Origin: Bradyrhizobium sp. LLZ17
GTDB taxonomy: Bacteria; Pseudomonadota; Alphaproteobacteria; Rhizobiales; Xanthobacteraceae
DNA length: 64,000 nucleotides
Reading direction: 5' to 3'
Assembly: GCF_041200145.1 (NCBI RefSeq)
Contig: NZ_CP165734.1
Span: forward strand, 6,553,001-6,617,000
Positions 1 through 64,000 of the stretch are shown in pieces. The position numbers and the translations under genes are program-made. Numbering within the stretch: the first letter of the stretch is position 1; the number at the start of each line of letters is the position of its first letter. The notes beneath the pieces are model-generated. The model saw nothing but the letters and a program-made list of their open reading frames with translations. It ran no database searches and was not told the origin of the DNA.

Positions 1-245
1 TTCTCGCGGATCGCGGGCCAGTCCTTTGCGAGGTGCTTCCAGGCGAACGGCAGCACCAGCAGGAACGCGAAGGTCCAGCGCAGGAACGACAGCGTCACCG
101 GCGGGATGTGACCGGCGGCGAGCCGCCCGACAACGGCGTTGCCGGCCCAGCACAGCGCTGTGATCGAGAGCAGCAGATAGGGCTGATTGGCGATCCAGTT
201 GTGGCCGGGCTGGTCGGCGCTCGTGGTCTGGCCAGTGGCGGACAT
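1..245 (-). CDS. DMT/EamA-family transporter, N-terminal part
   Basis: The gene is cut by the left window edge; about 81 codons are visible. After a short polar N-terminus the protein enters a hydrophobic stretch (IANQPYLLLSITALCWAGNA), then GRLAAGHIPPVTLSFLRW and a second hydrophobic helix ending FAWKHLAKDW. The WAGN motif followed by PP(V)TLSFLRW is the typical start of an EamA/RhaT drug-metabolite transporter, an inner-membrane protein of about ten helices that exports small metabolites. The substrate cannot be told. The start is the ATG at 243-245. Confidence 0.8.
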   Translation of the reverse strand, partial: MSATGQTTSADQPGHNWIANQPYLLLSITALCWAGNAVVGRLAAGHIPPVTLSFLRWTFAFLLVLPFAWKHLAKDWPAIRE

Positions 246-408
246 TTTATTGTTATGGCCCCTGCGTGGCGTGCGCCGAGGCCTTCGGCCCGGCGATGTC
301 CGGGCCGGTCGAGACCCGGCACGTTCAAAAACACGGAAACGCGCCGGATATCAATGGCGCGAGGCGCATCGGCTCCATGCGCCGGGAGCGATGCGGCGGG
401 AACCTCGC

Positions 409-2928
409 TCAGGCTTTCCGTCCTGCGCTGATCGCAAACGGCTTCAACAACTCGGCGCAGACGAGATAGATCACGACCAGCGCCGCGATGCCGGTCATCA
501 TGAGCGGAGGCGGTGCGACGAAGCCGAACCATGAGCCCAACGGCGTGAACGGCAGGACCATCGCCACCACGAGGGCGATCAGCGAGGAGATCGACAGCAC
601 CGGATCGGGCCAATTCTGCCAGGGCCGTCCATTGGTGCGGATGATGAAGATCACCAGGATCTGCGTCGCCATCGATTCGATGAACCAGGCGCTGCGGAAT
701 TCCTCCGGCGATGCGTGAAACAACATGATCAGCGCACCGAAGGTCAGGAAATCGAACACCGAGGACAGCGGGCCCATGATCCCGGCGAAACGCACCAGCC
801 GCCTCATGCTCCACACCTGCGGCTGCGCGGTTGCGGCACGCGAGACCTGGTCGAAGGGAATGCCGAGCTCGGACAGATCGTAGAGCAGATTGTTGAGCAG
901 AATCTGTGTCGGCAACATCGGGAGGAACGGTAGCGCCATCGAGGCGATCGCCATCGACAGCATGTTGCCGAAATTCGAGCTCGCGCCCATGCGGACATAT
1001 TTCATGATGTTCGCGAAGGTGCGCCGGCCCTCTTCGACGCCGTCGGCGACGACTTCGAGGTCGGAGGCCAGCAGAATCATGTCTGCCGCGGCCTGGGCCA
1101 CGCCGGTCGCGCCTTCCACCGACAGGCCGATATCGGAGGCTTTCAGCGCGGGTGCGTCGTTGATGCCGTCGCCGAGGAAGCCGACCACCTCGCCGCCGGC
1201 CTGCAGCGCCTTGACGATGCGCGATTTCTGGTCCGGCGCCAGCCGGCCGAACGCGTCGGCGGAGCGCACCTGCACCGCCAGCGCCTCGTCGCTGAGCTCG
1301 GCGATGTCGGCGCCCGACAGCACGCGCCCGGCGTTGAGCCCGACGAGGCCGGCGAGCCGCTTCACCACCAGGGGATCGTCGCCGGAGAGGATCTTCAGGC
1401 GGATGCCGGCCGCCGCAAGCCGGGCGATGGCGGCCGCCGCGGTCGGCTTCGGCGGGTCGGCGAAAGCGCACAGGCCCTCGAACACGAGACCGGTCTCGTC
1501 CTCGGTCTCGACCTCGCGCGTTGCGCCGTTCCAGGGACGCGAGGCGATTGCGACGCAGCGCAGGCCCTCCATCGCGAGCTGATGCACGCGCGCCATCGCG
1601 GCAGTTCGCGCGTCCTCGTCGATCGCGCCGCCGCGCTGCGTCGTGCACAATTCCAGCACCGTCTCCGGTGCGCCCTTGACGATCAGCAACGCGTCTTGTT
1701 CGGGACCGGTCGCGAGCACCGATCCGAGCCGGCGCGAAAAATCGAACGCCTGCCGGCCGGCAAGGATCCAGCCTTGCGCGGCATCCGGCTGGCTTGCAGC
1801 CAGCGCCGCATCGAGCGACCCGCGATCGCCGCCGAGAGCTGCGGCGATGGCACCGAGACGCGCGGCGCGGGCATCGTCCTTGCCATCGACATCGAGGCTC
1901 CTGGCCAGCGTGATCTCGGCCGAGGTCAGCGTGCCCGTCTTGTCGGTGCACAGGACGGTCATGGCGCCGAGGTCGTGGATTGCGGCGAGGCGCTTGACGA
2001 TCACCTTGCGGCCGGCCATCCGCAATGCGCCGCGCGACAGCGTCACCGTGGTGATCATCGGCAACAACTCCGGGGTCAGCCCGACCGCGAGAGCGACGGC
2101 AAACAGCAGCGAGTCCATCACCGGGCGGCCGAACACCACGCGCACGGTGAGCACGACCAGCACCAGTGCCAGCGTGGCGCGTGCGATCACGAGGCCGAAT
2201 TCGCGCAGGTCGCGCTCGAAGGGCGAGCGCGTCTGGGCTTCGGCCAATGCGGATGCTGCCGCCCCGAATACCGTGTTGCGCCCGGTGTAGACCACGAGCG
2301 CGATCGCCTCGCCGGTCTGCGCCACCGCGCCGCGAAACAGCGCACTCGACGTGTCGTCGGGATCGGCGCATGGCCCCGCGCGCTTCTGCACCGGGTAAGG
2401 CTCGCCGGTGAGCGCCGCCTCGCCGGCGGTGAGGGCTGTGCTCTCCAGGATGAGCGCATCGGCCGGGATGATGTCGCCGGCGCGAACGCGCAGAATATCG
2501 CCGGGGACGACCTGCTCGACGTCGATCTGGCCGAACGCACCGTCCCGCTTGACCTCGGCCTTCAGCGCCACCGAGCGGCGGAGGATGTCCGCGGCCCGCA
2601 CGGCGTGGCCTTCCTGAATGGTGTCGAGCCCGATCGAGAGCGTCAGGATCAAGACGATGATGAGCCCGCCGATCCCGTCGCCGGTGAGCATCGAGGCGAC
2701 GCCCGCAACCAGCAGGATCAGCGACAGCGGCTCCAGCAGCCGGCGCAGGATCGCGTGCGCCGCCCCCTCGATCCGCGGCGCTGCGTCGCTGTTCGGCCCG
2801 AAGCGGTCGAGGCGTTCGGCCGCTTGCGCTGCAGACAACCCCGTGAGCTCGCAGCCCAGCCGGCTGCAAAGGTCAAGGGCGGACAGACGCCAGAAACCGG
2901 CGTCGGTGCGGGTTGGTTTCTCCAGCAA
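409..2928 (-). CDS. mgtA: Mg2+-translocating P-type ATPase (MgtA/MgtB type)
   Basis: About 839 residues, close to the family length. P-type ATPase marks are all present: LTGEP at 173-177, the phosphorylation loop DKTGTLT starting at Asp329, and GDGINDAPALK in the hinge. GLTPELLPMI at about 283-292 is the P-type IIIB (Mg2+ importer) form of helix M4. C-terminal membrane helices follow the hinge. It imports Mg2+ across the inner membrane at the cost of ATP. The start is uncertain: the frame opens with TTG at 2926-2928 and has no ATG upstream. An ATG with a decent ribosome site lies at about 2979-2981 in another frame, so a small indel near the 5' end, as in several other genes here, may hide the true start. 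Confidence 0.9.
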   Translation of the reverse strand: MLEKPTRTDAGFWRLSALDLCSRLGCELTGLSAAQAAERLDRFGPNSDAAPRIEGAAHAILRRLLEPLSLILLVAGVASMLTGDGIGGLIIVLILTLSIGLDTIQEGHAVRAADILRRSVALKAEVKRDGAFGQIDVEQVVPGDILRVRAGDIIPADALILESTALTAGEAALTGEPYPVQKRAGPCADPDDTSSALFRGAVAQTGEAIALVVYTGRNTVFGAAASALAEAQTRSPFERDLREFGLVIARATLALVLVVLTVRVVFGRPVMDSLLFAVALAVGLTPELLPMITTVTLSRGALRMAGRKVIVKRLAAIHDLGAMTVLCTDKTGTLTSAEITLARSLDVDGKDDARAARLGAIAAALGGDRGSLDAALAASQPDAAQGWILAGRQAFDFSRRLGSVLATGPEQDALLIVKGAPETVLELCTTQRGGAIDEDARTAAMARVHQLAMEGLRCVAIASRPWNGATREVETEDETGLVFEGLCAFADPPKPTAAAAIARLAAAGIRLKILSGDDPLVVKRLAGLVGLNAGRVLSGADIAELSDEALAVQVRSADAFGRLAPDQKSRIVKALQAGGEVVGFLGDGINDAPALKASDIGLSVEGATGVAQAAADMILLASDLEVVADGVEEGRRTFANIMKYVRMGASSNFGNMLSMAIASMALPFLPMLPTQILLNNLLYDLSELGIPFDQVSRAATAQPQVWSMRRLVRFAGIMGPLSSVFDFLTFGALIMLFHASPEEFRSAWFIESMATQILVIFIIRTNGRPWQNWPDPVLSISSLIALVVAMVLPFTPLGSWFGFVAPPPLMMTGIAALVVIYLVCAELLKPFAISAGRKA

Positions 2929-3029
2929 GCGAAGCTCCCGGTTCCAAGGCGTCGTGTGGCGGCAGATGGCCCTGAATTCATCGTCACCTATTGACCTAAA
3001 GCAATTTGGAATGCCGGCGGTCCGGGAGC

Positions 3030-3095
3030 GATATGGACCTGGCGCGGCGCTGCGACCGCATCATCGAAGTGGTTGACGGCCGCATCCGGGCCTAA
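3030..3095 (+). pseudogene. 3' relic of an ABC transporter ATPase
   Basis: In the 367-base gap between mgtA and purA one frame reads D-MDLARRCDRIIEVVDGRI-RA followed by TAA at 3093-3095. This is how LolD/YbbA-type ABC ATPases end (a D-loop/H-loop HD followed by L-A-x-R-C-D-R and a DGRI tail). Nothing upstream in this frame resembles the rest of an ATPase, so only about 20 codons remain. The likely history is a deletion that placed mgtA next to purA. No other feature is seen in the gap. Confidence 0.55.
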
Positions 3096-3250
3096 GGTTG
3101 TAGAGCCGGCCGGGCAAGACGGATTTTTAGGCTAAATCAAGGGCTTGGATCGCGCGTTGGGCCGCGAAAAAGCTCCGTTCTTGCTTGCCTAGAGAGGCCG
3201 CTTCCTTTATCCGGTTGAGCTGCCTCGCGTGCGAGCGGCCTAGGCCGTGA

Positions 3251-4588
<1,338 letters not shown>

Positions 4589-4624
4589 CGATATCTTACC
4601 GGGACGTGCGCTAGTTGAGTTCAA

Positions 4625-6222
4625 ATGGCTGATTACTATCCGCTGATCGCCCGCGCTATTTCCGCCCTGGACCCCAACGCTCCCGGCGAAAGCCGTCGCG
4701 CGCTCTATGAGCGGGCGCGCACGGCTCTGATCGCGCAGCTCCGCAGCGTGCAGCCGCCGCTCTCCGAATCCGAGATCACCCGCGAACGGCTGTCGCTGGA
4801 AGAGGCTGTCCGCAAGGTCGAGTCGGAGGCCGCCCAGCGCGCCCGCGAGGCCTCGCGTCCCGGCGGCGGTGCCCGCCCCGGCGGCAGCGGCGATGCGTTC
4901 CGCCGGGCCAGCGCCCGCGCCACTGAGGCTAACTCGCCTGCATCTTCTCAGCCGCCTGCTCCGCCGCGCGCGCGTCAGCCCGCACCGCCGCCGCCGCGCA
5001 ACGACCGCCCGCCACTCGGCGGTGACGACCAGGGCGATGCCCAGCGTCCGCCGCGTGCTCCTCGTTTCGACGCGCCGCGCCAGCCGCCTCCGCCGGAGCA
5101 GCCACCGCCGGCCGGGCGTGATCGCTCTGCCCCGCGCCGCCCGCAGGATGCCGGACCGCCGCCGCCGCCGGCCCCTGGCGTGCGCGGCTTTCGCGACATC
5201 ACCGCCGACGTCAATGATCTCGGCGGCGCCGCCGCGCAGGCCAGCCGCGCCGCGCGCCGCACTTACGCCAACGTGCCCTCGCCCTCGCCGGAATTCGACC
5301 GGCTCGAGCCGAGCCTGGAAAATCGCGCGGCCGAGCCGGACGCGCCTTATTCCTATGACGAGTCGGTCGAGGAGGCGGAGCGCTATACGCCGCGGCAGTC
5401 CTCGGGTCGCCCGCACATCCCCGTCCTCGGCCGCGATGCCAAGAAGGCCAAGCGCGGCTCGATCTTCCCGTTCAAGAGCGCAATCGCCATCGGCATCGTG
5501 CTGATCCTGGTCGGCGCCGGCATTCTCTGGGGCAAGTCATTGGTCCAGACCGCGAGCGGTCTGTTCAAGTCCTCGCCGACCCAGGTGGTGGAGGCGCCCA
5601 AGGACACTTCGCAGCCGCAGAGCAAGCCCAAGATCCCGGATCGCGTCGGCCAGCCTTCGGCGAGCGACCAGCCGGTCGCGCCGGTGGCGCAGAAGGTCGT
5701 GCTCTATGACGAGGATCCGTCCGATCCCAAGGGCAAGCAATATGTCGGCTCGGTGGTGTGGCGGCTCGAGCCGATCAAGGCGTCCGGCAACCAGAAGGCC
5801 GACGTCGCGGTGCGCGCCGACATCGACATTCCCGAACGCAAGTTCAAGATGACGATGTCGTTCCGCCGCAACACCGACCCTCGCTGCCGGCGAGCCATAC
5901 CGCGGAATTGACCTTCGTCCTGCCGCCGGATTTTCCGGGCGGCAGCGTCTCCAACGTGCCGGGCATCCTGATGAAGTCGAACGAGCAGGCGCGCGGAACG
6001 CCGCTCGCGGGCCTCGCGGTCAAGGTCACCGACGGCTTCTTCCTGGTCGGCCTCTCCAACGTCGATGCCGACCGCAGCCGCAATATCCAGCTCCTGAAGG
6101 AGCGTTCCTGGTTCGACGTGCCGCTGGTCTACGCCAACCAGCGCCGCGCCATCATCGCCATCGAGAAGGGCGCCCCCGGCGAGCGCGCCTTCAACGACGC
6201 CTTCGCGCAGTGGGGCGACTAG
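4625..6222 (+). CDS. Proline-rich single-pass membrane protein, apparent frameshift
   Basis: I do not recognise a named family. The N-terminal 75 residues are helical (RRALYERARTALIAQL), residues about 80-190 are rich in Pro, Arg and Ala, one membrane helix lies at about 283-303 (SAIAIGIVLILVGAGILW), and the rest would be a periplasmic domain. The first frame runs 4625-5911. Near 5880 the reading shifts: after FRRNTD the continuation PSLPASHTAELTFVLPP lies in the other frame and runs to a stop at 6222. Restoring one C in the CCC run at about 5878-5881 gives one protein of about 532 residues with a coherent C-terminal domain. It could be a real null allele or a homopolymer error. Confidence 0.7.
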
Positions 6223-6249
6223 AGCTCTTCTCTTCTCACCGAAGAAGGT

Positions 6250-6369
6250 CGTCATGCGCGGGCCTGTCCCGCCTGCGCGGCCGAAGCCGCTTCGGCGAGG
6301 CGAAGGCCCGGGCATCCACCTTGTGTCTTGGGCGAGGCGTCGATGGCCGGGACAAGCCCGGCCATGACG
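6250..6369. repeat. Dispersed palindromic element (GTCATGC...GCCATGAC type)
   Basis: The segment starts CGTCATGCGCGGGCCTGTCC and ends GCCGGGACAAGCCCGGCCAT-GACG, so its two ends are inverted copies that can fold into a long hairpin. A second member of the same family lies at 47971-48118. Confidence 0.6.
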
Positions 6370-6380
6370 CTCAGGACAGT

Positions 6381-6647
6381 CTATTGCACGGCCGCTTCGC
6401 GCTTGCGCGATGCTGAGTGCTCGCGCTCCATCACGGCGCGGCAGCCGGGGCTGACCTGCGATTTGTTCCGCACCATGCATGCGGTGACCCGCGGGATATC
6501 CGGGATTTCACGGGAGCACAGCCGCATCGCATCGCCCGAGCACATCTGCTGCGCTTCGGACGAGAAGGCGAGGCTCGGCGTGGTCTGCAAGACGAGAGTA
6601 GCGCTGACGAAGGTGAACAGCGTGGCGATGATCTGTTGGCGTGTCAT
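6381..6647 (-). CDS. Small exported Cys-rich protein
   Basis: 88 residues from the ATG at 6645-6647. Residues 1 to about 26 form a signal peptide (MTRQQIIATLFTFV...TTPSLAF). The mature part has four cysteines spaced as in C-SGDAMRLC and CMVRNKSQVSPGC, then a charged tail. The gene at 7169-7414 encodes a shorter relative with the same pattern, C-SRDASRLC and CLQANRAKLSRSC. The family resembles small periplasmic Cys-rich-repeat proteins of bradyrhizobia; its function is unknown. Two disulfides in the periplasm are a reasonable guess. Confidence 0.7.
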   Translation of the reverse strand: MTRQQIIATLFTFVSATLVLQTTPSLAFSSEAQQMCSGDAMRLCSREIPDIPRVTACMVRNKSQVSPGCRAVMEREHSASRKREAAVQ

Positions 6648-6916
6648 GTAGATAGGTCCCCAAGTTTGCCGCGGATCTGAGCCGCTTGATTTTTGGGGCG
6701 CCGCACGCGGCTTGCTTTGCCGCATGTCACAGCCATCACGCCAGGAGCCTAGTCCCGCATGTGGTGCTCGATCTCGGATGATGTTCAGATCGAAAAGTGC
6801 TGCGCCGCCCGAGCGAAGTATGCGCCATTGTCACGAGGCTGCAATGGGAGGCGCAAAGGAATTCGCGATTGTTGCGCCTTCGACACGTCGGTCGGCGTGT
6901 TCCGTGAAAAGTGGCG

Positions 6917-7144
6917 CTAAGGTGATGCGCTCGCCTCTTCCGTTTCGGCATCGCCGAGCGCCGCGGCGTGGTCTTCGACGGCGGTGACGCCCTTCGCGGT
7001 CAGCTCGAACAGATCGCCGTCCTTCATCACATAGCCCTCGGCGATCAGCTCGCCGATCTTGCCGTGCAGGTCGTCGGAAAACGCCACCGACTGGCTGATG
7101 TCCCGCAGGATCGAGAGCTGGTCGTCGCGCAGCATGTCCGACAT
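6917..7144 (-). CDS. Small hypothetical protein, winged-helix-like
   Basis: 75 residues. I choose the ATG at 7142-7144 because GGAGG sits six bases upstream; the frame could also open with a TTG two codons earlier. The protein begins MSDMLRDDQLSILRDISQS and contains IGELIAEGYVMKDGDLFELTAKG, which looks like the recognition helix and wing of a small winged-helix fold (compare 'LIxxGYV...LTxKG' in MarR-like domains). It lies between the two Cys-rich protein genes on the same strand. No function can be assigned. Confidence 0.6.
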   Translation of the reverse strand: MSDMLRDDQLSILRDISQSVAFSDDLHGKIGELIAEGYVMKDGDLFELTAKGVTAVEDHAAALGDAETEEASASP

Positions 7145-7168
7145 TTTCAACCTCCGAGGGCTTGAGCC

Positions 7169-7414
7169 TCACATGCCGTGGCTCTCGAACACCTTGCTGC
7201 ACGATCTGGACAGCTTGGCGCGGTTGGCTTGCAGGCAACCTTGCACCGCACCGTCATTGCCGAGGTCCTTGCGGCAGAGCCGCGAGGCGTCGCGCGAGCA
7301 GGCGCGCTGCTCCTGAGGCGAGCCCATATGGCCCTGCGCGCGCACGGGCGCGTTCGCCAAGCCACCGAGCGCCGTCAGTGTGATTGTCGCCAGCAAGAAC
7401 AGGTTACGAGGCAT
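7169..7414 (-). CDS. Small exported Cys-rich protein, paralogue of 6381-6647
   Basis: 81 residues. The ATG at 7412-7414 has GGAG six bases upstream. A signal peptide covers residues 1 to about 27 (MPRNLFLLATITLTALGG...VRAQ). The mature part carries C-SRDASRLC and CLQANRAKLSRSC, the same four-cysteine pattern as the product of 6381-6647. Probably periplasmic. Function unknown. Confidence 0.7.
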   Translation of the reverse strand: MPRNLFLLATITLTALGGLANAPVRAQGHMGSPQEQRACSRDASRLCRKDLGNDGAVQGCLQANRAKLSRSCSKVFESHGM

Positions 7415-7556
7415 CGTCAGCTCCAAATCCGGCAGGTAATTTCAACTCCTGTCTGAACTCGTCGCTTTGTCACTTGTTCCCCGAACGGCTCGCGACCCCG
7501 CTGTTCAAGGTTCCGGTCGCACTGCTATAAAACCCGCTGGATGTGAGGAGTCCTTA

Positions 7557-7982
7557 ATGAAACGCTATCTGGTGTTTGCGCTGGTCGGTCCGTTCGTTGG
7601 CGGGTTCCTGCTGCTGCTGACGACGACCTACCAGTCCGGCTACTGGACCCAGACCAATCTCGGCGAGGTCGGCAAGCTGTTCGTGGTGTTCTTCAAGACC
7701 CTGCAATACAGCTATTTGTTCGGCTTCCTGCCGTCGCTGATGATCGGGGCGGTGGATGACATCCTGCTCCACGTCAGGCGTATCGGCCCGCTGCTGCGGA
7801 TGCTGCTGGTGGGGCTGTTCGCCTTCATCCTGGCCGCGCTGACCTACGGCTCGCGCGGATCGGATCCGGGCGCGGTGCAGTTCATCCTGTACGGACTGGT
7901 CGGTCTCGTGCCGGCGATGCTTTCATCCTGGCTGGTGCATCGCTATGTCGAGGAGCCGCAGCAGGCCGCGGCGGCGACTTGA
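7557..7982 (+). CDS. Small integral membrane protein
   Basis: 141 residues, start ATG at 7557 with GGAG seven bases upstream. Four hydrophobic segments are visible: YLVFALVGPFVGGFLLLLTT (3-22), the region around YLFGFLPSLMIGAVDDILL (52-70), LLRMLLVGLFAFILAALTYG and AVQFILYGLVGLVPAMLSSW. No catalytic motif is seen. The next gene follows 58 bases later on the same strand and also encodes a membrane-associated protein, so the two may be co-transcribed. Confidence 0.7.
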   Translation: MKRYLVFALVGPFVGGFLLLLTTTYQSGYWTQTNLGEVGKLFVVFFKTLQYSYLFGFLPSLMIGAVDDILLHVRRIGPLLRMLLVGLFAFILAALTYGSRGSDPGAVQFILYGLVGLVPAMLSSWLVHRYVEEPQQAAAAT

Positions 7983-8040
7983 GCGCGACGTTCGGACGCT
8001 CCGGCGCAACCTCCGCCACGCTGGCGCGTTCTTGAAAGCC

Positions 8041-8589
8041 ATGACGATGTCCGACGACGATATTCTTGCGCCGCGTAAACCTCGTTCCGGGGGCCGTTCC
8101 CGCGCGGGCGCCGAGCCGCGTGGGCCGATCATCGACCAGGAGGGCCATGAGATCCGGCCCGAGACGCTGGAGCAGGGATTTCGCGAGTTTCGTTTCGAGT
8201 TCGGCAAGGACAACCCGTTCGGTGCGAACCCTTTCGGCAATCTGACGCGGGAGCAGCGCATCGCGCGGCTCGAGGCCATCGCAAAGCTGCTCGATGTCGC
8301 CTTCGTTCTGCCGGGCACCAATATCCGTTACGGCATCGACGGGCTGATCGGGCTGATCCCGATCATCGGCGATCTCATCACCACCGCGATCTCGCTGTGG
8401 CTGGTGCGCGAGGCGCGCGCCCTGGGGGCGCCCTGGTATCTCACCGCGCGGATGCTCGGCAATGTCGCAGTCGATGGCGTGGTCGGCATGGTGCCGTTCG
8501 CGGGCGACGCCTTCGATGTGATGTTCCGCGCCAACATGCGCAACGTGCGCCTGTTGCGGCGCTGGCTCGACAAGCAGCCGCGCGTCTAG
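8041..8589 (+). CDS. DUF4112-family membrane protein
   Basis: 182 residues from the ATG at 8041 (a second ATG lies two codons in). After a charged N-terminus of about 80 residues comes the DUF4112 core: LDVAFVLPGTNIRYGIDGLI, then GLIPIIGDLITTAISLWLVR and GNVAVDGVVGMVPFAGDAFD, each a short hydrophobic hairpin with a conserved P-x-x-GD. Family function is unknown. It is probably inserted in the inner membrane. Confidence 0.8.
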   Translation: MTMSDDDILAPRKPRSGGRSRAGAEPRGPIIDQEGHEIRPETLEQGFREFRFEFGKDNPFGANPFGNLTREQRIARLEAIAKLLDVAFVLPGTNIRYGIDGLIGLIPIIGDLITTAISLWLVREARALGAPWYLTARMLGNVAVDGVVGMVPFAGDAFDVMFRANMRNVRLLRRWLDKQPRV

Positions 8590-8652
8590 CGAGGTTGTTC
8601 GCCTCTCCCGCAAGCGGGAGGGCCATCGCATATGAGGCCGATTTCTCTGCGG

Positions 8653-8800
8653 CCATCCTTCGAGACGCCCGCCTTTGGCGGGCCCTCAGGATGAGGACCG
8701 AGTGTGCGGCAGCAATTTTAACGGGCTCCGATTGCCGCTTAGCCTCATCCTGAGGAGACCGCGAAGCGGTCGTCTCGAAGGACGAGGCGCGCGCTCAGGC
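8653..8800. repeat. Dispersed repeat, CATCCTTCGAGAC family, copy 1
   Basis: The block begins CCATCCTTCGAGACGCCCGC and ends with an inverted version, GGTCGTCTCGAAGGACGAGG, with CCTCAGGATGAGG and CCTCATCCTGAGG as an inner inverted pair. Copy 2 at 14172-14322 has the same ends and internal order. Together with the terminator at 8873-8904 it fills most of the 362-base gap between the DUF4112 gene and the next gene; the gap shows no reading frame of interest. Confidence 0.8.
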
Positions 8801-8872
8801 CGGCCAGCAGCCATATCCGATAGCCCTGCCGCAAGCGCGGAGACGGAGAAGAAATAGCTCCGCAGAACGCGA

Positions 8873-8904
8873 AAAGCGCGACGACCGTTGGGTCGTCGCG
8901 CTTT
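8873..8904 (-). terminator. Intrinsic terminator-like hairpin
   Basis: A perfect 14-base inverted repeat, AAAGCGCGACGACC and GGTCGTCGCGCTTT, around a four-base loop. On the minus strand it lies just past the stop of the gene at 8952-9245 and ends in TTTT, so it probably ends that transcript. It could also act on the plus strand. Confidence 0.7.
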
Positions 8905-8951
8905 CAGCGCACATGGGAAGGCTTGCGAAAAAGAAAGGCTTGCGAAAAAGC

Positions 8952-9245
8952 TTACGCCGCGTCGGCGTCGGCTTCCGCGACCGGCTCGGGCTTGCGGTGG
9001 CGGGGCAGGGGGAAGGCTTCGCTCTCGTAGAGCGAGCGGATGCCGTTCTGGTCGAAGCGCGCTTCCTCCACCTGAAGGTAGGCGCCGTTCAGCGAGTCCG
9101 TCGGCAACTGCTCCATTGCGAACTGCACGGCTTCGGCGGCGGTGCCGAACCGCCGATAGGTAAAGCCCGCCCGCTTCTTCTTGCGGATCGCGGCGGGGAA
9201 GAGTTCGGCGGAAGTGTTGAAGTTGAACGGACGCAGTGGACGCAT
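8952..9245 (-). CDS. Hypothetical protein, about 97 residues
   Basis: Start ATG at 9243-9245, GAGG nine bases upstream. Sequence begins [20 protein letters not shown], then a basic KKKRAG, an [16 protein letters not shown] helix and a C-terminal tail rich in Ala, Glu and Asp. No signal peptide or membrane segment. I do not recognise the family beyond its look of a small bradyrhizobial hypothetical. Its transcript probably ends at the hairpin 8873-8904. Just beyond its stop are two tandem copies of AAGGCTTGCGAAAAAG (8918-8950). Confidence 0.65.
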
Positions 9246-9457
9246 GGTCAAAGACCTCGTGATCTTCTCTGGGGCTTTAAGCGCGTGGGGTTGAGGAGGG
9301 CGAAGACCCGATTGAGGGGCCCGCCCTGCGCATCATTTTCATCATCTAATATAGGCCGATTTGACAAAATTGCGACCCCTGAGATGGGAGATGATGAATC
9401 CACGCATGGCAGGCCCGCAACCGCGATAAATCAAATTATATCAACGTCTTAGATGGT

Positions 9458-9622
9458 TTACAGCTTGCCAAGAAGCAGCAGCACGATCAGCACCACGAGC
9501 ACGACGCCACCGATCCCCATGCCGGAATGGCCCATACCGTAGCCATAACCGCCGATGCGGCCCGACCAGCCGCCCAGCAGATAAATGATCACCAGGATGA
9601 TCAGGATGGTCCCGAGTGACAT
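9458..9622 (-). CDS. DUF3309-like small membrane protein
   Basis: 54 residues, ATG at 9620-9622 with GGGAGG six bases upstream. Two hydrophobic segments, LGTILIILVIIYLLGG and VVLVVLIVLLLLG, flank a Gly/Tyr-rich middle (RIGGYGYGMGHSGMGIGG). This is the layout of the DUF3309 family (short, two helices, glycine-rich linker). Function unknown. Confidence 0.75.
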   Translation of the reverse strand: MSLGTILIILVIIYLLGGWSGRIGGYGYGMGHSGMGIGGVVLVVLIVLLLLGKL

Positions 9623-9729
9623 GGCTTCCTCCCTGGCGGCCGCCGAAGTGCGATGACCGGCCGCGCCGCCAGAGAAGAAAAGCACATCGCGCCGCCGGGT
9701 TCCACGTCGGAACCCGGCGGCGCGGGATG

Positions 9730-10149
9730 TTATTTCGGCTCGAGCTTCAGCGAAGCCGAATTGATGCAGTAGCGCAGGCCCGTCGGTCCGGGGCCGTCCG
9801 GGAAAACATGGCCCAAATGGCCGCTGCATTTGGAGCAGAGCACCTCGGTGCGGACCATGCCGTGGCTGACGTCCCGCTCTTCGTCGACATGGCTGTCGAC
9901 GGCGGGCTGGGTGAAGCTCGGCCAGCCGCAGCCGGAATCGAACTTGGCATCGGACTCGAACAGCACGTTGCCGCAGCCGGCGCACACATAAGTGCCGGCG
10001 CGGTGGTCATGCTCATATTCACCTGAGAAGGGACGCTCGGTCGCCTTCTCCCGCAGCACGGCGTATTGCATCGGCGACAATTCCTGCCGCCACTGCTCCT
10101 CGCTCTTGATGACCTTGTCGCCTGTGGTTTTCGTCTTGGTGTCGGGCAT
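9730..10149 (-). CDS. msrB: Peptide-methionine (R)-S-oxide reductase
   Basis: 139 residues. It reduces the R form of methionine sulfoxide in proteins. Zinc ligands are the pairs CAGC (56-59) and CSKC (105-108); GCGWPSF and [10 protein letters not shown] are family blocks; the catalytic cysteine is Cys128 in RYCINSASL. No export signal, so cytoplasmic. It sits 32 bases downstream of msrA on the same strand, so the two stereospecific repair enzymes are likely co-expressed although msrA appears exported. Confidence 0.97.
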
Positions 10150-10181
10150 GGGTCTCCCGTTTTTTCTCGATGATCTCGCGA

Positions 10182-10886
10182 TCAGTTGGTGGCCTTGCTG
10201 GCACTCACCAGCGTCGGCTTCTCAATGTAGTTATCCGCGAACAGCTTTTTCAGGTTCTCGACCTTCGGGATGTCGTTATAGGCGATGTAGGGCTGGTTCG
10301 GGTGCAGCGTCAGATAGTCCTGGTGATAGGCTTCCGCCGGGTAGAACGCCTCCAGCGCGCCGACCTTGGTCACGATCGGCTTGCTGAAGACCTTGGCGCC
10401 GTTGAGCTGGGCGATATAGGCCTCCGCGACCTTCTTCTGCTCGTCGCTGGTGGTGAAGATCGCCGAGCGATATTGCGTGCCGCTGTCCGGGCCCTGGCGG
10501 TTGAGCTGGGTCGGGTCGTGCGCCACCGAGAAGTAGATCTGGAGGATCTTGCCGTAGGAGATTTTCTTCGGGTCGTACTTGATCTCGACCGACTCTGCGT
10601 GGCCGGTCGTCCCGGACGACACGGTGTGGTAGTCGGCGGTCGCCTTGCTGCCGCCGGCATAGCCGGAGACCGCGTTGACGACGCCCGCGGTGTGCTGAAA
10701 CACGCCCTGCACGCCCCAGAAGCAACCGCCGGCAATCACCGCGGTCTGGATGCCGCTGGCGGGCGCTGCGTCCATCGCGGGGGCGGGGATGACGACTGCG
10801 TCCTCCGCGGCGCGGGTCGGTGCAGCAAAGGCCAGCGTCATGGCGGTGGTCGCGGCAAGCAGGGACAGGAGGGCGGGGCGGCGCAT
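10182..10886 (-). CDS. msrA: Peptide-methionine (S)-S-oxide reductase, exported
   Basis: 234 residues, longer than the cytoplasmic MsrA core because of a signal peptide ([20 protein letters not shown]...TRAA, 1-27). The catalytic motif GGCFWG has Cys55, and GYAGG and the later [19 protein letters not shown] block are typical. It reduces the S form of methionine sulfoxide, here probably in the periplasm. Upstream partner of msrB. Confidence 0.96.
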
Positions 10887-11134
10887 GGCGGATCCTCTTT
10901 TCCGAAGGTCTGACAGTCTAGGGCGGCCGAGGCTGAGCGAACAGCCTGCCCGGCGGCATTTGGTGACCTGAGATACGGGCCCCGCTTGCCGATGTTACGC
11001 CGGGACGGACACGAGTCCGTGAGAAACGCCGCCTGAGACGGCCCGGCTTGGCGAGACCGGGAACTCCGGGCTAGATGAACCGCCGCGATCGATGACCGAC
11101 TTAAAAATGTGGTGGCTGGAGCTGACCTGACAAC

Positions 11135-12844
11135 ATGCTACGCGTCCTTGCCCTGACCTTTGTCATACTTGTCACCGGCGCCGCGATCGCCGCGGCCGAG
11201 CCGCCAGAGGGCGACGATCTCGCCACCTGCCGCGACCGCCAGGCGGAAACCCAGGCCCGTGCGACCGCCTGCGACAATCTGCTCAATGCCGATCGGGTCA
11301 CCGGCAAGGACAAGGCGGTCGCGCTCGGCGTGCGCGGCAATACGCTGATCGGCAAGCACGACTACGATCATGCGATCGAGGTGCTCTCATCCGCCATCGA
11401 GGCCGATCCGGACAATGTCGTGATCGTCAACCTGCGCGGCGTCGCCTATGAGCGCAAGGGCCAGGACGATCTCGCGCTGGCCGACTACAACCTCGCCATC
11501 CGCAAGCGCGCGACTTACGGCGTTCCCTACAGCAATCGCGGCACCATTCAGCTGCGCAAGGGCGCGCTGCAAAGTGCGCTCGACGATCTGAACCTGGCGG
11601 TCAAATACGCGCCGAAATTCCTGTTCGGCTGGACCAACCGCGCGCGCGTGCGCACGCTGATGAAGGATTATGACGGCGCGCTGTCCGACTTCGCGGAAGC
11701 CGAGAAAATCGATCCGACCGCGCCGCAGATCGCCAGCAACCGTTGCGTCACTCATGGCCTGATGGGCAAATACGACCAGGCCTTCGCCGACTGCAACGGC
11801 CTGATCCAGAAGCAGCCGAAGAACCTGTACGCGACCAACAACCGCGGCGACGTCTTCCTGATGAAGGGCGACATCGATGCCGCGCTCAAGGACTACAACA
11901 CCGTCCTGGCAGCCAATCCGAACAATGTGCGCGCCCATTCCGGTCGTGGCCAGGTGTTCGAGCAGAAGCACGACCTCGCCCAGGCGCGTGCCGATTATCG
12001 CTCGGCGGCCTATGCGTTGACGCCATTCGACGAGCTCGACGTCGCCCGCGCCCGCGCCAAGGCACAGGAGCGGCTTGCCGCACTGACGCCGCAGACGGCC
12101 GGGACTGTTGGCAATTCGCGCCGCATCGCGCTGGTGATCGGCAACGGTGCCTACAAGAACGTCCATGTGCTCGACAATCCGCCGCGCGATTCCAGGCTGA
12201 TCGCAACCGTGCTGCGCGACGCGGGCTTCCAGAGTGTGACGGTCGCCAACGACCTGACCCGCGACAAGTTCTTCGAGACCTTGCGCGCCTTTGCGGCGGA
12301 AGCGGAGAAGGCGGACTGGGCCGTGGTCTACTATGCCGGCCATGGCTTCGAGATCGGCGGGGTCAATTATCTGGTGCCGATCGATACCAGGCTTGCCGCC
12401 GACAAGGATGCCGAGACCGAGGCCGTGGCGCTCGAGCAGGTGATCGCCGCGGTGGGCGGTGCGCACAAGCTGCGGCTGGTCATCCTCGATGCCTGCCGCG
12501 ACAATCCGTTCGCGCCGACCATGCAGCGCACGCTGTCGCTGCAGCTGGTCGACAAGGGCTTTTCCAACATCGAGCCCGGCGCCGGCTTCATGGTGGTCTA
12601 CGCCGCCAAGCACGGCGAGACCGCAATCGACAGCGACGGCGGCGCCGACAGTCCGTTCGCCACCGCGCTCGCCCGCGACATCAAGGAGCCGCGCGTCGAG
12701 GTCAGAAAACTGTTCGACATCGTCCGCGACGACGTCTGGTCCGCGACCAAGCACGCGCAGCAGCCCTTCACCTACGGCTCGCCGCCGGGGCGCGACGATT
12801 TCTATTTTATCGGGGGAAGTGATGTTTCGATGTTGGTGCTGTAG
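11135..12844 (+). CDS. Exported TPR-caspase (peptidase C14-like) protein
   Basis: 569 residues. A signal peptide covers 1-21 (MLRVLALTFVILVTGAAIAA). Residues about 60-320 form tandem TPR units (ALGVRGNTLIGKHDYDHAIE, SNRGTIQLRKGALQSALDDL and more). From 328 a caspase-like fold begins (RRIALVIGNGAY) with the catalytic pair His403 in YYAGHG and Cys454 in LDACRDNP. Orthocaspases of this type cut after basic residues; bacterial substrates are mostly unknown. The stop codon falls in the first bases of the repeat at 12842, so the last residues (SMLVL) may have been supplied by repeat insertion. No obvious partner genes. Confidence 0.9.
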   Translation: MLRVLALTFVILVTGAAIAAAEPPEGDDLATCRDRQAETQARATACDNLLNADRVTGKDKAVALGVRGNTLIGKHDYDHAIEVLSSAIEADPDNVVIVNLRGVAYERKGQDDLALADYNLAIRKRATYGVPYSNRGTIQLRKGALQSALDDLNLAVKYAPKFLFGWTNRARVRTLMKDYDGALSDFAEAEKIDPTAPQIASNRCVTHGLMGKYDQAFADCNGLIQKQPKNLYATNNRGDVFLMKGDIDAALKDYNTVLAANPNNVRAHSGRGQVFEQKHDLAQARADYRSAAYALTPFDELDVARARAKAQERLAALTPQTAGTVGNSRRIALVIGNGAYKNVHVLDNPPRDSRLIATVLRDAGFQSVTVANDLTRDKFFETLRAFAAEAEKADWAVVYYAGHGFEIGGVNYLVPIDTRLAADKDAETEAVALEQVIAAVGGAHKLRLVILDACRDNPFAPTMQRTLSLQLVDKGFSNIEPGAGFMVVYAAKHGETAIDSDGGADSPFATALARDIKEPRVEVRKLFDIVRDDVWSATKHAQQPFTYGSPPGRDDFYFIGGSDVSMLVL

Positions 12845-12933
12845 GGTGGGCAAAGGCGCGCTCTTGCGCGCCGTGCCCACCATCTCTCCACAGACGCAAT
12901 AACGGTGGGCACGCTTCGCTTTGCCCACCCTAC
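12842..12933. repeat. Dispersed palindromic repeat, GGGTGGGCAAAGGCG family, copy 1
   Basis: Starts TAGGGTGGGCAAAGGCGCGC and ends GCTTTGCCCACCCTACG, with an inner inverted pair GTGCCCACC and GGTGGGCAC. Copy 2 is at 34941-35032. It fills the space between the caspase and helicase genes and could terminate both converging transcripts. Confidence 0.8.
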
Positions 12934-12945
12934 GGCAGCGCGGCT

Positions 12946-14061
12946 TCACACCACGATGCTCAACCGTTTCGCCGCCCGCGTAATTCCCGTGTAGAGCCAC
13001 CGCGCTCGGCTCTCTCCGAACGCAAAGCTCTCGTCGAACAGCACGACGTCGTCCCATTGCGAGCCCTGCGATTTGTGCACGGTTAGGACGTAGCCGAAGT
13101 CGAACTCGTCGTAAGGCTTGCGCTGCTCCCAGGCGATCGCCTCGACGCCGCCCTCGAAACAGTCGGCGCGCACCGAGACCTTGGTCACCTTGTGCCCGAG
13201 ATCCTCGTCGGGCGACAGCCGCATACTGAGGATGCGCGATTTCGAGCGCGAGGTGTTGCGTGATTTCACGCGCCACAGGCCGCCGTTGAACAGGCCCTTC
13301 TTGCGGTTGTTGCGCAGGCAGACCAGTTTGTCGCCCGCGACCGGGAAGGTGTCCTCGATGTTCTGGCGCTGGCGGAAGCGGGTGTTGTAGGCGCGGCGGG
13401 TGTTGTTGCGGCCGACCAGGATCTGGTCGGCGCTCATGACGCGGTCGGGGTCGAGCTCTTTGCGCGACACCACTTCGCTCTCGCCGTAGCGGCCGATGTC
13501 GAGTTCGCGCCCCTCGCGGATGTCCATCGACATCCGCACGATCGGATCGTCCTGCGCCTGCCGGTGCACTTCGGTGAGCATCGCGTCGGGTTCGGTGTTG
13601 GTGAAGAAGCCGCCGCCCTGGATCGGCGGCAGCTGCGCGGGATCGCCCAACACAAGCAGCGGACATTCGAACGACATCAGGTCGCGACCGAGCTCAGCAT
13701 CGACCATCGAGCATTCGTCGATCACGATCAGCTTGGCCTTGGACGCCGGCGCGTCGTCCCAGAGCTCGAAGCTCGGCTGCTCCTCGCCGGATTCGCGGGC
13801 GCGGTAGATCAGGGAATGGATGGTGGAGGCCTCGTCGCAACCCTTGTTGCGCATCACCAGCGCGGCCTTGCCGGTGAAGGCGGCGAACTTCACCTCGCCG
13901 TCGACGCCGTCGGCGATGTGCCGCGCCAGCGTGGTCTTGCCGGTGCCGGCATAGCCGAACAGGCGGAACACCGGCGGCGTGCCGTTACGGCCGGGCTTGG
14001 CCTTGAGCCAATCGCCGACGGCTTTCAGCGCGGCATCCTGATGCGGGGTGAATGTGGGCAT
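12946..14061 (-). CDS. RecD-like ATP-dependent DNA helicase (SF1B)
   Basis: 371 residues, a compact stand-alone SF1 helicase without the RecB/RecC context. Walker A is GYAGTGKTT (36-44), followed by FTGKAALVMRNKG (motif Ia), VIDECSMVD (motif II), LVLGDPAQLPPI (motif III) and, near the end, TVHKSQGSQWDDV (motif V) and YTGITRAAKRL (motif VI). This is the AAA_30/UvrD_C_2 arrangement of RecD2-type helicases that unwind 5' to 3'. No nuclease domain is visible. It converges on the caspase gene. Confidence 0.88.
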   Translation of the reverse strand: MPTFTPHQDAALKAVGDWLKAKPGRNGTPPVFRLFGYAGTGKTTLARHIADGVDGEVKFAAFTGKAALVMRNKGCDEASTIHSLIYRARESGEEQPSFELWDDAPASKAKLIVIDECSMVDAELGRDLMSFECPLLVLGDPAQLPPIQGGGFFTNTEPDAMLTEVHRQAQDDPIVRMSMDIREGRELDIGRYGESEVVSRKELDPDRVMSADQILVGRNNTRRAYNTRFRQRQNIEDTFPVAGDKLVCLRNNRKKGLFNGGLWRVKSRNTSRSKSRILSMRLSPDEDLGHKVTKVSVRADCFEGGVEAIAWEQRKPYDEFDFGYVLTVHKSQGSQWDDVVLFDESFAFGESRARWLYTGITRAAKRLSIVV

Positions 14062-14171
14062 TTGTGTCTTGAGAAAGGGCGAAATCGAAGCGATCTGCCA
14101 CCCCCAAAACTAACCATTAGCCCCGCTGGTTCAAGCGCGGGACAATCGCATTAAGGCCCTTTGTCTGCGGA

Positions 14172-14322
14172 CCATCCTTCGAGACACCCGCCCTTGGCGG
14201 GCCCTCAGGATGAGGACGGAGTGCGCGGCAGCAGTTTCGGCAGGCGAGATACCGCCTAGCCTCATCCTGAGGAGACCGCAAAGCGGTCGTCTCGAAGGAC
14301 GAGGCGCTCGCTCAGGCCGCGC
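14172..14322. repeat. Dispersed repeat, CATCCTTCGAGAC family, copy 2
   Basis: Same ends and inner CCTCAGGATGAGG / CCTCATCCTGAGG inverted pair as the copy at 8653-8800, with scattered differences in the centre. It lies between the nap operon end and the helicase promoter. Confidence 0.8.
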
Positions 14323-14347
14323 CAGGAAGTCAGATGGGAGACCATCC

Positions 14348-15001
14348 CTATTGCCAGCCGGGAACGCCGCGCATGTCGGGCAGGTGGTGGGCGATGCCCT
14401 TGTGGCAGTCGATGCAGGTCTTCTCTCCCGTGAACAGGAAGCGCTGGTGCGCCACCGAGGCCCTCGGCGACTGTTTGGTGATGTCCATGGAATCGGCGCT
14501 GTGGCAGTTGCGGCATTCCAGCGAATCATTGGCCTTGAACCGCGCCCATTCATGCGCCGCAAGCTCGAGCCGGTGATCCAAAAACTTCTCGCGGGTGTCG
14601 ATCGTGCCGAACAGCTTGCCCCAGACCTCCTTGGAGGCCTGCATCTTGCGCGCGATCTTGTCGGTCCAGTTGTGCGGCACGTGGCAGTCCGGACAGGTGG
14701 CGCGCACGCCGGAGCGGTTGCTGAAATGGATGGTCGATTTCAGCTCGGCGAAGACGTTCTCGCGCATCTCGTGACAGCCGGTGCAGAATTTCTCGGTGTT
14801 GGTGAGCTCCAGCGCGGTGTTGAAGCCGCCCCAGAAGATCACGCCGGCGGCGAAACCCGCCAGCACCAGCACGCCGAGCCCGAACACCGAGCTCGGCCGG
14901 ATCAGCACCTGCCAGAGCTCGCGCGCGAAATCCAGACCCCGCGCGATCAATCCGCGTTTCGCCTTCACCCTCTCGTTGGGCTCGTCGGCGGTGGCGGTCA
15001 T
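14348..15001 (-). CDS. napC: Tetraheme c-type quinol dehydrogenase NapC
   Basis: 217 residues. One N-terminal membrane anchor (about 36-60) and four CxxCH heme sites: CTGCH at 73, CPDCH at 103, CRNCH at 163, CIDCH at 196. NapC takes electrons from the quinol pool and passes them to NapB and NapA in the periplasm. The start is ATG at 14999-15001, which overlaps the expected napB stop in an ATGA, typical of translational coupling. Last gene of napEDABC. Confidence 0.96.
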
Positions 15002-15467
15002 CGCCGGCCCCGGGGCTTGCGCGCGACAGCAGCGTGTCGATGTCGGTGAAATCATTGCTGATGGGCGGCGTGGCGGTGTTCTGCGGCACGTGACATTCGG
15101 TGCACCAGAACCGCCGCGGCGAGATCGAAGCCAGGAACTGGCCGTCGCGATCCATGAAATGCGTGATCGAGACCATCGGCGCCTGCGATTCCGCGATGCG
15201 TGCCCGCGCATGGCAGGACAGGCACTTGTTGCCGTTGAGGTCGATCTGGTAGCCGTCGATAGTGTGCGGGATCACCGGCGGCTGCTCGGGATAATTGCGA
15301 ACCTCCCGCTCGGATGTATTGCGATTCGGCAGCATCGGCGGCGCCGGACCCTCGTCATTGAGCGACGTCGGGCCGCGCAGGCCTGATGTCACCGTCTGCG
15401 CGGTCAGCGAGCTCGCCCCGGCGGCAATCGCGAACGCGATCAGCACAATTGCAACTCGTCTGGTCAT
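14998..15467 (-). CDS. napB: Diheme cytochrome NapB, apparent frameshift near the 3' end
   Basis: Starts ATG at 15465-15467, overlapping the napA stop in ATGA. A signal peptide ([17 protein letters not shown]...) precedes two heme sites, CLSCH at 82 and CTECH at 122, and the [15 protein letters not shown] block near the C-terminus, so about 150 residues are normal. In the frame as given there is no stop where NapB should end; the frame runs on inside napC. One missing base at about 15015-15030 would give ...LLSRAKPRGRR and a TGA overlapping the napC ATG. Small periplasmic electron carrier for NapA. Confidence 0.9.
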
Positions 15468-17977
15468 GACAGCCCCACCCGCTCGATGCGCACCGCGCAT
15501 TTCTTGAAGTCAGCCTGCAAAGAGATCGGATCGGTGGCGTCGAGCGTCACCTTGTTGATCAGCTTGGATCTGTCGAACCACGGCACGAACACCAGGCCGC
15601 GCGGCGGCCGGTCGCGGCCGCGGGTCTCGACCCTGGCGCGGATAAAGCCGCGGCGGGACACCACCCTGACCTCGTCGCCGCGTCGGATCTTTGCGTCCTG
15701 GGCATCGTCGGGATGCATGAAGCACACGGCTTCGGGGAACGCCTTGTAAAGCTCGGGCACGCGGCGCGTCATGGTGCCGGAATGCCAGTGCTCCAGCACG
15801 CGGCCGGTCGAGAGCCAGAACGGATAATCGTTGTCGGGTGATTCCGCCGCCGGCTCGTAGGGCAGCGCGAAGATGCGCGCCTTGCCATCGGGGTAACCAT
15901 AGAACTGCACGTCGGCGCCCTGCTTGACGTAGGGGTCGCTGCCCTCGCGGAAGCGCCACTTCGTCTCCTGGCCGTTGACGACCGGCCAGCGCAGGCCGCG
16001 CTCGCGGTGATAAGTCTCGAACGGCGCGAGGTCGTGGCCGTGGCCGCGACCGAACGAGGCATATTCCTCGAACAGCCCCTTCTGCACGTAGAAGCCGAAC
16101 GCCTTCGACTCCTCATTGAGATAGCCCTGCTCGATCTCCGAGCTCGGAAACTTGTCGACCTGACCGTTGCGATAGAGCACGTCGAACAGCGTCTTGCCGC
16201 GAACCTCCGGCATCTTGGCGATCAGCTCCTCGGGCCAGACCTCCTCGATCTTGAACCGCTTGGAGAATTCCATCAGCTGCCAGAGGTCTGATTTCGCCTC
16301 GCCCGGCGCGGTGACGAGCTGGTGCCAGAACTGCGTGCGCCGCTCGGCATTGCCGTAGGCGCCTTCCTTCTCGACCCACATCGCCGTCGGCAAAATGAGA
16401 TCGGCCGCGAGTGCCGTCACGCTCGGATAGGAATCCGAGACCACGATGAAATTGTCGGGATTGCGGAAGCCCGGATAAGTCTCCTCGTTGGCGTTGGGGC
16501 CGGCCTGGAGATTGTTGTTGACCTGCACCCAATAGGCGTTGATCAGGCCGTCCTTCAGCATCCGGCTTTGCAGCACGGCGTGAGCGCCGGGTTTGTCGGG
16601 GATGGTGCCCTCGGGCAGCTTCCAGATGTGCTCGGCCTTGTCGCGGTGCTCCTTGTTGGTCACGACCATGTCGGCGGGCAGGCGGTGCGAGAAGGTGCCG
16701 ACCTCGCGCGCGGTGCCGCAGGCCGAGGGCTGGCCGGTCAGCGAGAACGGGCTGTTGCCGGGCGAGGCGATCTTCCCGGTCAGAAGATGGATGTTGTAGA
16801 CGAGGTTGTTGCACCAGACGCCGCGGGTGTGCTGGTTGAAGCCCATGGTCCAGAACGAGACCACTTTTGTGTTCGGATCCGCGTAGAGCTCGGCCAGCGC
16901 TTCCAGCCGGTTGAGCGGTACGCCCGACATTTCGGCGGCCTTCTCCAGCGTATAGTCCGAGACGAACTTGACGTACTCGTCATAGCTCATCTCGGTGGAG
17001 TCGTTGGCCTTCGCCGCGCCGGTGGCCTTCTTCTGCAGCGGATGCTCGGGCCGCAAGCCGTAGCCGATATCGGTCTGTCCGCGCCGGAAAATGGTATGCG
17101 CGGCCACGAAGTCCTTGTTGACGCGGCCGGTCTTGATGATGTGGTTGGCGATAGCGTTGAGCAAATAGAGGTCGGTCTGCGGCTTGAACACCATGCCGAT
17201 ATCGGCGAGGTCAAAGGATCTGTGCTCGAAGGTCGAGAGCACGGCGACGCGGACATGCGGCGCGGTGAGCCGGCGGTCGGTCAGGCGCGTCCACAGGATC
17301 GGATGCATCTCCGCCATGTTGGAGCCCCACAGCACGAAGGCATCGGCGGCTTCGATGTCGTCATAGCAGCCGGCCGGCTCGTCGATGCCGAAGGTGCGCA
17401 TCATGCCGGCCACGGCGGACGCCATGCAGTGCCGCGCATTGGGGTCGATGTTGTTGGTGCGGAAGCCGGCCTTGAACAGTTTTGAGGCGGCGTAGCCTTC
17501 CCAAATCGTCCACTGGCCGGAGCCGAACATGGCGACGCCGTTCGGCCCACGCTTCTTGAACGCCTCCTTCCACTTCACTTCCATGATGTCGAAGGCTTCG
17601 GTCCACGACACCGGCGTGAACTCGCCGTTCTTGTCGTACTTGCCGTTGGCCTTGCGCAGCATCGGCTGGATCAGGCGGTCATGGCCGTACATGATTTTGG
17701 ACAGGAAGTAGCCCTTGACGCAGTTGAGGCCGCGATTGACCTCGGCCTTGATGTCACCGTGGGTGGCGACCACGCGGTTGTCCTTGGTCGCGACCATCAC
17801 CGAGCAGCCGGTGCCGCAGAAGCGGCAGGCGGCCTTGTCCCATTTCAGTTCGGCCGTCTCGCGCTCGGTGACGAGATTGGCGGGGAGCGCCGGCGCCGGC
17901 ATGCCGGCCGCGACGGCTGCAATCGCGGCGGCTTCGAGCTTCAGCATTTGGCGGCGGTCGAGCTTCGGCGATGTCAT
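15464..17977 (-). CDS. napA: Periplasmic nitrate reductase catalytic subunit
   Basis: 837 residues from the ATG at 17975-17977. A twin-arginine signal ([19 protein letters not shown]) exports the folded enzyme. The 4Fe-4S cluster ligands are Cys51, Cys54, Cys58 and Cys86. Cys184 in [10 protein letters not shown] is the expected ligand of the Mo-bis-MGD cofactor. It reduces nitrate to nitrite with electrons from NapC through NapB. Upstream napD encodes the signal-binding chaperone. Confidence 0.98.
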
Positions 17978-17993
17978 GATGGCTCTCCGGCCG

Positions 17994-18323
17994 TTAGGTC
18001 GTTTCGATGGCGTGAAACACCAGCGCCGCGGAATAGACGTTCGGCAGCGACTGGATAGTGTTGAGCATGGTGCCGAGGCTGCCGGCGTCCGGCGCTTCGG
18101 TGACGACGACGAGCTTTCCGCGCGGGTCGCGGCCGTGGATTTCGCAGCCGGGAAGCGCGACGATCGCGGTCTCGACCTCGGCAAGGCGTTCGGGACGCGC
18201 CTGCACGATGATGCTGGCGATCTCGTATCCCGGCGGCGGGATGATGCGGTCAGCGCCGAGCACCCGGCCGGTGATCAATGCGCGGCGGTTGAGTGTGGCT
18301 TTGCTGAGTGAGGCTTGGGCCAT
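17994..18323 (-). CDS. napD: NapA maturation chaperone NapD
   Basis: 109 residues, cytoplasmic. After an N-terminal extension (about 30 residues, including [13 protein letters not shown]) comes the NapD ferredoxin-like fold: [20 protein letters not shown] and [11 protein letters not shown]. It binds the Tat signal of NapA until cofactors are loaded. It ends 16 bases before napA. Confidence 0.93.
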
Positions 18324-18348
18324 GATGCCTGTCTTTCGCTGTGCGGGA

Positions 18349-18534
18349 TCAATGCGGGGAGGGCGGTGGGCCGGGCGGACCTGCGACCATCTGGTAGATC
18401 CAGACGCCGAGCCCGTATGAGCCGACCGTTCCGACCGCGAGGACGGGCATCACGACCGCGGTCAGGAACAGGAACGCAAAGATCTCCATGCGCCTACGGC
18501 GCACGCGCCCATGCGTGTCGTCAGGGGCCGACAT
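18349..18534 (-). CDS. napE: Periplasmic nitrate reductase small membrane protein NapE
   Basis: 61 residues from the ATG at 18532-18534. Charged start (DDTHGRVRRRRMEIFAF) then one membrane helix LTAVVMPVLAVGTVGSYGLG and a Pro-rich tail. Matches the NapE layout. First gene of the nap operon, 88 bases downstream of a FixK-type box. Its exact role in electron transfer is not settled in any organism. Confidence 0.9.
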   Translation of the reverse strand: MSAPDDTHGRVRRRRMEIFAFLFLTAVVMPVLAVGTVGSYGLGVWIYQMVAGPPGPPPSPH

Positions 18535-18621
18535 ATCCGCTCTCGCTGAATTTTGGGAAATCGGGACGGCATCCGGGCCGTTGCCTTGCTGCACTTTTGA
18601 TGCATTCGGGCCGCCGCGGCG

Positions 18622-18635
18622 TTGATCTGGATCAA
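18622..18635 (-). promoter_or_regulatory. FixK/FNR-type box upstream of napE
   Basis: TTGATCTGGATCAA, the perfect TTGAT-N4-ATCAA palindrome. Its centre lies about 94 bases upstream of the napE start, leaving room for a class II promoter with a start near 18587. In Bradyrhizobium napEDABC is known to need FixK2 under low oxygen, so this site very probably drives the operon. It could also affect the divergent AraC gene. Confidence 0.9.
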
Positions 18636-18732
18636 TCCGTCGATTGGCGACGATCGCGGCCGCAATGTCCGCAAGCACAAGTCCGGGTTGTGCCCGCGCG
18701 GAGGCGGTGCGAGAGTTGGCGTCTAACGGGGA

Positions 18733-19875
18733 ATGCAGATTGTGAACGGGATGGGGCTCACGGCCATCGATCTCGGACTGCGCGGCGCGACCAGCGGCGT
18801 GTTCCTGATGATCATTCTGGTGGCGCTGCTGCGCCGTGGCACCAGCCAGCAGGGTTTGCTGGGCATGGCCATGTCGGCCGGCGGCGTGTTCTATGCGATC
18901 GCGACCGCGCCTTTGTTTCCAAAATCCTCGTGGTGGTGGGTGCTGCCGATCCTGTCGGCGCAACCCGCCGTGTTCTGGATGTGGGCGCGCGCGGCGTTCG
19001 ACGACGATTTCGTCCTCAGGCGATGGCACGGCGCCCTGTGGCTGAGCATCGTGGCTTTGGGGTTCGCGATCACGCTGAGCTGGGCGCACTGGCCCGCTTT
19101 GGCCGGGGCCGGCGGTCGAGTCCTGGCGTTGGTCTGCCTGGCACTGGCTCTCGCGGCCGCGGTGCAGACGGTCAAGACCTGGCGTGCCGATCTGGTCGCG
19201 CGCCGCCGCCGGCTGCGGCTGGCCATGCTGGCGATCAATGTTGGGCTGATCGCGGCCGTCGCCGGCGCCGGCTTCGCCGCGATTCCCGTTGCGCTGCCCG
19301 GCGCGCCCGGCAGTCTTCCGACCGCGCTCGGCCTGTTCGTCGTGGCGATGCTCGCCGGACTGGGCGCTTTCGCCACCCAGCCGGCCGTGCCCGTCGACGC
19401 CACGGCGGCAATCGCATCCAGCGCGCGCGGCGCCGCTCGTGCTCCCACGGGATCGGTCGTGGTCGATCCGATCCTGCTGCGGCGTCTCGACCATCTGATG
19501 ACGATCGAGCGAACCTACCGACAGGAGGGGCTTGCGATCGGGGCGCTGGCGGCACGGCTCGACGTTCCCGAGCATCGGCTGCGCCAGGCGATCAACGAAG
19601 GCCTGGGCTATCGCAATTTCAATGCGTACCTCAATCACTATCGGATCGAGGATGCCAGGCTGGCGCTGTCCGATTTGGCGCAACGGGAGGTCCCGGTGCT
19701 GACCATCGCCATGGATGCCGGCTTCCAGTCGATCGGGCCTTTCAATCGCGCATTCAAGGCCGAGACCGGCGTGACTCCGACCGAATTCCGGCGCGAGGCG
19801 TTGAGCCGGCCGCAAACGGCGCCGGACCAGGAGCGCCCTCTCCAAACCAGCCAGCCGCGCCGAGAAATCGGCTAG
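18733..19875 (+). CDS. AraC-family regulator with membrane N-terminal domain
   Basis: 380 residues. Residues 1 to about 230 form about seven hydrophobic helices (GVFLMIILVALLRR, WWWVLPILSAQPAVFWMWA and others), followed by a linker and a C-terminal AraC pair of helix-turn-helix units: LAARLDVPEHRLRQAINEGL, then IAMDAGFQSIGPFNRAFKA and the closing TPTEFRRE. Such proteins sense a signal at the membrane and bind DNA on the cytoplasmic side. It is divergent from napE and lies upstream of an acyltransferase gene, which may be its target. Confidence 0.85.
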   Translation: MQIVNGMGLTAIDLGLRGATSGVFLMIILVALLRRGTSQQGLLGMAMSAGGVFYAIATAPLFPKSSWWWVLPILSAQPAVFWMWARAAFDDDFVLRRWHGALWLSIVALGFAITLSWAHWPALAGAGGRVLALVCLALALAAAVQTVKTWRADLVARRRRLRLAMLAINVGLIAAVAGAGFAAIPVALPGAPGSLPTALGLFVVAMLAGLGAFATQPAVPVDATAAIASSARGAARAPTGSVVVDPILLRRLDHLMTIERTYRQEGLAIGALAARLDVPEHRLRQAINEGLGYRNFNAYLNHYRIEDARLALSDLAQREVPVLTIAMDAGFQSIGPFNRAFKAETGVTPTEFRREALSRPQTAPDQERPLQTSQPRREIG

Positions 19876-19964
19876 CCGATTTTTGGATTGGGCGAGAGAG
19901 TCCTGAGGCCATCAAGCAGACTGCCGGCAGGAAAAAGCTCTTCTCCAGCAAGCCGAGCCCGTCC

Positions 19965-21206
19965 ATGTCTCCTTTGACCAACATCGTCCCCTCCGCACCG
20001 GAACGCCTGCATGCGCTTGATGCGGTCAGGGCTCTTGCCCTCCTGCTCGGCATCGTCCTGCACGCGACGCTGTCGTTTGTGCCGGCGTCGCCCCGGTTCT
20101 GGATCATCCAGGACACCCATCCAAGCCTGGTCCTGGGTTTGCTGTCCTTCACCATCCACGTCTTCCGGATGACGACGTTCTTCCTGATGGCGGGTTTCTT
20201 CGCCCGCATGAGCTTTCATCGCCGCGGGCCCTGGGACTTCGTCAAGGACAGGCTGCAGCGGATCGGGCTGCCGCTCGTGATCGCCTGGCCGCTCGTGTTC
20301 GCGCCGATGGCGCTGGTCGTGATCTGGGCATCCGGCTTTCCGAATGGCGGTCTGACCCACCCCACGTCCAGCTGGCTACCGGCATTGCCGAATTTCCCCC
20401 TGACCCACCTCTGGTTTCTGTATGTGCTGCTGGAGCTCTACGTCGCCATGCTGCTGCTCCGCGCCGCGATCGTCTGGCTTGACGCCTCCGGCACATTCCG
20501 AACGGTCCTAGATCGTCTGTTTGCGCGGATCATGCGAAATCCCCTGGCGCCCCTGGTTCTGGCAATCCCGATCGGCGTTGCTTTCAGTCTCGACCAACGC
20601 TGGATCAGCGCGATGGGCGTGAGGACGCCGGATCAATCGCTTGTCACCAACGCGCAGGCGTGGATCGGCTTCGGCACTGCCTTCGGGGTCGGATGGCTGC
20701 TGCATCGGCAGGCCGATCTGCTGCGGATCCTGGAGCGACGCTGGCTGTGGAATCTCCTGGCGGCGATAGGCCTGATCCTGATCAGCTACCTGCTCGCCGG
20801 CGTCATCACATCGGCGCCGGGCGCACCAAGGCTGCCGTTCCGGTCCGATACGCTGCGGCTGGTCTCGGTCATGCTTTACGCACCGGCCATATGGATCGCG
20901 ACGTTTGCGATCATCGGCGTCGCGCTCCGGTTCATGTCCGGCTTCAGCCCGACGCGACGCTATCTCGCCGATGCGTCCTACTGGCTCTACCTGATCCACA
21001 TGCCGATCGTGATGGCGCTCCAGGTCGCGCTGTCGCAACTCGACTGGCCCGGGCTGGTCAAGTTCGACATGATTCTCATCGTCGCGATTCCGCCGATGCT
21101 GGCGAGCTATCACCTGCTGGTGCGCTTCACCTTCATCGGCGTGGTCCTGAATGGCCGCCGCGCCGAAAAGCGCATCCTCCCGCAAGGCGGAATTGCGACT
21201 GCGTAG
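19965..21206 (+). CDS. Acyltransferase-3 family membrane protein (OpgC-like)
   Basis: 413 residues from the ATG at 19965. It starts RLHALDAVRALALLLGIVLH, the conserved first helix of acyltransferase-3 proteins with the catalytic His, and continues with about ten membrane helices, including RMTTFFLMAGFFARM and YLADASYWLYLIHMPIVMAL. Relatives such as OpgC succinylate periplasmic glucans; others acylate polysaccharides. It follows the AraC gene by 89 bases on the same strand. The acceptor is unknown. Confidence 0.85.
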   Translation: MSPLTNIVPSAPERLHALDAVRALALLLGIVLHATLSFVPASPRFWIIQDTHPSLVLGLLSFTIHVFRMTTFFLMAGFFARMSFHRRGPWDFVKDRLQRIGLPLVIAWPLVFAPMALVVIWASGFPNGGLTHPTSSWLPALPNFPLTHLWFLYVLLELYVAMLLLRAAIVWLDASGTFRTVLDRLFARIMRNPLAPLVLAIPIGVAFSLDQRWISAMGVRTPDQSLVTNAQAWIGFGTAFGVGWLLHRQADLLRILERRWLWNLLAAIGLILISYLLAGVITSAPGAPRLPFRSDTLRLVSVMLYAPAIWIATFAIIGVALRFMSGFSPTRRYLADASYWLYLIHMPIVMALQVALSQLDWPGLVKFDMILIVAIPPMLASYHLLVRFTFIGVVLNGRRAEKRILPQGGIATA

Positions 21207-21279
21207 ACAGCGCCGTCCCACGCATTAAGATGCCCGCAACAAAAACAAGCAGGCAAGAAAATGTGGGAGAGATGGCGTC

Positions 21280-22483
21280 ATGAAGTTCGGCATCTTCTAT
21301 GAGCTGCAACTGCCACGGCCGTGGGTGGCGGGCGACGAGCTCAAGCTCTACCAGAACGCGCTTTCGCAGCTCGAGCTCGCCGACAAGGTCGGCTACGACC
21401 ACGCCTGGGTCGTCGAGCATCATTTCCTCGAGGAATATTCGCACTCGCCTTCGCCGGAATCCTTCCTCGCCGCCGCCAGTCAGCGCACGCAGAACATCCG
21501 GCTTGGCCACGGCATCCTCCAGCTCACCACCAATCATCCGGCGCGCGTCGCCGAGCGCGTCGCGGTGCTCGACCTGCTCTCCAACGGACGCTGCGAATTC
21601 GGCATGGGCGAGAGCGCCTCCATCACCGAGCTGACACCGTTCGGCCGCGACATGGAGACCAAGAAGGAGGTGTTCGAGGAGGCCGTCGCCGCGATCTTCC
21701 CGATGTTCAAGGACGCAGGCAGCGAGCACCACGGCAAGCATTTCGATATCCCTTTGCGCAATGTCGTACCGAAGCCGGTGCAGAAGCCGCATCCACCGCT
21801 GTGGATGGCCTGCTCGCAGCTGCCGACCATCGAACGCGCCGGCCGCCACGGCTTTGGCGCGCTCGGCTTCCAGTTCGTCAGCGCCGATGCCGCGCATGCC
21901 TGGGTCCACGCCTATTACAACGCGATCACCAAGCGCCTCACCAAGCTCGCCGACTATGAAATCAATCCGAACATGGCGCTGGTGTCGTTCTTCATGTGCG
22001 CCAAGACCGATGAAGAGGCGCGTGCGCGTGCCGACGGCGCCACCTTCTTCCAGTTCGCGCTGCGTTTCTATGGCGCCGCGCAGAACCGCCAGCGTCCCGC
22101 GCCCTACACCATCAATATGTGGGACGAGTACAACAAGTGGAAGCGCGACAATCCGGAGGCGCAGGAGGCCGCGCTGCGCGGTGGCCTGATCGGCTCGCCC
22201 GAGACGATCCGCAGGAAGCTGAAGCGATTCCAGAGCTCGCATATCGACCAAGGTCATCCTGCTCAATCAAGCGGGCAAGAACAGCCACGAGCACATATGC
22301 AGATCGCTGGAGCTGTTCGGCCGCGAGGTGATGCCTGAGTTCCAGAACGATCCCGCGCAGGCGGCCTGGAAGAAGGGTGTCATGAGCGGCGAGATTAAGC
22401 TCGAGGAGATCGACACCGAGGCTTTCACCGACCGCTACGGCAAGCTCGCGATCAGCGTCGCGCCGGCGAAGGCGGCGGGGTAG
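21280..22483 (+). CDS. LLM-class flavin-dependent oxidoreductase, apparent frameshift
   Basis: A luciferase-like monooxygenase of about 400 residues. MKFGIFYELQLPRPW opens it; YDHAWVVEHHFLEEYSHSPS, IRLGHGILQLTTNHPARVAE and GRCEFGMGES are family blocks. At about 22247-22252 (CATATCGACCAAGGTC) one extra A shifts the frame: the first frame ends at 22338, while the natural continuation after SSHIDQ, VILLNQAGKNSHEHICRS, is in the other frame and runs to TAG at 22481-22483. Cytoplasmic, FMN-dependent; substrate unknown. Error or real null allele cannot be told here. Confidence 0.8.
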
Positions 22484-22667
22484 GGGATCTCCAAACGGAC
22501 ATCGCGCGCTCTGGCGTGCCTACCTGAACCCACAAGGTGAGAAGGACCGGCGCTGCACGATGCCGTGTATTCGACGAGCCTTGTGCAAGTGCGAGCCATA
22601 GCAGTATGCGTAGTCATTCTCGCTCCTGCGAATTGAAGCACTTGAGCCAACGTAAGGACGCTCAACT

Positions 22668-23309
22668 ATGCTCACTGTCTTTGGCGAAGGTCGTGGGTTC
22701 CGTGTCGTTTGGCTGCTCGAGGAATTGGGGATGGCTTATCGGCTGCGCCCGGTCGATCTCCTCGCTGTCGAGAATGATCCCGATTTTCTTGCGATCAACC
22801 CGGCCGGCTTTATCCCGGCGCTACAGGACGGTGAGACGATCATGGTCGAATCGATCGCGATCCTCGAATACCTGCTCGCCCGCCACGGCTCGAGCCCGCT
22901 CGCCGTCGCCCCGGATGATCCGGCTTTCGCCGCCTATCTGCAATTCCTCCATTTGGGAGAGGCTGGGCTCGCTGGGCCAATGAACGCCGTCTTCGTCGGT
23001 CGCGCACTCGCGCCGGAAGCAGAACGAAACGCCCGGGTCACGAGCTGGGCACTGGAGACCTTTCATGGCCGGCTGGCATTGGTCATCCAGCGTCTCTCAA
23101 ATCATCCATTTCTCGCCGGGGACAAGTTCACCGCTGCCGACATTTCAGTGAGCTACGCTCTCCTGCTTGGTCTGCGAACCGGCAACTATACTCCGGGTTC
23201 AGTCGAGCGTGCCTATCTCGCCTGCACGACCACACGCCCCGCCTACGCCCGAGCGATGGAAACCTGCCAAGCCACCAAAGCCTGGGCGGAGCGATCACCG
23301 AAATTGTAA
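22668..23309 (+). CDS. Glutathione S-transferase family protein
   Basis: 213 residues. N-terminal thioredoxin-like domain: MLTVFGEGRGFRVVWLLEEL, then NPAGFIPALQDGETIMVESI with the cis-Pro and the ESxAI glutathione-contacting turn. The C-terminal helical domain ends FLAGDKFTAADISVSYAL, the N-capping motif of GSTs. Cytoplasmic, presumably conjugating or thiol-exchanging on small electrophiles. AAGGA sits eight bases before the start. No operon partner. Confidence 0.88.
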   Translation: MLTVFGEGRGFRVVWLLEELGMAYRLRPVDLLAVENDPDFLAINPAGFIPALQDGETIMVESIAILEYLLARHGSSPLAVAPDDPAFAAYLQFLHLGEAGLAGPMNAVFVGRALAPEAERNARVTSWALETFHGRLALVIQRLSNHPFLAGDKFTAADISVSYALLLGLRTGNYTPGSVERAYLACTTTRPAYARAMETCQATKAWAERSPKL

Positions 23310-23535
23310 CTGCCACTGCGGCCGCAAGGACGGTAATCAGCGGCCGAATTTAATGACGTTGTGCGCCCCCACGGGTCCGGTCCCAATAGCGGCATTCTCC
23401 AGAACAACGTCGGCGTCTGCGGCGAGCGCCGCTGATCGTCTGATTGTGGATGCGTGCTCCGGGCGTGTAGCGCCGCGTGTCGCCCGGTCGCGTTGCGTCT
23501 TGACACCCTTAAACACGAGCATCAGTGTTTCGCCA

Positions 23536-23920
23536 ATGGACTGGCATAGTCTCGAGACGTTTTCCTTCGGTGATAGTCCTGATCTCGCCGACAGGCTCCT
23601 TGAGCTGGTTCTTGCGGGAGCCAAGCGTGCGACCTGCTGGGCGGAAAGTCAGGGTCTTCTATCGGCGGAAGTCGGAAAATTGATGGTCGTTGTCGATGGA
23701 CAAGGCGTTCCGAAAGCCGTTCTCAAGACCATCGAGCTCACGAAGCGACGCTTCGATGAAGTCGATGAGGCGTTTGCCTATGACGAAGGTGAAGGACCGC
23801 TCCTTGCAGTATTGGCGCGAGGCGCATAAGCGGTATTTCATCCGGCTCGGACGCTACGCGCCGGATATGACGCTCTGGTGTGAACGCTTTGAGCTCGTCG
23901 AGCGCATTGGTTCGGCTTGA
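23536..23920 (+). CDS. ASCH-domain protein, apparent frameshift
   Basis: From ATG 23536: WHSLETFSFGDSPDLADRLL and VLAGAKRATCWAESQG are the start of an ASCH domain (RNA-associated, PUA-like fold), then VVVDGQGVPKAVLKTIELTK. At about 23793-23797 the frame breaks in GAAGGACCG: the domain's expected end, DRSLQYWREAHKRYFIRLG, lies in the next frame, which stops at 23920. Overall length is 128 codons plus one base, so one inserted base (or two deleted) explains it. Function probably related to RNA or nucleotide binding. Confidence 0.75.
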
Positions 23921-24055
23921 TCCCCATTCGCTTCCCGAACCGTTAGCGTTGCTGCGCAGGCCCAGCACCCATCGGGCCGCATATCCCGGCGACTTCCGTC
24001 TTCCGGCGCGCTGCCATTGCTGCTAAATTTCGCAAAACGCGACAGGGAGAGAACG

Positions 24056-24835
24056 ATGCGGCCTCACGGGACGGCCCTGAATCCGGCCCCAGCCGATGTT
24101 ACGCCCGCGGTGCTTGCCATTGGCCGCGCGGATTTCCCTAACATCCTGATCGACACGCTGCGCAGGCAGGCCGGCGTCGGCCATTGCATGGTGTTCGCGT
24201 TGACGCGCGCCGGTGCGACGAGCTGCCTGCTCAATGCCGGCAACATCCCGACCGGCGGCGATCTCGGTGCCGCCTATGCCGGGCAGTTCCACGAATCCGA
24301 TCCCAATCGCGATGCGCTGTTCGAAGATGAGGGCCGCGCCCCCATCGTGCTGCCGGCCTTTGCGCCGCGCATGTACGGCGCACGCTACCGGAAGATATTC
24401 TTCAACAATTCCGGCATCGTCGACAAATGCGCGACCGCGATCTGGGTCGAGGACACCTGCTTCTACGTGAATTTCTACCGCATCGCCGCCCAGGGCCGCT
24501 TCGGCGATGTCGAGCGCGCGCGGCTCCATGCCATTGCGCCGGCGATCGGCGCAAGCGTCGCACGCCACTTCCAGCACAGTCCGCTCGACCAGAATCTCGC
24601 CGCGCTGTTTGCGACCCGCGCGCCACTCGCCGATCTCACGAACCGCGAGCAGCAGGTCTGCCGGCGTATCCTGCTCGGCTTCAGCTCCGAGGCGATTTCG
24701 CAGGCGCTCGGCATCAGCCTGCATTCGACCCTGACCTATCGCAAGCGCGCCTATGAGCGGCTCGGCATCTCCTCGCAGAACGAATTGTTCGCCATCGTGC
24801 TGCGCCTGCTCGCGGGGCCGCGGAGCCTGAACTGA
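24056..24835 (+). CDS. LuxR-type helix-turn-helix regulator
   Basis: 259 residues; start ATG 24056 chosen for the AGGGAGAG five to ten bases upstream rather than an earlier in-frame start at 24017. The N-terminal two thirds has no recognisable domain (a GAF-like sensory domain is possible). Residues about 195-255 form a LuxR HTH: LTNREQQVCRRILLGFSSEA, ISQALGISLHSTLTYRKRAY. No receiver domain. Could regulate the adjacent exporter gene, but nothing in the sequence proves it. Confidence 0.82.
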   Translation: MRPHGTALNPAPADVTPAVLAIGRADFPNILIDTLRRQAGVGHCMVFALTRAGATSCLLNAGNIPTGGDLGAAYAGQFHESDPNRDALFEDEGRAPIVLPAFAPRMYGARYRKIFFNNSGIVDKCATAIWVEDTCFYVNFYRIAAQGRFGDVERARLHAIAPAIGASVARHFQHSPLDQNLAALFATRAPLADLTNREQQVCRRILLGFSSEAISQALGISLHSTLTYRKRAYERLGISSQNELFAIVLRLLAGPRSLN

Positions 24836-24967
24836 GGGTACGCCAACTCTGGGATTCTCGCTTCCGAACTGGGCCAGCTCGACCGGATATGGCGCCACGC
24901 GGCCACGGTCGACGCGAATGACCCAAAGCGGAGTGTGCTCAGGTTGCGCGCACAAAGCGCGAATGAT

Positions 24968-24981
24968 ATGATAATTATCAT
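24968..24981. promoter_or_regulatory. Fur-like palindrome upstream of the Bcr/CflA exporter
   Basis: ATGATAATTATCAT, a perfect 14-base palindrome in an AT-rich patch, 20 bases upstream of the exporter start. It resembles half of the classical Fur box (GATAATGATAATCATTATC). It may bind a Fur-family repressor (Fur, Irr, Mur, Zur). In alphaproteobacteria the exact member cannot be judged from this alone. Confidence 0.45.
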
Positions 24982-25001
24982 TCATAAACCTGAAGCGGCT
25001 C

Positions 25002-26204
25002 ATGACCAGCAACGTTGAAAATCCTCCGCTCGCACGGGTCGTGCCGCTCGGTCTTCAGGTTGCCGTTCTTGCAGCGCTGTCTGCGAGCGGCACACTAGCC
25101 ACTAACATCCTGCTGCCTTCGCTGCCGAATATCGCCGTTGCGGTGGGCGTCTCCAGCGCACAGGTCACGGGAGCCATCACCATATTCCTTGCCATGTTCG
25201 CGCTCGGACAACTTGTTGTCGGTCCGATGTCGGATCGTTTCGGCCGGCGCGTACCCGTGATGATCGGGTTCGCGGTGTTTTTCGCAGGGAGCATCTGGTG
25301 CGCGTTGGCCAACGACTTCGCGGCACTGCTCATCGGCCGCGTCGTGCAGGCCGGTGGGGCGTGTGCCGCATCCGTTCTTTCGCGAGCTATCGCAAGAGAT
25401 CTCTTTGAGGGTGAAAAGCTGGCCCGGGTGCTCACCTTTGTCATGATTGCGATGGCAGCTGCGCCCGGATTCTCGCCGCTGGTCGGTGGCGCGCTGGATC
25501 ATTTTTTTGGTTGGCGTTCGGCCTTTGTCTTCGTCGCGATCTTCGCCGCTGTTGCCGCCATGGCATTTTTTGCCGCATTCGAAGAAACTCACCTCGCACC
25601 ACGCCCCGCGTTCGATGCATCGACGATCGCCAGGAACTACTGGTCGCTTTCGACTGACCGCCGCTTCGTGATTCCTGCCGCGACTGTCAGCCTCATCCTG
25701 GGCGCGCTGTTTGCAATGTTTTCGGCGTTGCCGCGTGTCTTGATTGAGGGCCTCGACTTCACCCCACTGCAACTCGGCCTGTTCTTCGCAGGCACGGTCA
25801 TGATCGTCTTCAGCGCGGGCATTATCGCGACGAAAATCGTTCCGCATCTCGGTCTCGACCGATCGATCGGCATCGGCCTCGCACTCGCCTGTGTCGGCAG
25901 CGGCATGGTGTTGCTGTTTGCGCTGTTCGACGGGCGCTTTTTGCCATTTCTTGCCGGCGCATGCGTCTTCCTCCTGGGAATGGGCATGGTCAATCCGCTC
26001 TGCAGCGCGCAGACACTTTCGCCGTTTGGCGATCGCGCCGGTGCAGCCTCGGCGCTGCTGGGTTTCTGGCAGATGCTGGCCGCGGCGCTGGGGGTATCGC
26101 TCGCGGCGGTAATCGCAAAGAACCCCATGATCGGGCTTGGTCTTGTGCTGGTGCTCGCCTCGATCCTCGCCTCGGCGCTCTATCAAGTTCGGGTAAGGGG
26201 TTGA
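25002..26204 (+). CDS. Bcr/CflA-family drug efflux MFS transporter
   Basis: 400 residues with about 12 membrane helices. The start region LAALSASGTLATNILLPSLP is the Bcr/CflA signature; motif A is GPMSDRFGRRVPV (between helices 2 and 3), and the antiporter motif C region is MAAAPGFSPLVGGALD. It exports drugs or native siderophore-like or peptide compounds by proton exchange. The Fur-like palindrome just upstream hints at metal control. Confidence 0.9.
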   Translation: MTSNVENPPLARVVPLGLQVAVLAALSASGTLATNILLPSLPNIAVAVGVSSAQVTGAITIFLAMFALGQLVVGPMSDRFGRRVPVMIGFAVFFAGSIWCALANDFAALLIGRVVQAGGACAASVLSRAIARDLFEGEKLARVLTFVMIAMAAAPGFSPLVGGALDHFFGWRSAFVFVAIFAAVAAMAFFAAFEETHLAPRPAFDASTIARNYWSLSTDRRFVIPAATVSLILGALFAMFSALPRVLIEGLDFTPLQLGLFFAGTVMIVFSAGIIATKIVPHLGLDRSIGIGLALACVGSGMVLLFALFDGRFLPFLAGACVFLLGMGMVNPLCSAQTLSPFGDRAGAASALLGFWQMLAAALGVSLAAVIAKNPMIGLGLVLVLASILASALYQVRVRG

Positions 26205-26279
26205 TTGAGCCCGCCAATCTCGCCTGAGGGCCAACTCTCGTGCCCAGGCGCATCCTACGGACACCTGCCCAATATTGCC

Positions 26280-26301
26280 CTGTCCCCATCGCTAGGGACA
26301 G
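26280..26301. promoter_or_regulatory. Short hairpin between exporter and P450 genes
   Basis: CTGTCCC and GGGACAG, a perfect seven-base stem with an eight-base loop, 60 bases before the P450 start. No T-run follows, so an operator or weak terminator are both possible. Confidence 0.35.
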
Positions 26302-26361
26302 ACGCCGGCACCGGAGTTCGCTAGTCTGGTCCGGATCACACGAGTATCCGGGGAGCCCGCT

Positions 26362-27528
26362 TTGAGCACCGCGCCGCGCATCGACATCGACCCGGCCTCG
26401 TTCTGGGTCGACCCCTATCCGATGCTCGCGACCATGCGCAAGGAGGCGCCGATCGCCTTCGTGCCGCAGCTCGGCTCGACGCTGCTGACGTGCCGCGACG
26501 ACATCTCGATCTCCGAGAAGCAGATCGACGTGTTCTCCTCGCATCAGCCCGCGGGCCTGATGAACCGGCTGATGGGCCACAACATGATGCGCAAGGACGG
26601 CGAAGCGCATCAGGTCGAGCGCCGCGCGATGTTTCCGACGGTGTCGCCGAAGACGGTGAAGGCGCACTGGACCGCGCAGTTCCAGGCCCACGCCGATCGC
26701 ATCCTCGACGCGATCGAGCCGGGCCGGATCGATTTCATGCGCGACTTCGCGCTGCCGTTCTCCGGCGAGTGCCTGAAGTCGATCACCGGCCTCACCAATA
26801 TCGGCTATCAGGACATGGATGCCTGGTCGCAAGGCATGATCGAGGGTATCGCCAATTACGGCGGGGATCCCGCGGTCGAGGCGCGCTGCCACGCCGCGAC
26901 GTCGGGGATCGATGCGGCAATCGACGACATGCTGCCGGTGATCAGCAAGCATCCCGACCAGAGCATCCTCGGCGTGCTCGTCGCCTCCGGCATGGCGATG
27001 GACAGCGTGCGCGCCAACGTCAAGCTCGCGATCTCCGGCGGGCAAAACGAACCGCGCAAGGCGATCGCCGGAACCGTGTGGGCGCTGCTCACCCATCCCG
27101 ACCAGCTCGATCTCGTGTGCAACGGCGAAGTGTCCTGGCTCCAGGCGTTCGAGGAATACGCCCGCTGGATCTCGCCGATCGGGATGTCGCCGCGGCGGAT
27201 CGCAAAGCCGTGGTCGATCCGCGATGTTGCGTTCGAAACGGATGAGCGCGTGTTCCTGATGTTCGGCTCCGCCAACCGTGACGAGAAGCATTTTGAGCGC
27301 GCCGATCAGTTCGACGTGCGGCGTGATACGTCCAAGAGCGTCTCCTTCGGCGCCGGCCCGCATTTCTGCGCCGGCGCCTTCGCCTCCCGCGCCATGATCG
27401 CCGACGTGGCGCTGCCGACCGTGTTTGGCCGCGCAAGGCAGCTCGAACTCGCCGAGGACGAGCCGGTGCGGATCGGCGGCTGGGCGTTCCGCGGGCTGCA
27501 GAATTTGCCGGTGAGATGGCGGCGCTAG
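26362..27528 (+). CDS. Cytochrome P450 with atypical I-helix
   Basis: 388 residues, a soluble bacterial P450. Heme ligand Cys336 lies in FGAGPHFCAGAF; ExxR is E265-Y-A-R268. The I-helix, where P450s have (A/G)GxD/ET, reads SGGQNEP at 225-231: the acid-threonine pair used for oxygen activation is replaced by Asn-Glu-Pro. The start is TTG at 26362 with GGGGAG seven bases upstream; an ATG 20 codons in is less likely. No ferredoxin or reductase gene is adjacent. Substrate unknown. Confidence 0.9.
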   Translation: MSTAPRIDIDPASFWVDPYPMLATMRKEAPIAFVPQLGSTLLTCRDDISISEKQIDVFSSHQPAGLMNRLMGHNMMRKDGEAHQVERRAMFPTVSPKTVKAHWTAQFQAHADRILDAIEPGRIDFMRDFALPFSGECLKSITGLTNIGYQDMDAWSQGMIEGIANYGGDPAVEARCHAATSGIDAAIDDMLPVISKHPDQSILGVLVASGMAMDSVRANVKLAISGGQNEPRKAIAGTVWALLTHPDQLDLVCNGEVSWLQAFEEYARWISPIGMSPRRIAKPWSIRDVAFETDERVFLMFGSANRDEKHFERADQFDVRRDTSKSVSFGAGPHFCAGAFASRAMIADVALPTVFGRARQLELAEDEPVRIGGWAFRGLQNLPVRWRR

Positions 27529-27900
27529 GCCGGAAGGAGACGTGCCGATCGCTCTGGCGCCATGATGGAACTGTGCTCCTGTTTTGCCCGACGAGTCAAA
27601 CCGTGTTGCCCGATGAGTAAGCCATTGATCTGACTGGCCCCGGCTACTGTGCATGGGGTTGTTTTCGACATTATTTGTTTCGGTCGTGACAGCGTCGGAC
27701 GGAATCCGCGCGTCTCTCACATTCGCGTGCAGAAAAACTTCATCTTCATTCGCTTGACCGGTTGAAAGATTGATCATGCGCGCTGCCGCACGCGCAGTGC
27801 GGGCATCGCTATTTTTCCGCGCGTCTCGACAGCTCCGATCGCCCGCACCATCATTCTCCAACGCGAATGAATGACGGCCGCGCGGGCCCGGGAGTGTTGG
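27529..27900. other. Gap before the ssu operon with a short tandem repeat
   Basis: 372 bases without a gene. It holds an imperfect direct repeat, TTGCCCGACGAGTCAA at 27584-27599 and TTGCCCGATGAGTAA at 27606-27620, with a 22-base period. Further on the sequence is AT-richer (27650-27760), where the operon promoter probably lies; no clear activator site is seen. Confidence 0.5.
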
Positions 27901-28851
27901 ATGCAGCGTCGGGACTTTCTCAAGCTATCCGTTGGAACAGCGGCCGCAGCTACGTTTGCGACGCGCGCGAACGCGCAAGCGGGCGTGAAGGAAATTCGTA
28001 TCGGCTACCAGAAGAACGGTGTGCCGGTTATCACGCGCCAGCAGGCCGCGTTGGAAAAACATTTCGCCCCGCAAGGCATCGAGGTGAAGTGGGTCGAGTT
28101 CTCCTCGGGCCCGCCGATGATGGAGGCGATGAACGTCGGCAGCGTCGACTACGGCGCGGTCGGCGATTCCCCGCCGGTGTTCGCGCAAGCTGCGGGTGCT
28201 GCGATCGTCTATGCCGCAGGCCAGCCCATCACCAACGGCGCTGGCATTCTGGTGCCGAAGGACTCGCCGATTCACGCGATTGCTGATCTGAAAGGCAAGC
28301 GCGTCGGCTTCACCAAGGGTTCCAGTGCCCACAACATCGTGGTGCAGACACTGGAGAAAGCCGGCCTCACCTATGCCGACATCACGCCGGTCTATCTGAC
28401 GCCGCCGGACGCCGGCCCAGCGTTCGCCAATGGCAGCATCGAGGCGTGGGCGATCTGGGATCCGTATTTCGCGATCGGCGAGGCCAAACAGAATGGCCGT
28501 ATCCTGATCAACGCGAGCGAGGTCACCAAGTCCAATTCCTTCTACATTGCCAACCGCGAGTTCGCGAGGAGTCACGGGCCCCTCCTGCAACAGATCGTCG
28601 ACGTCACCACCGCGACCGCAAATTGGGCCGAGCAGCACCGCGACCAAGTCGCGAAATCGCTGGCAACGGTGACCGGCATTCCGCTCGACATCCAGACCAT
28701 TGCCGCCAACCGGTCGGCCTTCGCGGTCGGGCCCGTCACCGACGACATCGTTGCGACCCAGCAGGGCGTCGCCGACCGGTTCTACAAGCTCGGCCTGATC
28801 CCGAGGCCGATCGTCATTCGCGACATCGTCTGGCGCAGCACGGCCACATGA
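27901..28851 (+). CDS. Aliphatic sulfonate ABC transporter binding protein (SsuA-like, first copy)
   Basis: 316 residues. I take the ATG at 27901 because it opens a Tat-type signal, MQRRDFLKLSVGTAAAATFA. The mature protein begins KEIRIGYQKNGVPVITRQQA and has SSGPPMMEAMNVGSVDYGAV and GKRVGFTKGSSAHN, standard for SsuA/TauA periplasmic sulfonate-binding proteins. It starts an operon with a second SsuA-like gene, ssuD, ssuC, ssuB and a flavin reductase. Confidence 0.88.
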   Translation: MQRRDFLKLSVGTAAAATFATRANAQAGVKEIRIGYQKNGVPVITRQQAALEKHFAPQGIEVKWVEFSSGPPMMEAMNVGSVDYGAVGDSPPVFAQAAGAAIVYAAGQPITNGAGILVPKDSPIHAIADLKGKRVGFTKGSSAHNIVVQTLEKAGLTYADITPVYLTPPDAGPAFANGSIEAWAIWDPYFAIGEAKQNGRILINASEVTKSNSFYIANREFARSHGPLLQQIVDVTTATANWAEQHRDQVAKSLATVTGIPLDIQTIAANRSAFAVGPVTDDIVATQQGVADRFYKLGLIPRPIVIRDIVWRSTAT

Positions 28852-28888
28852 ACGTGCCGACCAATCTCCCCCATCAAAAGGTTTGAAC

Positions 28889-29842
28889 ATGAGGCGCATT
28901 GTTCAACGTCTGATCGCGGCCATCGTGCTGTCGATCGGCATCGTCGCCGCTGCGGTCGGCACGTCCTACGGACAGGACAAGGTCGTCCGCATCGGCTATC
29001 AGAAATACGGCAAGCTGGTGCTGCTCAAGAGCAAGGGCACGCTGGAGCCGAAGCTTGCAGCGAGCGGCTACAAGGTGGTGTGGACCGAATTTCCCTCAGG
29101 CCCGCCGCTGCTCGAAGCGCTCAATGTCGGCGCGATCGATTTCGGCAATACCGGCGAAGCCCCGCCGATCTTCGCGCAGGCTGCCGGCGCGCCGATCCAG
29201 TATGTCGCCTATGAGCCGCCGGCGCCGAAGGGCGAGGCGATCCTGGTGCCGAAGGACAGCCCGTTGAAGTCGGTCGCCGATCTCAAGGGCAAGAAGGTCG
29301 CGCTGAACAAAGGGTCCAACGTTCACTATCTTCTGGTCAAGGCACTGGAGAAGGCGGGCGTCAAATATTCGGAGATCGAGCCGATGTTTCTGGCGCCGGC
29401 CGACGCGCGCGCCGCCTTCGAGCGCGGCGCGGTCGATGCCTGGGTGATCTGGGATCCGTTCCAAGCGGCGGCAGAAGCCGCCACCGGTGCGCGCACGCTC
29501 GCTGACGGCACCAACATCGTCGCCAACTACCAGTTCTATTTCTCCTCGAAGAAATTCCTCGAAGCCCATCCTGAGATCGTCGATGCCGTGCTCGCCGAGC
29601 TGAGCTCGGTCGATGATTGGGCCAAGGGCGACATCCATGCGGTGGCCGAGCAGCTGGCGCCGGCGATTGGATTGTCGGTTCCCGTCGTCGAGGTCGCTCT
29701 GAAGCGGCAGGCCTACGGCATCAAGCCGCTGACCGATGCCGTGATCGCCGATCAGCAGCAGGTTGCGGACGCATTCTTCGCGCTCAACCTGATTCCCAAA
29801 TCCATCAAGATTTCCGACGTGGCGCGGAGGCCAGGATCATGA
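28889..29842 (+). CDS. ssuA: Aliphatic sulfonate ABC transporter binding protein (SsuA-like, second copy)
   Basis: 317 residues from ATG 28889 (a TTG two codons earlier is in frame). Sec-type signal peptide ([20 protein letters not shown]). Mature sequence [40 protein letters not shown] and [16 protein letters not shown] follow the first copy closely, but the export route differs (Sec versus Tat). The stop overlaps the ssuD start in ATGA. Confidence 0.9.
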
Positions 29843-31017
29843 GCAGGACCATCAGCAAGCAAGCCAACGCCAATATCCTCTGGTTCCTGCCGACGCACGG
29901 TGACGGCCGCTATCTCGGCACCGGCATCGGCGGCCGCGAGGTCAGCTTCAACTATCTGCGCCAGATTGCGCAAGCCGCCGATCAGCTCGGCTATTACGGC
30001 GTGCTGCTGCCCACCGGGCGCTCTTGCGAGGATTCCTGGATCGTCGCCTCCAGCGTCGCGCCCTTTACCGAGCGGCTGCGCTATCTGGTGGCCGTGCGCC
30101 CCGGCCTGCAATCGCCGACCGTTGCCGCGCGCATGACCGCGACGCTCGATCGCATCACAGCCGGCCGGCTGCTGGTCAACGTCGTCACCGGCGGCGATCC
30201 CGTCGAGAACAAGGGCGACGGCATCTTCCTTGGCCATGACGAGCGCTACGAGGTCACCCGCGAGTTCCTCAACGTCTATAACGACCTGCTCGCCGGCAAG
30301 ACGGTGAACGTCGCGGGCAAGCACATCCGCATCGAGGACGGCAAGCTGCTGTTTCCGCCGGTGCAGTCGCTGCGGCCGCCGCTGTATTTCGGCGGCTCGT
30401 CGGATGCCGGCATCGACGTCGCCGTCGATACGGTCGACAAATATCTCACCTGGGGCGAGCCGCCGGCTCTGGTTGCCGAGAAGATCGCGAAGGTGAGGGA
30501 AGTCGCGAGCGCACGCGGCCGAAAGCTCTCGTTCGGCATCCGGCTCCATGTGATCGTGCGCGAGACCAGCGAACAAGCCTGGCGCGCCGCCAACGAGCTG
30601 ATCAGGCATGTCAGCGACGAGACCATTGCCACGGCCCAGAAGAACTTTGCGCGCATGGACTCGGTCGGCCAGCAGCGCATGGCGCAGCTCCACGGCGGCA
30701 AGCGCGACAAGCTCGAGATCGCGCCGAACCTCTGGGCCGGTGTCGGCCTGGTGCGCGGCGGTGCCGGCACGGCGCTGGTCGGCGATGCCCAAACCGTCGC
30801 CGCGCGCATCAAGGAGTATCAGGACATCGGCATCGATACCTTCATCATGTCGGGCTATCCGCATCTCGAGGAAGCCTATCGCTTCGCCGAGCTGGTGTTC
30901 CCGCTGCTCTCGCTGGAGCAGCCGAGCAACGTGACGAAGCTGCACTTCAACGGCGGTCCCTTTGGCGAAACCGTCGGCAGCGACTTCCGTCCGCAGCACA
31001 AGGTGTCGCAATCATGA
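29839..31017 (+). CDS. ssuD: FMNH2-dependent alkanesulfonate monooxygenase
   Basis: 392 residues. It splits alkanesulfonates into aldehyde and sulfite with FMNH2 and O2. [55 protein letters not shown] and [13 protein letters not shown] are SsuD blocks, including active-site residues of the TIM barrel. It overlaps both neighbours by four bases (ATGA), so translation is coupled. Reduced flavin is probably supplied by the product of 32713-33294. Confidence 0.95.
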
Positions 31018-31820
31018 GCCTGATCGACAGTCTTTCCCTTCCGCGCAGCTTCCGCCTGCCGCGCGTCGACGGCCTGATCCAGTGGATCGTGCCGCTCGCC
31101 ATCGTCGCGGCCTGGCAGGTGGCCTGCGTCGCCGGCTTGGTGCCGACCCGCGTGCTGCCAGCGCCGAGCGACGTCGCGCTCGCCGGCTGGAAGCTGCTGC
31201 TCTCCGGCGAACTGATCCGCAACATCTGGGTCTCGTTCTGGCGCGCCTCGATCGGGTTCCTGATCGGCGGCAACATCGGCTTCGCATTCGGGCTTGCGAA
31301 TGGTCTCTCCCAGCTCTCGGCCAAGCTCACCGACACCACGCTCCAGATGGTGCGCAACGTGCCGCATCTGGCCTTGATCCCGCTGGTCATCCTCTGGTTC
31401 GGCATCGATGAGAGCGCAAAGCTGTTCCTGGTGGCGCTCGGGGTGTTCTTCCCGATCTACCTCAACACCCTGCACGGCATCCGCACCGTCGACCCGCAGC
31501 TGATCGAGATGGGCCGCATCTACGGCATGAGCGACGGCGAGCTGTTTCGCCGGGTGATCTTCCCGGGCGCGCTGCCTTCGATCTTCGTCGGCATCCGTTT
31601 TGCGCTCGGCATCATGTGGCTCACACTGATTGTCGCCGAGACCATCGCGGCCTCCTCCGGCCTCGGCTACATGGCGATGCAGGCGCGCGAGTTCATGCTG
31701 ATCGACGTCGTCGTGCTCTCGATCCTGATCTACGCCCTGCTCGGCAAGCTCGCCGACAGCGCCTCCCGTGTGCTGGAGCGCCTGACGCTCTCCTGGCACC
31801 CCGCATTCCAGAAACGTTGA
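31014..31820 (+). CDS. ssuC: Sulfonate ABC transporter permease
   Basis: 268 residues, about six membrane helices. The cytoplasmic EAA loop for ATPase contact is ...[20 protein letters not shown] followed by [17 protein letters not shown]. Forms the channel with SsuB. Start overlaps the ssuD stop. Confidence 0.93.
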
Positions 31821-31840
31821 GCAGAAATACTGGGAATCAC

Positions 31841-32680
31841 ATGCAGACAGTCCTTCGGACGACCCTTCCCGAAACCGAGCACGCCAGCTTCGCCCCGCAG
31901 ACCCGTGCGGTGCGCGAGCAGCGGCAAGAGCGCCAGATGCGGAGCACCGGCCTGCCGCTCAGCATCCGGGGCCTGCGCAAGTCATTCGGCGACAACGAGG
32001 TGCTGCGCGGCATCGATTTGCACATTCCCGCCGGCCAGTTCGTCGCCATCGTGGGCAAGAGCGGTTGCGGCAAGAGCACGCTGCTGCGCCTGATCGCAGG
32101 CCTCGAAAAGATCGACGCCGGCAGCATCAGCTTTGGTGATGCGGCGATCCAGCCCGAGGACATCCGCGTGATGTTTCAGGAGCCGCGGCTGCTGCCCTGG
32201 GCGCGCGTGCTGTCCAATGTCGAGGTCGGCCTCGGCCGCAACCGCTCATCGAGCGACGCGCACGCTCGTGCCGAGAAGGCGCTGGCCGAGGTCGGGCTCA
32301 CGGACAAGCGCGAGCAGTGGCCATCGGTGCTGTCGGGCGGCCAGAAGCAGCGCGTTGCGCTCGCCCGCGCCCTGGTCTCCCATCCGCGCGTGCTTGCCTT
32401 CGACGAGCCGCTCGGCGCGCTGGACGCGCTGACTCGAATCTCGATGCAGCGCCTGCTGGAGCGGGTCTGGCGCGACCAGGGTTTTACCGCGATCCTGGTG
32501 ACCCACGACGTTTCCGAGGCGGTCGCGCTGGCCGACCGCGTGCTGGTGATCGACGAGGGCCGCATTGCCCATGATCTCTTGGTTAACACCGCCCGGCCGC
32601 GCGAGCGCGGCTCGATCGAACTCGCAAGCCTTGAAGGCTCGATCCTGAGCCACCTTTTGTTGGCGGACGATCGTACCTAG
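31841..32680 (+). CDS. ssuB: Sulfonate ABC transporter ATP-binding protein
   Basis: 279 residues. Walker [10 protein letters not shown] (72-80), Q-loop [10 protein letters not shown] (111-120), signature LSGGQKQR (164-171), Walker B VLAFDEP (184-190), H-loop VTHDVSEAV. The first 35 residues are an extension without known motif. Energises uptake of sulfonates captured by the two binding proteins. Confidence 0.94.
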
Positions 32681-32712
32681 ATAGAGAGGAACCCCGCTTC
32701 GGGGAGCATGAA

Positions 32713-33294
32713 ATGAATGTAGTCCCCCGCAATATCATGACCGACACCCTCGTCTCGTCTGCCGATTTCCGCGGCGCCATGCGCCACCTGACCGGTGGCG
32801 TCAGCGTCATCACCGCCGGGCGGGGCAAGGACATCACCGGCATGACGGTCACGTCGGTCACGTCGCTGTCGGTTGATCCGCCGACACTGCTGGTCAGCGT
32901 CAACCGCGATGCCTCCTCTTTCCCGCTGATCAGGCGCTATGGCGCCTTCGGCGTGAACATCCTCAACGCCGATCAGCTCGACATCGCCGAACGCTTTGCC
33001 GGCAAGGGCGGACTGAAGGGCGTCGATCGCTTTGCCGGCGCCCAGTGGGTGACTTCAGTCTCGGGCGTTCCGCTGCTGGTCGGCGCATTGTCGGCCGTCG
33101 ATTGCGAGGTCGAGGAGATCGTCGAGCGGCACTCGCACGCCATCGTCATCGGCCGTGTCAGGGACATCAGGAGTTCGACCCGGACCGCCGCGCTGGCCTA
33201 TTGGCATGGGCAATATGTGGCGGTTGACCAGGACGAGGATGCCGCCAAGCTCGCAGACGTCAGCGTTCCCGCACGCAGCCTGCGCGGCGTTTGA
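32713..33294 (+). CDS. Flavin reductase family protein (FMN-binding split barrel)
   Basis: 193 residues, GGGGAG nine bases before the ATG at 32713. FRGAMRHLTGGVSVITAG, GMTVTSVTSLSVDPPTLLVS and YGAFGVNILNADQ are the HpaC-type split-barrel flavin reductase. It follows ssuB by 32 bases and can supply FMNH2 to SsuD, doing the job of SsuE, which belongs to a different (flavodoxin-like) fold. Confidence 0.9.
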   Translation: MNVVPRNIMTDTLVSSADFRGAMRHLTGGVSVITAGRGKDITGMTVTSVTSLSVDPPTLLVSVNRDASSFPLIRRYGAFGVNILNADQLDIAERFAGKGGLKGVDRFAGAQWVTSVSGVPLLVGALSAVDCEVEEIVERHSHAIVIGRVRDIRSSTRTAALAYWHGQYVAVDQDEDAAKLADVSVPARSLRGV

Positions 33295-33391
33295 TCGCTG
33301 CCGTCGAAAGCTGCACAGGCTGGCCTTTTCCCCGTCATCGCTCTAGAAGCGCTGCCTGAGCCTTCTCAGGCCGGGACGGCAATGGAGCGCC

Positions 33392-33550
33392 ATGATGAAA
33401 CGCGTCGCGACCTGGGCCTTCTACGCCATCGGCGCGCTCGCGATCGCCTATCTCGCGCTCTACGCCTATGCAATGTTTCGCGGCCAGCCGATCATCCCCG
33501 GCGATCCCATCCACATCTTCCGCAAGCCCGACGCGCCGAGTTATTCTTAG
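33392..33550 (+). CDS. Small single-pass membrane protein
   Basis: 52 residues: MMKRVATWAFYAIGALAIAY, a membrane helix continuing LALYAYAMF, then a short polar tail ending PDAPSYS. A weak GGAG lies nine bases upstream. Length, codon use and the clear helix argue for a real gene. Function unknown. It lies directly left of the IS element. Confidence 0.55.
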   Translation: MMKRVATWAFYAIGALAIAYLALYAYAMFRGQPIIPGDPIHIFRKPDAPSYS

Positions 33551-33560
33551 AACTCGGAAG

Positions 33561-34822
33561 GTCTCGTAGCAACCATTAGGTTGGCGTCCGATTTCCGCGA
33601 GCATGACGCCGCGCTTGCGGCCGTCAAGGCGTGGCCTGGCAGCAGCGGATGTGAGGAGAGATTTGAGCGACGGCCAGCCTTGACGACCGCGGCGCGCGGC
33701 GTCGTTGTGGCGGCAGGTCGGGACGAAGAAACGGTCGCCTGATCGAACAAAGAAACGCGGTCAGACGGCGGGCAGCTTGGCGAGTTGAGGCGCCTCGGCG
33801 ACCCAGGGAGTTCCGCGGGCGACGACGGCGTTGATCGTGACCAGCAATTTCCTGGCGCAGGCGATGAGCGCGCATTTGTGGCATTTGCCGGCGGCGATCA
33901 GACGGCTGTACAAAGCCTTGAGCTGCGGATTCCAGCGGAAGGATGCCGCAAGAGCCGCGTTGTAGAGCGCCCGGCGCAGGCGTTCGCGGCCACCTTCGAT
34001 GTGACGGGCACCGGCGCGATTGCCGCTGTCGTCGTCGTAAGGTGCCAGCCCGCCGAGAGCTGCGGCAGGCCCGCGCGTGATGTTGCCAATCTCAGGCATC
34101 CGGATCAGGACGGCAATCGCGGTCGGCAGGCCGCAGCCGCCGACGCTGTGGATCAGATCGAGCCGTGCGGCAAGATCAGGGTGCTTGCGGATCGCCGCCA
34201 GCAGCGCCTTGAGCTCGGCTCGTTTGGACTTGGCCAGGAGCGCGATCTGCGCCTTCCAAACCCCTTGAATCCGCTTGTCGCGGCAACTCTCGAGCCGGTT
34301 CTTGAGCCTTGCGATGTCTTCCGTGATCTGGTCGATCATCGTCAGATGCTCGGCAAGGGGCTGCAGCCGCGGATCCGGAGCGGGATGGATGGTCTTGATC
34401 GCAGCAGTGCACATCGCGATCAGCGCCGCGTCGATCTTGTCGTTCTTGGCCAGCAGCTGATGGAACGTGGCAAAAGCACGGACCTGCTTCGGCTGAAACA
34501 AGACGACGACGAACCGCTTGCGCCGCAGCTCGGCGACGACCGCCTGCTCGTAGCCTCCACTGGCCTCGATCCCAACCCTCTTGACCTTGATGCGCTTCAG
34601 CCACTCTACCAAAGCCTGGTGGCCTTCCATCGTGTTGTCGACCCGCAACTGTTCCGAGCTGCCGTCGACCGCCACGTCGAGCTTATGTTTGCCGGTATCG
34701 ATCCCGGCACAGATCATGATACGCTTGGCCATCTTCCTCGACCCTCCCTTGTTATGCGAACCTGAAGTTCGTTCAACCATGCGGGTCCCGATGAAGTGCC
34801 GACCGCGATCTTGCTACGAAAC
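33561..34822 (-). mobile_element. IS110-family insertion sequence (IS1111-like)
   Basis: An IS110-type transposase gene is flanked by GTCTCGTAGCAA (33561-33572) and its inverted partner TTGCTACGAAAC (34811-34822), matching in 11 of 12 bases. Subterminal inverted repeats of this kind mark the IS1111 subgroup. Exact ends and target cannot be fixed from one copy. On the right the IS is followed within 120 bases by a dispersed palindromic repeat. Confidence 0.65.
33761..34732 (-). CDS. IS110-family transposase
   Basis: 323 residues from ATG 34730-34732. The N-terminal DEDD RuvC-like domain shows GIDTGKHKLDVAV (first Asp), VGIEASGGYE (Glu) and AKNDKIDAALIA (Asp pair). The C-terminal part has the IS110 transposase_20 block GCGLPTAIAVLIRMPEIGN and the Ser nucleophile region GGLAPYDDDSGNRAG. 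Appears full-length. Confidence 0.95.
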   Translation of the reverse strand: MAKRIMICAGIDTGKHKLDVAVDGSSEQLRVDNTMEGHQALVEWLKRIKVKRVGIEASGGYEQAVVAELRRKRFVVVLFQPKQVRAFATFHQLLAKNDKIDAALIAMCTAAIKTIHPAPDPRLQPLAEHLTMIDQITEDIARLKNRLESCRDKRIQGVWKAQIALLAKSKRAELKALLAAIRKHPDLAARLDLIHSVGGCGLPTAIAVLIRMPEIGNITRGPAAALGGLAPYDDDSGNRAGARHIEGGRERLRRALYNAALAASFRWNPQLKALYSRLIAAGKCHKCALIACARKLLVTINAVVARGTPWVAEAPQLAKLPAV

Positions 34823-34940
34823 GCAGCCCTCAAGGCTTCGGTGGGCATCGATCCGATCGATCGGCGGCCCAGCTCGGGCGGCCACCCGGGCTGGGCCATT
34901 CCTCACGGAACGAGGCCATTATAATCCGGCGCGCTAATAC

Positions 34941-35032
34941 AAGGGTGGGCAAAGGCGCCCTTGCGCCGTGCCCACCATCTCTCTGCAGTTGAGCAAGAAT
35001 TGGTGGGCACGCTTTGCTTTGCCCACCCTACG
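34941..35032. repeat. Dispersed palindromic repeat, GGGTGGGCAAAGGCG family, copy 2
   Basis: AAGGGTGGGCAAAGGCGCCC to GCTTTGCCCACCCTACG, with the same inner GTGCCCACC / GGTGGGCAC pair as the copy at 12842-12933. It sits right after the peptidase stop codon and may act as its terminator. Confidence 0.8.
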
Positions 35033-35042
35033 GCACCTGTGC

Positions 35043-36191
35043 TTACCCCCGCAAAATCGCCAGCGCCAAGGCCTGCGCGCGCGGCACGATGCTGTCGAGC
35101 TCGAGATATTCCTCCGGCGTATGCGCGAGACCGCCGACCGGTCCGACGCCGCAGATGGTCGGCGTGCCGACCGCGGCGGTGAAGCCGGAATCGGCGCAGC
35201 CGCCGGAGAACTCGCCCTGGAGCGTGGTGAGGCCGGCCTGCTTTGCGGCCGCCTGATAGCGTTCGAACAGCGCCTTCGAGCCCTCGCTCTGCACGACTGG
35301 CGCGAACTCGCCCTTGATCGTCAGCACGGCACTGGTGCCGGGTACACAAGGCGTGGCGATGATCCTTTCGATCTCAGCCATCACCGTGGCGCGGTCGGCC
35401 GGGTCGACATAGCGCATATCGATCTGGCCTTCGGCGTAAGGCGCCGTCGTGTTGACCGACTGGCCGCCCGCAACGAGCCCGACATTGAGCGTGATACCCT
35501 TGGTGAGATCGGTCAGTGCGTGGATCTGGATGATCTTGTGCGCGAGCTCGCCGATCGCGCTGACACCTGCGGCGAAATTGGCGCCGGAATGCGCGGCTTT
35601 GCCGGTGATGGCGAAATGCATGAAGATGCCGCCCTTGCGGCTGGTGACGACGTTGCCGGTCGGGCGGCCCGGCTCGGAATTGAACACGGCGCGCGCAGAG
35701 CGCCCCTCACGCTCGATCACCGGTCGCGACGAGGGCGAGGCAATCTCCTCATCCGAGGTGATCAGCAGCTTGATCGGATGCGGATTGCCGCCGAATTTGT
35801 GGAAGGCGGTGGCCACGAACACGTTCATGACGAGGCCGGCCTTCATGTCGGCGACGCCGGGTCCATAGGCGCGATTGTCTCTTATCGTGAACGGGCGCCG
35901 TCCGGCCTCGCCCTCGCCGAACACGGTGTCGCGATGTCCCATCAACAGCACCGGCTTCTCGTTGCTGCCGGGCTTTGCGACCTCGGCATGGAGCGCATCG
36001 CCAAAGCTGCCGTGGCTTTCGCGCCGGCAGGGAATGCCGTGCTCGGCAAAATGCCGCTCGAATCGCGCGCCGACCGCATCGACGCCTTCCTTGTCATAGG
36101 ACCCGGAATCGATGTTCACGACGTCGCACAACAGATCGATCATCGCCTGCCGCTGCGACGCCAGCCAATCGATGATTTGAGCTTCAGACAT
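35043..36191 (-). CDS. M20-family metallopeptidase (carboxypeptidase G2-like)
   Basis: 382 residues; start ATG 36189-36191 with GAGGG six bases upstream. Zinc-ligand motifs are GHRDTVF, VADMKAGL and TSDEEIASPS with the catalytic Glu; a dimerisation lid follows (GKAAHSGANFAAGVSAI). This is the glutamate carboxypeptidase/ArgE-like M20 group that removes C-terminal Glu or similar acyl amino acids. No signal peptide. Confidence 0.88.
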   Translation of the reverse strand: MSEAQIIDWLASQRQAMIDLLCDVVNIDSGSYDKEGVDAVGARFERHFAEHGIPCRRESHGSFGDALHAEVAKPGSNEKPVLLMGHRDTVFGEGEAGRRPFTIRDNRAYGPGVADMKAGLVMNVFVATAFHKFGGNPHPIKLLITSDEEIASPSSRPVIEREGRSARAVFNSEPGRPTGNVVTSRKGGIFMHFAITGKAAHSGANFAAGVSAIGELAHKIIQIHALTDLTKGITLNVGLVAGGQSVNTTAPYAEGQIDMRYVDPADRATVMAEIERIIATPCVPGTSAVLTIKGEFAPVVQSEGSKALFERYQAAAKQAGLTTLQGEFSGGCADSGFTAAVGTPTICGVGPVGGLAHTPEEYLELDSIVPRAQALALAILRG

Positions 36192-36292
36192 GCTTTCCCT
36201 CGCGTGGTTCTCAGTGCGGGTTATAGGGCCTGCCGTGGCCATGGCCTAGTCGGCTGGCGCGGTCCCGTCATGCGAGAAGCGCTCTCAGCCCC

Positions 36293-36378
36293 GTCATTGC
36301 GAGCGTAGCGGCGTAGCGAAGCAATCCAGTCTGTCACCGCGGATGAATTCTGGATTGCTTCGCTGCGCTCGCAATGAC
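36293..36378. repeat. Dispersed palindromic repeat, GTCATTGCGAGC family, copy 1
   Basis: Begins GTCATTGCGAGCGTAGCGGC and ends GCTTCGCTGCGCTCGCAATG-AC, with GAAGCAATCCAG and CTGGATTGCTTC inside, so the whole block can fold back on itself. Copy 2 at 55471-55548. Confidence 0.85.
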
Positions 36379-36457
36379 GATGTTGGTAGCCGCATTCAAA
36401 CAAAAATGCTCGGGACTCAACCCGGGCATTGCACGTCTCTCGATTTTGCGGTGAGGC

Positions 36458-37843
36458 CTACGCCCCCACCATCGGCATCCGCGGATACTCACCCGGCGTG
36501 CCGGCGGGGGTGATCGGGATGCCGCCGTCGGAATATTCGTTGAGCTTGTTGCGCAAGGTGCGGATCGAAATTCCCAGAATGTTGGCGGCGTGGGTCCGGT
36601 TGCCGAGGCAATGCTTCAGCGTCTCCAGGATCAGGTCGCGTTCGACATCCGCCACGGTGCGTCCGACCAGAGCCCGCGTCACCTGCTCGGCGGCCATCGT
36701 GGCATGCGCCACCGCCGGTACCGTCCTGGCGAGGTCGAGGCGATCACCGTCCGGCGTGAGGATGGCGTCGGGTCCGATCTCGTCGCCCTGCGCCATCAGC
36801 ACGGAGCGGTGCATGGTGTTTTCGAGCTCGCGGACGTTGCCTTGCCAGCGGTTGGTGGAGAGCACGCGGCGTGCTTCCGCCGAGACCGGGCGTACCGGCA
36901 CGCCGTTGGCGTCGGCGTATTTCTTCACGAAGTGCTGGGCGAGCTCCAGAATATCGGCGGGACGCTCGCGCAGCGGCGGGATCTTGAGGTTCACGACGTT
37001 GAGGCGGAACAGCAGATCCTCGCGGAAGCTGCCTTCGCGCACAGCGTCGCCCAGATTGCGGTTCGAGGTCGCGATGATGCGAATGTCGATTGGGACAGGC
37101 TTGGTGCCGCCGACGCGGTCGATCACGCGCTCCTGGATCGCGCGCAGCAGTTTCGATTGCAGGCGGACGTCCATTTCGGAGATTTCGTCGAGCAGCAGCG
37201 TGCCGCCAGTCGCTTCCTCGAACTTTCCAATGCGGCGGGCGATGGCGCCGGTGAACGCGCCCTTCTCATGGCCGAACAGCTCCGACTCCAGGAGGTGCTC
37301 GGGGATCGCGGCGCAGTTGATCGAGATGAACGGGCGTTTGGCGCGGGCCGAGCGGGTATGGACGTAGCGCGCCAGCACTTCCTTGCCGGTGCCGGATTCG
37401 CCTGTGATCATCACCGAGGCGTCGGAACCTGCGATCTGCTGAGCGAGCTTGACGACCTTCGCCATCGCGTCGTCGCGATAGATCAGCTCGCGGGAATCAT
37501 TGGCGACCGCAGCTAGCACCGCCGCGATCAGCTCCGGATCGGGCGGCAGCGGGATGTATTCCTTGGCGCCGGCGTGGATCGCGGCAACCGCGGCGCGGGC
37601 GTCGTTGGTGATGCCGCAGGCGACGATCGGAGCGTGGATGTGCTCGGCCTCGAGCCGCATCACGAGGTCGCGGATGTCGAGAGCGACGTCGACCAGCAGG
37701 AGGTCGGCGCCCTTGCCGCCGCGCAGTACGCGCATCGCCTGGTCGTGATCCTCGGCGTGGGTCACGGTGGCGCCGTTCTCCATCGCGATCTTGGTGGCGG
37801 TGGTGAGTTGGCCTTTTAACGTGCCAACGATGAGAAGCCGCAT
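36458..37843 (-). CDS. flbD: Sigma-54-dependent flagellar regulator FlbD
   Basis: 461 residues. A degenerate receiver domain ([12 protein letters not shown], lacking the usual acidic pair) precedes the AAA+ domain: Walker A GESGTGKE (148-155), the sigma-54 contact loop GAFTGA (195-200), and [10 protein letters not shown]. The C-terminal Fis-type HTH is [20 protein letters not shown]. Place at the end of the fliF operon matches Caulobacter, where FlbD turns on late flagellar genes and represses fliF. Confidence 0.93.
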
Positions 37844-37898
37844 ATCAGTCTCCTGTCCGTCTGTTCGCGCTGCCGCGCGTCATGTCCTGTGTTGGCGC

Positions 37899-37947
37899 GA
37901 GCATGATCCGGAAAAGTGCGTAGCGGTTTTCCGAAAAGATCATGCTC
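37899..37947. repeat. Palindromic intergenic element (GAGCATGATC family)
   Basis: GAGCATGATCCGGAAAAGTG then GGTTTTCCGAAAAGATCATG-CTC: the outer ten bases and the GGAAAA/TTTTCC core are inverted repeats. It lies between fliN and flbD within the operon and could weaken read-through or protect the upstream message end. Confidence 0.75.
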
Positions 37948-37954
37948 AAAACTA

Positions 37955-38305
37955 TTACCCGCGTTCTGTCCTGATGATTTCCGTCATGGTCACGCCGAGC
38001 TTGTCCTCGACCAGCACCACCTCGCCGCGGGCGACGAGCTTGTTGTTGACGTAGATGTCGATGGCCTCGCCGACGCGCCGGTCGAGCTCGAGCACGGTGC
38101 CGGGTCCGAGCTTCAGCAGTTCGCCGACGTCCATCTTCGAGCGGCCGAGCACGGCCGAGACCTGCACCGGCACGTCGAACACGGCTTCGAGGTCGGCGGC
38201 GACGCGCGAGGCATATTCCTCCTCGTTGTAGCTGACGTCGTTGCCGGTCGGCGGCATCGGGCCGTTGAGATCGGGCAGCGGGACCTGTCCGTCGGTGTCG
38301 CTCAT
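37955..38305 (-). CDS. fliN: Flagellar motor switch protein FliN
   Basis: 116 residues. The SpoA domain covers about residues 40-110: VFDVPVQVSAVLGRSKMDVG, LLKLGPGTVLELDRRVGEAI, VARGEVVLVEDKLGVTMTEI. Part of the C-ring of the flagellar basal body, with FliG and FliM, for torque and switching. Three bases separate it from fliH. Confidence 0.95.
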   Translation of the reverse strand: MSDTDGQVPLPDLNGPMPPTGNDVSYNEEEYASRVAADLEAVFDVPVQVSAVLGRSKMDVGELLKLGPGTVLELDRRVGEAIDIYVNNKLVARGEVVLVEDKLGVTMTEIIRTERG

Positions 38306-38308
38306 GGC

Positions 38309-38929
38309 TTAATTCCCCCTGCGGGACGCGATATAGCGTCCGACCAGCTCGTCCACCTTGGCCACGATGGCGCCGCGCTCCAGCACGACGCCGCCATCGG
38401 CCCATTCGATCCGGCAGTCGCCGGTCGCTATCTCGGGCTCGGCCAGGATCACCAGCCGACCTTCGAAGCCGCTCTGCTTGGCGAGGCGCTCGATCTTCTC
38501 GCGCGCGCTGTCGTAGAGCGCGTCGTTAATGCGGACGACGAGATGCGGCGTCGCGACCAGATGCGAGAAGCAGTCCTTGACCAGTGCCATGATCTCGCCA
38601 AGCGGCTCGGCTGCGATCAGATCGGCGCACAGCTTGCGCGCCACGGCGAGGGCGACGTCGACCGCCTCGGTCTCCATCTTGCTCTCGATATTGCCGATGC
38701 CCGAAGCAATGCCCCGGATCGAGACGCTGATCTCTTCGACGGCGAGCGCCACGCGGCGGTCGCTCTCCGCCTTGGCTTCGCGCTGACCCGCGGCAAATCC
38801 GTCCTGATAGGCGCGCGCCTCGGCTTCCGCGAGCTTCTGGGCGATCTCGGCCGCAGTCGCGACCTTCTCGCGCGTCCGGTCGGGCGCGGCGAAGTCGTTA
38901 TCGAACAGGAATTTTGCGGGTGCGCCCAT
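38309..38929 (-). CDS. fliH: Flagellar assembly protein FliH (FlbE)
   Basis: 206 residues from ATG 38927-38929, overlapping the fliG stop in TGATG. Start [15 protein letters not shown], then a coiled-coil region rich in Ala/Glu (AAEIAQKLAEAEARAYQDGF) and a C-terminal FliH-type domain (VVRINDALYDSAREKIERLA, WADGGVVLERGAI). It regulates the export ATPase FliI. The operon position is that of flbE in Caulobacter. Confidence 0.88.
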   Translation of the reverse strand: MGAPAKFLFDNDFAAPDRTREKVATAAEIAQKLAEAEARAYQDGFAAGQREAKAESDRRVALAVEEISVSIRGIASGIGNIESKMETEAVDVALAVARKLCADLIAAEPLGEIMALVKDCFSHLVATPHLVVRINDALYDSAREKIERLAKQSGFEGRLVILAEPEIATGDCRIEWADGGVVLERGAIVAKVDELVGRYIASRRGN

Positions 38930-40019
38930 CAATACACCAGTTCGTCGTCGGCGCGATTCTTGGTCAGCATGATCTCGCCCTTGGCGGCGAGGTCTTTGGC
39001 GAGGTTGACGAGCAGCGCCTGCGCCTCGTCGACGTCGCGCAGGCGCACCGGGCCCATTGCCGCCATGTCGTCCTGGAGCATCTTGGCCGCGCGCGACGAC
39101 ATGTTGCCGAAGAAGAAGTTGCGGACGTCCTCGTTGGCGCTCTTCAGCGCCACGCCGAGCTTGTCCTTGTCGACGTTGCGCATCAGTGTCTGGGCCGAGC
39201 CGGAATCGAGCTTCACGAGGTCGTCGAAGGTGAACATCAGCGCCTTGATGCGCTCGGCCGATCGCGGTTGTCCTCTTCCAGCGAGGTGATGAAGCGAGTT
39301 TCGGTCTGCCGGTCGAAATTGTTGAAGATTTCGGCCATGACCTCGTGGGCGTCGCGGCGGCGGGTCTGCGACAGGTTGGACATGAATTCGGTGCGGAGCG
39401 TCTTCTCGACGCTCTCGATCACTTCCTTCTGGACCGCCTCCATCTTCAGCATGCGGTTGACGACGTCGAGCGCGAGATCCTCGGGGAAGATGCCCAGCAC
39501 GCGCGCGGCGTGCTCCGGCTTCAGCTTCGACAGCACCACCGCGATGGTCTGCGGATATTCGTTCTTGAGGTAGTTGGCGAGGACCTCTTCCTGCACGTTG
39601 GAAAGTTTCTCCCACATGTTGCGCCCGGCCGGGCCGCGGATCTCGTCCATGATGCCGTTGACGCGTTCGGGCGCCAGATATTGCTGGAGAAGCCGCTCGG
39701 TGGCGTCGAAATTGCCCATCAGCGCGCCGGAGGCCGACATGCGCGAGACGAATTCGAGCAGCATGTCTTCGACGGTGTCGACCTCGACGGTGCCGAGCGT
39801 CGACATTTCCAGCGAGAGCTGCCGCACCTCGTCGTCGTCGAGCAGTCCCCAGATCTTGCCGCCATATTGCTCGCCGAGCGCCAGCATCAGGATCGCGGCG
39901 CGCTTCGGCCCCGGCACCACTTCGACCTTGGCGCCCGCGCGGCCGACGGCACGCTGGCCGAGCGTGGATATCACGCTGGTGATGTCGTTCGAGTTGGCGT
40001 TTTGCAAAGTGCCGGCCAT
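38929..40019 (-). CDS. fliG: Flagellar motor switch protein FliG, apparent frameshift
   Basis: Would be 363 residues. The N and middle domains read well from ATG 40017-40019 ([40 protein letters not shown] with the EHPQ-like motif). After SLEEDNRD at about 39256 the frame is lost; the C-terminal domain [20 protein letters not shown] onwards, including the torque-generating charged ridge, is in the next frame and ends at 38929. Adding one T (GATTCGGCCGAG instead of GATCGGCCGAG) restores the whole protein. Because all partner genes are intact, a base-calling error is a strong alternative to a true mutation. Confidence 0.93.
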
Positions 40020-40037
40020 GTCAGTTCACTTCTCGAA

Positions 40038-41648
40038 TCATTTCGCGGGTTCGGTCAGCCATTGACGGATGATGGCGACGGTTTCGTTGGGGTTGCGCTC
40101 GGCGAGCTCGCCGACACGGTGAACGGACTGGGCGTGGACCTGGCCCTGGACGGTGGCGACGTCGATCGCGCTTGCGGTGCCGCTCGGCAGCAGCGCCTGG
40201 CCCGCCGGCGCAGCCTCGTCCGAGGCGGCGGGGCCGGTGAGGGCGCCGGAGATGGCGGCGGCGACCTCCTCGGAGGCCAGGATCCGCTTGACCAGCGGCC
40301 GGATCACCATGAACAGCACGACCAGGCCGAGCAGCATCATCACGCCGAGCTCGACGAAGTACATCAGGTCGTCCTTGGTGAACTGGAGCATGCCGAGCAA
40401 GCCGGTCGGCTCCGCGATCGGGGCGGTGGAGGGCGCCTCGGCAAAGCGCAGATTGACGACCTCGACCTGGTCGCCGCGCTTCTGGTCGAAGCCGATCGCC
40501 GAGCGAACCAGAGTGGCGATCTGTTCGAGCTGCTCCTTGGTGCGGTCCTGATAGGCCAGATCGCCCTTCTCGTTCTTGGAGTAGATGCCGTCGACCAGGA
40601 CCGCGACGGAGATGCGGTTGACGCGGCCGGCCTCGGTCACTTCGGTCTTGGTGGTGTGGGAGATCTCGTAATTGTTGGTCTCCTCGCTCTTCTTGCTCTG
40701 GTCCTTGGCCGCGACGCCGCTGTTCTGCTGGTTGCCGGGCAGCTCGTTGTTGACCGTGACCTGGCCGTTGTTGTCGGCGGTCATGCTCTGCTCTTCGCGG
40801 GTCTGGCTCGAGCGCAGCACGCGGCCCTCGGGATCGAACTTGTCCGAGGTCTGAGTGACCTTGTTGAAGTCGAAATCGGCGGAGAGCTGGACGCGGGCGC
40901 GGCCCGAGCCGACCACGGAGGAGACGATGTCCTCGACCTGCTTGCGCATCCGCTTCTCGTAGGCGGTGCGACGCTCGTCGCCGACGGCCTGCTCCGGATC
41001 CGTCGCTGCGCCGTCGGCGAGCAAATTGCCGGCTTCGTCGACGATCGAGACCCGCTGCGGCTTCAAGCCGTTGACGGCGGAGGCGACGAGATGGCGGATG
41101 GCGCGGATCTGCTGGGCTTCCAGCGAGCCGCGGACCCGGACCACGATCGAGGCCGACGGCTCCGGCGCCTCGCGCGAGAACAGCGGGCGCTCGGGCAGCA
41201 CCAGGTGGACGCGCGCGGCCTGGATGCGGTCGATGGCGCGGATGGTGCGGGAAAGCTCGCCTTCGAGCGCGCGCAGATGATTGATGTTCTGGACGAAGCT
41301 GGTGGTGCCGAGCGCGTCCGACTTGTCGAACACCTCGTAGCCGACCCCGCCGCCCTTGGGCAGGCCGCCTTCGGCGAGCTTCATCCGCAGACGCGTGACC
41401 TTGTCCTTCGGCACCATGATGACGCTGCCTTCATTGCGCAGCTCGTACTGGATGCCTTGGCGCTCCAAGTCCTTGATAATGCCGGAAGAATCTTCGACGC
41501 TGAGATCGGTGAAGAGCGTCGTCATCTGCGGCGTGGTGACGCGCATGATGACGAAGGCAAAGAAGCCGATGAGCGCGGCGGTGACCGCGATCATCGCCCC
41601 GAAGCGGGCGGCGCCGATACCCTTCAGAAAGTCCCCAAGACCTTGCAA
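40038..41648 (-). CDS. fliF: Flagellar MS-ring protein FliF
   Basis: 536 residues. Membrane helices at about 17-38 (GAMIAVTAALIGFFAFVIMR) and 430-455 (YFVELGVMMLLGLVVLFMVI) bracket the large periplasmic part with YscJ-like domains (GIQYELRNEGSVIMVPKDKV, RVHLVLPERPLFSREAPEPS). The C-terminal tail for FliG binding is present. First gene of the operon. Confidence 0.96.
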   Translation of the reverse strand: MQGLGDFLKGIGAARFGAMIAVTAALIGFFAFVIMRVTTPQMTTLFTDLSVEDSSGIIKDLERQGIQYELRNEGSVIMVPKDKVTRLRMKLAEGGLPKGGGVGYEVFDKSDALGTTSFVQNINHLRALEGELSRTIRAIDRIQAARVHLVLPERPLFSREAPEPSASIVVRVRGSLEAQQIRAIRHLVASAVNGLKPQRVSIVDEAGNLLADGAATDPEQAVGDERRTAYEKRMRKQVEDIVSSVVGSGRARVQLSADFDFNKVTQTSDKFDPEGRVLRSSQTREEQSMTADNNGQVTVNNELPGNQQNSGVAAKDQSKKSEETNNYEISHTTKTEVTEAGRVNRISVAVLVDGIYSKNEKGDLAYQDRTKEQLEQIATLVRSAIGFDQKRGDQVEVVNLRFAEAPSTAPIAEPTGLLGMLQFTKDDLMYFVELGVMMLLGLVVLFMVIRPLVKRILASEEVAAAISGALTGPAASDEAAPAGQALLPSGTASAIDVATVQGQVHAQSVHRVGELAERNPNETVAIIRQWLTEPAK

Positions 41649-41726
41649 GCAACCGCCCCAACAGATTCGGCTGCTTTCCCTGGAAAGGCCGACTGGGCAA
41701 TTATTGCCTAGGTGATGGTTTCGATA

Positions 41727-41744
41727 TGGTTAACGAAGGTTAAG
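41727..41744 (-). promoter_or_regulatory. Putative CtrA site in the fliF promoter
   Basis: On the minus strand TTAACCTTCGTTAACCAT: two TTAACC half-sites, the second in the full CtrA octamer TTAACCAT. The gap between the TTAA cores is six bases rather than the usual seven. CtrA activates fliF operons in alphaproteobacteria, and a sciP-like gene is adjacent, so the assignment is reasonable. Confidence 0.5.
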
Positions 41745-41768
41745 AGCTCGGACAAAAGTAGCGTCATG

Positions 41769-41802
41769 AAAAAAATCGGCCTCGCATAGCGAGACCGATT
41801 TT
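41769..41802 (-). terminator. Intrinsic terminator downstream of the sciP-like gene
   Basis: On the minus strand an 11-base stem (ATCGGTCTCGC and GCGAGGCCGAT, one mismatch) with a three-base loop is followed by seven Ts. It lies 29 bases past the stop of the sciP-like gene and separates it from the fliF promoter. Confidence 0.85.
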
Positions 41803-41830
41803 CGTCAAAAGCCACAGATTTCCGGATCGC

Positions 41831-42106
41831 TTACTGGCGATATTGCTGGATGCGGGTGGTGCGAAGGCCCGCCAGACCGTGCTGGTCGATGGAAAACTGC
41901 CAGGAGAGAAATTCGTCGACCGTCAGGGTGTAACGGCTGCAGGCCTCCTCGAGCGAGAGGAGTCCGCCACGAACGGCGGCGACGACTTCGGCCTTGCGGC
42001 GGATGACCCAGCGTTTGGTGCCGGGTGCGGGCAGATCTGCAATCGTCAGCGGACTGCCGTCCGGCCCGATGACGTATTTTACCCTCGGGCGATGGGGTTC
42101 TGTCAT
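41831..42106 (-). CDS. sciP: SciP-like CtrA inhibitor (DUF1153)
   Basis: 91 residues from ATG 42104-42106. VKYVIGPDGSPLTIADLPAP, TKRWVIRRKAEVVAAVRGGL and LSLEEACSRYTLTVDEFLSW form the DUF1153 helix-turn-helix. In Caulobacter SciP binds CtrA and restrains its transcription of motility genes, which suits its place between fliF and flgD/fliK. It has its own terminator. Confidence 0.88.
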   Translation of the reverse strand: MTEPHRPRVKYVIGPDGSPLTIADLPAPGTKRWVIRRKAEVVAAVRGGLLSLEEACSRYTLTVDEFLSWQFSIDQHGLAGLRTTRIQQYRQ

Positions 42107-42326
42107 GGTGTACTCACAAACTCTCAACCACTGAACTCACGCCACAACCGTACGCATCGCGGCTTAAAAATCCGCTAAGCCTAAGGCTTCAATACAATTC
42201 TCGTTGAAACTGGCTGGAACGCGACCGGCCCGGCGGGCTGAACACGTGTTTCAGCCGGCTGAGCGGGGTGTTCGTAAAGACTTTACTAACGAACGGAGCC
42301 TGAGCGCGACGCTGCGATGCCCCAAC

Positions 42327-42468
42327 CGTCGTTCCGGCGAAGGCCGGGCCCCATAACCACAGGAGTCGTTTGGCGAAGACTCGTAGTTGGGAAGTCTTTC
42401 GCGCTACTGCTACCTGCGTTTCATCGAAAGATCTCGCGGTATGGGTCCCGGCCTCCGCCGGGACGACG
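42327..42468. repeat. Dispersed palindromic element (CGTCGTTCCGGCG family)
   Basis: Begins CGTCGTTCCGGCGAAGGCCG and ends GGCCTCCGCCGGGACGACG, an inverted pair enclosing a longer central stretch. It takes up much of the 388-base gap between the sciP-like gene and flgD. The part next to sciP (42107-42320) is AT-richer and probably holds its promoter; no clear factor site is seen there. Confidence 0.7.
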
Positions 42469-42494
42469 CTGCATGTGTGGCATGGGGGCGAGCC

Positions 42495-43217
42495 TCAGCT
42501 GCCGGTGCTGCTGCTGGTGGCGACGATGCTCTTCACCTGGCTCAGGGTGTAGCTGTTGCCGTCGATCGTGAGCAGCGGCGGCGATTGGGTCAGGTCGACG
42601 GACGACACCGTGCCCTGCACCTGGGCCGCGATGCCGACGCTATTGCCCGAGACATCCTTGCCCGTTGCGGTGATGGTGTATTTGCCGTCCGGCCACTGCG
42701 TGCCGTCATTGCCCTGGCCATTCCAGGTGAAGGGAACGTCGCTGGCGGCGCCGGCGGTGTATTTGCCCGTGAACACGGTCTGGCCGCTGGAATTGGCGAT
42801 GGAAACATCCACGGTCGCATCGGTCGGCACGTTGAGATGCCAGGTTGCCGACGAACTCGTCATCGTCGCGGTGGTGCCGTCGACGACGGCGGTCTTGCCG
42901 ACGAAGTCCAGCGCCTGGGTCGCCTGCGTGGTCTGTTGCAGGGTGACGAGTTGGGACAGCGAGTCGTTGGTCTTGAGCTGCTGCTCGACACCGGCGAACT
43001 GCACCAGCTGCTGAGTGAACTGGTTGGTGTCCAGCGGATCGAGCGGGTTCTGGTTCTGAAGCTGCGTCGTCAGCAGCGTCAGGAAGGTCTGGAAGTTGCC
43101 GGCGAGCGTCGCGCCGGTGGTCGAGCCCAGGGTCGGGTTCGACGAGGACGACGAGGACGATGTCGGTGTCGTGCCGGAGACGACGGCAGGTGCGGTGGCG
43201 GAATTCGTGGTGGTCAT
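42495..43217 (-). CDS. flgD: Flagellar hook-capping protein FlgD
   Basis: 240 residues. After a Ser/Thr-rich start comes NFQTFLTLLTTQLQNQNPLD PL, the FlgD export and core motif, then FVGKTAVVDG and the FlgD Ig-like block VPFTWNGQGNDGTQWPDGKY. It caps the growing hook. It begins 13 bases after fliK. Confidence 0.95.
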   Translation of the reverse strand: MTTTNSATAPAVVSGTTPTSSSSSSSNPTLGSTTGATLAGNFQTFLTLLTTQLQNQNPLDPLDTNQFTQQLVQFAGVEQQLKTNDSLSQLVTLQQTTQATQALDFVGKTAVVDGTTATMTSSSATWHLNVPTDATVDVSIANSSGQTVFTGKYTAGAASDVPFTWNGQGNDGTQWPDGKYTITATGKDVSGNSVGIAAQVQGTVSSVDLTQSPPLLTIDGNSYTLSQVKSIVATSSSTGS

Positions 43218-43230
43218 TTGCGAATACTCC

Positions 43231-44928
43231 TCACACTCTGATGTCGACGCCGCTGCTCGATCCGAGCATGCGGCCGTAGCTGCGGCTGATGGGCGCAGCA
43301 GTGCTTGCGTCTTCGTCGCTGATGATCAGCCGGCGGGCGTTGCCGTTATTGTCGTTGTTCTGGCCGGAGTTCTGCCCCGACGAATTCTGGTCGCGCAGGC
43401 TGAAGGAGAGTCCGTTGCTGCCGGTCTTGAGGCCGGCATCGTCGAGCGCGCGCTGCAACTGCGGCGCGTCCTGTCTCAACAGCGACAGCGTCTCCGGCTT
43501 TTCGACGGTGAGGTGCGAGGTGACCTGGCCGTTCCGGTCGACATTGATGCGGACGTCGATGCGGCCGAGATCGACCGGATCGAGGCTGATGTCGAAGCGG
43601 GTTTTTCCGGCGCGTGCGGCGGCGGCGATCTCGATCGGCACGCCGCTGATCGGCACGGCGGTGGATGTGGCCGCGCTCGCGGTCAGCGTTGCGGTGGAGG
43701 CGGTCGCGACCGAGGTCGTCGTGGTCAGCGGCGCCTGCACGGCATTGGCGGCCTGGGCGCCCGTGTCCGTCGTCGCGGCAACGGCTTGCGTGTCGGCATG
43801 GGCGTGCGCGGTCGGCGCAGCTGGCGTGGCATCGGGGATGCGGTCGGCGGCGCCGGCCTTCGCATCGGTCGAGGTCGCGTCAGCCTGCGGCTTTGCGTTC
43901 TGCGGATGCGCGGCGGCGTTTATCGTCGCGGCCGTCGCGGGATTCTGCGTGGCGGCGCTCGTTGCGGTCTTGCCCGCATCCTGGCCGATATTGGAGATGT
44001 CGGTCTGCGACTGCCCCGTCGCGGCGGCCTTGAACGAGGTCTTCGGCGTGCCCTGATCGATCGCGGCGACCAGTACTCCGTTCGTCTTGGCATCGGTCGC
44101 GGTGCCGTCGGCTGTGCCAGTGGCGGCATCCGCGATCGTCGCCGAGGTTTTGGCGTCGACCTTGGCGCCAGCGGTCTTGGCGCTCTTGTCGCCAGGCGTG
44201 GCGGTATCGGTCTTGGCGCCGGTGATCTGCGCCGCGGTCGAGGCGCTGGCGGCGATGCCGGCGGCGGCGATGGTCAGCGGCGAAGCGGCGGTGTTGGCGG
44301 CCTGGGTCGCAGCCGCGTTGGGATCGACTGGGACAACGGGCACGGCGACGACGATCGCGTTCGGATCGGGCACAGCGGCTTGCATTGCCGCGGTCTGGGC
44401 ATTGGCCGAGGCGTCGACAGCGGCGGCAAGGCCGTCGGTGCCGTCGGTCTTGCCAGCCTTGTCGCTCTTGTCGGTCTTGGAGGTGTCGGCTTTGTCGCCC
44501 GACTTGGCGCCGGAGGCTTCGGACGTGTCCTTGGTCTTGCCGCTCGCCTTGGCCGGATCTGTGCTGGTGTCGGTGCTGGCTGGCGTCGCGGAATTGCTGC
44601 TGTCGCTCGGCTGGCTTTGCGAAGACTGATCGGGCGAGGACGTGTCGCGCGTGCTCCGATCGGACGAGGAGGACGATGATGAGGACGAGGACGAATCACT
44701 GCGCCGCGGCGTGGTGTCCTGGGTCGAGGACGACGCGCTGTTGCTGATCGCCTGCGTATTGCTGTCGACCAGCGCACCGAAGGAGTTGCTGCCGGAGGTG
44801 TCCTTCGAGCTCTGCGGGCGGGCAGGCTTCTGCTGTGCGCTCGAAACCTGCGCGCTCGCTGCTACATCTGACGTGACACCAACCACAGGCGACCCCTTGA
44901 AACCATCTTCGGACCAGGAGGTGAGCAA
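43231..44928 (-). CDS. fliK: Flagellar hook-length control protein FliK
   Basis: About 565 residues. The first 400 are low-complexity: a run of 13 serines near residue 80, then Ala/Thr/Asp/Lys-rich sequence, as usual for the ruler part. The C-terminal Flg_hook domain is clear: TRFDISLDPVDLGRIDVRIN, then VEKPETLSLLRQDAPQLQRA and LSFSLRDQNSSG. It measures hook length and switches export to filament proteins. The start is unsure: the frame opens with TTG at 44926-44928; later GTG codons are possible. Confidence 0.88.
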   Translation of the reverse strand: MLTSWSEDGFKGSPVVGVTSDVAASAQVSSAQQKPARPQSSKDTSGSNSFGALVDSNTQAISNSASSSTQDTTPRRSDSSSSSSSSSSSDRSTRDTSSPDQSSQSQPSDSSNSATPASTDTSTDPAKASGKTKDTSEASGAKSGDKADTSKTDKSDKAGKTDGTDGLAAAVDASANAQTAAMQAAVPDPNAIVVAVPVVPVDPNAAATQAANTAASPLTIAAAGIAASASTAAQITGAKTDTATPGDKSAKTAGAKVDAKTSATIADAATGTADGTATDAKTNGVLVAAIDQGTPKTSFKAAATGQSQTDISNIGQDAGKTATSAATQNPATAATINAAAHPQNAKPQADATSTDAKAGAADRIPDATPAAPTAHAHADTQAVAATTDTGAQAANAVQAPLTTTTSVATASTATLTASAATSTAVPISGVPIEIAAAARAGKTRFDISLDPVDLGRIDVRINVDRNGQVTSHLTVEKPETLSLLRQDAPQLQRALDDAGLKTGSNGLSFSLRDQNSSGQNSGQNNDNNGNARRLIISDEDASTAAPISRSYGRMLGSSSGVDIRV

Positions 44929-45137
44929 GGAGCGGGCCAGCCGCGCTGGACGCGATTTTATCCAGTAAAATCAATCTATTGACGAATCTGGTCTGGCGCC
45001 GCGAGGGTCCCGCGACCCCGCCATTTCTGCCGCCCCGGCAAGAATTGCCGTAAAGCTTTCGGCCCGCGCGATTGCTTCACCGAAAGGCCGCCTATATTAA
45101 AGGGTGCTCTCAGCCGCTTTCGACCGGGCACATCAGC

Positions 45138-45163
45138 CCCCGGGGGAACCGAAGTTCCCGGGG
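45138..45163 (+). promoter_or_regulatory. Stable leader hairpin upstream of mnmA
   Basis: CCCCGGG, two bulged G, AAC, loop CGAA, GTT, CCCGGGG: a ten-pair stem with a two-base bulge, 35 bases before the mnmA start and probably within its 5' leader. It could regulate translation or act as an attenuator. No T-run follows. Confidence 0.45.
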
Positions 45164-45198
45164 ACCGCCGATGTCCCGGCTCAAGGCATCAGGAACCC

Positions 45199-46380
45199 AT
45201 GCTCAACAGTCTGGATCTCGAAGGCCGTCCGCAGGACACCAGGGTCGTCGTCGCCATGTCGGGCGGCGTCGATCTGTCGACGACGGCTGCGCTGTTGAAG
45301 GCGGAGGGTTACGACGTCGTCGGCATCACGCTCCAGCTCTATGATCATGGCGCGGCGACCCATCGCAAGGGCGCCTGCTGCGCCGGCCAGGACATCCACG
45401 ACGCCCGCGACGTCGCCGCCAAGCTCGGCATTCCCCATTACGTGCTCGATTACGAGGACCGCTTTCGCGAGTCCGTCATCGACAATTTCGCTGACTCTTA
45501 CGCGCTCGGCGAGACCCCGGTGCCGTGCATCGAGTGCAACCGCTCGGTCAAGTTTCGCGACCTCTTGAAGACCGCCCGCGAGCTCGGGGCCACCGCGCTC
45601 GCCACCGGCCATTATGTCGCCTCGCGCCGTCGCGCCGACGGCTCGCGCGCGCTGGTCTGCGCCGCCGATGCTGATCGCGACCAGAGCTACTTCCTGTTCG
45701 CGACGACGCAGGAGCAGCTCGATTATCTACGCTTTCCGCTCGGTGACATGACCAAGCCCGAGACCCGCGAGCTCGCCCGCCGCTTTGGCCTGTCCGTCGC
45801 CGACAAGCACGACAGCCAGGACATCTGCTTCGTGCCGACAGGCCGCTACACCGACATCATCACGCGGCTGCGGCCGAACGCGATGGACCCCGGTGACATC
45901 GTCGATCTCGACGGCCGCGTGCTCGGCCAGCATCACGGCATCGCCAATTTCACGATCGGCCAGCGCCGTGGCCTCGGCATCGCGGCAGCCGCGCCGCTGT
46001 TCGTGGTGCGGCTCGAAGCGGCGAACCGCCGTGTGGTCGTCGGCCCGCGCGAGGCCTTGAAGATGCACCGCATCAGCTTGCGCGACGTCAACTGGATCGG
46101 CGACGGCGATATTGACCGCGCCATCGGCAATGGCCTCGAAATGTTCGTGCGCGTGCGCTCGACCCGCAGCCCCCAGCCGGCGTGGCTGCGCGGCGCTGGC
46201 GGCCATTACGAGGTCGAGCTCGTTGCCGGCGAAGAGGGCGTTTCGCCGGGCCAGGCCTGCGTGTTCTACGACGCCCCGTCAGGGCAGGCGCGCGTGCTAG
46301 GCGGCGGCTTCATCCAGAGCGCGGCGGCGAAGGTCGCGAGCAACGCAGCGCGGTCGCTGCCCGAAGCCGTGCGCGGCTAG
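45199..46380 (+). CDS. mnmA: tRNA 2-thiouridine synthesis protein MnmA, altered PP-loop
   Basis: 393 residues. It puts sulfur on U34 of tRNAs for Lys, Glu and Gln. Catalytic cysteines are Cys110 in PCIECN and Cys210 in SQDICFVP. The ATP-binding PP-loop, normally SGGVDSS, here reads SGGVDLS (21-27): the conserved first Ser is Leu26. GHYVASRR and GQRRGLGI blocks are normal. As mnmA is usually important for growth, either the residue is tolerated or the two bases (CT for TC) are misread. Confidence 0.95.
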
Positions 46381-46424
46381 GTGCGATGAAATTCAGCCCG
46401 ACTGTAGCTACGGAAAAACTGCGC

Positions 46425-46543
46425 CCCCTCTCCCGCTTGCGGGAGAGGGTAGGGGAGAGGGCTCTCTCCAGCTGCGATATTTCGCGGGAGGAAAGAACCC
46501 TCACCCGGCACTGCGTGCCGACCTCTCCCGCAAGCGGGAGAGG
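46425..46543. repeat. Dispersed palindromic repeat, CCCTCTCCCGC family, copy 1
   Basis: CCCTCTCCCGCTTGCGGGAG at the left and GACCTCTCCCGCAAGCGGGA at the right, with GAGGGTAGGGGAGAGGGCTC and AAAGAACCCTCACCCGGC between. Copy 2 at 47305-47448 has the same order. The two copies bracket the methyltransferase gene. Confidence 0.85.
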
Positions 46544-46625
46544 CTCAGACTGCACGCGGGGCTGGATTTGATTCCACCAATAATCATCATCAGCTAAAGA
46601 ATTTTCCTGGGGCAGGACACGAGGC

Positions 46626-47264
46626 ATGGCAGCAGATATCTCGCGGGCCGGGGTCGAGAAGGCCTATGGCCGCTGGGCGCCGGTCTACGATCTCGTGTTC
46701 GGCAAGGTGTTCGACGCCGGAAGGCAGTCGACCATCGCCGAGGCCGACCGCATCGGCGGTCGCATTCTCGACGTCGGCGTCGGCACCGGGCTTTCGCTCT
46801 CCGACTATGCGCGCACCACCAGAATCTGCGGCGTCGACATTTCCGAGCCGATGCTGCGCAAGGCGCAGGCGCGCGTGCGCGCGATGCGGCTGTCCAATGT
46901 CGACGTGCTCTCGGTGATGGACGCGAAGAACCTCGCCTTCCCGGGAAACTTTTTCGATGCGGTGGTCGCGCAATATGTCATCACCGCCGTGCCCGATCCC
47001 GAAGGCACGCTCGACGAGTTCGTGCGCGTCCTCAAGCGAGGCGGCGAGCTGATCCTCGTCAACCACATCGGCGCCGAGAACGGATTTCGCAAACTCTCCG
47101 AGCTGGCCTTTGCGCCGCTCGCCCGCCGTCTCGGCTGGCGCCCGGAATTCCCGTGGCAGCGCCTGGTCGATTGGGCCGCGAAGCACGGCGGTGTCACCCT
47201 GGCCGAGCGCCGCCCGATGCCGCCGATGGGACACTTTTCGCTGATCCGCTACGTCAAATCGTGA
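46626..47264 (+). CDS. pmtA: Phosphatidylethanolamine N-methyltransferase-like SAM methyltransferase
   Basis: 212 residues. SAM-binding motif I is ILDVGVGTGLSLSDY (about 47-61), with GVDISEPMLRKA next and FDAVVAQYVITAVPDP as motif II. The opening YGRWAPVYDLVFGKVFDAGR is characteristic of the Rhodobacter/Bradyrhizobium PmtA type, which makes phosphatidylcholine by three methylations at the membrane. Family-level assignment is firm; the exact substrate is inferred. Confidence 0.8.
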   Translation: MAADISRAGVEKAYGRWAPVYDLVFGKVFDAGRQSTIAEADRIGGRILDVGVGTGLSLSDYARTTRICGVDISEPMLRKAQARVRAMRLSNVDVLSVMDAKNLAFPGNFFDAVVAQYVITAVPDPEGTLDEFVRVLKRGGELILVNHIGAENGFRKLSELAFAPLARRLGWRPEFPWQRLVDWAAKHGGVTLAERRPMPPMGHFSLIRYVKS

Positions 47265-47304
47265 TCGGGATGAGCCCGGCGCGCCGCTCAGCCGGCAGCG
47301 CGCT

Positions 47305-47448
47305 CCCTCTCCCGCCTGCGGGAGAGGGTAGGGGAGAGGGCTCTCTCGACCAGCGATATCTCGCGAATGGAAAGAACCCTCACCCGGCGCGCGGGACGAT
47401 GCTTCGCATCGCCCGAGACGCGCCGACCTCTCCCGCAAGCGGGCGAGG
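47305..47448. repeat. Dispersed palindromic repeat, CCCTCTCCCGC family, copy 2
   Basis: Same order as 46425-46543, with an added small hairpin GGGACGATGCTTCGCATCGC-CC in the middle. It lies 41 bases after the methyltransferase stop. Confidence 0.85.
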
Positions 47449-47554
47449 TGCACCGACCTCGTGGCGGCAATGGAGTCCTGAACCGGTCACCATCTAGCGC
47501 GATCACATCGCGTTTTGGCCGGGAACATCGGGCCCGACCCGCGCGTTTGCCTTC

Positions 47555-47917
47555 ATGCGCACCACATCGAACATCATCTTTGCGGGTCTCGTGATGGCAG
47601 CCTCCGGCGCAGCGATCGCGCAGGCCCCGCCCGCCCCGGCGACGCCGCCGCAACAGACCGCGCCGCCGTCCCCGCAGCACGCCACCGACTGCTCGCCCGC
47701 AGACCGGGCGCGCGGCGCCGCCACACCAGACGGCAAGACGACCGGCCAGTCCCGGGAACCGCTCGGCGACAAGCTGGCGAAATCCGAGGGCGTGCTTTGT
47801 CCGCCCGCCGGCATCGACCCCGAAATGCACGCCCCCGCGCCCAGCACGGGTGGCACCATGCCGGTCATCCCACCCCCCGGCAGCCCAGGCGGCGACCCCT
47901 CCGTCAGGCCGAAATAG
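47555..47917 (+). CDS. Small exported proline-rich protein
   Basis: 120 residues. Signal peptide 1-23 (MRTTSNIIFAGLVMAASGAA). The rest is Pro/Ala/Gln-rich, with two cysteines (HATDCSPADRARG and GVLCPPAGID) that could form a disulfide in the periplasm. No family recognised. Confidence 0.65.
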   Translation: MRTTSNIIFAGLVMAASGAAIAQAPPAPATPPQQTAPPSPQHATDCSPADRARGAATPDGKTTGQSREPLGDKLAKSEGVLCPPAGIDPEMHAPAPSTGGTMPVIPPPGSPGGDPSVRPK

Positions 47918-47970
47918 CTCGTCGCGCCGAAGCCTTGGCGTAGGCGGAGCCGGTTCCGCAACCCCAATCT

Positions 47971-48118
47971 CCGTCATGCCCGGGCTGGTCCCGGGCATCC
48001 ACGTTCTTGAGGCCAGCAAGGCGTGGATCGCCGGGACCCGGCTTCGCCAAGGCTTCACCGGGCTTTCCCTGCTGGGGCCGGCGAAGCTTTAGCGAAGACG
48101 GCAAGCCGGCCATGACGG
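47971..48118. repeat. Dispersed palindromic element (GTCATGC...GCCATGAC type), second member
   Basis: Begins CCGTCATGCCCGGGCTGGTC and ends GCAAGCCGGCCATGACGG, with GGCATCCACG and CGTGGATCGCC inside. Related to 6250-6369. It takes up much of the 335-base gap before the tRNA; the remainder (48119-48252) holds the tRNA promoter region (TTATATGCC about 45 bases upstream) and no gene. Confidence 0.65.
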
Positions 48119-48252
48119 ATTCAGTGCCAAAAACCGCCAAATCGACCTGCCCATTTGCGGAAGCCTTGCCAAACGCGGATTGACAGCCCGCCGCCCCCTT
48201 CCTTATATGCCGCGCGTTCGCGAGATCGGCCATTCGCCGTTCGCGACCCTGT

Positions 48253-48329
48253 GGCGGGGTAGCTCAGCTGGTTAGAGCACGGGAATCATAATCCTGGGGT
48301 CGGGGGTTCGAGTCCCTCTCCCGCTACCA
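48253..48329 (+). tRNA. tRNA-Met (CAT), elongator type
   Basis: 77 bases including an encoded CCA. Acceptor GGCGGGG pairs with TCCCGCT; D-arm GCTC-AGCTGGTTA-GAGC; anticodon stem CGGGA/TCCTG around loop ATCATAA, anticodon CAT; T-arm GGGGG-TTCGAGT-CCCTC. The G1-U72 closing pair and lack of the three GC pairs of initiators indicate elongator Met rather than fMet; a tRNA-Ile2 with modified C34 is less likely. Confidence 0.95.
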
Positions 48330-48332
48330 TCT
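48317..48332. repeat. Putative attachment site, left, at the tRNA-Met 3' end
   Basis: TCTCCCGCTACCATCT, covering the tRNA acceptor 3' strand, CCA and three bases beyond. An exact copy lies at 53069-53084. Duplication of a tRNA 3' end is the usual trace of island integration by a tyrosine recombinase. Confidence 0.65.
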
Positions 48333-48482
48333 ATCCCTGTTCAGCCTGATGCAAGCGACGTTGATCAGTTCTCAGATCAACAAGGGACCTGTGACGATCA
48401 AAGCGCAGCGGCCCAGTCTTTTTGCGAGCTCAAACCGCTAGCAATTTCGCAACGAGACAGTCTTCCAGCGCTGTGCTTCGAA

Positions 48483-49286
48483 CTAAATCGGCATCGTTCT
48501 CGCGTCGAGCCCAAGAAGACCATTAGACGAAAAACCTGTGTAGGGGCGCCAATTGTTCCTAGTCTGTTCTTGCGAAGAACGCAAATCGTAGGTAGCGTCG
48601 CAGCCTATCAACCAAGCGTTGAGATGCGGGAGTGGCCGCGACAGCCCAACACGAATATGTACCTTGTCGCACTCCTTCAGGTCAGCTCTTAACCCCGCCA
48701 GACCGGCGTTTTTCCACCGTGTTCGAGCAGCGAGCGCCGGAACCGATAAGTCGAAGACTTGCGTGCCGATGGTCACCTTAGCCCGTAACTTGGGCCTGTT
48801 GGGATCATAGTCGTTTTCATAAAAGCTCAGCTTGGACGCGGGTATTTCTACAGCACCCAAAGAGCGTACGTTCTTGCCCGCTAGGACGTAGGCTTTCCCG
48901 GAAGCAGGTCGGATCAATTCATTGTCGAAGGCAACCTCCAACCCGGGGGAAACGCTCCCCGCCGCTGCTGTAGCTAGCGCCGGAACACTCAAGGTTTCAA
49001 GGATGGTGAGGGGCTGCGCGAGGTTGACGATGCGATCTTCCGTAGCATGTGGAAATGGAAAGTTTGGATCTGCGGGGTTCGCTGTAAAGCGAACGACATT
49101 TCCTACATCGAAGGCCCGACCGGGGCCGGCATATTGGCCGCTCCAGAACCGGGACGATTCGACAGCGACATTAGCACCTGGAGGCTCAGGGCGTATCATA
49201 CGGCCCGAAACTCGGTCCCATCCCGCGACACAAAACAAATCCCCATAACTCGTTACGTCCGTAACAATCAAATCACACTGCGCCAT
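48483..49286 (-). CDS. Orphan hypothetical protein, possibly dual-OB type
   Basis: 267 residues from ATG 49284-49286; a TTG 11 codons upstream is also in frame. Opens DLIVTDVTSYGDLFCVAGWD, followed by MIRPEPPGANVAVESSRFWS and FDVGNVVRFTANPADPNFPF. No signal peptide, no catalytic signature. From memory only, the opening (a V-D-V-T-S-Y-G-D-L-x-C-V-A-G pattern with RMIRPEP) resembles proteins named for two OB folds that occur singly or in defence-like loci. Composition is more AT-rich than neighbours, in line with recent arrival beside the tRNA. Confidence 0.7.
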   Translation of the reverse strand: MAQCDLIVTDVTSYGDLFCVAGWDRVSGRMIRPEPPGANVAVESSRFWSGQYAGPGRAFDVGNVVRFTANPADPNFPFPHATEDRIVNLAQPLTILETLSVPALATAAAGSVSPGLEVAFDNELIRPASGKAYVLAGKNVRSLGAVEIPASKLSFYENDYDPNRPKLRAKVTIGTQVFDLSVPALAARTRWKNAGLAGLRADLKECDKVHIRVGLSRPLPHLNAWLIGCDATYDLRSSQEQTRNNWRPYTGFSSNGLLGLDARTMPI

Positions 49287-49359
49287 CGCTGAAACCGCCG
49301 AACATGCCGTTAAAATCAACTATCGGTAGCATTGTTCATTCAAAGGTTGAACTAGTAAT

Positions 49360-50050
49360 CCGTCTACCTTCGTACCCGTCGGGCAAAACACCCAGCACCC
49401 GTCAACCCCTCCCCACAAAAACATTCCGCTTTACCGAAATTCGGTTTTGACGTATGTGTCGCTCGTCCCGGCTCATCCTTGAGGGGCGATCTCGTTGTCG
49501 TCTTGATTGCGAGTCGGGCTTGCGATGGACGCGGCAGCGTCGGCACGAGATGGTGCGGGCAGGGCGGGTAGTCCCTGTGAGCCCGCAACCGCGTGCGGAC
49601 GAGCGGCGCTGCTAGGCTTCGTCTCGCCCGTAAGTTTCCGGCTTCGTCGACACGGCCGGGAAAACTGCGGCGAAATGGCGGGCCGTGCGTACGGCAAAAC
49701 CGTGTGGTCCTGGCCGTCGTTGCTACGGTCAAGCTGTCGCGGAGGTGTGTGCGAGCCCAACCGGGCGGACAGCATCATCCAAATTCGCGAGGCGAGGGAG
49801 GCCAGCAGGAACTCGGCTCCCGGGAGAGCACGGCATAAGCCGTCCAACCATCGCGCAGGGAAGGCCGAGTGATTGGCACCACCTGTATGCTGCTGTGCGG
49901 TTTCCTTGCGCTACATTTTCGCGCAGCGGACCGCGGGTGCGAGGTCAGCACCCGGCCTTCTCTGCGCCCTCTTGGATTTGAGGGTGAAGTGACCAGGCAA
50001 AGCTCGGGCGAAACGCGCCGCGAGAGTGCGAAAGCGTGTCCCGCGGCTTG
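49360..50050. repeat. Long non-coding repeat-like segment
   Basis: The 895-base gap 49287-50181 contains no convincing gene. From about 49360 it carries ATTCCGCTTTACCGAAATTC, GACGTATGTGTCGCTC, GAGCCCGCAACCGCGTGCGG, CATCGCGCAGGGAAGGCCGA and CTCGGGCGAAACGCGCCGCG. I recall near-identical blocks in many intergenic places of Bradyrhizobium genomes, so I call it a dispersed element. All frames give Arg/Ser-rich nonsense proteins. Ends are approximate. Confidence 0.5.
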
Positions 50051-50181
50051 CAATGCGTGTCAGAGGACTGCGATCCCTTCCACCAGAGGTCGTTTTCATT
50101 TGAGAATGACGTTTCATGATCGGAAAGAAGGATGGCGGCACAAGGCGCTGCGCCGATCACGAAACTCTATCGTCGCGAGCG

Positions 50182-51588
50182 TCACGCATCTTGCGGCGCG
50201 GCTGCGCCGACCGTCCGTCGCCGTGCCGGCAGGAAACACCCCGCAATCGCGCCGGCCAGCGACACCGTTGCTGCAAGACTCATCGCCGCAGCAAATCCGC
50301 GCTCGAAATGCGCGGCGGAATCGACCCCACCGTTGGCCGAGAAGCTCGCCACCAGCGCGGCGATGCCGAACATGCCGCCGAGGAAGCGGCTCATGTTGAA
50401 GATGCCGGACGCCTTGCCCATTTCGGCCACCGCGACCGAGCTCAGGATGGCGTTCTGTGCTGCCGGCATCGCCATCGAGACGCCGACACCGGCCAGCACC
50501 AGCGGCGCGACCAGGGCGGAGTAGGCAATCGTGGGGCTGACGATCTCGGCGATCCAGCCAAGGCCGATCGCTTGCATCAGCAAGCCCGTCACCACCAGCG
50601 GCCGCTCGCCGAATCTGTTGACGACCGCGCCGGCGATCGGGGCGGTCACGAACAGTGTCGCCGTCCAGGGCAGCAGGCGAACTCCGGCGCCGAAGGCGTC
50701 GAAGCCCAGCGTGGTCTGGAGGAACTGCGGCAACAGGAACAAGACGCCATACATCGCGGCGTAGAACAGGACGCTTGCGGACATGCCGGAGGCAAGCGCC
50801 CGCGATGCGAACAGCCGCATCGGCACCATTGGCGCGGTCGCGCGCAATTCCCGGAGCACGAAGCCGGCTGTGAACACCACGCCTGCCATCAGCGTGGCCA
50901 TGATTTCGGCGCTCGCCCACCCCACGGCGTTGCCGCGCAACAGGCTCCACACCAGCGCCAGCGCCGCAAGCGCGACGAGCGCCAGTCCGGGGATGTCCAA
51001 TGCGGCCGCCGGGCCGAAGCTTTCGCGCAACCGTGCCAGCACCAGGGCGATCGCGATCAGGCCGATCGGCAGGTTGATCCAGAACACCCAGCGCCAGCCG
51101 AAATGTTCGGTGATGAAGCCGCCGATGGCGGGCCCGATGATCAGCGCGCAGCCGGTGATGCTGCTGAAGATGCCGAGCGCGCGGGCGCGCTCCTCGCGGC
51201 CGAACGTGCCGCTCAGGATCGCCATTGCGAGCGGCATCACCAGCGCAGCGCCGGCGCCCTGCAGTGCGCGGGCGGCGATCAGCGCGGTGGCACTGCCTGC
51301 GAGCGCACAGGCCGCCGATGCAACGACGAACAGGGCGATGCCGGACGCGAACATGCGGCGGCGACCGAATCGGTCGCCGAGCGCGGCGCCGGTCAGGAGC
51401 AGCACGGCAAAGGTCAGGTTGAAGGCGTTGACGGTCCATTGCAGCGTCTCGACCGGGCTGCCGAATTCGGCGCGGATGGCCGCGAATGCCGTCGTGATGA
51501 TCATGGCGTCCAGCGCCATCATGAAGGATGCCAGCGCGGTGACGCCAAGCACCCAGTTCTGCGCGGCGCGATTGGTCGGGGTCTTCAT
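50182..51588 (-). CDS. DHA2-family MFS drug efflux transporter
   Basis: 468 residues from ATG 51586-51588, GGAGA eight bases upstream. About 14 membrane helices as in the EmrB/QacA group: ALASFMMALDAMIITTAFAA (motif D1), GALGDRFGRRRMF-type motif A (here ALGDRFGRRRMFASG), and motif C IIGPAIGGFITEHFGWRWVF. Exports drugs by proton antiport. Divergent from a small gene and a sigma factor, which may control it. Confidence 0.92.
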   Translation of the reverse strand: MKTPTNRAAQNWVLGVTALASFMMALDAMIITTAFAAIRAEFGSPVETLQWTVNAFNLTFAVLLLTGAALGDRFGRRRMFASGIALFVVASAACALAGSATALIAARALQGAGAALVMPLAMAILSGTFGREERARALGIFSSITGCALIIGPAIGGFITEHFGWRWVFWINLPIGLIAIALVLARLRESFGPAAALDIPGLALVALAALALVWSLLRGNAVGWASAEIMATLMAGVVFTAGFVLRELRATAPMVPMRLFASRALASGMSASVLFYAAMYGVLFLLPQFLQTTLGFDAFGAGVRLLPWTATLFVTAPIAGAVVNRFGERPLVVTGLLMQAIGLGWIAEIVSPTIAYSALVAPLVLAGVGVSMAMPAAQNAILSSVAVAEMGKASGIFNMSRFLGGMFGIAALVASFSANGGVDSAAHFERGFAAAMSLAATVSLAGAIAGCFLPARRRTVGAAAPQDA

Positions 51589-51785
51589 TGCCCTGTCTCC
51601 GTGGTTCGCGCCGCCCTGTCGCGGCGCGTTCTGCGGGGTAGACGAGGCCGGAGCCGCAAAGGATGCGCCCAAAAATAATTTCTCTCGGACCGCATCCTTC
51701 GCCGGCCGGCAAACGTCCTAGGGGTGATGCGGCCATTTGCGCGATTTTGAGCGAACCAGGTCGCGACATGAGCAAGGAGCGCGCG

Positions 51786-52094
51786 ATGAGAAGGACGTTG
51801 ATCAGGTACAAGGCCAAGCCGGAGCTGGCCGATCGGAATGCCGAGCTGGTTTCGGCTGTATTTGCGGAATTGAAGGCGGCCGGGCCCGACGGCGTGCGCT
51901 ATCTGACGCTGCGGCTGGAGGACGACACCTTCATCCATTTTGTCGAGGCCGCAGCCGAGGACGGCTCGAGCCCGATCCCGAAGCTCAAGGCGTTTCAGGC
52001 ATTCCAGGACGGCATCCGCGATCGCTGCGCGGAGCCGCCGCTGGTTCGTGACGTGAGGATCGTCGGCAACTACCGTATGCTGGATGAGTCCTGA
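51786..52094 (+). CDS. Small ABM-like (dimeric alpha-beta barrel) protein
   Basis: 102 residues; AAGGAG seven bases before ATG 51786 sets the start. RRTLIRYKAKPELADRNAEL, VRYLTLRLEDDTFIHFVEAA and LKAFQAFQDGIRDRCAEPPL give the beta-alpha-beta pattern of antibiotic-biosynthesis-monooxygenase-like proteins; no catalytic residues can be pointed to. Its end is 19 bases before the sigma factor start. Confidence 0.75.
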   Translation: MRRTLIRYKAKPELADRNAELVSAVFAELKAAGPDGVRYLTLRLEDDTFIHFVEAAAEDGSSPIPKLKAFQAFQDGIRDRCAEPPLVRDVRIVGNYRMLDES

Positions 52095-52113
52095 CAGGCG
52101 AGACGGAGGAGCT

Positions 52114-53004
52114 ATGGCGCCAGACCCGCTGGCCACCGTCGATATCGAAGCCCTGGTGGCGCGGATGCGGCCGAAGCTGCATCGCTACTGCGCGCGCATG
52201 GTCGGCTCGGTCATCGACGGTGAGGATGTGCTGCAGGACGCGCTGATCAAGGCGATGGAAGCGCTGCGATCGGTGACGCCCGTCGTCAATACGGAGGGCT
52301 GGCTGTTCCGCATCGCGCACAACACCGCGCTGGATTTCCTGCGTCGCCGAAACCGGCAGGAGGCGCTGCATTCGGCTGAGGAGGTGGAGATGATTGCCGA
52401 CCAGCTCGATGATGTGGAAAGCCGCCAGATCGCTGCGACCAGCCTGCGCACGTTCATGCGGCTGCCGGTGGCGCAGCGGTCTAGCGTGATCCTGATGGAC
52501 GTGCTCGGCTGCTCGCTGGCCGAGGTCTGCGACATCATGGATTTCAGCCTGCCGGCGGTGAAGGCCGCGCTGCATCGCGGACGCACGCAACTGCGTGAGT
52601 TCGCCGGAGAACCCGACGATGTGCAGCAGCCGGGCCTGTCGGACGCCGATCGGACGCGGCTCAATGCCTATGTCGGCTATTTCAATGCCCGCGACTTCGA
52701 CGCGATCCGCGGCATGATCGCCGACGACGTCAGGCTCGAGCTCGTCAACCGCACCAGGCTGAAAGGCAAGGCCGAGGTGTCGAACTACTTCGGCAATTAT
52801 TCGAAGGTCAGCGACTGGCATCTCGTGACGGGGCAGGTCGAGGGACGTCCCGCGATCCTGGTGTTCGATCCGAATGAGCCGGGCGGGCGGCCGAAATACT
52901 TCATGCTGCTCGACTGGTCCGCCGACAAGCTCGCCACCATCAGGGATTTTCGTCACGCAACTTATGTTGTCGACGGTGCGGAGTGCGTGGTGGATCCAGG
53001 GTGA
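52114..53004 (+). CDS. ECF sigma factor with SnoaL-like C-terminal domain (ECF41/SigJ type)
   Basis: 296 residues, GGAGGAG just before ATG 52114. Region 2: LHRYCARMVGSVIDGEDVLQ DALIKA, then TEGWLFRIAHNTALDFLRRR. Region 4: RSSVILMDVLGCSLAEVCDI, MDFSLPAVKAALHRGRTQLR. From about residue 185 a SnoaL/NTF2-like domain follows (RLNAYVGYFNARDFDAIRGM). In ECF41 sigma factors this tail replaces an anti-sigma factor. Known ECF41 genes sit beside a small oxidoreductase or CMD gene; here an ABM-like gene takes that place. Confidence 0.9.
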   Translation: MAPDPLATVDIEALVARMRPKLHRYCARMVGSVIDGEDVLQDALIKAMEALRSVTPVVNTEGWLFRIAHNTALDFLRRRNRQEALHSAEEVEMIADQLDDVESRQIAATSLRTFMRLPVAQRSSVILMDVLGCSLAEVCDIMDFSLPAVKAALHRGRTQLREFAGEPDDVQQPGLSDADRTRLNAYVGYFNARDFDAIRGMIADDVRLELVNRTRLKGKAEVSNYFGNYSKVSDWHLVTGQVEGRPAILVFDPNEPGGRPKYFMLLDWSADKLATIRDFRHATYVVDGAECVVDPG

Positions 53005-53397
53005 GTTCGCCTTTCACATCGGAGCAGACGTCGCTTGACCAGAAGAACGCCGTGGCTGGGTTGAGCGGTCTCCCGCTACCATCTCTTCAAGCGCTTGCCC
53101 GCAAATCCACTGGCTCTCCGAAGTCCACCGGCTGACTGGTATCTCAAGCAACCCTCAATCGAGGTCATGCGCCCGCCGCCCCAAATGGTGGGCTCACGCG
53201 CACACGGGCGCGTTGATTTGAGCAACGGCCTGTTCGGAAAGTGGCTTCGCACTTTTCCCGATCGCTTGGAACTCTCGCGCCAGATCAAGGCTTGAATCCC
53301 CGGGCCAGCGTCGCCGCCGATGGCTGGCCTGCACGGTCCCGCCCCCAAGCCCCCCATACCCCCCAGGGTGGGGCCGTGCTTCACAGCAGGTGATGCA
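53005..53397. other. Gap holding the right attachment-site copy
   Basis: 393 bases. Apart from the tRNA-like 16-mer at 53069-53084 it has no gene or clear hairpin. Frames on both strands give low-complexity or biased products, and I accept none of them. Confidence 0.5.
53069..53084. repeat. Putative attachment site, right
   Basis: TCTCCCGCTACCATCT, identical to 48317-48332 in the tRNA-Met 3' end; flanking bases differ on both sides, so the match is exactly 16 bases. Confidence 0.65.
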
Positions 53398-53559
53398 ATG
53401 CCCGAGCCGACCGAACAGGCCATCAGAGAACGCGCGCACCGGCTGTGGGAGCAAGCGGGCAAGCCGGAAGGCCGCGAGGACGAGTTTTGGCAGGCGGCCG
53501 AGCAAGAGCTGCGCAATGAGGATAATTCGAATCCCATGCGGACGCCGGATACGCTGTGA
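53398..53559 (+). CDS. DUF2934-family small protein
   Basis: 53 residues from ATG 53398. TEQAIRERAHRLWEQAGKPE followed by GREDEFWQAAEQEL is the whole DUF2934 motif (helical, with paired Trp). Cytoplasmic, function unknown, common in rhizobial accessory regions. The stop overlaps the next gene's GTG in GTGA. Confidence 0.85.
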   Translation: MPEPTEQAIRERAHRLWEQAGKPEGREDEFWQAAEQELRNEDNSNPMRTPDTL

Positions 53560-53738
53560 CCAAGAAGTGCCCATTCTGCTACGGTCTGGGATGGGTCTGC
53601 GAAAACCATCCGCTCCGACCCTGGAGCGAAAAACTAGGTGGCTGCCGCTGCGGGGCCGGGATGCCTTGCACCTGCAACACGACGGAAGATCCCGAGATCA
53701 GGGCGGTCATTGTGGAAGCCGATACCACTTGGCATTGA
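53556..53738 (+). CDS. Small zinc-ribbon-like protein
   Basis: 60 residues, GTG start overlapping the DUF2934 stop. Cysteines: CPFC, then VCENHPLRPW, then CRC and CTC (CPFCYGLGWVCENH...GGCRCGAGMPCTCN), a pattern for one or two zinc sites. Seen from memory next to various small rhizobial genes. Function unknown. Coupled overlap with the upstream gene supports it being real. Confidence 0.75.
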   Translation: MTKKCPFCYGLGWVCENHPLRPWSEKLGGCRCGAGMPCTCNTTEDPEIRAVIVEADTTWH

Positions 53739-54188
53739 CAGCATCGGCGTTGGAACCGCCCCAGCACCCCGAGTGATTCAAGGTCGCTGCTACCCGCGGA
53801 ACGGACTGGTGCCGCCATGCCGGCAAACCAGTCGCCTTCTCCATGCCGTCTGTGGAACCGAGGCGGAGGCGAGCGGCTTCAGCCGTCCCGTTTCCCGGCA
53901 GAGAAAAAGCCGCCGAGTTCTTCACCCTGGCGGCTTCACAAGTCCGTAGCTGTTGATCGCCTTCCCAGCCTGGTGCGTACCGCCGTTACCTTGTTCGCGG
54001 CCATGCGCAGTCCTTCTAGGCGAAGGCACCTGATTCTGCTGTGACCTGAAGCACACAATCAAAGACCATGCTCCGAGCTGCGTGAGAACTGAGATCGGCC
54101 AATTGATCTCGCGTCTTGTCCGCGAAGGACGTGAAAGCGGCGCGGCCAAAACCGACCGCGCCGCTTCCGCTTTGCAGCATTGGCTGCA
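53739..54188. other. Gap without a convincing gene
   Basis: 450 bases. One hairpin at 53907-53936 (AAGCCGCC and GGCGGCTT, 14-base loop) and the terminator at 54135-54166. The short frames on either strand have no conserved look, poor ribosome sites and Arg/Ser/Pro bias. Confidence 0.5.
54135..54166 (-). terminator. Terminator-like hairpin after the small exported protein gene
   Basis: AAGCGGCGCGG and CCGCGCCGCTT, a perfect 11-base inverted repeat with a ten-base loop, 23 bases past the stop of the gene at 54189-54497. The T-run after it is only three bases. Confidence 0.65.
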
Positions 54189-54497
54189 TCAATACTCGTA
54201 TTGTGGCGCGTAGGCCGGCGCGCCCCAGCCAGGCTCGTCATATCCATAGGCGCCATAACCCTGGCCGCCGTAGCCATAGCCGCTGGTGTGGTGCCAGCTT
54301 CCGAGGCGATTGCATTGGCCGACGCCTGCCATCAGCTGGCCGCCGTTCATCGCGGGACCGGCCACACCAACGGCGTTTTCGCTAGACGGGGTGCACCAGC
54401 CCGGCCCGCGCCCTGCGGCAAGCGTAGGACTTGAGGTCGCGAGCGGCAAAACGAGGGCCGTCAGGGCGGCCGCGCCCACGAGTTTCAAGCGCGTCAT
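54189..54497 (-). CDS. Small exported Gly/Tyr-rich protein
   Basis: 102 residues; ATG 54495-54497 chosen for GGAG six bases upstream (another ATG lies four codons earlier). Signal peptide MTRLKLVGAAALTALVLPLA to about residue 27. Mature part has WCTPSSENAVGVAGPAMNGG, two Cys, and a Tyr/Gly tail (YGYGGQGYGAYGYDEPGWG). Periplasmic or surface; function unknown. Confidence 0.7.
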   Translation of the reverse strand: MTRLKLVGAAALTALVLPLATSSPTLAAGRGPGWCTPSSENAVGVAGPAMNGGQLMAGVGQCNRLGSWHHTSGYGYGGQGYGAYGYDEPGWGAPAYAPQYEY

Positions 54498-54649
54498 TGT
54501 TGTCTCCATTGTTGTTTGAGTTGACAGCGACCCAATCCCGGCGACGGCGAGCCGTTCCCAAGGAGACAATCGCGATTTCGGGAGCAACAAGGGTTTCAGC
54601 GGGGTTCGGAACACTCGGAGCCGCTTTCGTCACTCTGCGCTTCTCTCCC

Positions 54650-55405
54650 TCAACTCCGATACCAACTCCCCAAATTCCACGTCGTCACGTCCCATCCCGA
54701 GATATCCGCCATCAGGTCGTTGACCGCGCCGCCGACGATGTTGCGCGAGAGCAGCGGCACCAGCACGTTGGTCTCGCAGAAGATCTCGTTGACCTTGATC
54801 AGCAGTGCTGCGCGCTTGACCGGATCGAGTTCCTTCTGCGCGGCCTTGTAGGCCTTGTCGGCCTCGGGATCGGACCAGCGCGAGACGTTGCGCCGGAGCC
54901 ATTTGCACGGTGCGCGCCGCGGAGACCGCGTCGCCGCCACCCTTGAGTTCAAGTGTATCGAAATGCGGCTGGTTGCTGACGTGATAGTCGGGGTTGCGTT
55001 CGGCTCGGAGCATGTCGCCCGGCCTGAACTCGACGAACTTGTAGGGACCGGTGCCGACCGACTTCAGATTGCCCGGCGCATCGCGCGACTTCGCGCCGGC
55101 ATAGTCGCCAAAATGATGCTTTGGCAGGATCTGGCCGACCGAGCCGACGAAGGGGTCGGCCCAGAACGGCGTCGGGTCCTTGAAGATCACCTTGACGGTG
55201 TGGTCGTCGATCTTCTCGACGATGATGTCCTTGTAGGATCCCGTGGTGTACGCGGCGTTCGTGAGATCCGCTGCGTAGGCCCAGGTAAAGACGACGTCGT
55301 CGGCGGTGAACGGCTTGCCGTCATGCCATGTCACGCCCTGCTTCAGCTTCCAGGTCACGCTCGTGCCGTCCGCAGCAAGGCCGCCGTGCTGCCTGGTCGG
55401 GACCT
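54650..55405 (-). pseudogene. Decayed peptide ABC transporter binding protein
   Basis: Pieces of an SBP_bac_5 protein. The right end begins, just after an in-frame stop, GAEVPTRQHGGLAADGTSVTW, then KQGVTWHDGKPFTADDVVFT, up to FDTLELKGGGDAVSAAR. At about 54900 it jumps, in another frame, to the C-terminus RRNVSRWSDPEADKAYKAAQ ... WDVTTWNLGSWYRS ending at 54650. Lost are the N-terminus with signal peptide and roughly 150-200 residues of the middle. Two deletions make this a true pseudogene, not a read error. Confidence 0.85.
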
Positions 55406-55470
55406 CGGCGCCTCATCCCCTGCCTCGCCGCGAGGCGACCTGATCCTTGGTCGACGATTCATCGTGCTCC

Positions 55471-55548
55471 GTCATTGCGAGCGCGACGAAGCAATCCAGA
55501 GTCGTTCCGCGGAGCGATTCGGGATTGCTTCGCTGCGCTCGCAATGAC
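55471..55548. repeat. Dispersed palindromic repeat, GTCATTGCGAGC family, copy 2
   Basis: GTCATTGCGAGCGCGACGAA to GCTTCGCTGCGCTCGCAATG-AC, as at 36293-36378. It lies 65 bases from the broken 5' end of the peptide-binding pseudogene, in the 311-base gap before the molybdoenzyme gene; the rest of that gap shows only an ordinary promoter-sized stretch. Confidence 0.85.
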
Positions 55549-55716
55549 GATGTTGAGGCCGTGCGCCTTCAAGGGCTGCGATGTGCGCGATGCCGCTATG
55601 CTCTCGGTCTTGAACGCCGGTAATGCGTTGCCCTTCGGCAGCCCCGCTCATTATATTGTCGCGTTGTTTGCGGCCGGAGCGGCCTGCGCGGCGCTTCCTG
55701 CGATGAGGACCACGCG

Positions 55717-58038
55717 ATGGATGATACGATTGGCTTTCCCGACCCTGGCCTCGATCTGTCGGACGGCTTCAAGCCGCATACCTCGCATTGGGGCGTGTTC
55801 TCGGCCCGCAACAGCGCGGCCGGGCTCGAGGTCCGGGCTTATGCGGGCGATCCCGATCCGAACGGCATCATCGACAATTTTCCCGGCGCCTTGCGCCACC
55901 AGGCGCGCATCGCTCAGCCCGCGATCCGCCGCGGCTGGCTCGAGCGCGGCCCCGGTCCTGACGATCGCCGCGGCCGCGACGAATACGTCTCCGTGAGCTG
56001 GGAGAAGGCGCTCGATCTGCTTGGCGACGAGCTGGCGCGCATCCGCGATACGCGCGGCCCCGGCGCTGTGTTCGGCGGCTCCTACGGCTGGTCGAGCGCA
56101 GGACGCTTCCATCACGCGCAGAGCCAGGTGCATCGCTTTCTCAACATCGCGATGGGCGGTTATGTGCGGTCGGTGAACTCCTATTCCTCGGGCGCGTCCT
56201 CGGTGCTGCTGCCGCAGATCCTGGCGGGCTACGAAGACATCACCAAGCGCAACGTCACCTGGGAGCAGATCGCGACCGAGACCGAAATCGTGCTCGCGTT
56301 CGGCGGCATGGCGCTGAAGAATTCGATGGTCGCCGGCGGCTCGATCAGCAAGCATGTCGAGCGTGGCGCGATGGCAGCGGCGCGCAAACGCGGCTGCGAG
56401 TTCATCCTGGTGAGCCCGCTGCGAGACGATCTTCCGGCGGAAGCCGGCGCCGAATGGATGACATGCATTCCCGGCACCGACACGGCGCTGATGCTCGGCA
56501 TCGTCCACACGCTTGTCACTGAGGCCCTCCACGACCAGGCCTTCCTCGATCGCTACACCGAAGGCTGGCCGGTGTTTTTGCGTTATCTCACCGGTGAGGG
56601 CGATGGCCACGCCAAGGACGCCGCATGGGCCGCCGCGATCTGCGGCGTCAATGCGGACGCGATCCGCACGCTCGCGCGCCGGCTTGCCGGCAAGCGCGCG
56701 CTCATCACCGTCTCGCATTCGCTGCAGCGCGCCGAACATGGCGAGCAGCCGGTGTGGATGGGCATGGTGCTGGCGGCAGCGCTCGGCCAGATCGGCCTTC
56801 CCGGCGGCGGCTACGCCTATTCGTTGGGGGCGATCGGCTATTACGGCCGCCGCGTCAACGACGTCCCCGGGCCGACGCTAGGGCAGGGCCGCAACGCCGT
56901 CCGCGATTTCATTCCGGTGGCGCGCATCGCCGACATGCTGCTCAATCCCGGCAGCACCTACCGCTACAATGGCGAGACGCGCACCTATCCGGACATTCGC
57001 CTGGTCTATTGGGCCGGCGGAAATCCGTTCCATCACCACCAGGACATCAACCGCTTGCGCAAGGCGTTCGCGAAGGTGGACACGCTGGTCGTGCACGAGC
57101 TGGCCTGGACCGCGACGGCGCGGCACGCCGACATCGTGCTGCCCTCGACCATGACGCTCGAGCGCGAGGACATCGGCTATTCCAGCAACGATCCGCTAAT
57201 GGTCGCGATGCACCGCATCGCCGAGCCGTTTGGGCTGGCGCGCGATGATTACGACATCTTTGCCGATCTCGCCGATCGTCTCGGCGCCCGCGAGCCCCTC
57301 ACCGAAGGCCGCACGTCGAGAGAATGGCTGCAACATCTCTATGAGCCGACCCGCGCTTCGCTCGCGGGGCGCGGCCTTGAGGCTCCGAGCTTCGATGAAT
57401 TCTGGCAACGCGGCAGCCTCGTGGTGCCGCAACAGCCTGACGACGGCGGGCGGCTGCGCTCTTTCCGCGATGATCCCATCGCCCATCCGCTGCCGACGCC
57501 GAGCGGACGCATCGAGATCTTTTCGACGAAGATCGCGGCGCATAACGATGCCGATTGTCCGGGCCATCCGGTCTGGCTCGACAAGAGCGATGTGCCGAAG
57601 CCGGACGCGCCGTGCTTCCTCGTCGCCAACCAGCCGGTGACGCGCCTGCACAGCCAGCTCGATTTCGGCGGGCATTCGCTCGCGGCAAAGCACCGCGGCC
57701 GCGAGGTCGCGCGCATGAACCCGCGCGATGCCGAGGTTCGCGGCATCAAGCATGGCGACATTATCCGCCTGTTCAACCAACGCGGCGCCTGCCTTGCCGC
57801 GGTGAACGTCACCGACGCCATTGCGCCAGGCGTGGTGCAGCTTCCCACCGGTGCCTGGTACGATCCGATGGATCCCGAGGACGAGGCGCCGCTCTGCGTT
57901 CACGGCAATCCCAACGTGCTCACCCGCGACATCGGCACATCGTCCTTCGCGCAAGGCTGCACCGGCCAGCTCACGACCGTGGAGGTGGAGAAGTTCACCG
58001 GCAATCTGCCGCCGATCCGGGCTTTCGATCCGGTGTAG
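55717..58038 (+). CDS. bisC: BisC-type molybdopterin oxidoreductase
   Basis: 773 residues. SYGWSSAGRFHHAQ (about 122-135) is the serine-ligand motif of the DMSO/TMAO/biotin sulfoxide reductase group; no Fe-S cysteines and no Tat signal, as in cytoplasmic BisC. Mo-bis-MGD contacts include GGNPFHHHQDINRL and LPSTMTLEREDIGYSSND. C-terminal NQPVTRLHSQLDFGGHSLAA is typical. It reduces biotin sulfoxide or related S/N-oxides, perhaps methionine sulfoxide. GAGG lies eight bases upstream. Confidence 0.85.
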   Translation: MDDTIGFPDPGLDLSDGFKPHTSHWGVFSARNSAAGLEVRAYAGDPDPNGIIDNFPGALRHQARIAQPAIRRGWLERGPGPDDRRGRDEYVSVSWEKALDLLGDELARIRDTRGPGAVFGGSYGWSSAGRFHHAQSQVHRFLNIAMGGYVRSVNSYSSGASSVLLPQILAGYEDITKRNVTWEQIATETEIVLAFGGMALKNSMVAGGSISKHVERGAMAAARKRGCEFILVSPLRDDLPAEAGAEWMTCIPGTDTALMLGIVHTLVTEALHDQAFLDRYTEGWPVFLRYLTGEGDGHAKDAAWAAAICGVNADAIRTLARRLAGKRALITVSHSLQRAEHGEQPVWMGMVLAAALGQIGLPGGGYAYSLGAIGYYGRRVNDVPGPTLGQGRNAVRDFIPVARIADMLLNPGSTYRYNGETRTYPDIRLVYWAGGNPFHHHQDINRLRKAFAKVDTLVVHELAWTATARHADIVLPSTMTLEREDIGYSSNDPLMVAMHRIAEPFGLARDDYDIFADLADRLGAREPLTEGRTSREWLQHLYEPTRASLAGRGLEAPSFDEFWQRGSLVVPQQPDDGGRLRSFRDDPIAHPLPTPSGRIEIFSTKIAAHNDADCPGHPVWLDKSDVPKPDAPCFLVANQPVTRLHSQLDFGGHSLAAKHRGREVARMNPRDAEVRGIKHGDIIRLFNQRGACLAAVNVTDAIAPGVVQLPTGAWYDPMDPEDEAPLCVHGNPNVLTRDIGTSSFAQGCTGQLTTVEVEKFTGNLPPIRAFDPV

Positions 58039-58129
58039 GGGAACGAATGATACGATCGGCGCTTGCTGCCGCCGCAATCGATAGCTGCGCAAGACCAGCG
58101 AACGAAGCCCGACAAATCGTTGCGTGATG

Positions 58130-58708
58130 CTATCGCTGCGCGCCGGCGAGGGCGACCGCGGCCTCCACTGCATTCTCCAAAATCTCGTCGGATAATTGTC
58201 TGTCGTCGACCGCACGTGCCAGTTGCAGCGCGCCGACCATCGTCGCGTAGATCGTGATCGCCTTGCGCCGTCGGTCACGGGCCGAACCCGATGGAATCTG
58301 CTCTGCCATCAGCGCGATGACGTCGGACATCTTCGTGGTGAAGGCGTTACGCGTCGCCTTCGGATGTCGCGCGATTTCGGCGGCGAGCGCAGCGGTTGGG
58401 CAACCGGTTCCCGCGTTGTCGCGGTGTCGCGTCGAGAGGTACTCACGGATGGTGGTTTCGATCGCGACACCGTCTTCGAGATTGGCCTTATGCCGCTCTT
58501 CGCGCCGGGTGAGCGCTTCGGTCAGCACCTCGCGCACCAGATCCTCCTTGGAGGCGAAGTGCGTGTAGAAGGCGCCATTGGTCAGCCCTGCCGCCGACAT
58601 GATGCCCGCGAGGCCGACCGCGGCGATGCCGCTCTCGCGGAACTGCGCGGAGGCGACATCGAGAATGTGCCGGCGCGTGTCGTCCTTGCGTCCCTTGTCG
58701 TAGCGCAT
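58130..58708 (-). CDS. TetR-family repressor
   Basis: 192 residues; ATG 58706-58708 with AGGAGGG upstream. HTH: ILDVASAQFRESGIAAVGLA, GIMSAAGLTNGAFYTHFASK EDL. The C-terminal ligand domain carries GCPTAALAAEIARHPKATRN, of the TetR_C group often tied to efflux genes. It is divergent from a MATE gene; a 47-base palindrome between them is the likely operator for both. Confidence 0.92.
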   Translation of the reverse strand: MRYDKGRKDDTRRHILDVASAQFRESGIAAVGLAGIMSAAGLTNGAFYTHFASKEDLVREVLTEALTRREERHKANLEDGVAIETTIREYLSTRHRDNAGTGCPTAALAAEIARHPKATRNAFTTKMSDVIALMAEQIPSGSARDRRRKAITIYATMVGALQLARAVDDRQLSDEILENAVEAAVALAGAQR

Positions 58709-58770
58709 CCGTCCGGACCCCTCCTGCGGCACGGGTTGAGCCCGCGGCCACGGGATCGTGAGCGACTTGT

Positions 58771-58817
58771 CTATTGCATTACGGTCATAATAATGAATTA
58801 TGATCGTAATGCAATAG
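58771..58817. promoter_or_regulatory. Operator-like palindrome between tetR and MATE genes
   Basis: Left arm CTATTGCATTACGGTCATAAT and right arm ATTATGATCGTAATGCAATA-G are inverted copies over 21 bases with one mismatch, around a five-base centre. AT-rich arms also contain -10-like elements, so a bound TetR dimer pair would shut both promoters. Confidence 0.85.
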
Positions 58818-58862
58818 CGCCCTGAGGGGCGGCAGCTTTCGGGAATAACAGGATCGTAACGC

Positions 58863-60329
58863 ATGTCAGTCGAGGACGTCGCTGCATCGCCATTGTCCGT
58901 CGCGCAGCCCCTCGCGCGCGCGGCAGCTCCGGTTCGGTCCGCCACGCCGGCGGCTCAAGGCCCAAGCGACCGGACGCGCGCCGCGCTGCTGACGGCGCCG
59001 ATCCTGCCGACGCTGCTCAAGCTGGCGCTGCCGACAGTGACCGTCCTGGTGGCGCAGACCGCGGTCAACATCGCGGAAGCCTATTATGTCGGCTATCTCG
59101 GCACGGATGCGCTGGCCGGTGCCGCACTGGTGTTCCCGATCTTCATGCTGATGGCGATGATGTCGAATGGCGGGTTCGGCAGTGGCGTCGCCTCGTCGGT
59201 GGCGCGCGCGATCGGCGCCGGCCGCCGCGAGGATGCGGAGGCGGCACTGTTCCACGCCGTCGTGCTGGCGATCATCGCGGGCGGGCTCTTTACGCTGGGG
59301 GCAGTGCTCGGTGGCCCGGCGCTTTTCCGCACCCTCGGCGGCCGTGGCGGGGCGCTCAGCGCCGCCATCACCTATTCCAACTATCTGTTCGCCGGTGCGA
59401 TTCCGGTCTGGATCGTCAATCTCCAGGCGGCCGCATTGCGGGGCTCCGGCAACGTCAAGGTGCCCGCGCTGGTGACCCTGATCGGGGCGATTGTGACCAT
59501 CCCGGTCTCGCCGCTTTTGATTTTCGGCTATGGGCCGGTCCCAAGCCTCGGCATCGGCGGCGCCGGCATCGCCTTCGGCCTCTATTACGGCGCGGCGATG
59601 CTGTTCCTGCTGCGCTACATGTCCACGGGAGCGTCCGGCCTGACGCTGCGCATCGTGCGGTTGCGTGCGAGAGTTTTCGCCGACATGCTGAAGGTCGGCA
59701 TCCCCACCGCGCTCAACGCGGTGCTGAGCAATCTCACCGTCATTCTCGTCACCGGCGCGGTCGGCCTGTTTGGGACCTCAGCGCTTGCAGGTTACGGCAT
59801 CGCCTCGCGGCTCGACTATATCATGATCCCGCTGCTGTTCGGCATCAGCACGGCGACGTTGACCATGGTCGGCGTCAACATGGGCGCAGGCCAAACGGCG
59901 CGTGCGCAAAAGATCGGTTGGGTCAGCGGCGTCGCCGGCATGATCATGACGGGCACGATCGGCCTCCTGGTCGCGATCTTCCCGACCGCCTGGCTCAATC
60001 TGTTCACCCACGACGCAGAGGTCGTGAACGAGGGCATGACGTACCTGCGCATCGTGGCACCGGCCTATGCCGCGCTCGGCTTTGGTTTCGTCACGTCCTT
60101 CGCCGCGCAGGGCACCGGCCGCGCAATGGGTCCGCTGGTTGGCGCGTTCGCGCGGGTCCTGATTGCGGCCGGCGGCGGCTGGATTGTGGTCGCGGGCTTT
60201 GGCGCGGGAATGACCGGCCTCGCCACCATGGTCACGCTGTCATTCGTTGCCTACGCCGGGATCTGCGTGATGATGATGCTGTCGCCATCGACCTGGCGCG
60301 CCGATCAACGCGCCTCGCGCGGGTCGTGA
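58863..60329 (+). CDS. MATE-family efflux transporter
   Basis: 488 residues, about 12 helices in two related halves. KLALPTVTVLVAQTAVNIAE and YYVGYLGTDALAGAALVFPI are the first-half MATE block; the second half repeats it as GIPTALNAVLSNLTVILVTG and TSALAGYGIASRLDYIMIPL. Exports cationic drugs by Na+ or H+ exchange. About 45 N-terminal residues are an Ala-rich cytoplasmic extension. Likely controlled by the divergent TetR protein. Confidence 0.93.
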   Translation: MSVEDVAASPLSVAQPLARAAAPVRSATPAAQGPSDRTRAALLTAPILPTLLKLALPTVTVLVAQTAVNIAEAYYVGYLGTDALAGAALVFPIFMLMAMMSNGGFGSGVASSVARAIGAGRREDAEAALFHAVVLAIIAGGLFTLGAVLGGPALFRTLGGRGGALSAAITYSNYLFAGAIPVWIVNLQAAALRGSGNVKVPALVTLIGAIVTIPVSPLLIFGYGPVPSLGIGGAGIAFGLYYGAAMLFLLRYMSTGASGLTLRIVRLRARVFADMLKVGIPTALNAVLSNLTVILVTGAVGLFGTSALAGYGIASRLDYIMIPLLFGISTATLTMVGVNMGAGQTARAQKIGWVSGVAGMIMTGTIGLLVAIFPTAWLNLFTHDAEVVNEGMTYLRIVAPAYAALGFGFVTSFAAQGTGRAMGPLVGAFARVLIAAGGGWIVVAGFGAGMTGLATMVTLSFVAYAGICVMMMLSPSTWRADQRASRGS

Positions 60330-60380
60330 TCCTGGACTTGTTTCCCATTTGACGGCCAACGGAGAAAGGTCGCCCGCCGC

Positions 60381-60441
60381 GGGCGACAAATAGGAACTTT
60401 CTTTTCATTGATTTCGCACTCCGGGCGGAGGAAGACGGTCC
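60381..60441 (+). promoter_or_regulatory. Leader repeat upstream of metQ-like gene, copy 1
   Basis: Aligns without gaps to 61339-61399 (offset 958): GGGC-ACAAAT, GAAC-TTC-TTTCATTGATTT CG, CCGGGC-G and GAAGAC-GTCCC are shared, about three bases in four. Both copies precede a gene start on the same strand. Probably a shared promoter or regulator site. Confidence 0.6.
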
Positions 60442-60474
60442 CAGTCGTTGTTACAGCTGCCACGGAGACCCAAG

Positions 60475-61257
60475 ATGTCGTTTCGTTCCGCCCTGATCCT
60501 CTCAACCGTGCTCGCCGCATGGTCGGCTGTAGCTTCAGCCGAGACCATCAAGATCGGCGTGACACCGGGGCCGCATGCGCAGATCCTGGAGGCTGTGAAG
60601 CCGGTCGCCGCCAAGCAGGGTCTCGATATCCAGCTCATCGAGTTTTCCGACTATGTGGTGCCGAACGCGGCACTCGATGCCGGCGATATCCAGGCCAATT
60701 CATTCCAGAACCAGCCCTATCTCGACAACCAGAAGGCTGACCGCGGCTACAAGATCGAGTCCGTCGGCCTGACGGTGAATTTTCCGATCGGCGTCTACTC
60801 GAAGAAGCACAAAGCTTTCGCCGACATTCCCGACGGCGGCAAGGTCTCGATCCCCAACGACCCGACCAATGGTGGCCGCGTGCTGCTGCTCCTGCGCGAC
60901 AAGGGCGTGATCAAGCTGAAGGACGGTGTCGGCTTCAAGCCGACGGTGCTGGACATCAGCGAGAATCCCAAGAAGCTGAAGTTCATCGAGGTCGACGCCG
61001 CGCAGGCGCCGCGCGCGCTCGATGACGTCGATGCCGCCGCGATCAATACCAACTATGCGACGCAGGCCGGACTCGATCCCGTGAAGGACCCGATCCTGCG
61101 CGAGGATCCGAAGGGCCCCTATGTCAATTTGATCGCGGTGCGCACCGCGGACAAGGACAAGCCCTGGGTCAAGATCCTGGTCGACAGCTATCACACGCCC
61201 GAGGTGAAGGAGTTCGTCCTGACCAAGTTCAAGGGCGCGGTGCTGCCAAGCTGGTAG
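60475..61257 (+). CDS. MetQ/NlpA-family ABC binding protein without lipobox
   Basis: 260 residues. Signal peptide MSFRSALILSTVLAAWSAVASA has no Cys after it, so this is a free periplasmic protein, unlike the lipoprotein MetQ. Core: TIKIGVTPGPHAQILEAVKP, ALDAGDIQANSFQNQPYLDN, VSIPNDPTNGGRVLLLLRDK and AAINTNYATQAGLDP are all standard. Binds methionine or a related sulfur compound. No permease or ATPase follows directly; a luciferase-like monooxygenase does. Confidence 0.9.
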   Translation: MSFRSALILSTVLAAWSAVASAETIKIGVTPGPHAQILEAVKPVAAKQGLDIQLIEFSDYVVPNAALDAGDIQANSFQNQPYLDNQKADRGYKIESVGLTVNFPIGVYSKKHKAFADIPDGGKVSIPNDPTNGGRVLLLLRDKGVIKLKDGVGFKPTVLDISENPKKLKFIEVDAAQAPRALDDVDAAAINTNYATQAGLDPVKDPILREDPKGPYVNLIAVRTADKDKPWVKILVDSYHTPEVKEFVLTKFKGAVLPSW

Positions 61258-61649
61258 GGCGGGACACGCGCGTCGGCGGGGCGGGTTGCACGAGATCGGA
61301 TGCCGCTTGACCGTGGGCGTAGAAACGTTGTCTGCCCAGGGCTACAAATTTGAACGTTCATTTCATTGATTTCGTCCGCCGGGCAGGAGAAGACCGTCCC
61401 GTTCGGCCGCGGCCGCGAGCAGCAAGATCGGTGTTAGATTGTGATCGAAGGTTATGACACGCGCAAGATGAGGAAGTTCGCTCTGGCCAGCTTCAACGCG
61501 CGATCGCGCCCCGTTGGTAGGCAGATGGCCTGCCGTCCTCCGATGCAACGAGCCCGGGGACGTGGCAGCCTTGCGCATTGGCCGCTTGTCTCGGGCTGCG
61601 GCAACCGACATCATCTGGGCCGTGGCAATATCCGCCCGGCAGGGGTCGT
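61258..61649. other. Gap between the MetQ-like and monooxygenase genes
   Basis: 392 bases. It holds the second leader repeat (61339-61399). The frames that cross it are not convincing; the distance from leader to start (about 250 bases) is much longer than for the MetQ-like gene (about 35 bases), so a long 5' leader or an insertion is likely. Confidence 0.5.
61339..61399 (+). promoter_or_regulatory. Leader repeat upstream of the LLM monooxygenase gene, copy 2
   Basis: Second copy of the leader seen at 60381-60441, with TTTCATTGATTTCG fully conserved. Suggests the two transcription units answer to one signal. Confidence 0.6.
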
Positions 61650-62684
61650 ATGAAACGCTTTGCAAAATTGAAAAGACTGGGGTTCTTCACGCGGCTGCTC
61701 GACGAGGCGCCGCCGGCCGAGCGCTATCGCTTTGCGGCCGAGCAGATCGTGCGTGCCGAGAAGGCGGGCCTGGATTCGGCGTGGATCGCCCAGCATCATT
61801 TTCACGAGCGCGAAGGCGGACTGCCGTCGCCCTTCACGTTCCTCGGCTATGTCGCCGCGCAAACCTCGCGCATCCGCCTCGGCACCGGCATCGTTACCCT
61901 GCCGTTGGAAAGTGCGGTGCGTGTGGCGGAAGACGCCGCGGTCCTCGATCTGCTTTGTGATGGCCGGTTCGAGCTCGGCGTCGGCACCGGCGGCAACCCG
62001 TCCGCTTTCGCGGCCTTCGGCCTCGACAGCGCCCAGCGCAACGAGATCTTTGCGCGCAATCTGGAGGTCGTGCGGACCGCGCTTGCCGGTAAGCCGCTCA
62101 CCGGCGGCGACACGCTCTATCCGCAGCGGCCGCAACTGGACGGCCGGATCTGGCAGGCGACGTTCTCGGTGGCGGGCGGTGCGCGTGCCGGCAAGGCCGG
62201 CGACGGCCTGCTGCTGTCGCGCACCCAGCCGCGGACCAAGGATGCGCCGAATGCCACGCTCGCCGACATCCAAAACCCGGTCATCGATGCTTATCTGGCA
62301 GCGCTGCCGCCGGGCCGCGAGCCCCGCATCATGGCCTCGCGCACCATCTTTGTTGCCGACGACCGCCGCGAGGCGATGCGGCTCGCGGACCTTGGATTGC
62401 GGCGTGCGCTGCCGCAGTTCATGAAGAGCGGTCACCTTGCTCCGGGCGAGACGCTGGAGGAGATGATCACGGCCTTCGACACCCATGTCGGAGCGGCCGA
62501 TGATGTCATCGCCTCACTGCGTGCCGACGCGACCTTGGAGCGGGTGACCGATCTGGTCTTCCAGGCCCACTCGGTCGATCCGCCGCATCCCTATATCCTG
62601 CGCTCGATCGAATTGGTCGCGGACAAGGTCGCGCCGGCGCTGGGCTGGACCAGGACGGCGTCCGATGTGGCGCTCGCGGGCTAG
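61650..62684 (+). CDS. FMN-dependent luciferase-like monooxygenase (KPN_01858-type)
   Basis: 344 residues from ATG 61650 with AGGGG just upstream. LGFFTRLLDEAPPAERYRFA, SAWIAQHHFHEREGGLPSPF, IRLGTGIVTLPLESAVRVAE and RFELGVGTGGNPSAFAAFGL give the bacterial luciferase TIM barrel. Its place before a CMD gene and an AhpD-type gene matches the gene set known in TIGRFAM as LLM_KPN_01858, CMD_Avi_7170 and perox_Avi_7169 (assignment from memory). Substrate unknown, probably an organosulfur or related compound. Confidence 0.85.
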   Translation: MKRFAKLKRLGFFTRLLDEAPPAERYRFAAEQIVRAEKAGLDSAWIAQHHFHEREGGLPSPFTFLGYVAAQTSRIRLGTGIVTLPLESAVRVAEDAAVLDLLCDGRFELGVGTGGNPSAFAAFGLDSAQRNEIFARNLEVVRTALAGKPLTGGDTLYPQRPQLDGRIWQATFSVAGGARAGKAGDGLLLSRTQPRTKDAPNATLADIQNPVIDAYLAALPPGREPRIMASRTIFVADDRREAMRLADLGLRRALPQFMKSGHLAPGETLEEMITAFDTHVGAADDVIASLRADATLERVTDLVFQAHSVDPPHPYILRSIELVADKVAPALGWTRTASDVALAG

Positions 62685-62717
62685 TCGGGATTCCACGGAA
62701 TTGGTTGAGGCTGAAAT

Positions 62718-63335
62718 ATGAGTACCAAGGATATCATCGACACGCTCGCCGGGATCGAACCGGGCTCGAGCCTGGATGCCATCCGGGCGAAACGCGTGCA
62801 GGCGCGCGACAATGCGCAGAAGAGCTATCTCGCTCTGTTCGAGCCGATTGACGCCGGCGACTTCTCGCACGCGGAACGCGCGGTGGTTGCGCTCTTCGTC
62901 GCGGGTCTTCATGGCGAATCGCCGGTGACCGCCTTCTATCGGGCGAAGCTTGCGGCGAGCGCGAATGGCGCGGCTCTGGTCGAGGCGATCGAGGCCGAGA
63001 TCGCGCATGGCAAGACGTCTGGACCATACGGCGCCTATCCGGCCGGACCTTTGTCGGCGGAGGACACGACCGGCTTGAACTATCGCGTGAGGGCAGAGCG
63101 CAGGCCGTTGCTTGGCGCAAGGCTCGTCGCGGCGCTCGAACATGCGCATCTCCTGGTGTTCCGGCCGCGCGACGCGGCATCGGCGGATATGAAGGCGCTG
63201 CTTGCCGCCGGCTGGTCGAACAGCGGCATCGTCACACTGTCCCAGCTCGTCGCGTTCCTGTCGTTTCAGGTGCGGGTCGTCAGCGGTTTGCGCACGCTTG
63301 CCGCGGCCAATGCGTATGAGAAGGCTGCATCATGA
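62718..63335 (+). CDS. CMD-domain protein (Avi_7170-type)
   Basis: 205 residues. DIIDTLAGIEPGSSLDAIRA at the start and FSHAERAVVALFVAGLHGES for the CMD helix pair; a second half, PRDAASADMKALLAAGWSNS GIVTLSQLVAFLSFQ, is also CMD-like. The CxxC pair of active peroxidatic members is absent, so it may be a partner of the next protein, whose start overlaps its stop by four bases. Confidence 0.85.
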   Translation: MSTKDIIDTLAGIEPGSSLDAIRAKRVQARDNAQKSYLALFEPIDAGDFSHAERAVVALFVAGLHGESPVTAFYRAKLAASANGAALVEAIEAEIAHGKTSGPYGAYPAGPLSAEDTTGLNYRVRAERRPLLGARLVAALEHAHLLVFRPRDAASADMKALLAAGWSNSGIVTLSQLVAFLSFQVRVVSGLRTLAAANAYEKAAS

Positions 63336-63907
63336 GCACCATCAATCCGCCCGTCGTCTTCACCCAGGACGAACTTGGCTGGGTGTCCTGGATCGACCCG
63401 CTGCCTGAGGCTGAGCTGACTGAGCGGCATTTCGCCGGCCTGGTCGATCGATCCCGTGCCAAATCGGAATATTTCCGGCTGCTCGTGCGTGATCCCGAGG
63501 TGCTGGAAGCCCGCACCAAGACCGACAAGGACATCTTCTACAACGTCGCCGACGGCCTGCCGCGCGCCGAGCGCGAGCTCGCGGCGGCCGCGACCTCGCG
63601 CTACAATGGCTGCATCTACTGCGCCTCGGTGCATGCGCGATTTGCCAGTACCTATTCCAAGCGCCGCGACGACGTGCAACGCTTGCTCGACGAAGGCGTT
63701 GGTGCCGATCTCGGCGAACGCTGGAACGCCGTCGTCAAGGCCTCGGTTGCGCTGGCCTCGACGCCGATCGCGTTCGGCCCCGACAACATCGAGGAATTGC
63801 GCCGCATTGGCCTCGACGATGCCGAGATCGTCGACGTCATCAACAGCGCGTCGTTCTTCAACTGGGCGAACAGATTGATGCTGTCGCTCGGTGAGCCGAC
63901 AAAATAG
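63332..63907 (+). CDS. Alkylhydroperoxidase-domain protein (Avi_7169-type)
   Basis: 191 residues. The AhpD motif is complete: CIYCASVHA with Cys94, Cys97 and His101; RELAAAATSRYNG precedes it and FNWANRLMLSLGEPTK closes. Such proteins reduce peroxides with a thiol pair. Coupled to the CMD gene by an ATGA overlap, so the two may form one complex that protects against peroxide released by the monooxygenase. Confidence 0.88.
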   Translation: MSTINPPVVFTQDELGWVSWIDPLPEAELTERHFAGLVDRSRAKSEYFRLLVRDPEVLEARTKTDKDIFYNVADGLPRAERELAAAATSRYNGCIYCASVHARFASTYSKRRDDVQRLLDEGVGADLGERWNAVVKASVALASTPIAFGPDNIEELRRIGLDDAEIVDVINSASFFNWANRLMLSLGEPTK

Positions 63908-63968
63908 GCATCTTCGCTGGCACAGAAATTGTCGCTTGTTTTCACCACCAAAGTAGATGGAGCCGTGC

Positions 63969-64000
63969 ATGAGCAACATCAATCGCCGAACCCTGATCAA
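63969..64000 (+). CDS. Start of a Tat-exported protein, probably an ABC binding protein
   Basis: Only MSNINRRTLI is visible before the window ends. GGAG lies nine bases upstream of ATG 63969. The RR followed by hydrophobic residues suggests a Tat signal. In related gene sets the next gene encodes a peptide-type binding protein (KPN_01854 family), so that is my guess. Confidence 0.45.
   Translation, partial: MSNINRRTLI

Follow-up and report, generated by a model that had tools for sequence, protein, structure and literature searches.

Gene organization of the locus

The window, which is the whole analysed stretch of 64,000 nucleotides from Bradyrhizobium sp. LLZ17, ends in a run of genes that continues past its right edge. 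The features are listed below; coordinates past the window are positions in locus L002 plus 59499.

60349..60447, + strand: leader of metQ with core TTCATTGATTTC, copy 1 of a 99-nt repeat (repeat comparison)
60475..61257, + strand: MetQ-like solute-binding protein, secreted, no Cys (PF03180, the genome's only match)
61307..61521, + strand: remnant of a second tandem metQ (colinear blastn matches)
61650..62684, + strand: FMN-dependent luciferase-like monooxygenase (LLM), TIGR04027 (554 bits; solved homologue 8K74)
62718..63335, + strand: CMD-domain protein, cysteine-free, TIGR04029 (235 bits; predicted AhpD/CMD fold)
63332..63907, + strand: AhpD-type protein, CxxCxxxH, TIGR04030 (309.2 bits; ATGA overlap with the CMD stop)
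63957..64000, + strand: start of a HAAT-type solute-binding protein (SBP), whose gene continues to 65126, past the window
65178-67001: LivH-LivM fusion, right of the window, read in L002
67001-67852: LivG, right of the window, read in L002
67849-68589: LivF, right of the window, read in L002
68641-69762: NiCoT, right of the window, read in L002

The genes of the cluster are real, and we infer their function. The codon-model ORF caller misses genes; the counts were taken from tblastn. The likely start codons are the ATG at 60475 for MetQ and, for LLM, the ATG at 61650 in preference to a TTG (61578). The exported SBP, a HAAT-type binder, starts at either 63957 or 63969, and its NRRTLIK signal is taken to be a Tat-like motif, in line with the start of a Tat-exported protein read here by the earlier note. 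The two ATGA couplings claimed in the same note were reduced to one within the window, the stop/start overlap of CMD and AhpD at 63332, whereas the starts of CMD (33 nt after LLM) and SBP (49 or 61 nt after AhpD) read ATGA without overlap. The second true ATGA overlap, between LivG and LivF, lies outside the window.

The SBP scored 140 bits against the Liv model (cut-off 477), with LivH at 186.4 bits (379), LivM at 175.3 (366), LivG at 248.6 (362) and LivF at 220.8 (441). The branched-chain amino acid (Liv) type is thus the nearest one for this importer, but because every score stayed below cut-off, it does not set the substrate. Permease and ATPase genes, for which the earlier note suggested reading on past position 64000, are present there, but they are of the Liv/HAAT type and not the usual partners of MetQ.

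The seven-gene core was complete in 72 of the 80 named loci (77 titled Bradyrhizobium). NiCoT, 51 nt after LivF by ORF start, was found near 44 of the 72 core loci and on the other side in L171 and L187; being inconstant in presence and side, it was treated as flank, and nickel/cobalt transport was rejected as part of the module. A molybdopterin S/N-oxide reductase upstream of the cluster, which occurred near 10 of the 72, was likewise not counted as part of the module and is kept as a lead. Within the gene run itself, no sulfur-specific gene or regulator was identified, nor was a flavin reductase seen in the cluster.

Leader repeat and a decayed second metQ

The 99-nt repeat (60349-60447 and 61307-61405) is 74% identical between its copies. 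What follows copy 2 are metQ remnants: the start of the mature part is faintly traceable, the C-terminal codons are present, and two gaps together remove about 700 bp. The blastn matches were colinear (E values: leader, 4e-16; C-terminus, 4e-10; mature start, 0.02). The repeat therefore marks a decayed tandem copy of metQ. A differently decayed metQ remnant was found at the same place in Bradyrhizobium sp. LTSP849, and L119 showed an arrangement similar to that of the remnant here. The shared leader noticed earlier is thus a real repeat, but mainly a duplication footprint; it does not indicate common control of metQ and the enzyme genes.

Upstream of metQ, TTCATTGATTTC was conserved in 10 of 11 aligned relatives, L123 having TTTATTGATTTC. 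The 13-mer TTCATTGATTTCG had two exact copies in the genome, both at the locus, and four more with one mismatch. With at most one mismatch, TTTCATTGATTTC was found across 16 loci only before metQ of the cluster type (L002, L003, L212, L217); three further matches, in L204, L206 and L207, had two mismatches. A sulfur regulon box was considered for TTCATTGATTTCG/TTTCATTGATTTC and dropped, and the element was taken for a metQ leader.

MetQ and a distant MetNI pair

MetQ matched PF03180 with 302.7 bits (cut-off 27) and TIGR00363 with 271.5 bits (cut-off 228.85), and stayed below the cut-off of the PRK11063 MetQ model (270.9 bits vs 374). It contains zero cysteines and therefore has no lipobox, in agreement with the earlier note. 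It was the sole match in a PF03180 search of the genome. As in the MetNI-MetQ methionine transporter, a MetQ family member and a MetNI pair are both encoded; the differences are that MetQ here lies 2.43 Mb from MetNI, which has no MetQ beside it, lacks a lipidation Cys, and has Asn79 in place of the thioether-pocket His (H100 position). This His is the one that fails among seven methionine-contact residues of Neisseria MetQ, assigned by motif and spacing; the other six are present (Y60, F77, Y82, R135, N191, N218). The MetN-like protein matched the model over its full length with 369.7 bits, below the cut-off of 499.7, and the adjoining gene encodes a MetI 54% identical to that of E. coli. In Neisseria, the lipidated form of MetQ is described as stimulating MetNI, whereas secreted MetQ had hardly any such effect (PMC8416018); for the Cys-free MetQ here, this speaks against the pairing.

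We then compared 44 genomes of the genus. MetI was present in 26 of the 28 genomes with MetQ and in none of the 16 without it (Fisher 3.7e-10, kinship ignored), the exceptions being G011 (99% complete) and G016 (89%). G009 and G391 retain only a fragment of the cluster metQ, and no PF03180 match and no MetI were found in them. In addition, a MetQ of the cluster's clade (support 0.95) adjoins metN or metNI in L213-L216. Because the presence of MetI tracks that of MetQ across the 44 genomes, this co-occurrence suggests that the cluster MetQ probably serves, in trans, the MetNI encoded elsewhere.

Conservation of the LLM, CMD and AhpD genes

All three enzyme-side proteins exceeded the cut-offs of the models that the earlier note had named: LLM matched TIGR04027 with 554 bits (412.9), CMD matched TIGR04029 with 235 bits (100.75), and the AhpD-type protein, with motif ERELAAAATSRYNGCIYCASVH, matched TIGR04030 with 309.2 bits (233.15). 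The latter carries CxxCxxxH as NGCIYCASVH and also matched TIGR01926 (171.7 bits, cut-off 81.8), while CMD has 0 Cys, consistent with the pair of CMD-fold proteins proposed before, one with CxxC...H and one without. A structure model, whose matches were viewed with VIA-align, predicted the AhpD/CMD fold for CMD; a fold common to CMD and AhpD says nothing of function. The NCBIfam models TIGR04027-30 are named after Klebsiella KPN_01858/KPN_01854 and Avi_7169/7170.

In a survey of 398 genomes of the phylum, with LLM counted when over cut-off, both partners stood beside LLM in 15 of 16 genomes, as had been expected of the trio (Fisher 2.7e-26 with kinship ignored, 7 of the 16 being Bradyrhizobium). 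Neither of the outcomes by which the earlier note would have been refuted, a trio that fails its models or genes that do not occur together, was observed. Sub-cut-off LLM relatives (223-255 bits) occurred in four genomes (G115, G202, G400, G401), where the partners were not over cut-off. The TIGR04027/29/30 set was found in rhizobia, enterobacteria, beta-proteobacteria and one actinomycete, and blastn with the LLM gene gave no match in E. coli genomes.

Outside the genus, we compared 18 hand-picked plasmid loci. A TIGR04028-type importer was present in 15 of them, and none matched a Liv binder or MetQ, indicating that the importer was exchanged here. The monooxygenase, CMD and AhpD families keep the order of the TIGR04027/28/29/30 set, but the set is joined here to MetQ and a Liv/HAAT importer with a LivH-LivM fusion; upstream, in place of a TIGR04028-type importer, lie MetQ and MATE, and the Liv/HAAT importer lies downstream. 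CMD and AhpD, separate genes here, are fused in Pantoea, Erwinia and similar loci, and make up a single fused protein in L096, L097, L098 and L100-L103.

Sulfur-linked neighbourhoods

Loci carrying MetQ of the same clade encode NtaA/DmoA-family monooxygenases (L207, L215, L216, L217; TIGR03860, 529-536 bits, cut-off 279.7), an alkanesulfonate monooxygenase (L213; TIGR03565, 640 bits, cut-off 518.2) and O-acetylhomoserine sulfhydrylases (L207, L213, L214, L216). Outside the genus, the trio was found near a CysB-family regulator, sulfonate ABC genes or taurine ABC genes. Among 14 annotated plasmid loci, 5 had such neighbours within 9 kb, with one species contributing two of the five, and none was found within that distance in the other 9; other plasmid loci of the trio adjoin one-carbon, fatty-acid or siderophore genes. 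These neighbourhoods suggest a role in sulfur metabolism and lend partial support to the organosulfur oxidation first proposed.

SsuD, MsuD, DszA, YxeK and CmoJ belong to the LLM superfamily. These flavoenzymes cleave C-S bonds (PMC10863075), and B. subtilis CmoO/CmoJ and YxeK, which allow S-alkylcysteine and N-acetyl-S-(2-succino)cysteine to be salvaged, break the thioether C-S bonds of amino acids as flavin monooxygenases (PMC10863075). The amidohydrolase that adjoins the trio in Pantoea and L102 would suit the deacetylation step of that pathway. However, the homologues given there for CmoJ are YxeK and DszA, not TIGR04027; the substrate is acetylated first, a step for which the trio here showed no neighbouring acetyltransferase; and the text available for PMC10863075 mentions no CMD/AhpD partner. 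KPN_01858 of Klebsiella appears, as does TauC, in a list of proteins that are higher when iron is limiting (PMC7194016). In sulfur-starved P. aeruginosa, organosulfur and oxidative-stress genes rise together (PMC12581299); the words AhpD, carboxymuconolactone and peroxidase are absent from the available text of that paper.

Proposed function of the module

On balance, and with moderate confidence, we favour an organosulfur-scavenging module in which MetQ/MetNI and the HAAT system import, LLM cleaves C-S bonds, and AhpD/CMD clean up. As read from the sequence, the TIGR04027 monooxygenase is encoded with CMD and an AhpD-type dithiol protein, and the Bradyrhizobium loci combine the trio with MetQ and with a Liv/HAAT importer in place of the TIGR04028 one. 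MetQ would bind a methionine-like compound and hand it to the MetNI encoded elsewhere, and the HAAT importer may take up the same or a related compound. Supplied with reduced FMN by a reductase encoded elsewhere, LLM would oxygenate the compound and break its C-S bond. The AhpD dithiol could then remove peroxide leaked from the flavin or reduce the sulfenate product, with the Cys-free CMD as its structural partner.

One competing explanation concerns LLM itself. Its close homologue PCX02514 (392 bits; PDB 8K74) was published as a poly(acrylic acid) (PAA) monooxygenase (PMC11354265), so the statement that no reaction had been assigned is outdated, although the turnover is very slow. Instead of sulfur compounds, LLM might accordingly oxidise carboxylate-rich ones, such as PAA-like oligomers or another polyanionic carbon source, with the importers carrying acids or amino acids; we regard this as improbable. 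Four of the five proposed site residues of PCX02514 (R10, R125, S186, R187) are conserved as R15, R130, S190 and R191, but these are invariant among the ten aligned members, a pattern that residues contacting the flavin phosphate would presumably show as well, and the fifth, H253, aligns with Phe. The kcat of 0.00214 per second and the ITC stoichiometry of 0.034 (PMC11354265) suggest a side activity. The wide conservation is hard to attribute to a synthetic polymer, and this explanation accounts neither for MetQ nor for the sulfur neighbourhoods.

Another explanation separates MetQ from the enzymes: metQ would be a relocated methionine uptake gene that lies upstream by chance, and the Liv-type system would supply LLM with a compound used for its nitrogen or carbon. 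Some clusters keep the core with metQ lost or reduced (G009, G391, L139, L181), the metQ-LLM gap (median 137 nt) is wider than the later gaps as far as LivF (medians -1 to 57 nt), a conserved leader of its own precedes metQ, and the trio had no MetQ match in the 18 loci of other genera. Yet full-length metQ lies upstream of the core in 69 of the 80 named loci, and the sulfur neighbourhoods of the trio in other genera are independent of MetQ, which leaves this explanation unlikely. Detoxification rather than nutrition, with LLM and CMD/AhpD destroying a toxic xenobiotic or alkylated thiol and the MATE pump included, is very improbable. The upstream side does carry a MATE gene as well as a TetR-like ORF, and AhpD-family proteins are antioxidants by annotation; however, MATE was near only 36 of the 72 core loci, and uptake is suggested by the presence of two importers and the lack of any efflux gene in the core.

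The TIGR04027/29/30 set has carried provisional names only, the single published activity is very slow, and we found nothing on its function in open-licence papers beyond PMC11354265. Two features of the Bradyrhizobium variant offer a handle on the substrate, namely its tie to the only MetQ of the genome and the way in which the presence of MetNI tracks MetQ. Organosulfur scavenging thereby becomes a testable claim, comprising a methionine-like substrate, a MetQ acting at a distance and a role of CMD/AhpD for flavin monooxygenases.

CMD/AhpD pairs beside monooxygenase-like proteins

Finally, we compared 12 loci with CMD/AhpD pairs and no LLM. An FAD/NAD(P) protein stood directly beside the pair in eight (L093, L094, L098, L099, L106, L107, L108, L109), and none was seen near it in L104 and L105. 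Four of the FAD proteins were scanned and gave no NCBIfam match at the limits used; the description "monooxygenase-like" therefore rests on Pfam domains. A mixed CMD/AhpD alignment matched CMD halves to AhpD halves and was left out of the conservation analysis.

We tentatively raise a broader idea, to which we give rather little credence. CMD and AhpD, as two proteins or fused, might serve flavin monooxygenases generally as a redox partner that deals with a reactive intermediate, either sulfur or peroxide. CMD, which lacks cysteine, would have no catalytic role of its own but would shape the dithiol site of AhpD so that it acts as a sulfenate reductase. The pair would be plugged into differing monooxygenases (TIGR04027 LLM, FAD/NAD(P) monooxygenase-like proteins) and importers (TIGR04028, Liv, amino-acid type), so that one sulfur-salvage core would have been re-equipped repeatedly, and in Bradyrhizobium it would have taken over the genome's only MetQ, serving MetNI in trans. 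Among the LLM-less loci, L095 had its FAD/NAD(P) protein about 7 kb from the pair, with a BAAT-like adjoining gene, and in L110 a molybdopterin oxidoreductase lay beside the pair.

An enzyme trio with a Liv-type importer runs past the window edge

The window stops within a gene run, whose remainder was read from a locus of the same genome that reaches past the right edge. Judged from sequence, the best-supported role of the cluster would be to import a methionine-like organosulfur compound and oxidise it in a flavin-dependent reaction.

Features of the cluster and its upstream flank (window numbering)
55717-58038, +, molybdopterin S/N-oxide reductase (TIGR00509 bisC family, 901.5 bits, under the 1017.55 cut-off)
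58130-58945, -, TetR-like regulator ORF, upstream of metQ
58863-60329, +, MATE efflux gene, upstream of metQ and divergent from the TetR-like ORF
60475-61257, metQ, in the window
61307-61521, metQ remnant, in the window
61650-62684, FMN-dependent luciferase-like monooxygenase (LLM), in the window
62718-63335, CMD, in the window
63332-63907, AhpD-type, in the window
63957-65126, HAAT-type solute-binding protein (SBP), crossing the right edge
65178-67001, LivH-LivM fusion, 607 residues, right of the window
67001-67852, LivG, right of the window
67849-68589, LivF, right of the window
68641-69762, NiCoT nickel/cobalt transporter, right of the window

The earlier note had described a sulfur-type cluster of a MetQ-like binder, these three enzymes and an exported binder. 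This observation was sound in its main parts, and the LLM, CMD and AhpD-type proteins exceeded all three enzyme models that it had named. The models closest to the importer were those of Liv, every one scoring under its cut-off, so the models do not fix the importer substrate. The molybdopterin reductase lies upstream of the TetR-like ORF and MATE gene, and was found near 10 of 72 loci with the complete seven-gene core (trio, SBP and Liv genes to LivF). The listed starts of the TetR-like and MATE ORFs overlap, so one of them is probably too long.

The closest solved structure to the LLM was 8K74 (392 bits), that of PCX02514 from Klebsiella sp. PCX. This enzyme is reported to oxidise poly(acrylic acid) with NADPH, with a kcat of 0.00214 per second and an ITC stoichiometry of 0.034 (PMC11354265); strictly, the statement that no reaction had been assigned is therefore out of date, although this turnover is very slow. 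R10, R125, S186 and R187 of PCX02514 correspond to R15, R130, S190 and R191 of the LLZ17 LLM, whereas its H253 aligns with Phe. The four conserved residues were invariant among ten aligned family members and could be flavin-phosphate contacts.

The cluster is conserved in Bradyrhizobium

In a relatives sample of 60 genomes, 36 of them of the genus, the TIGR04027 (LLM) cut-off was exceeded in 17, LLZ17 included, all among the 36. LLM-CMD-AhpD-SBP was contiguous in 16 of these 17 genomes, and a full-length metQ preceded it in 15. G009 retained a metQ piece of only 29 residues, and G012 carried the LLM alone, adjoining a Dpp-type importer. A survey of named loci covered the best 80 of 562 matches and thus describes the genus, not all bacteria: 77 were titled Bradyrhizobium, the others being a Bradyrhizobiaceae MAG, a Hyphomicrobiales MAG and one labelled Frankia. 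Among these best 80, the seven-gene core was complete in 72, the trio present in 75 and metQ full-length in 69; four of the eight loci without the full core were pieces shorter than 9 kb. The record titled Frankia sp. RB7 (L152) has the Bradyrhizobium gene order and 91% LLM identity, and is probably mislabelled.

The "shared leader" of the earlier note held in part, as two similar 99-nt copies exist (74% identity), but the second copy is a leftover of a metQ gene duplicated in tandem. Behind it lie 23 nt resembling the mature MetQ start (83%, weak, E 0.02), followed by 87 nt resembling the last metQ codons (70%, E 4e-10); two gaps together account for about 700 bp of missing sequence. The metQ-LLM spacing was 124-160 nt in 10 of 11 relatives compared, against 392 nt in LLZ17 and 350 nt in the eleventh, Bradyrhizobium sp. 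LTSP849, whose gap also contains a metQ piece, decayed in another way; both the remnants and this long gap support the duplication. Since the leader core is retained ahead of metQ in other genomes, it may be functional for metQ.

The trio recurs beyond the genus, mostly with another binder

In a phylum sample of 398 genomes, 16 exceeded the cut-off for LLM, 15 for AhpD-type and 19 for CMD. The 15 AhpD genomes all fell within both other sets, and their genes were grouped in about 3 kb, bearing out the expected co-occurrence (Fisher 2.7e-26, a value that overstates independence because 7 of the 16 LLM genomes are of this genus). One genome (G373) had the LLM without partners over cut-off, four (G305, G384, G394, G444) had CMD with no TIGR04027 LLM over cut-off, and four further genomes held weaker LLM relatives (223-255 bits) with no partners over cut-off. 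CMD and AhpD form a single protein of 365-378 residues in L096, L097 and L100-L103, loci resembling Pantoea and Erwinia records. In another genome of the class (L110, 9479-12785), a CMD-AhpD pair directly adjoins a molybdopterin oxidoreductase.

The LLM occurred in 123 records of a plasmid collection, of which 18 were picked by hand, including two near-identical Rhizobium tumorigenes records. An AhpD match adjoined the LLM in all 18 and a separate CMD match was present in 16; CMD/AhpD was annotated as a single protein in L233, L242 and L243. A TIGR04028-like binder lay about 5 kb upstream in 15 of the 18, an actinomycete included; L227 had only a distant binder (25% identity), and none was found in L228 and L235. 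Neither the Liv binder nor MetQ matched any of the 18 loci at E 1e-15. Thus, the Bradyrhizobium form is an importer-exchanged variant.

MetQ probably works with a distant MetNI

Apart from the cluster MetQ, no PF03180 protein was found in the LLZ17 genome. A metNI pair without MetQ lies at 1.24 Mb, 2.43 Mb from the cluster metQ round the circle, flanked by a sodium:sulfate-symporter-family gene and a HAD-type gene. Its MetN-like ATPase scored 369.7 bits over the full model, under the 499.7 cut-off, and its MetI shares 54% identity with that of E. coli. The upstream symporter-family gene (L200, 4638-5549; PF00939, 272 bits) has similar-looking counterparts ahead of metNI in several relatives.

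Among 44 genus genomes, PF03180 was found in 28 and MetI in 26, all within the 28, although one MetI match (G025) extends over just 112 residues and contains an internal stop. That fragment lies between MetN-like and MetQ ORFs (L213). MetQ occurred without MetI in G011 and G016 (99% and 89% complete), the former being a real exception given its completeness. MetI was commoner with the cluster (17/21 genomes) than without it (9/23, G012 counted here; Fisher 0.0065). In nine genomes with MetI (G000, G013, G018, G027, G034, G167, G215, G421, G439) the cluster MetQ was the sole PF03180 protein, and in G009 and G391, where the cluster metQ is cut to a piece, neither PF03180 nor MetI was found. In a tree of 46 MetQ proteins, the cluster type fell within a clade of 23 (support 0.95) together with MetQ adjoining metN or metNI in L213-L216; in six cluster genomes (G005, G008, G014, G021, G026, G029) another MetQ type adjoins metNI. 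Given the co-occurrence of MetQ and MetI, the cluster MetQ probably delivers to MetNI in trans.

In Neisseria MetQ, the amino acid end is held by R156, N213 and N238 and the thioether by Y81, F98, H100 and Y103 (PMC6739813). By motif and spacing, six of these seven contacts are kept in LLZ17 MetQ (Y60, F77, Y82, R135, N191, N218), whereas the His position is Asn (N79). Distinct pocket fragments in the fetched loci comprised 53 with Asn, all of the cluster type, and 12 with His, of which one was cluster-type (L161) and 11 were other MetQ proteins, E. coli included. A large database gave 7396 proteins; of the 120 nearest ones listed, 96 had Asn and 23 His at this position, and in one the residue was unread. 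The replacement suggests an altered side-chain preference.

Sulfur genes accompany the MetQ clade and some trio loci

Loci of the same MetQ clade carried NtaA/DmoA-family monooxygenases (L207, L215, L216, L217; TIGR03860, 529-536 bits, cut-off 279.7), an alkanesulfonate monooxygenase (L213; TIGR03565, 640.4 bits against 518.2) and O-acetylhomoserine sulfhydrylases (L207, L213, L214, L216), with a partial SfnB-like protein where L216 is cut off. In G015, where MetNI occurs with MetQ proteins of other types but not the cluster type, a comparable island encodes three TIGR03860 proteins, a TauD-family protein and an SfnB-like protein (298 bits, under the 430.9 cut-off).

Sulfur-linked neighbours of the trio were found in 5 of 14 annotated plasmid loci and none in the other nine. 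Variovorax had a CysB-family regulator there, Rhizobium tumorigenes (two records) and Rhizobium sp. NXC24 had sulfonate ABC genes, and Agrobacterium vitis had taurine ABC genes. An amidohydrolase gene lies 3' of the trio in two Pantoea records and L102, as a deacylation step would need.

Organosulfur islands with several NlpA/MetQ paralogues were also seen in related genomes (L204-L207, L213-L218), together with NtaA/DmoA-family or alkanesulfonate monooxygenases, O-acetylhomoserine sulfhydrylase and metNI. Some hold an FAD flavoprotein (FAD_binding_2, Succ_DH_flav_C; AprA-like by eye) adjoining a small ferredoxin-like ORF.
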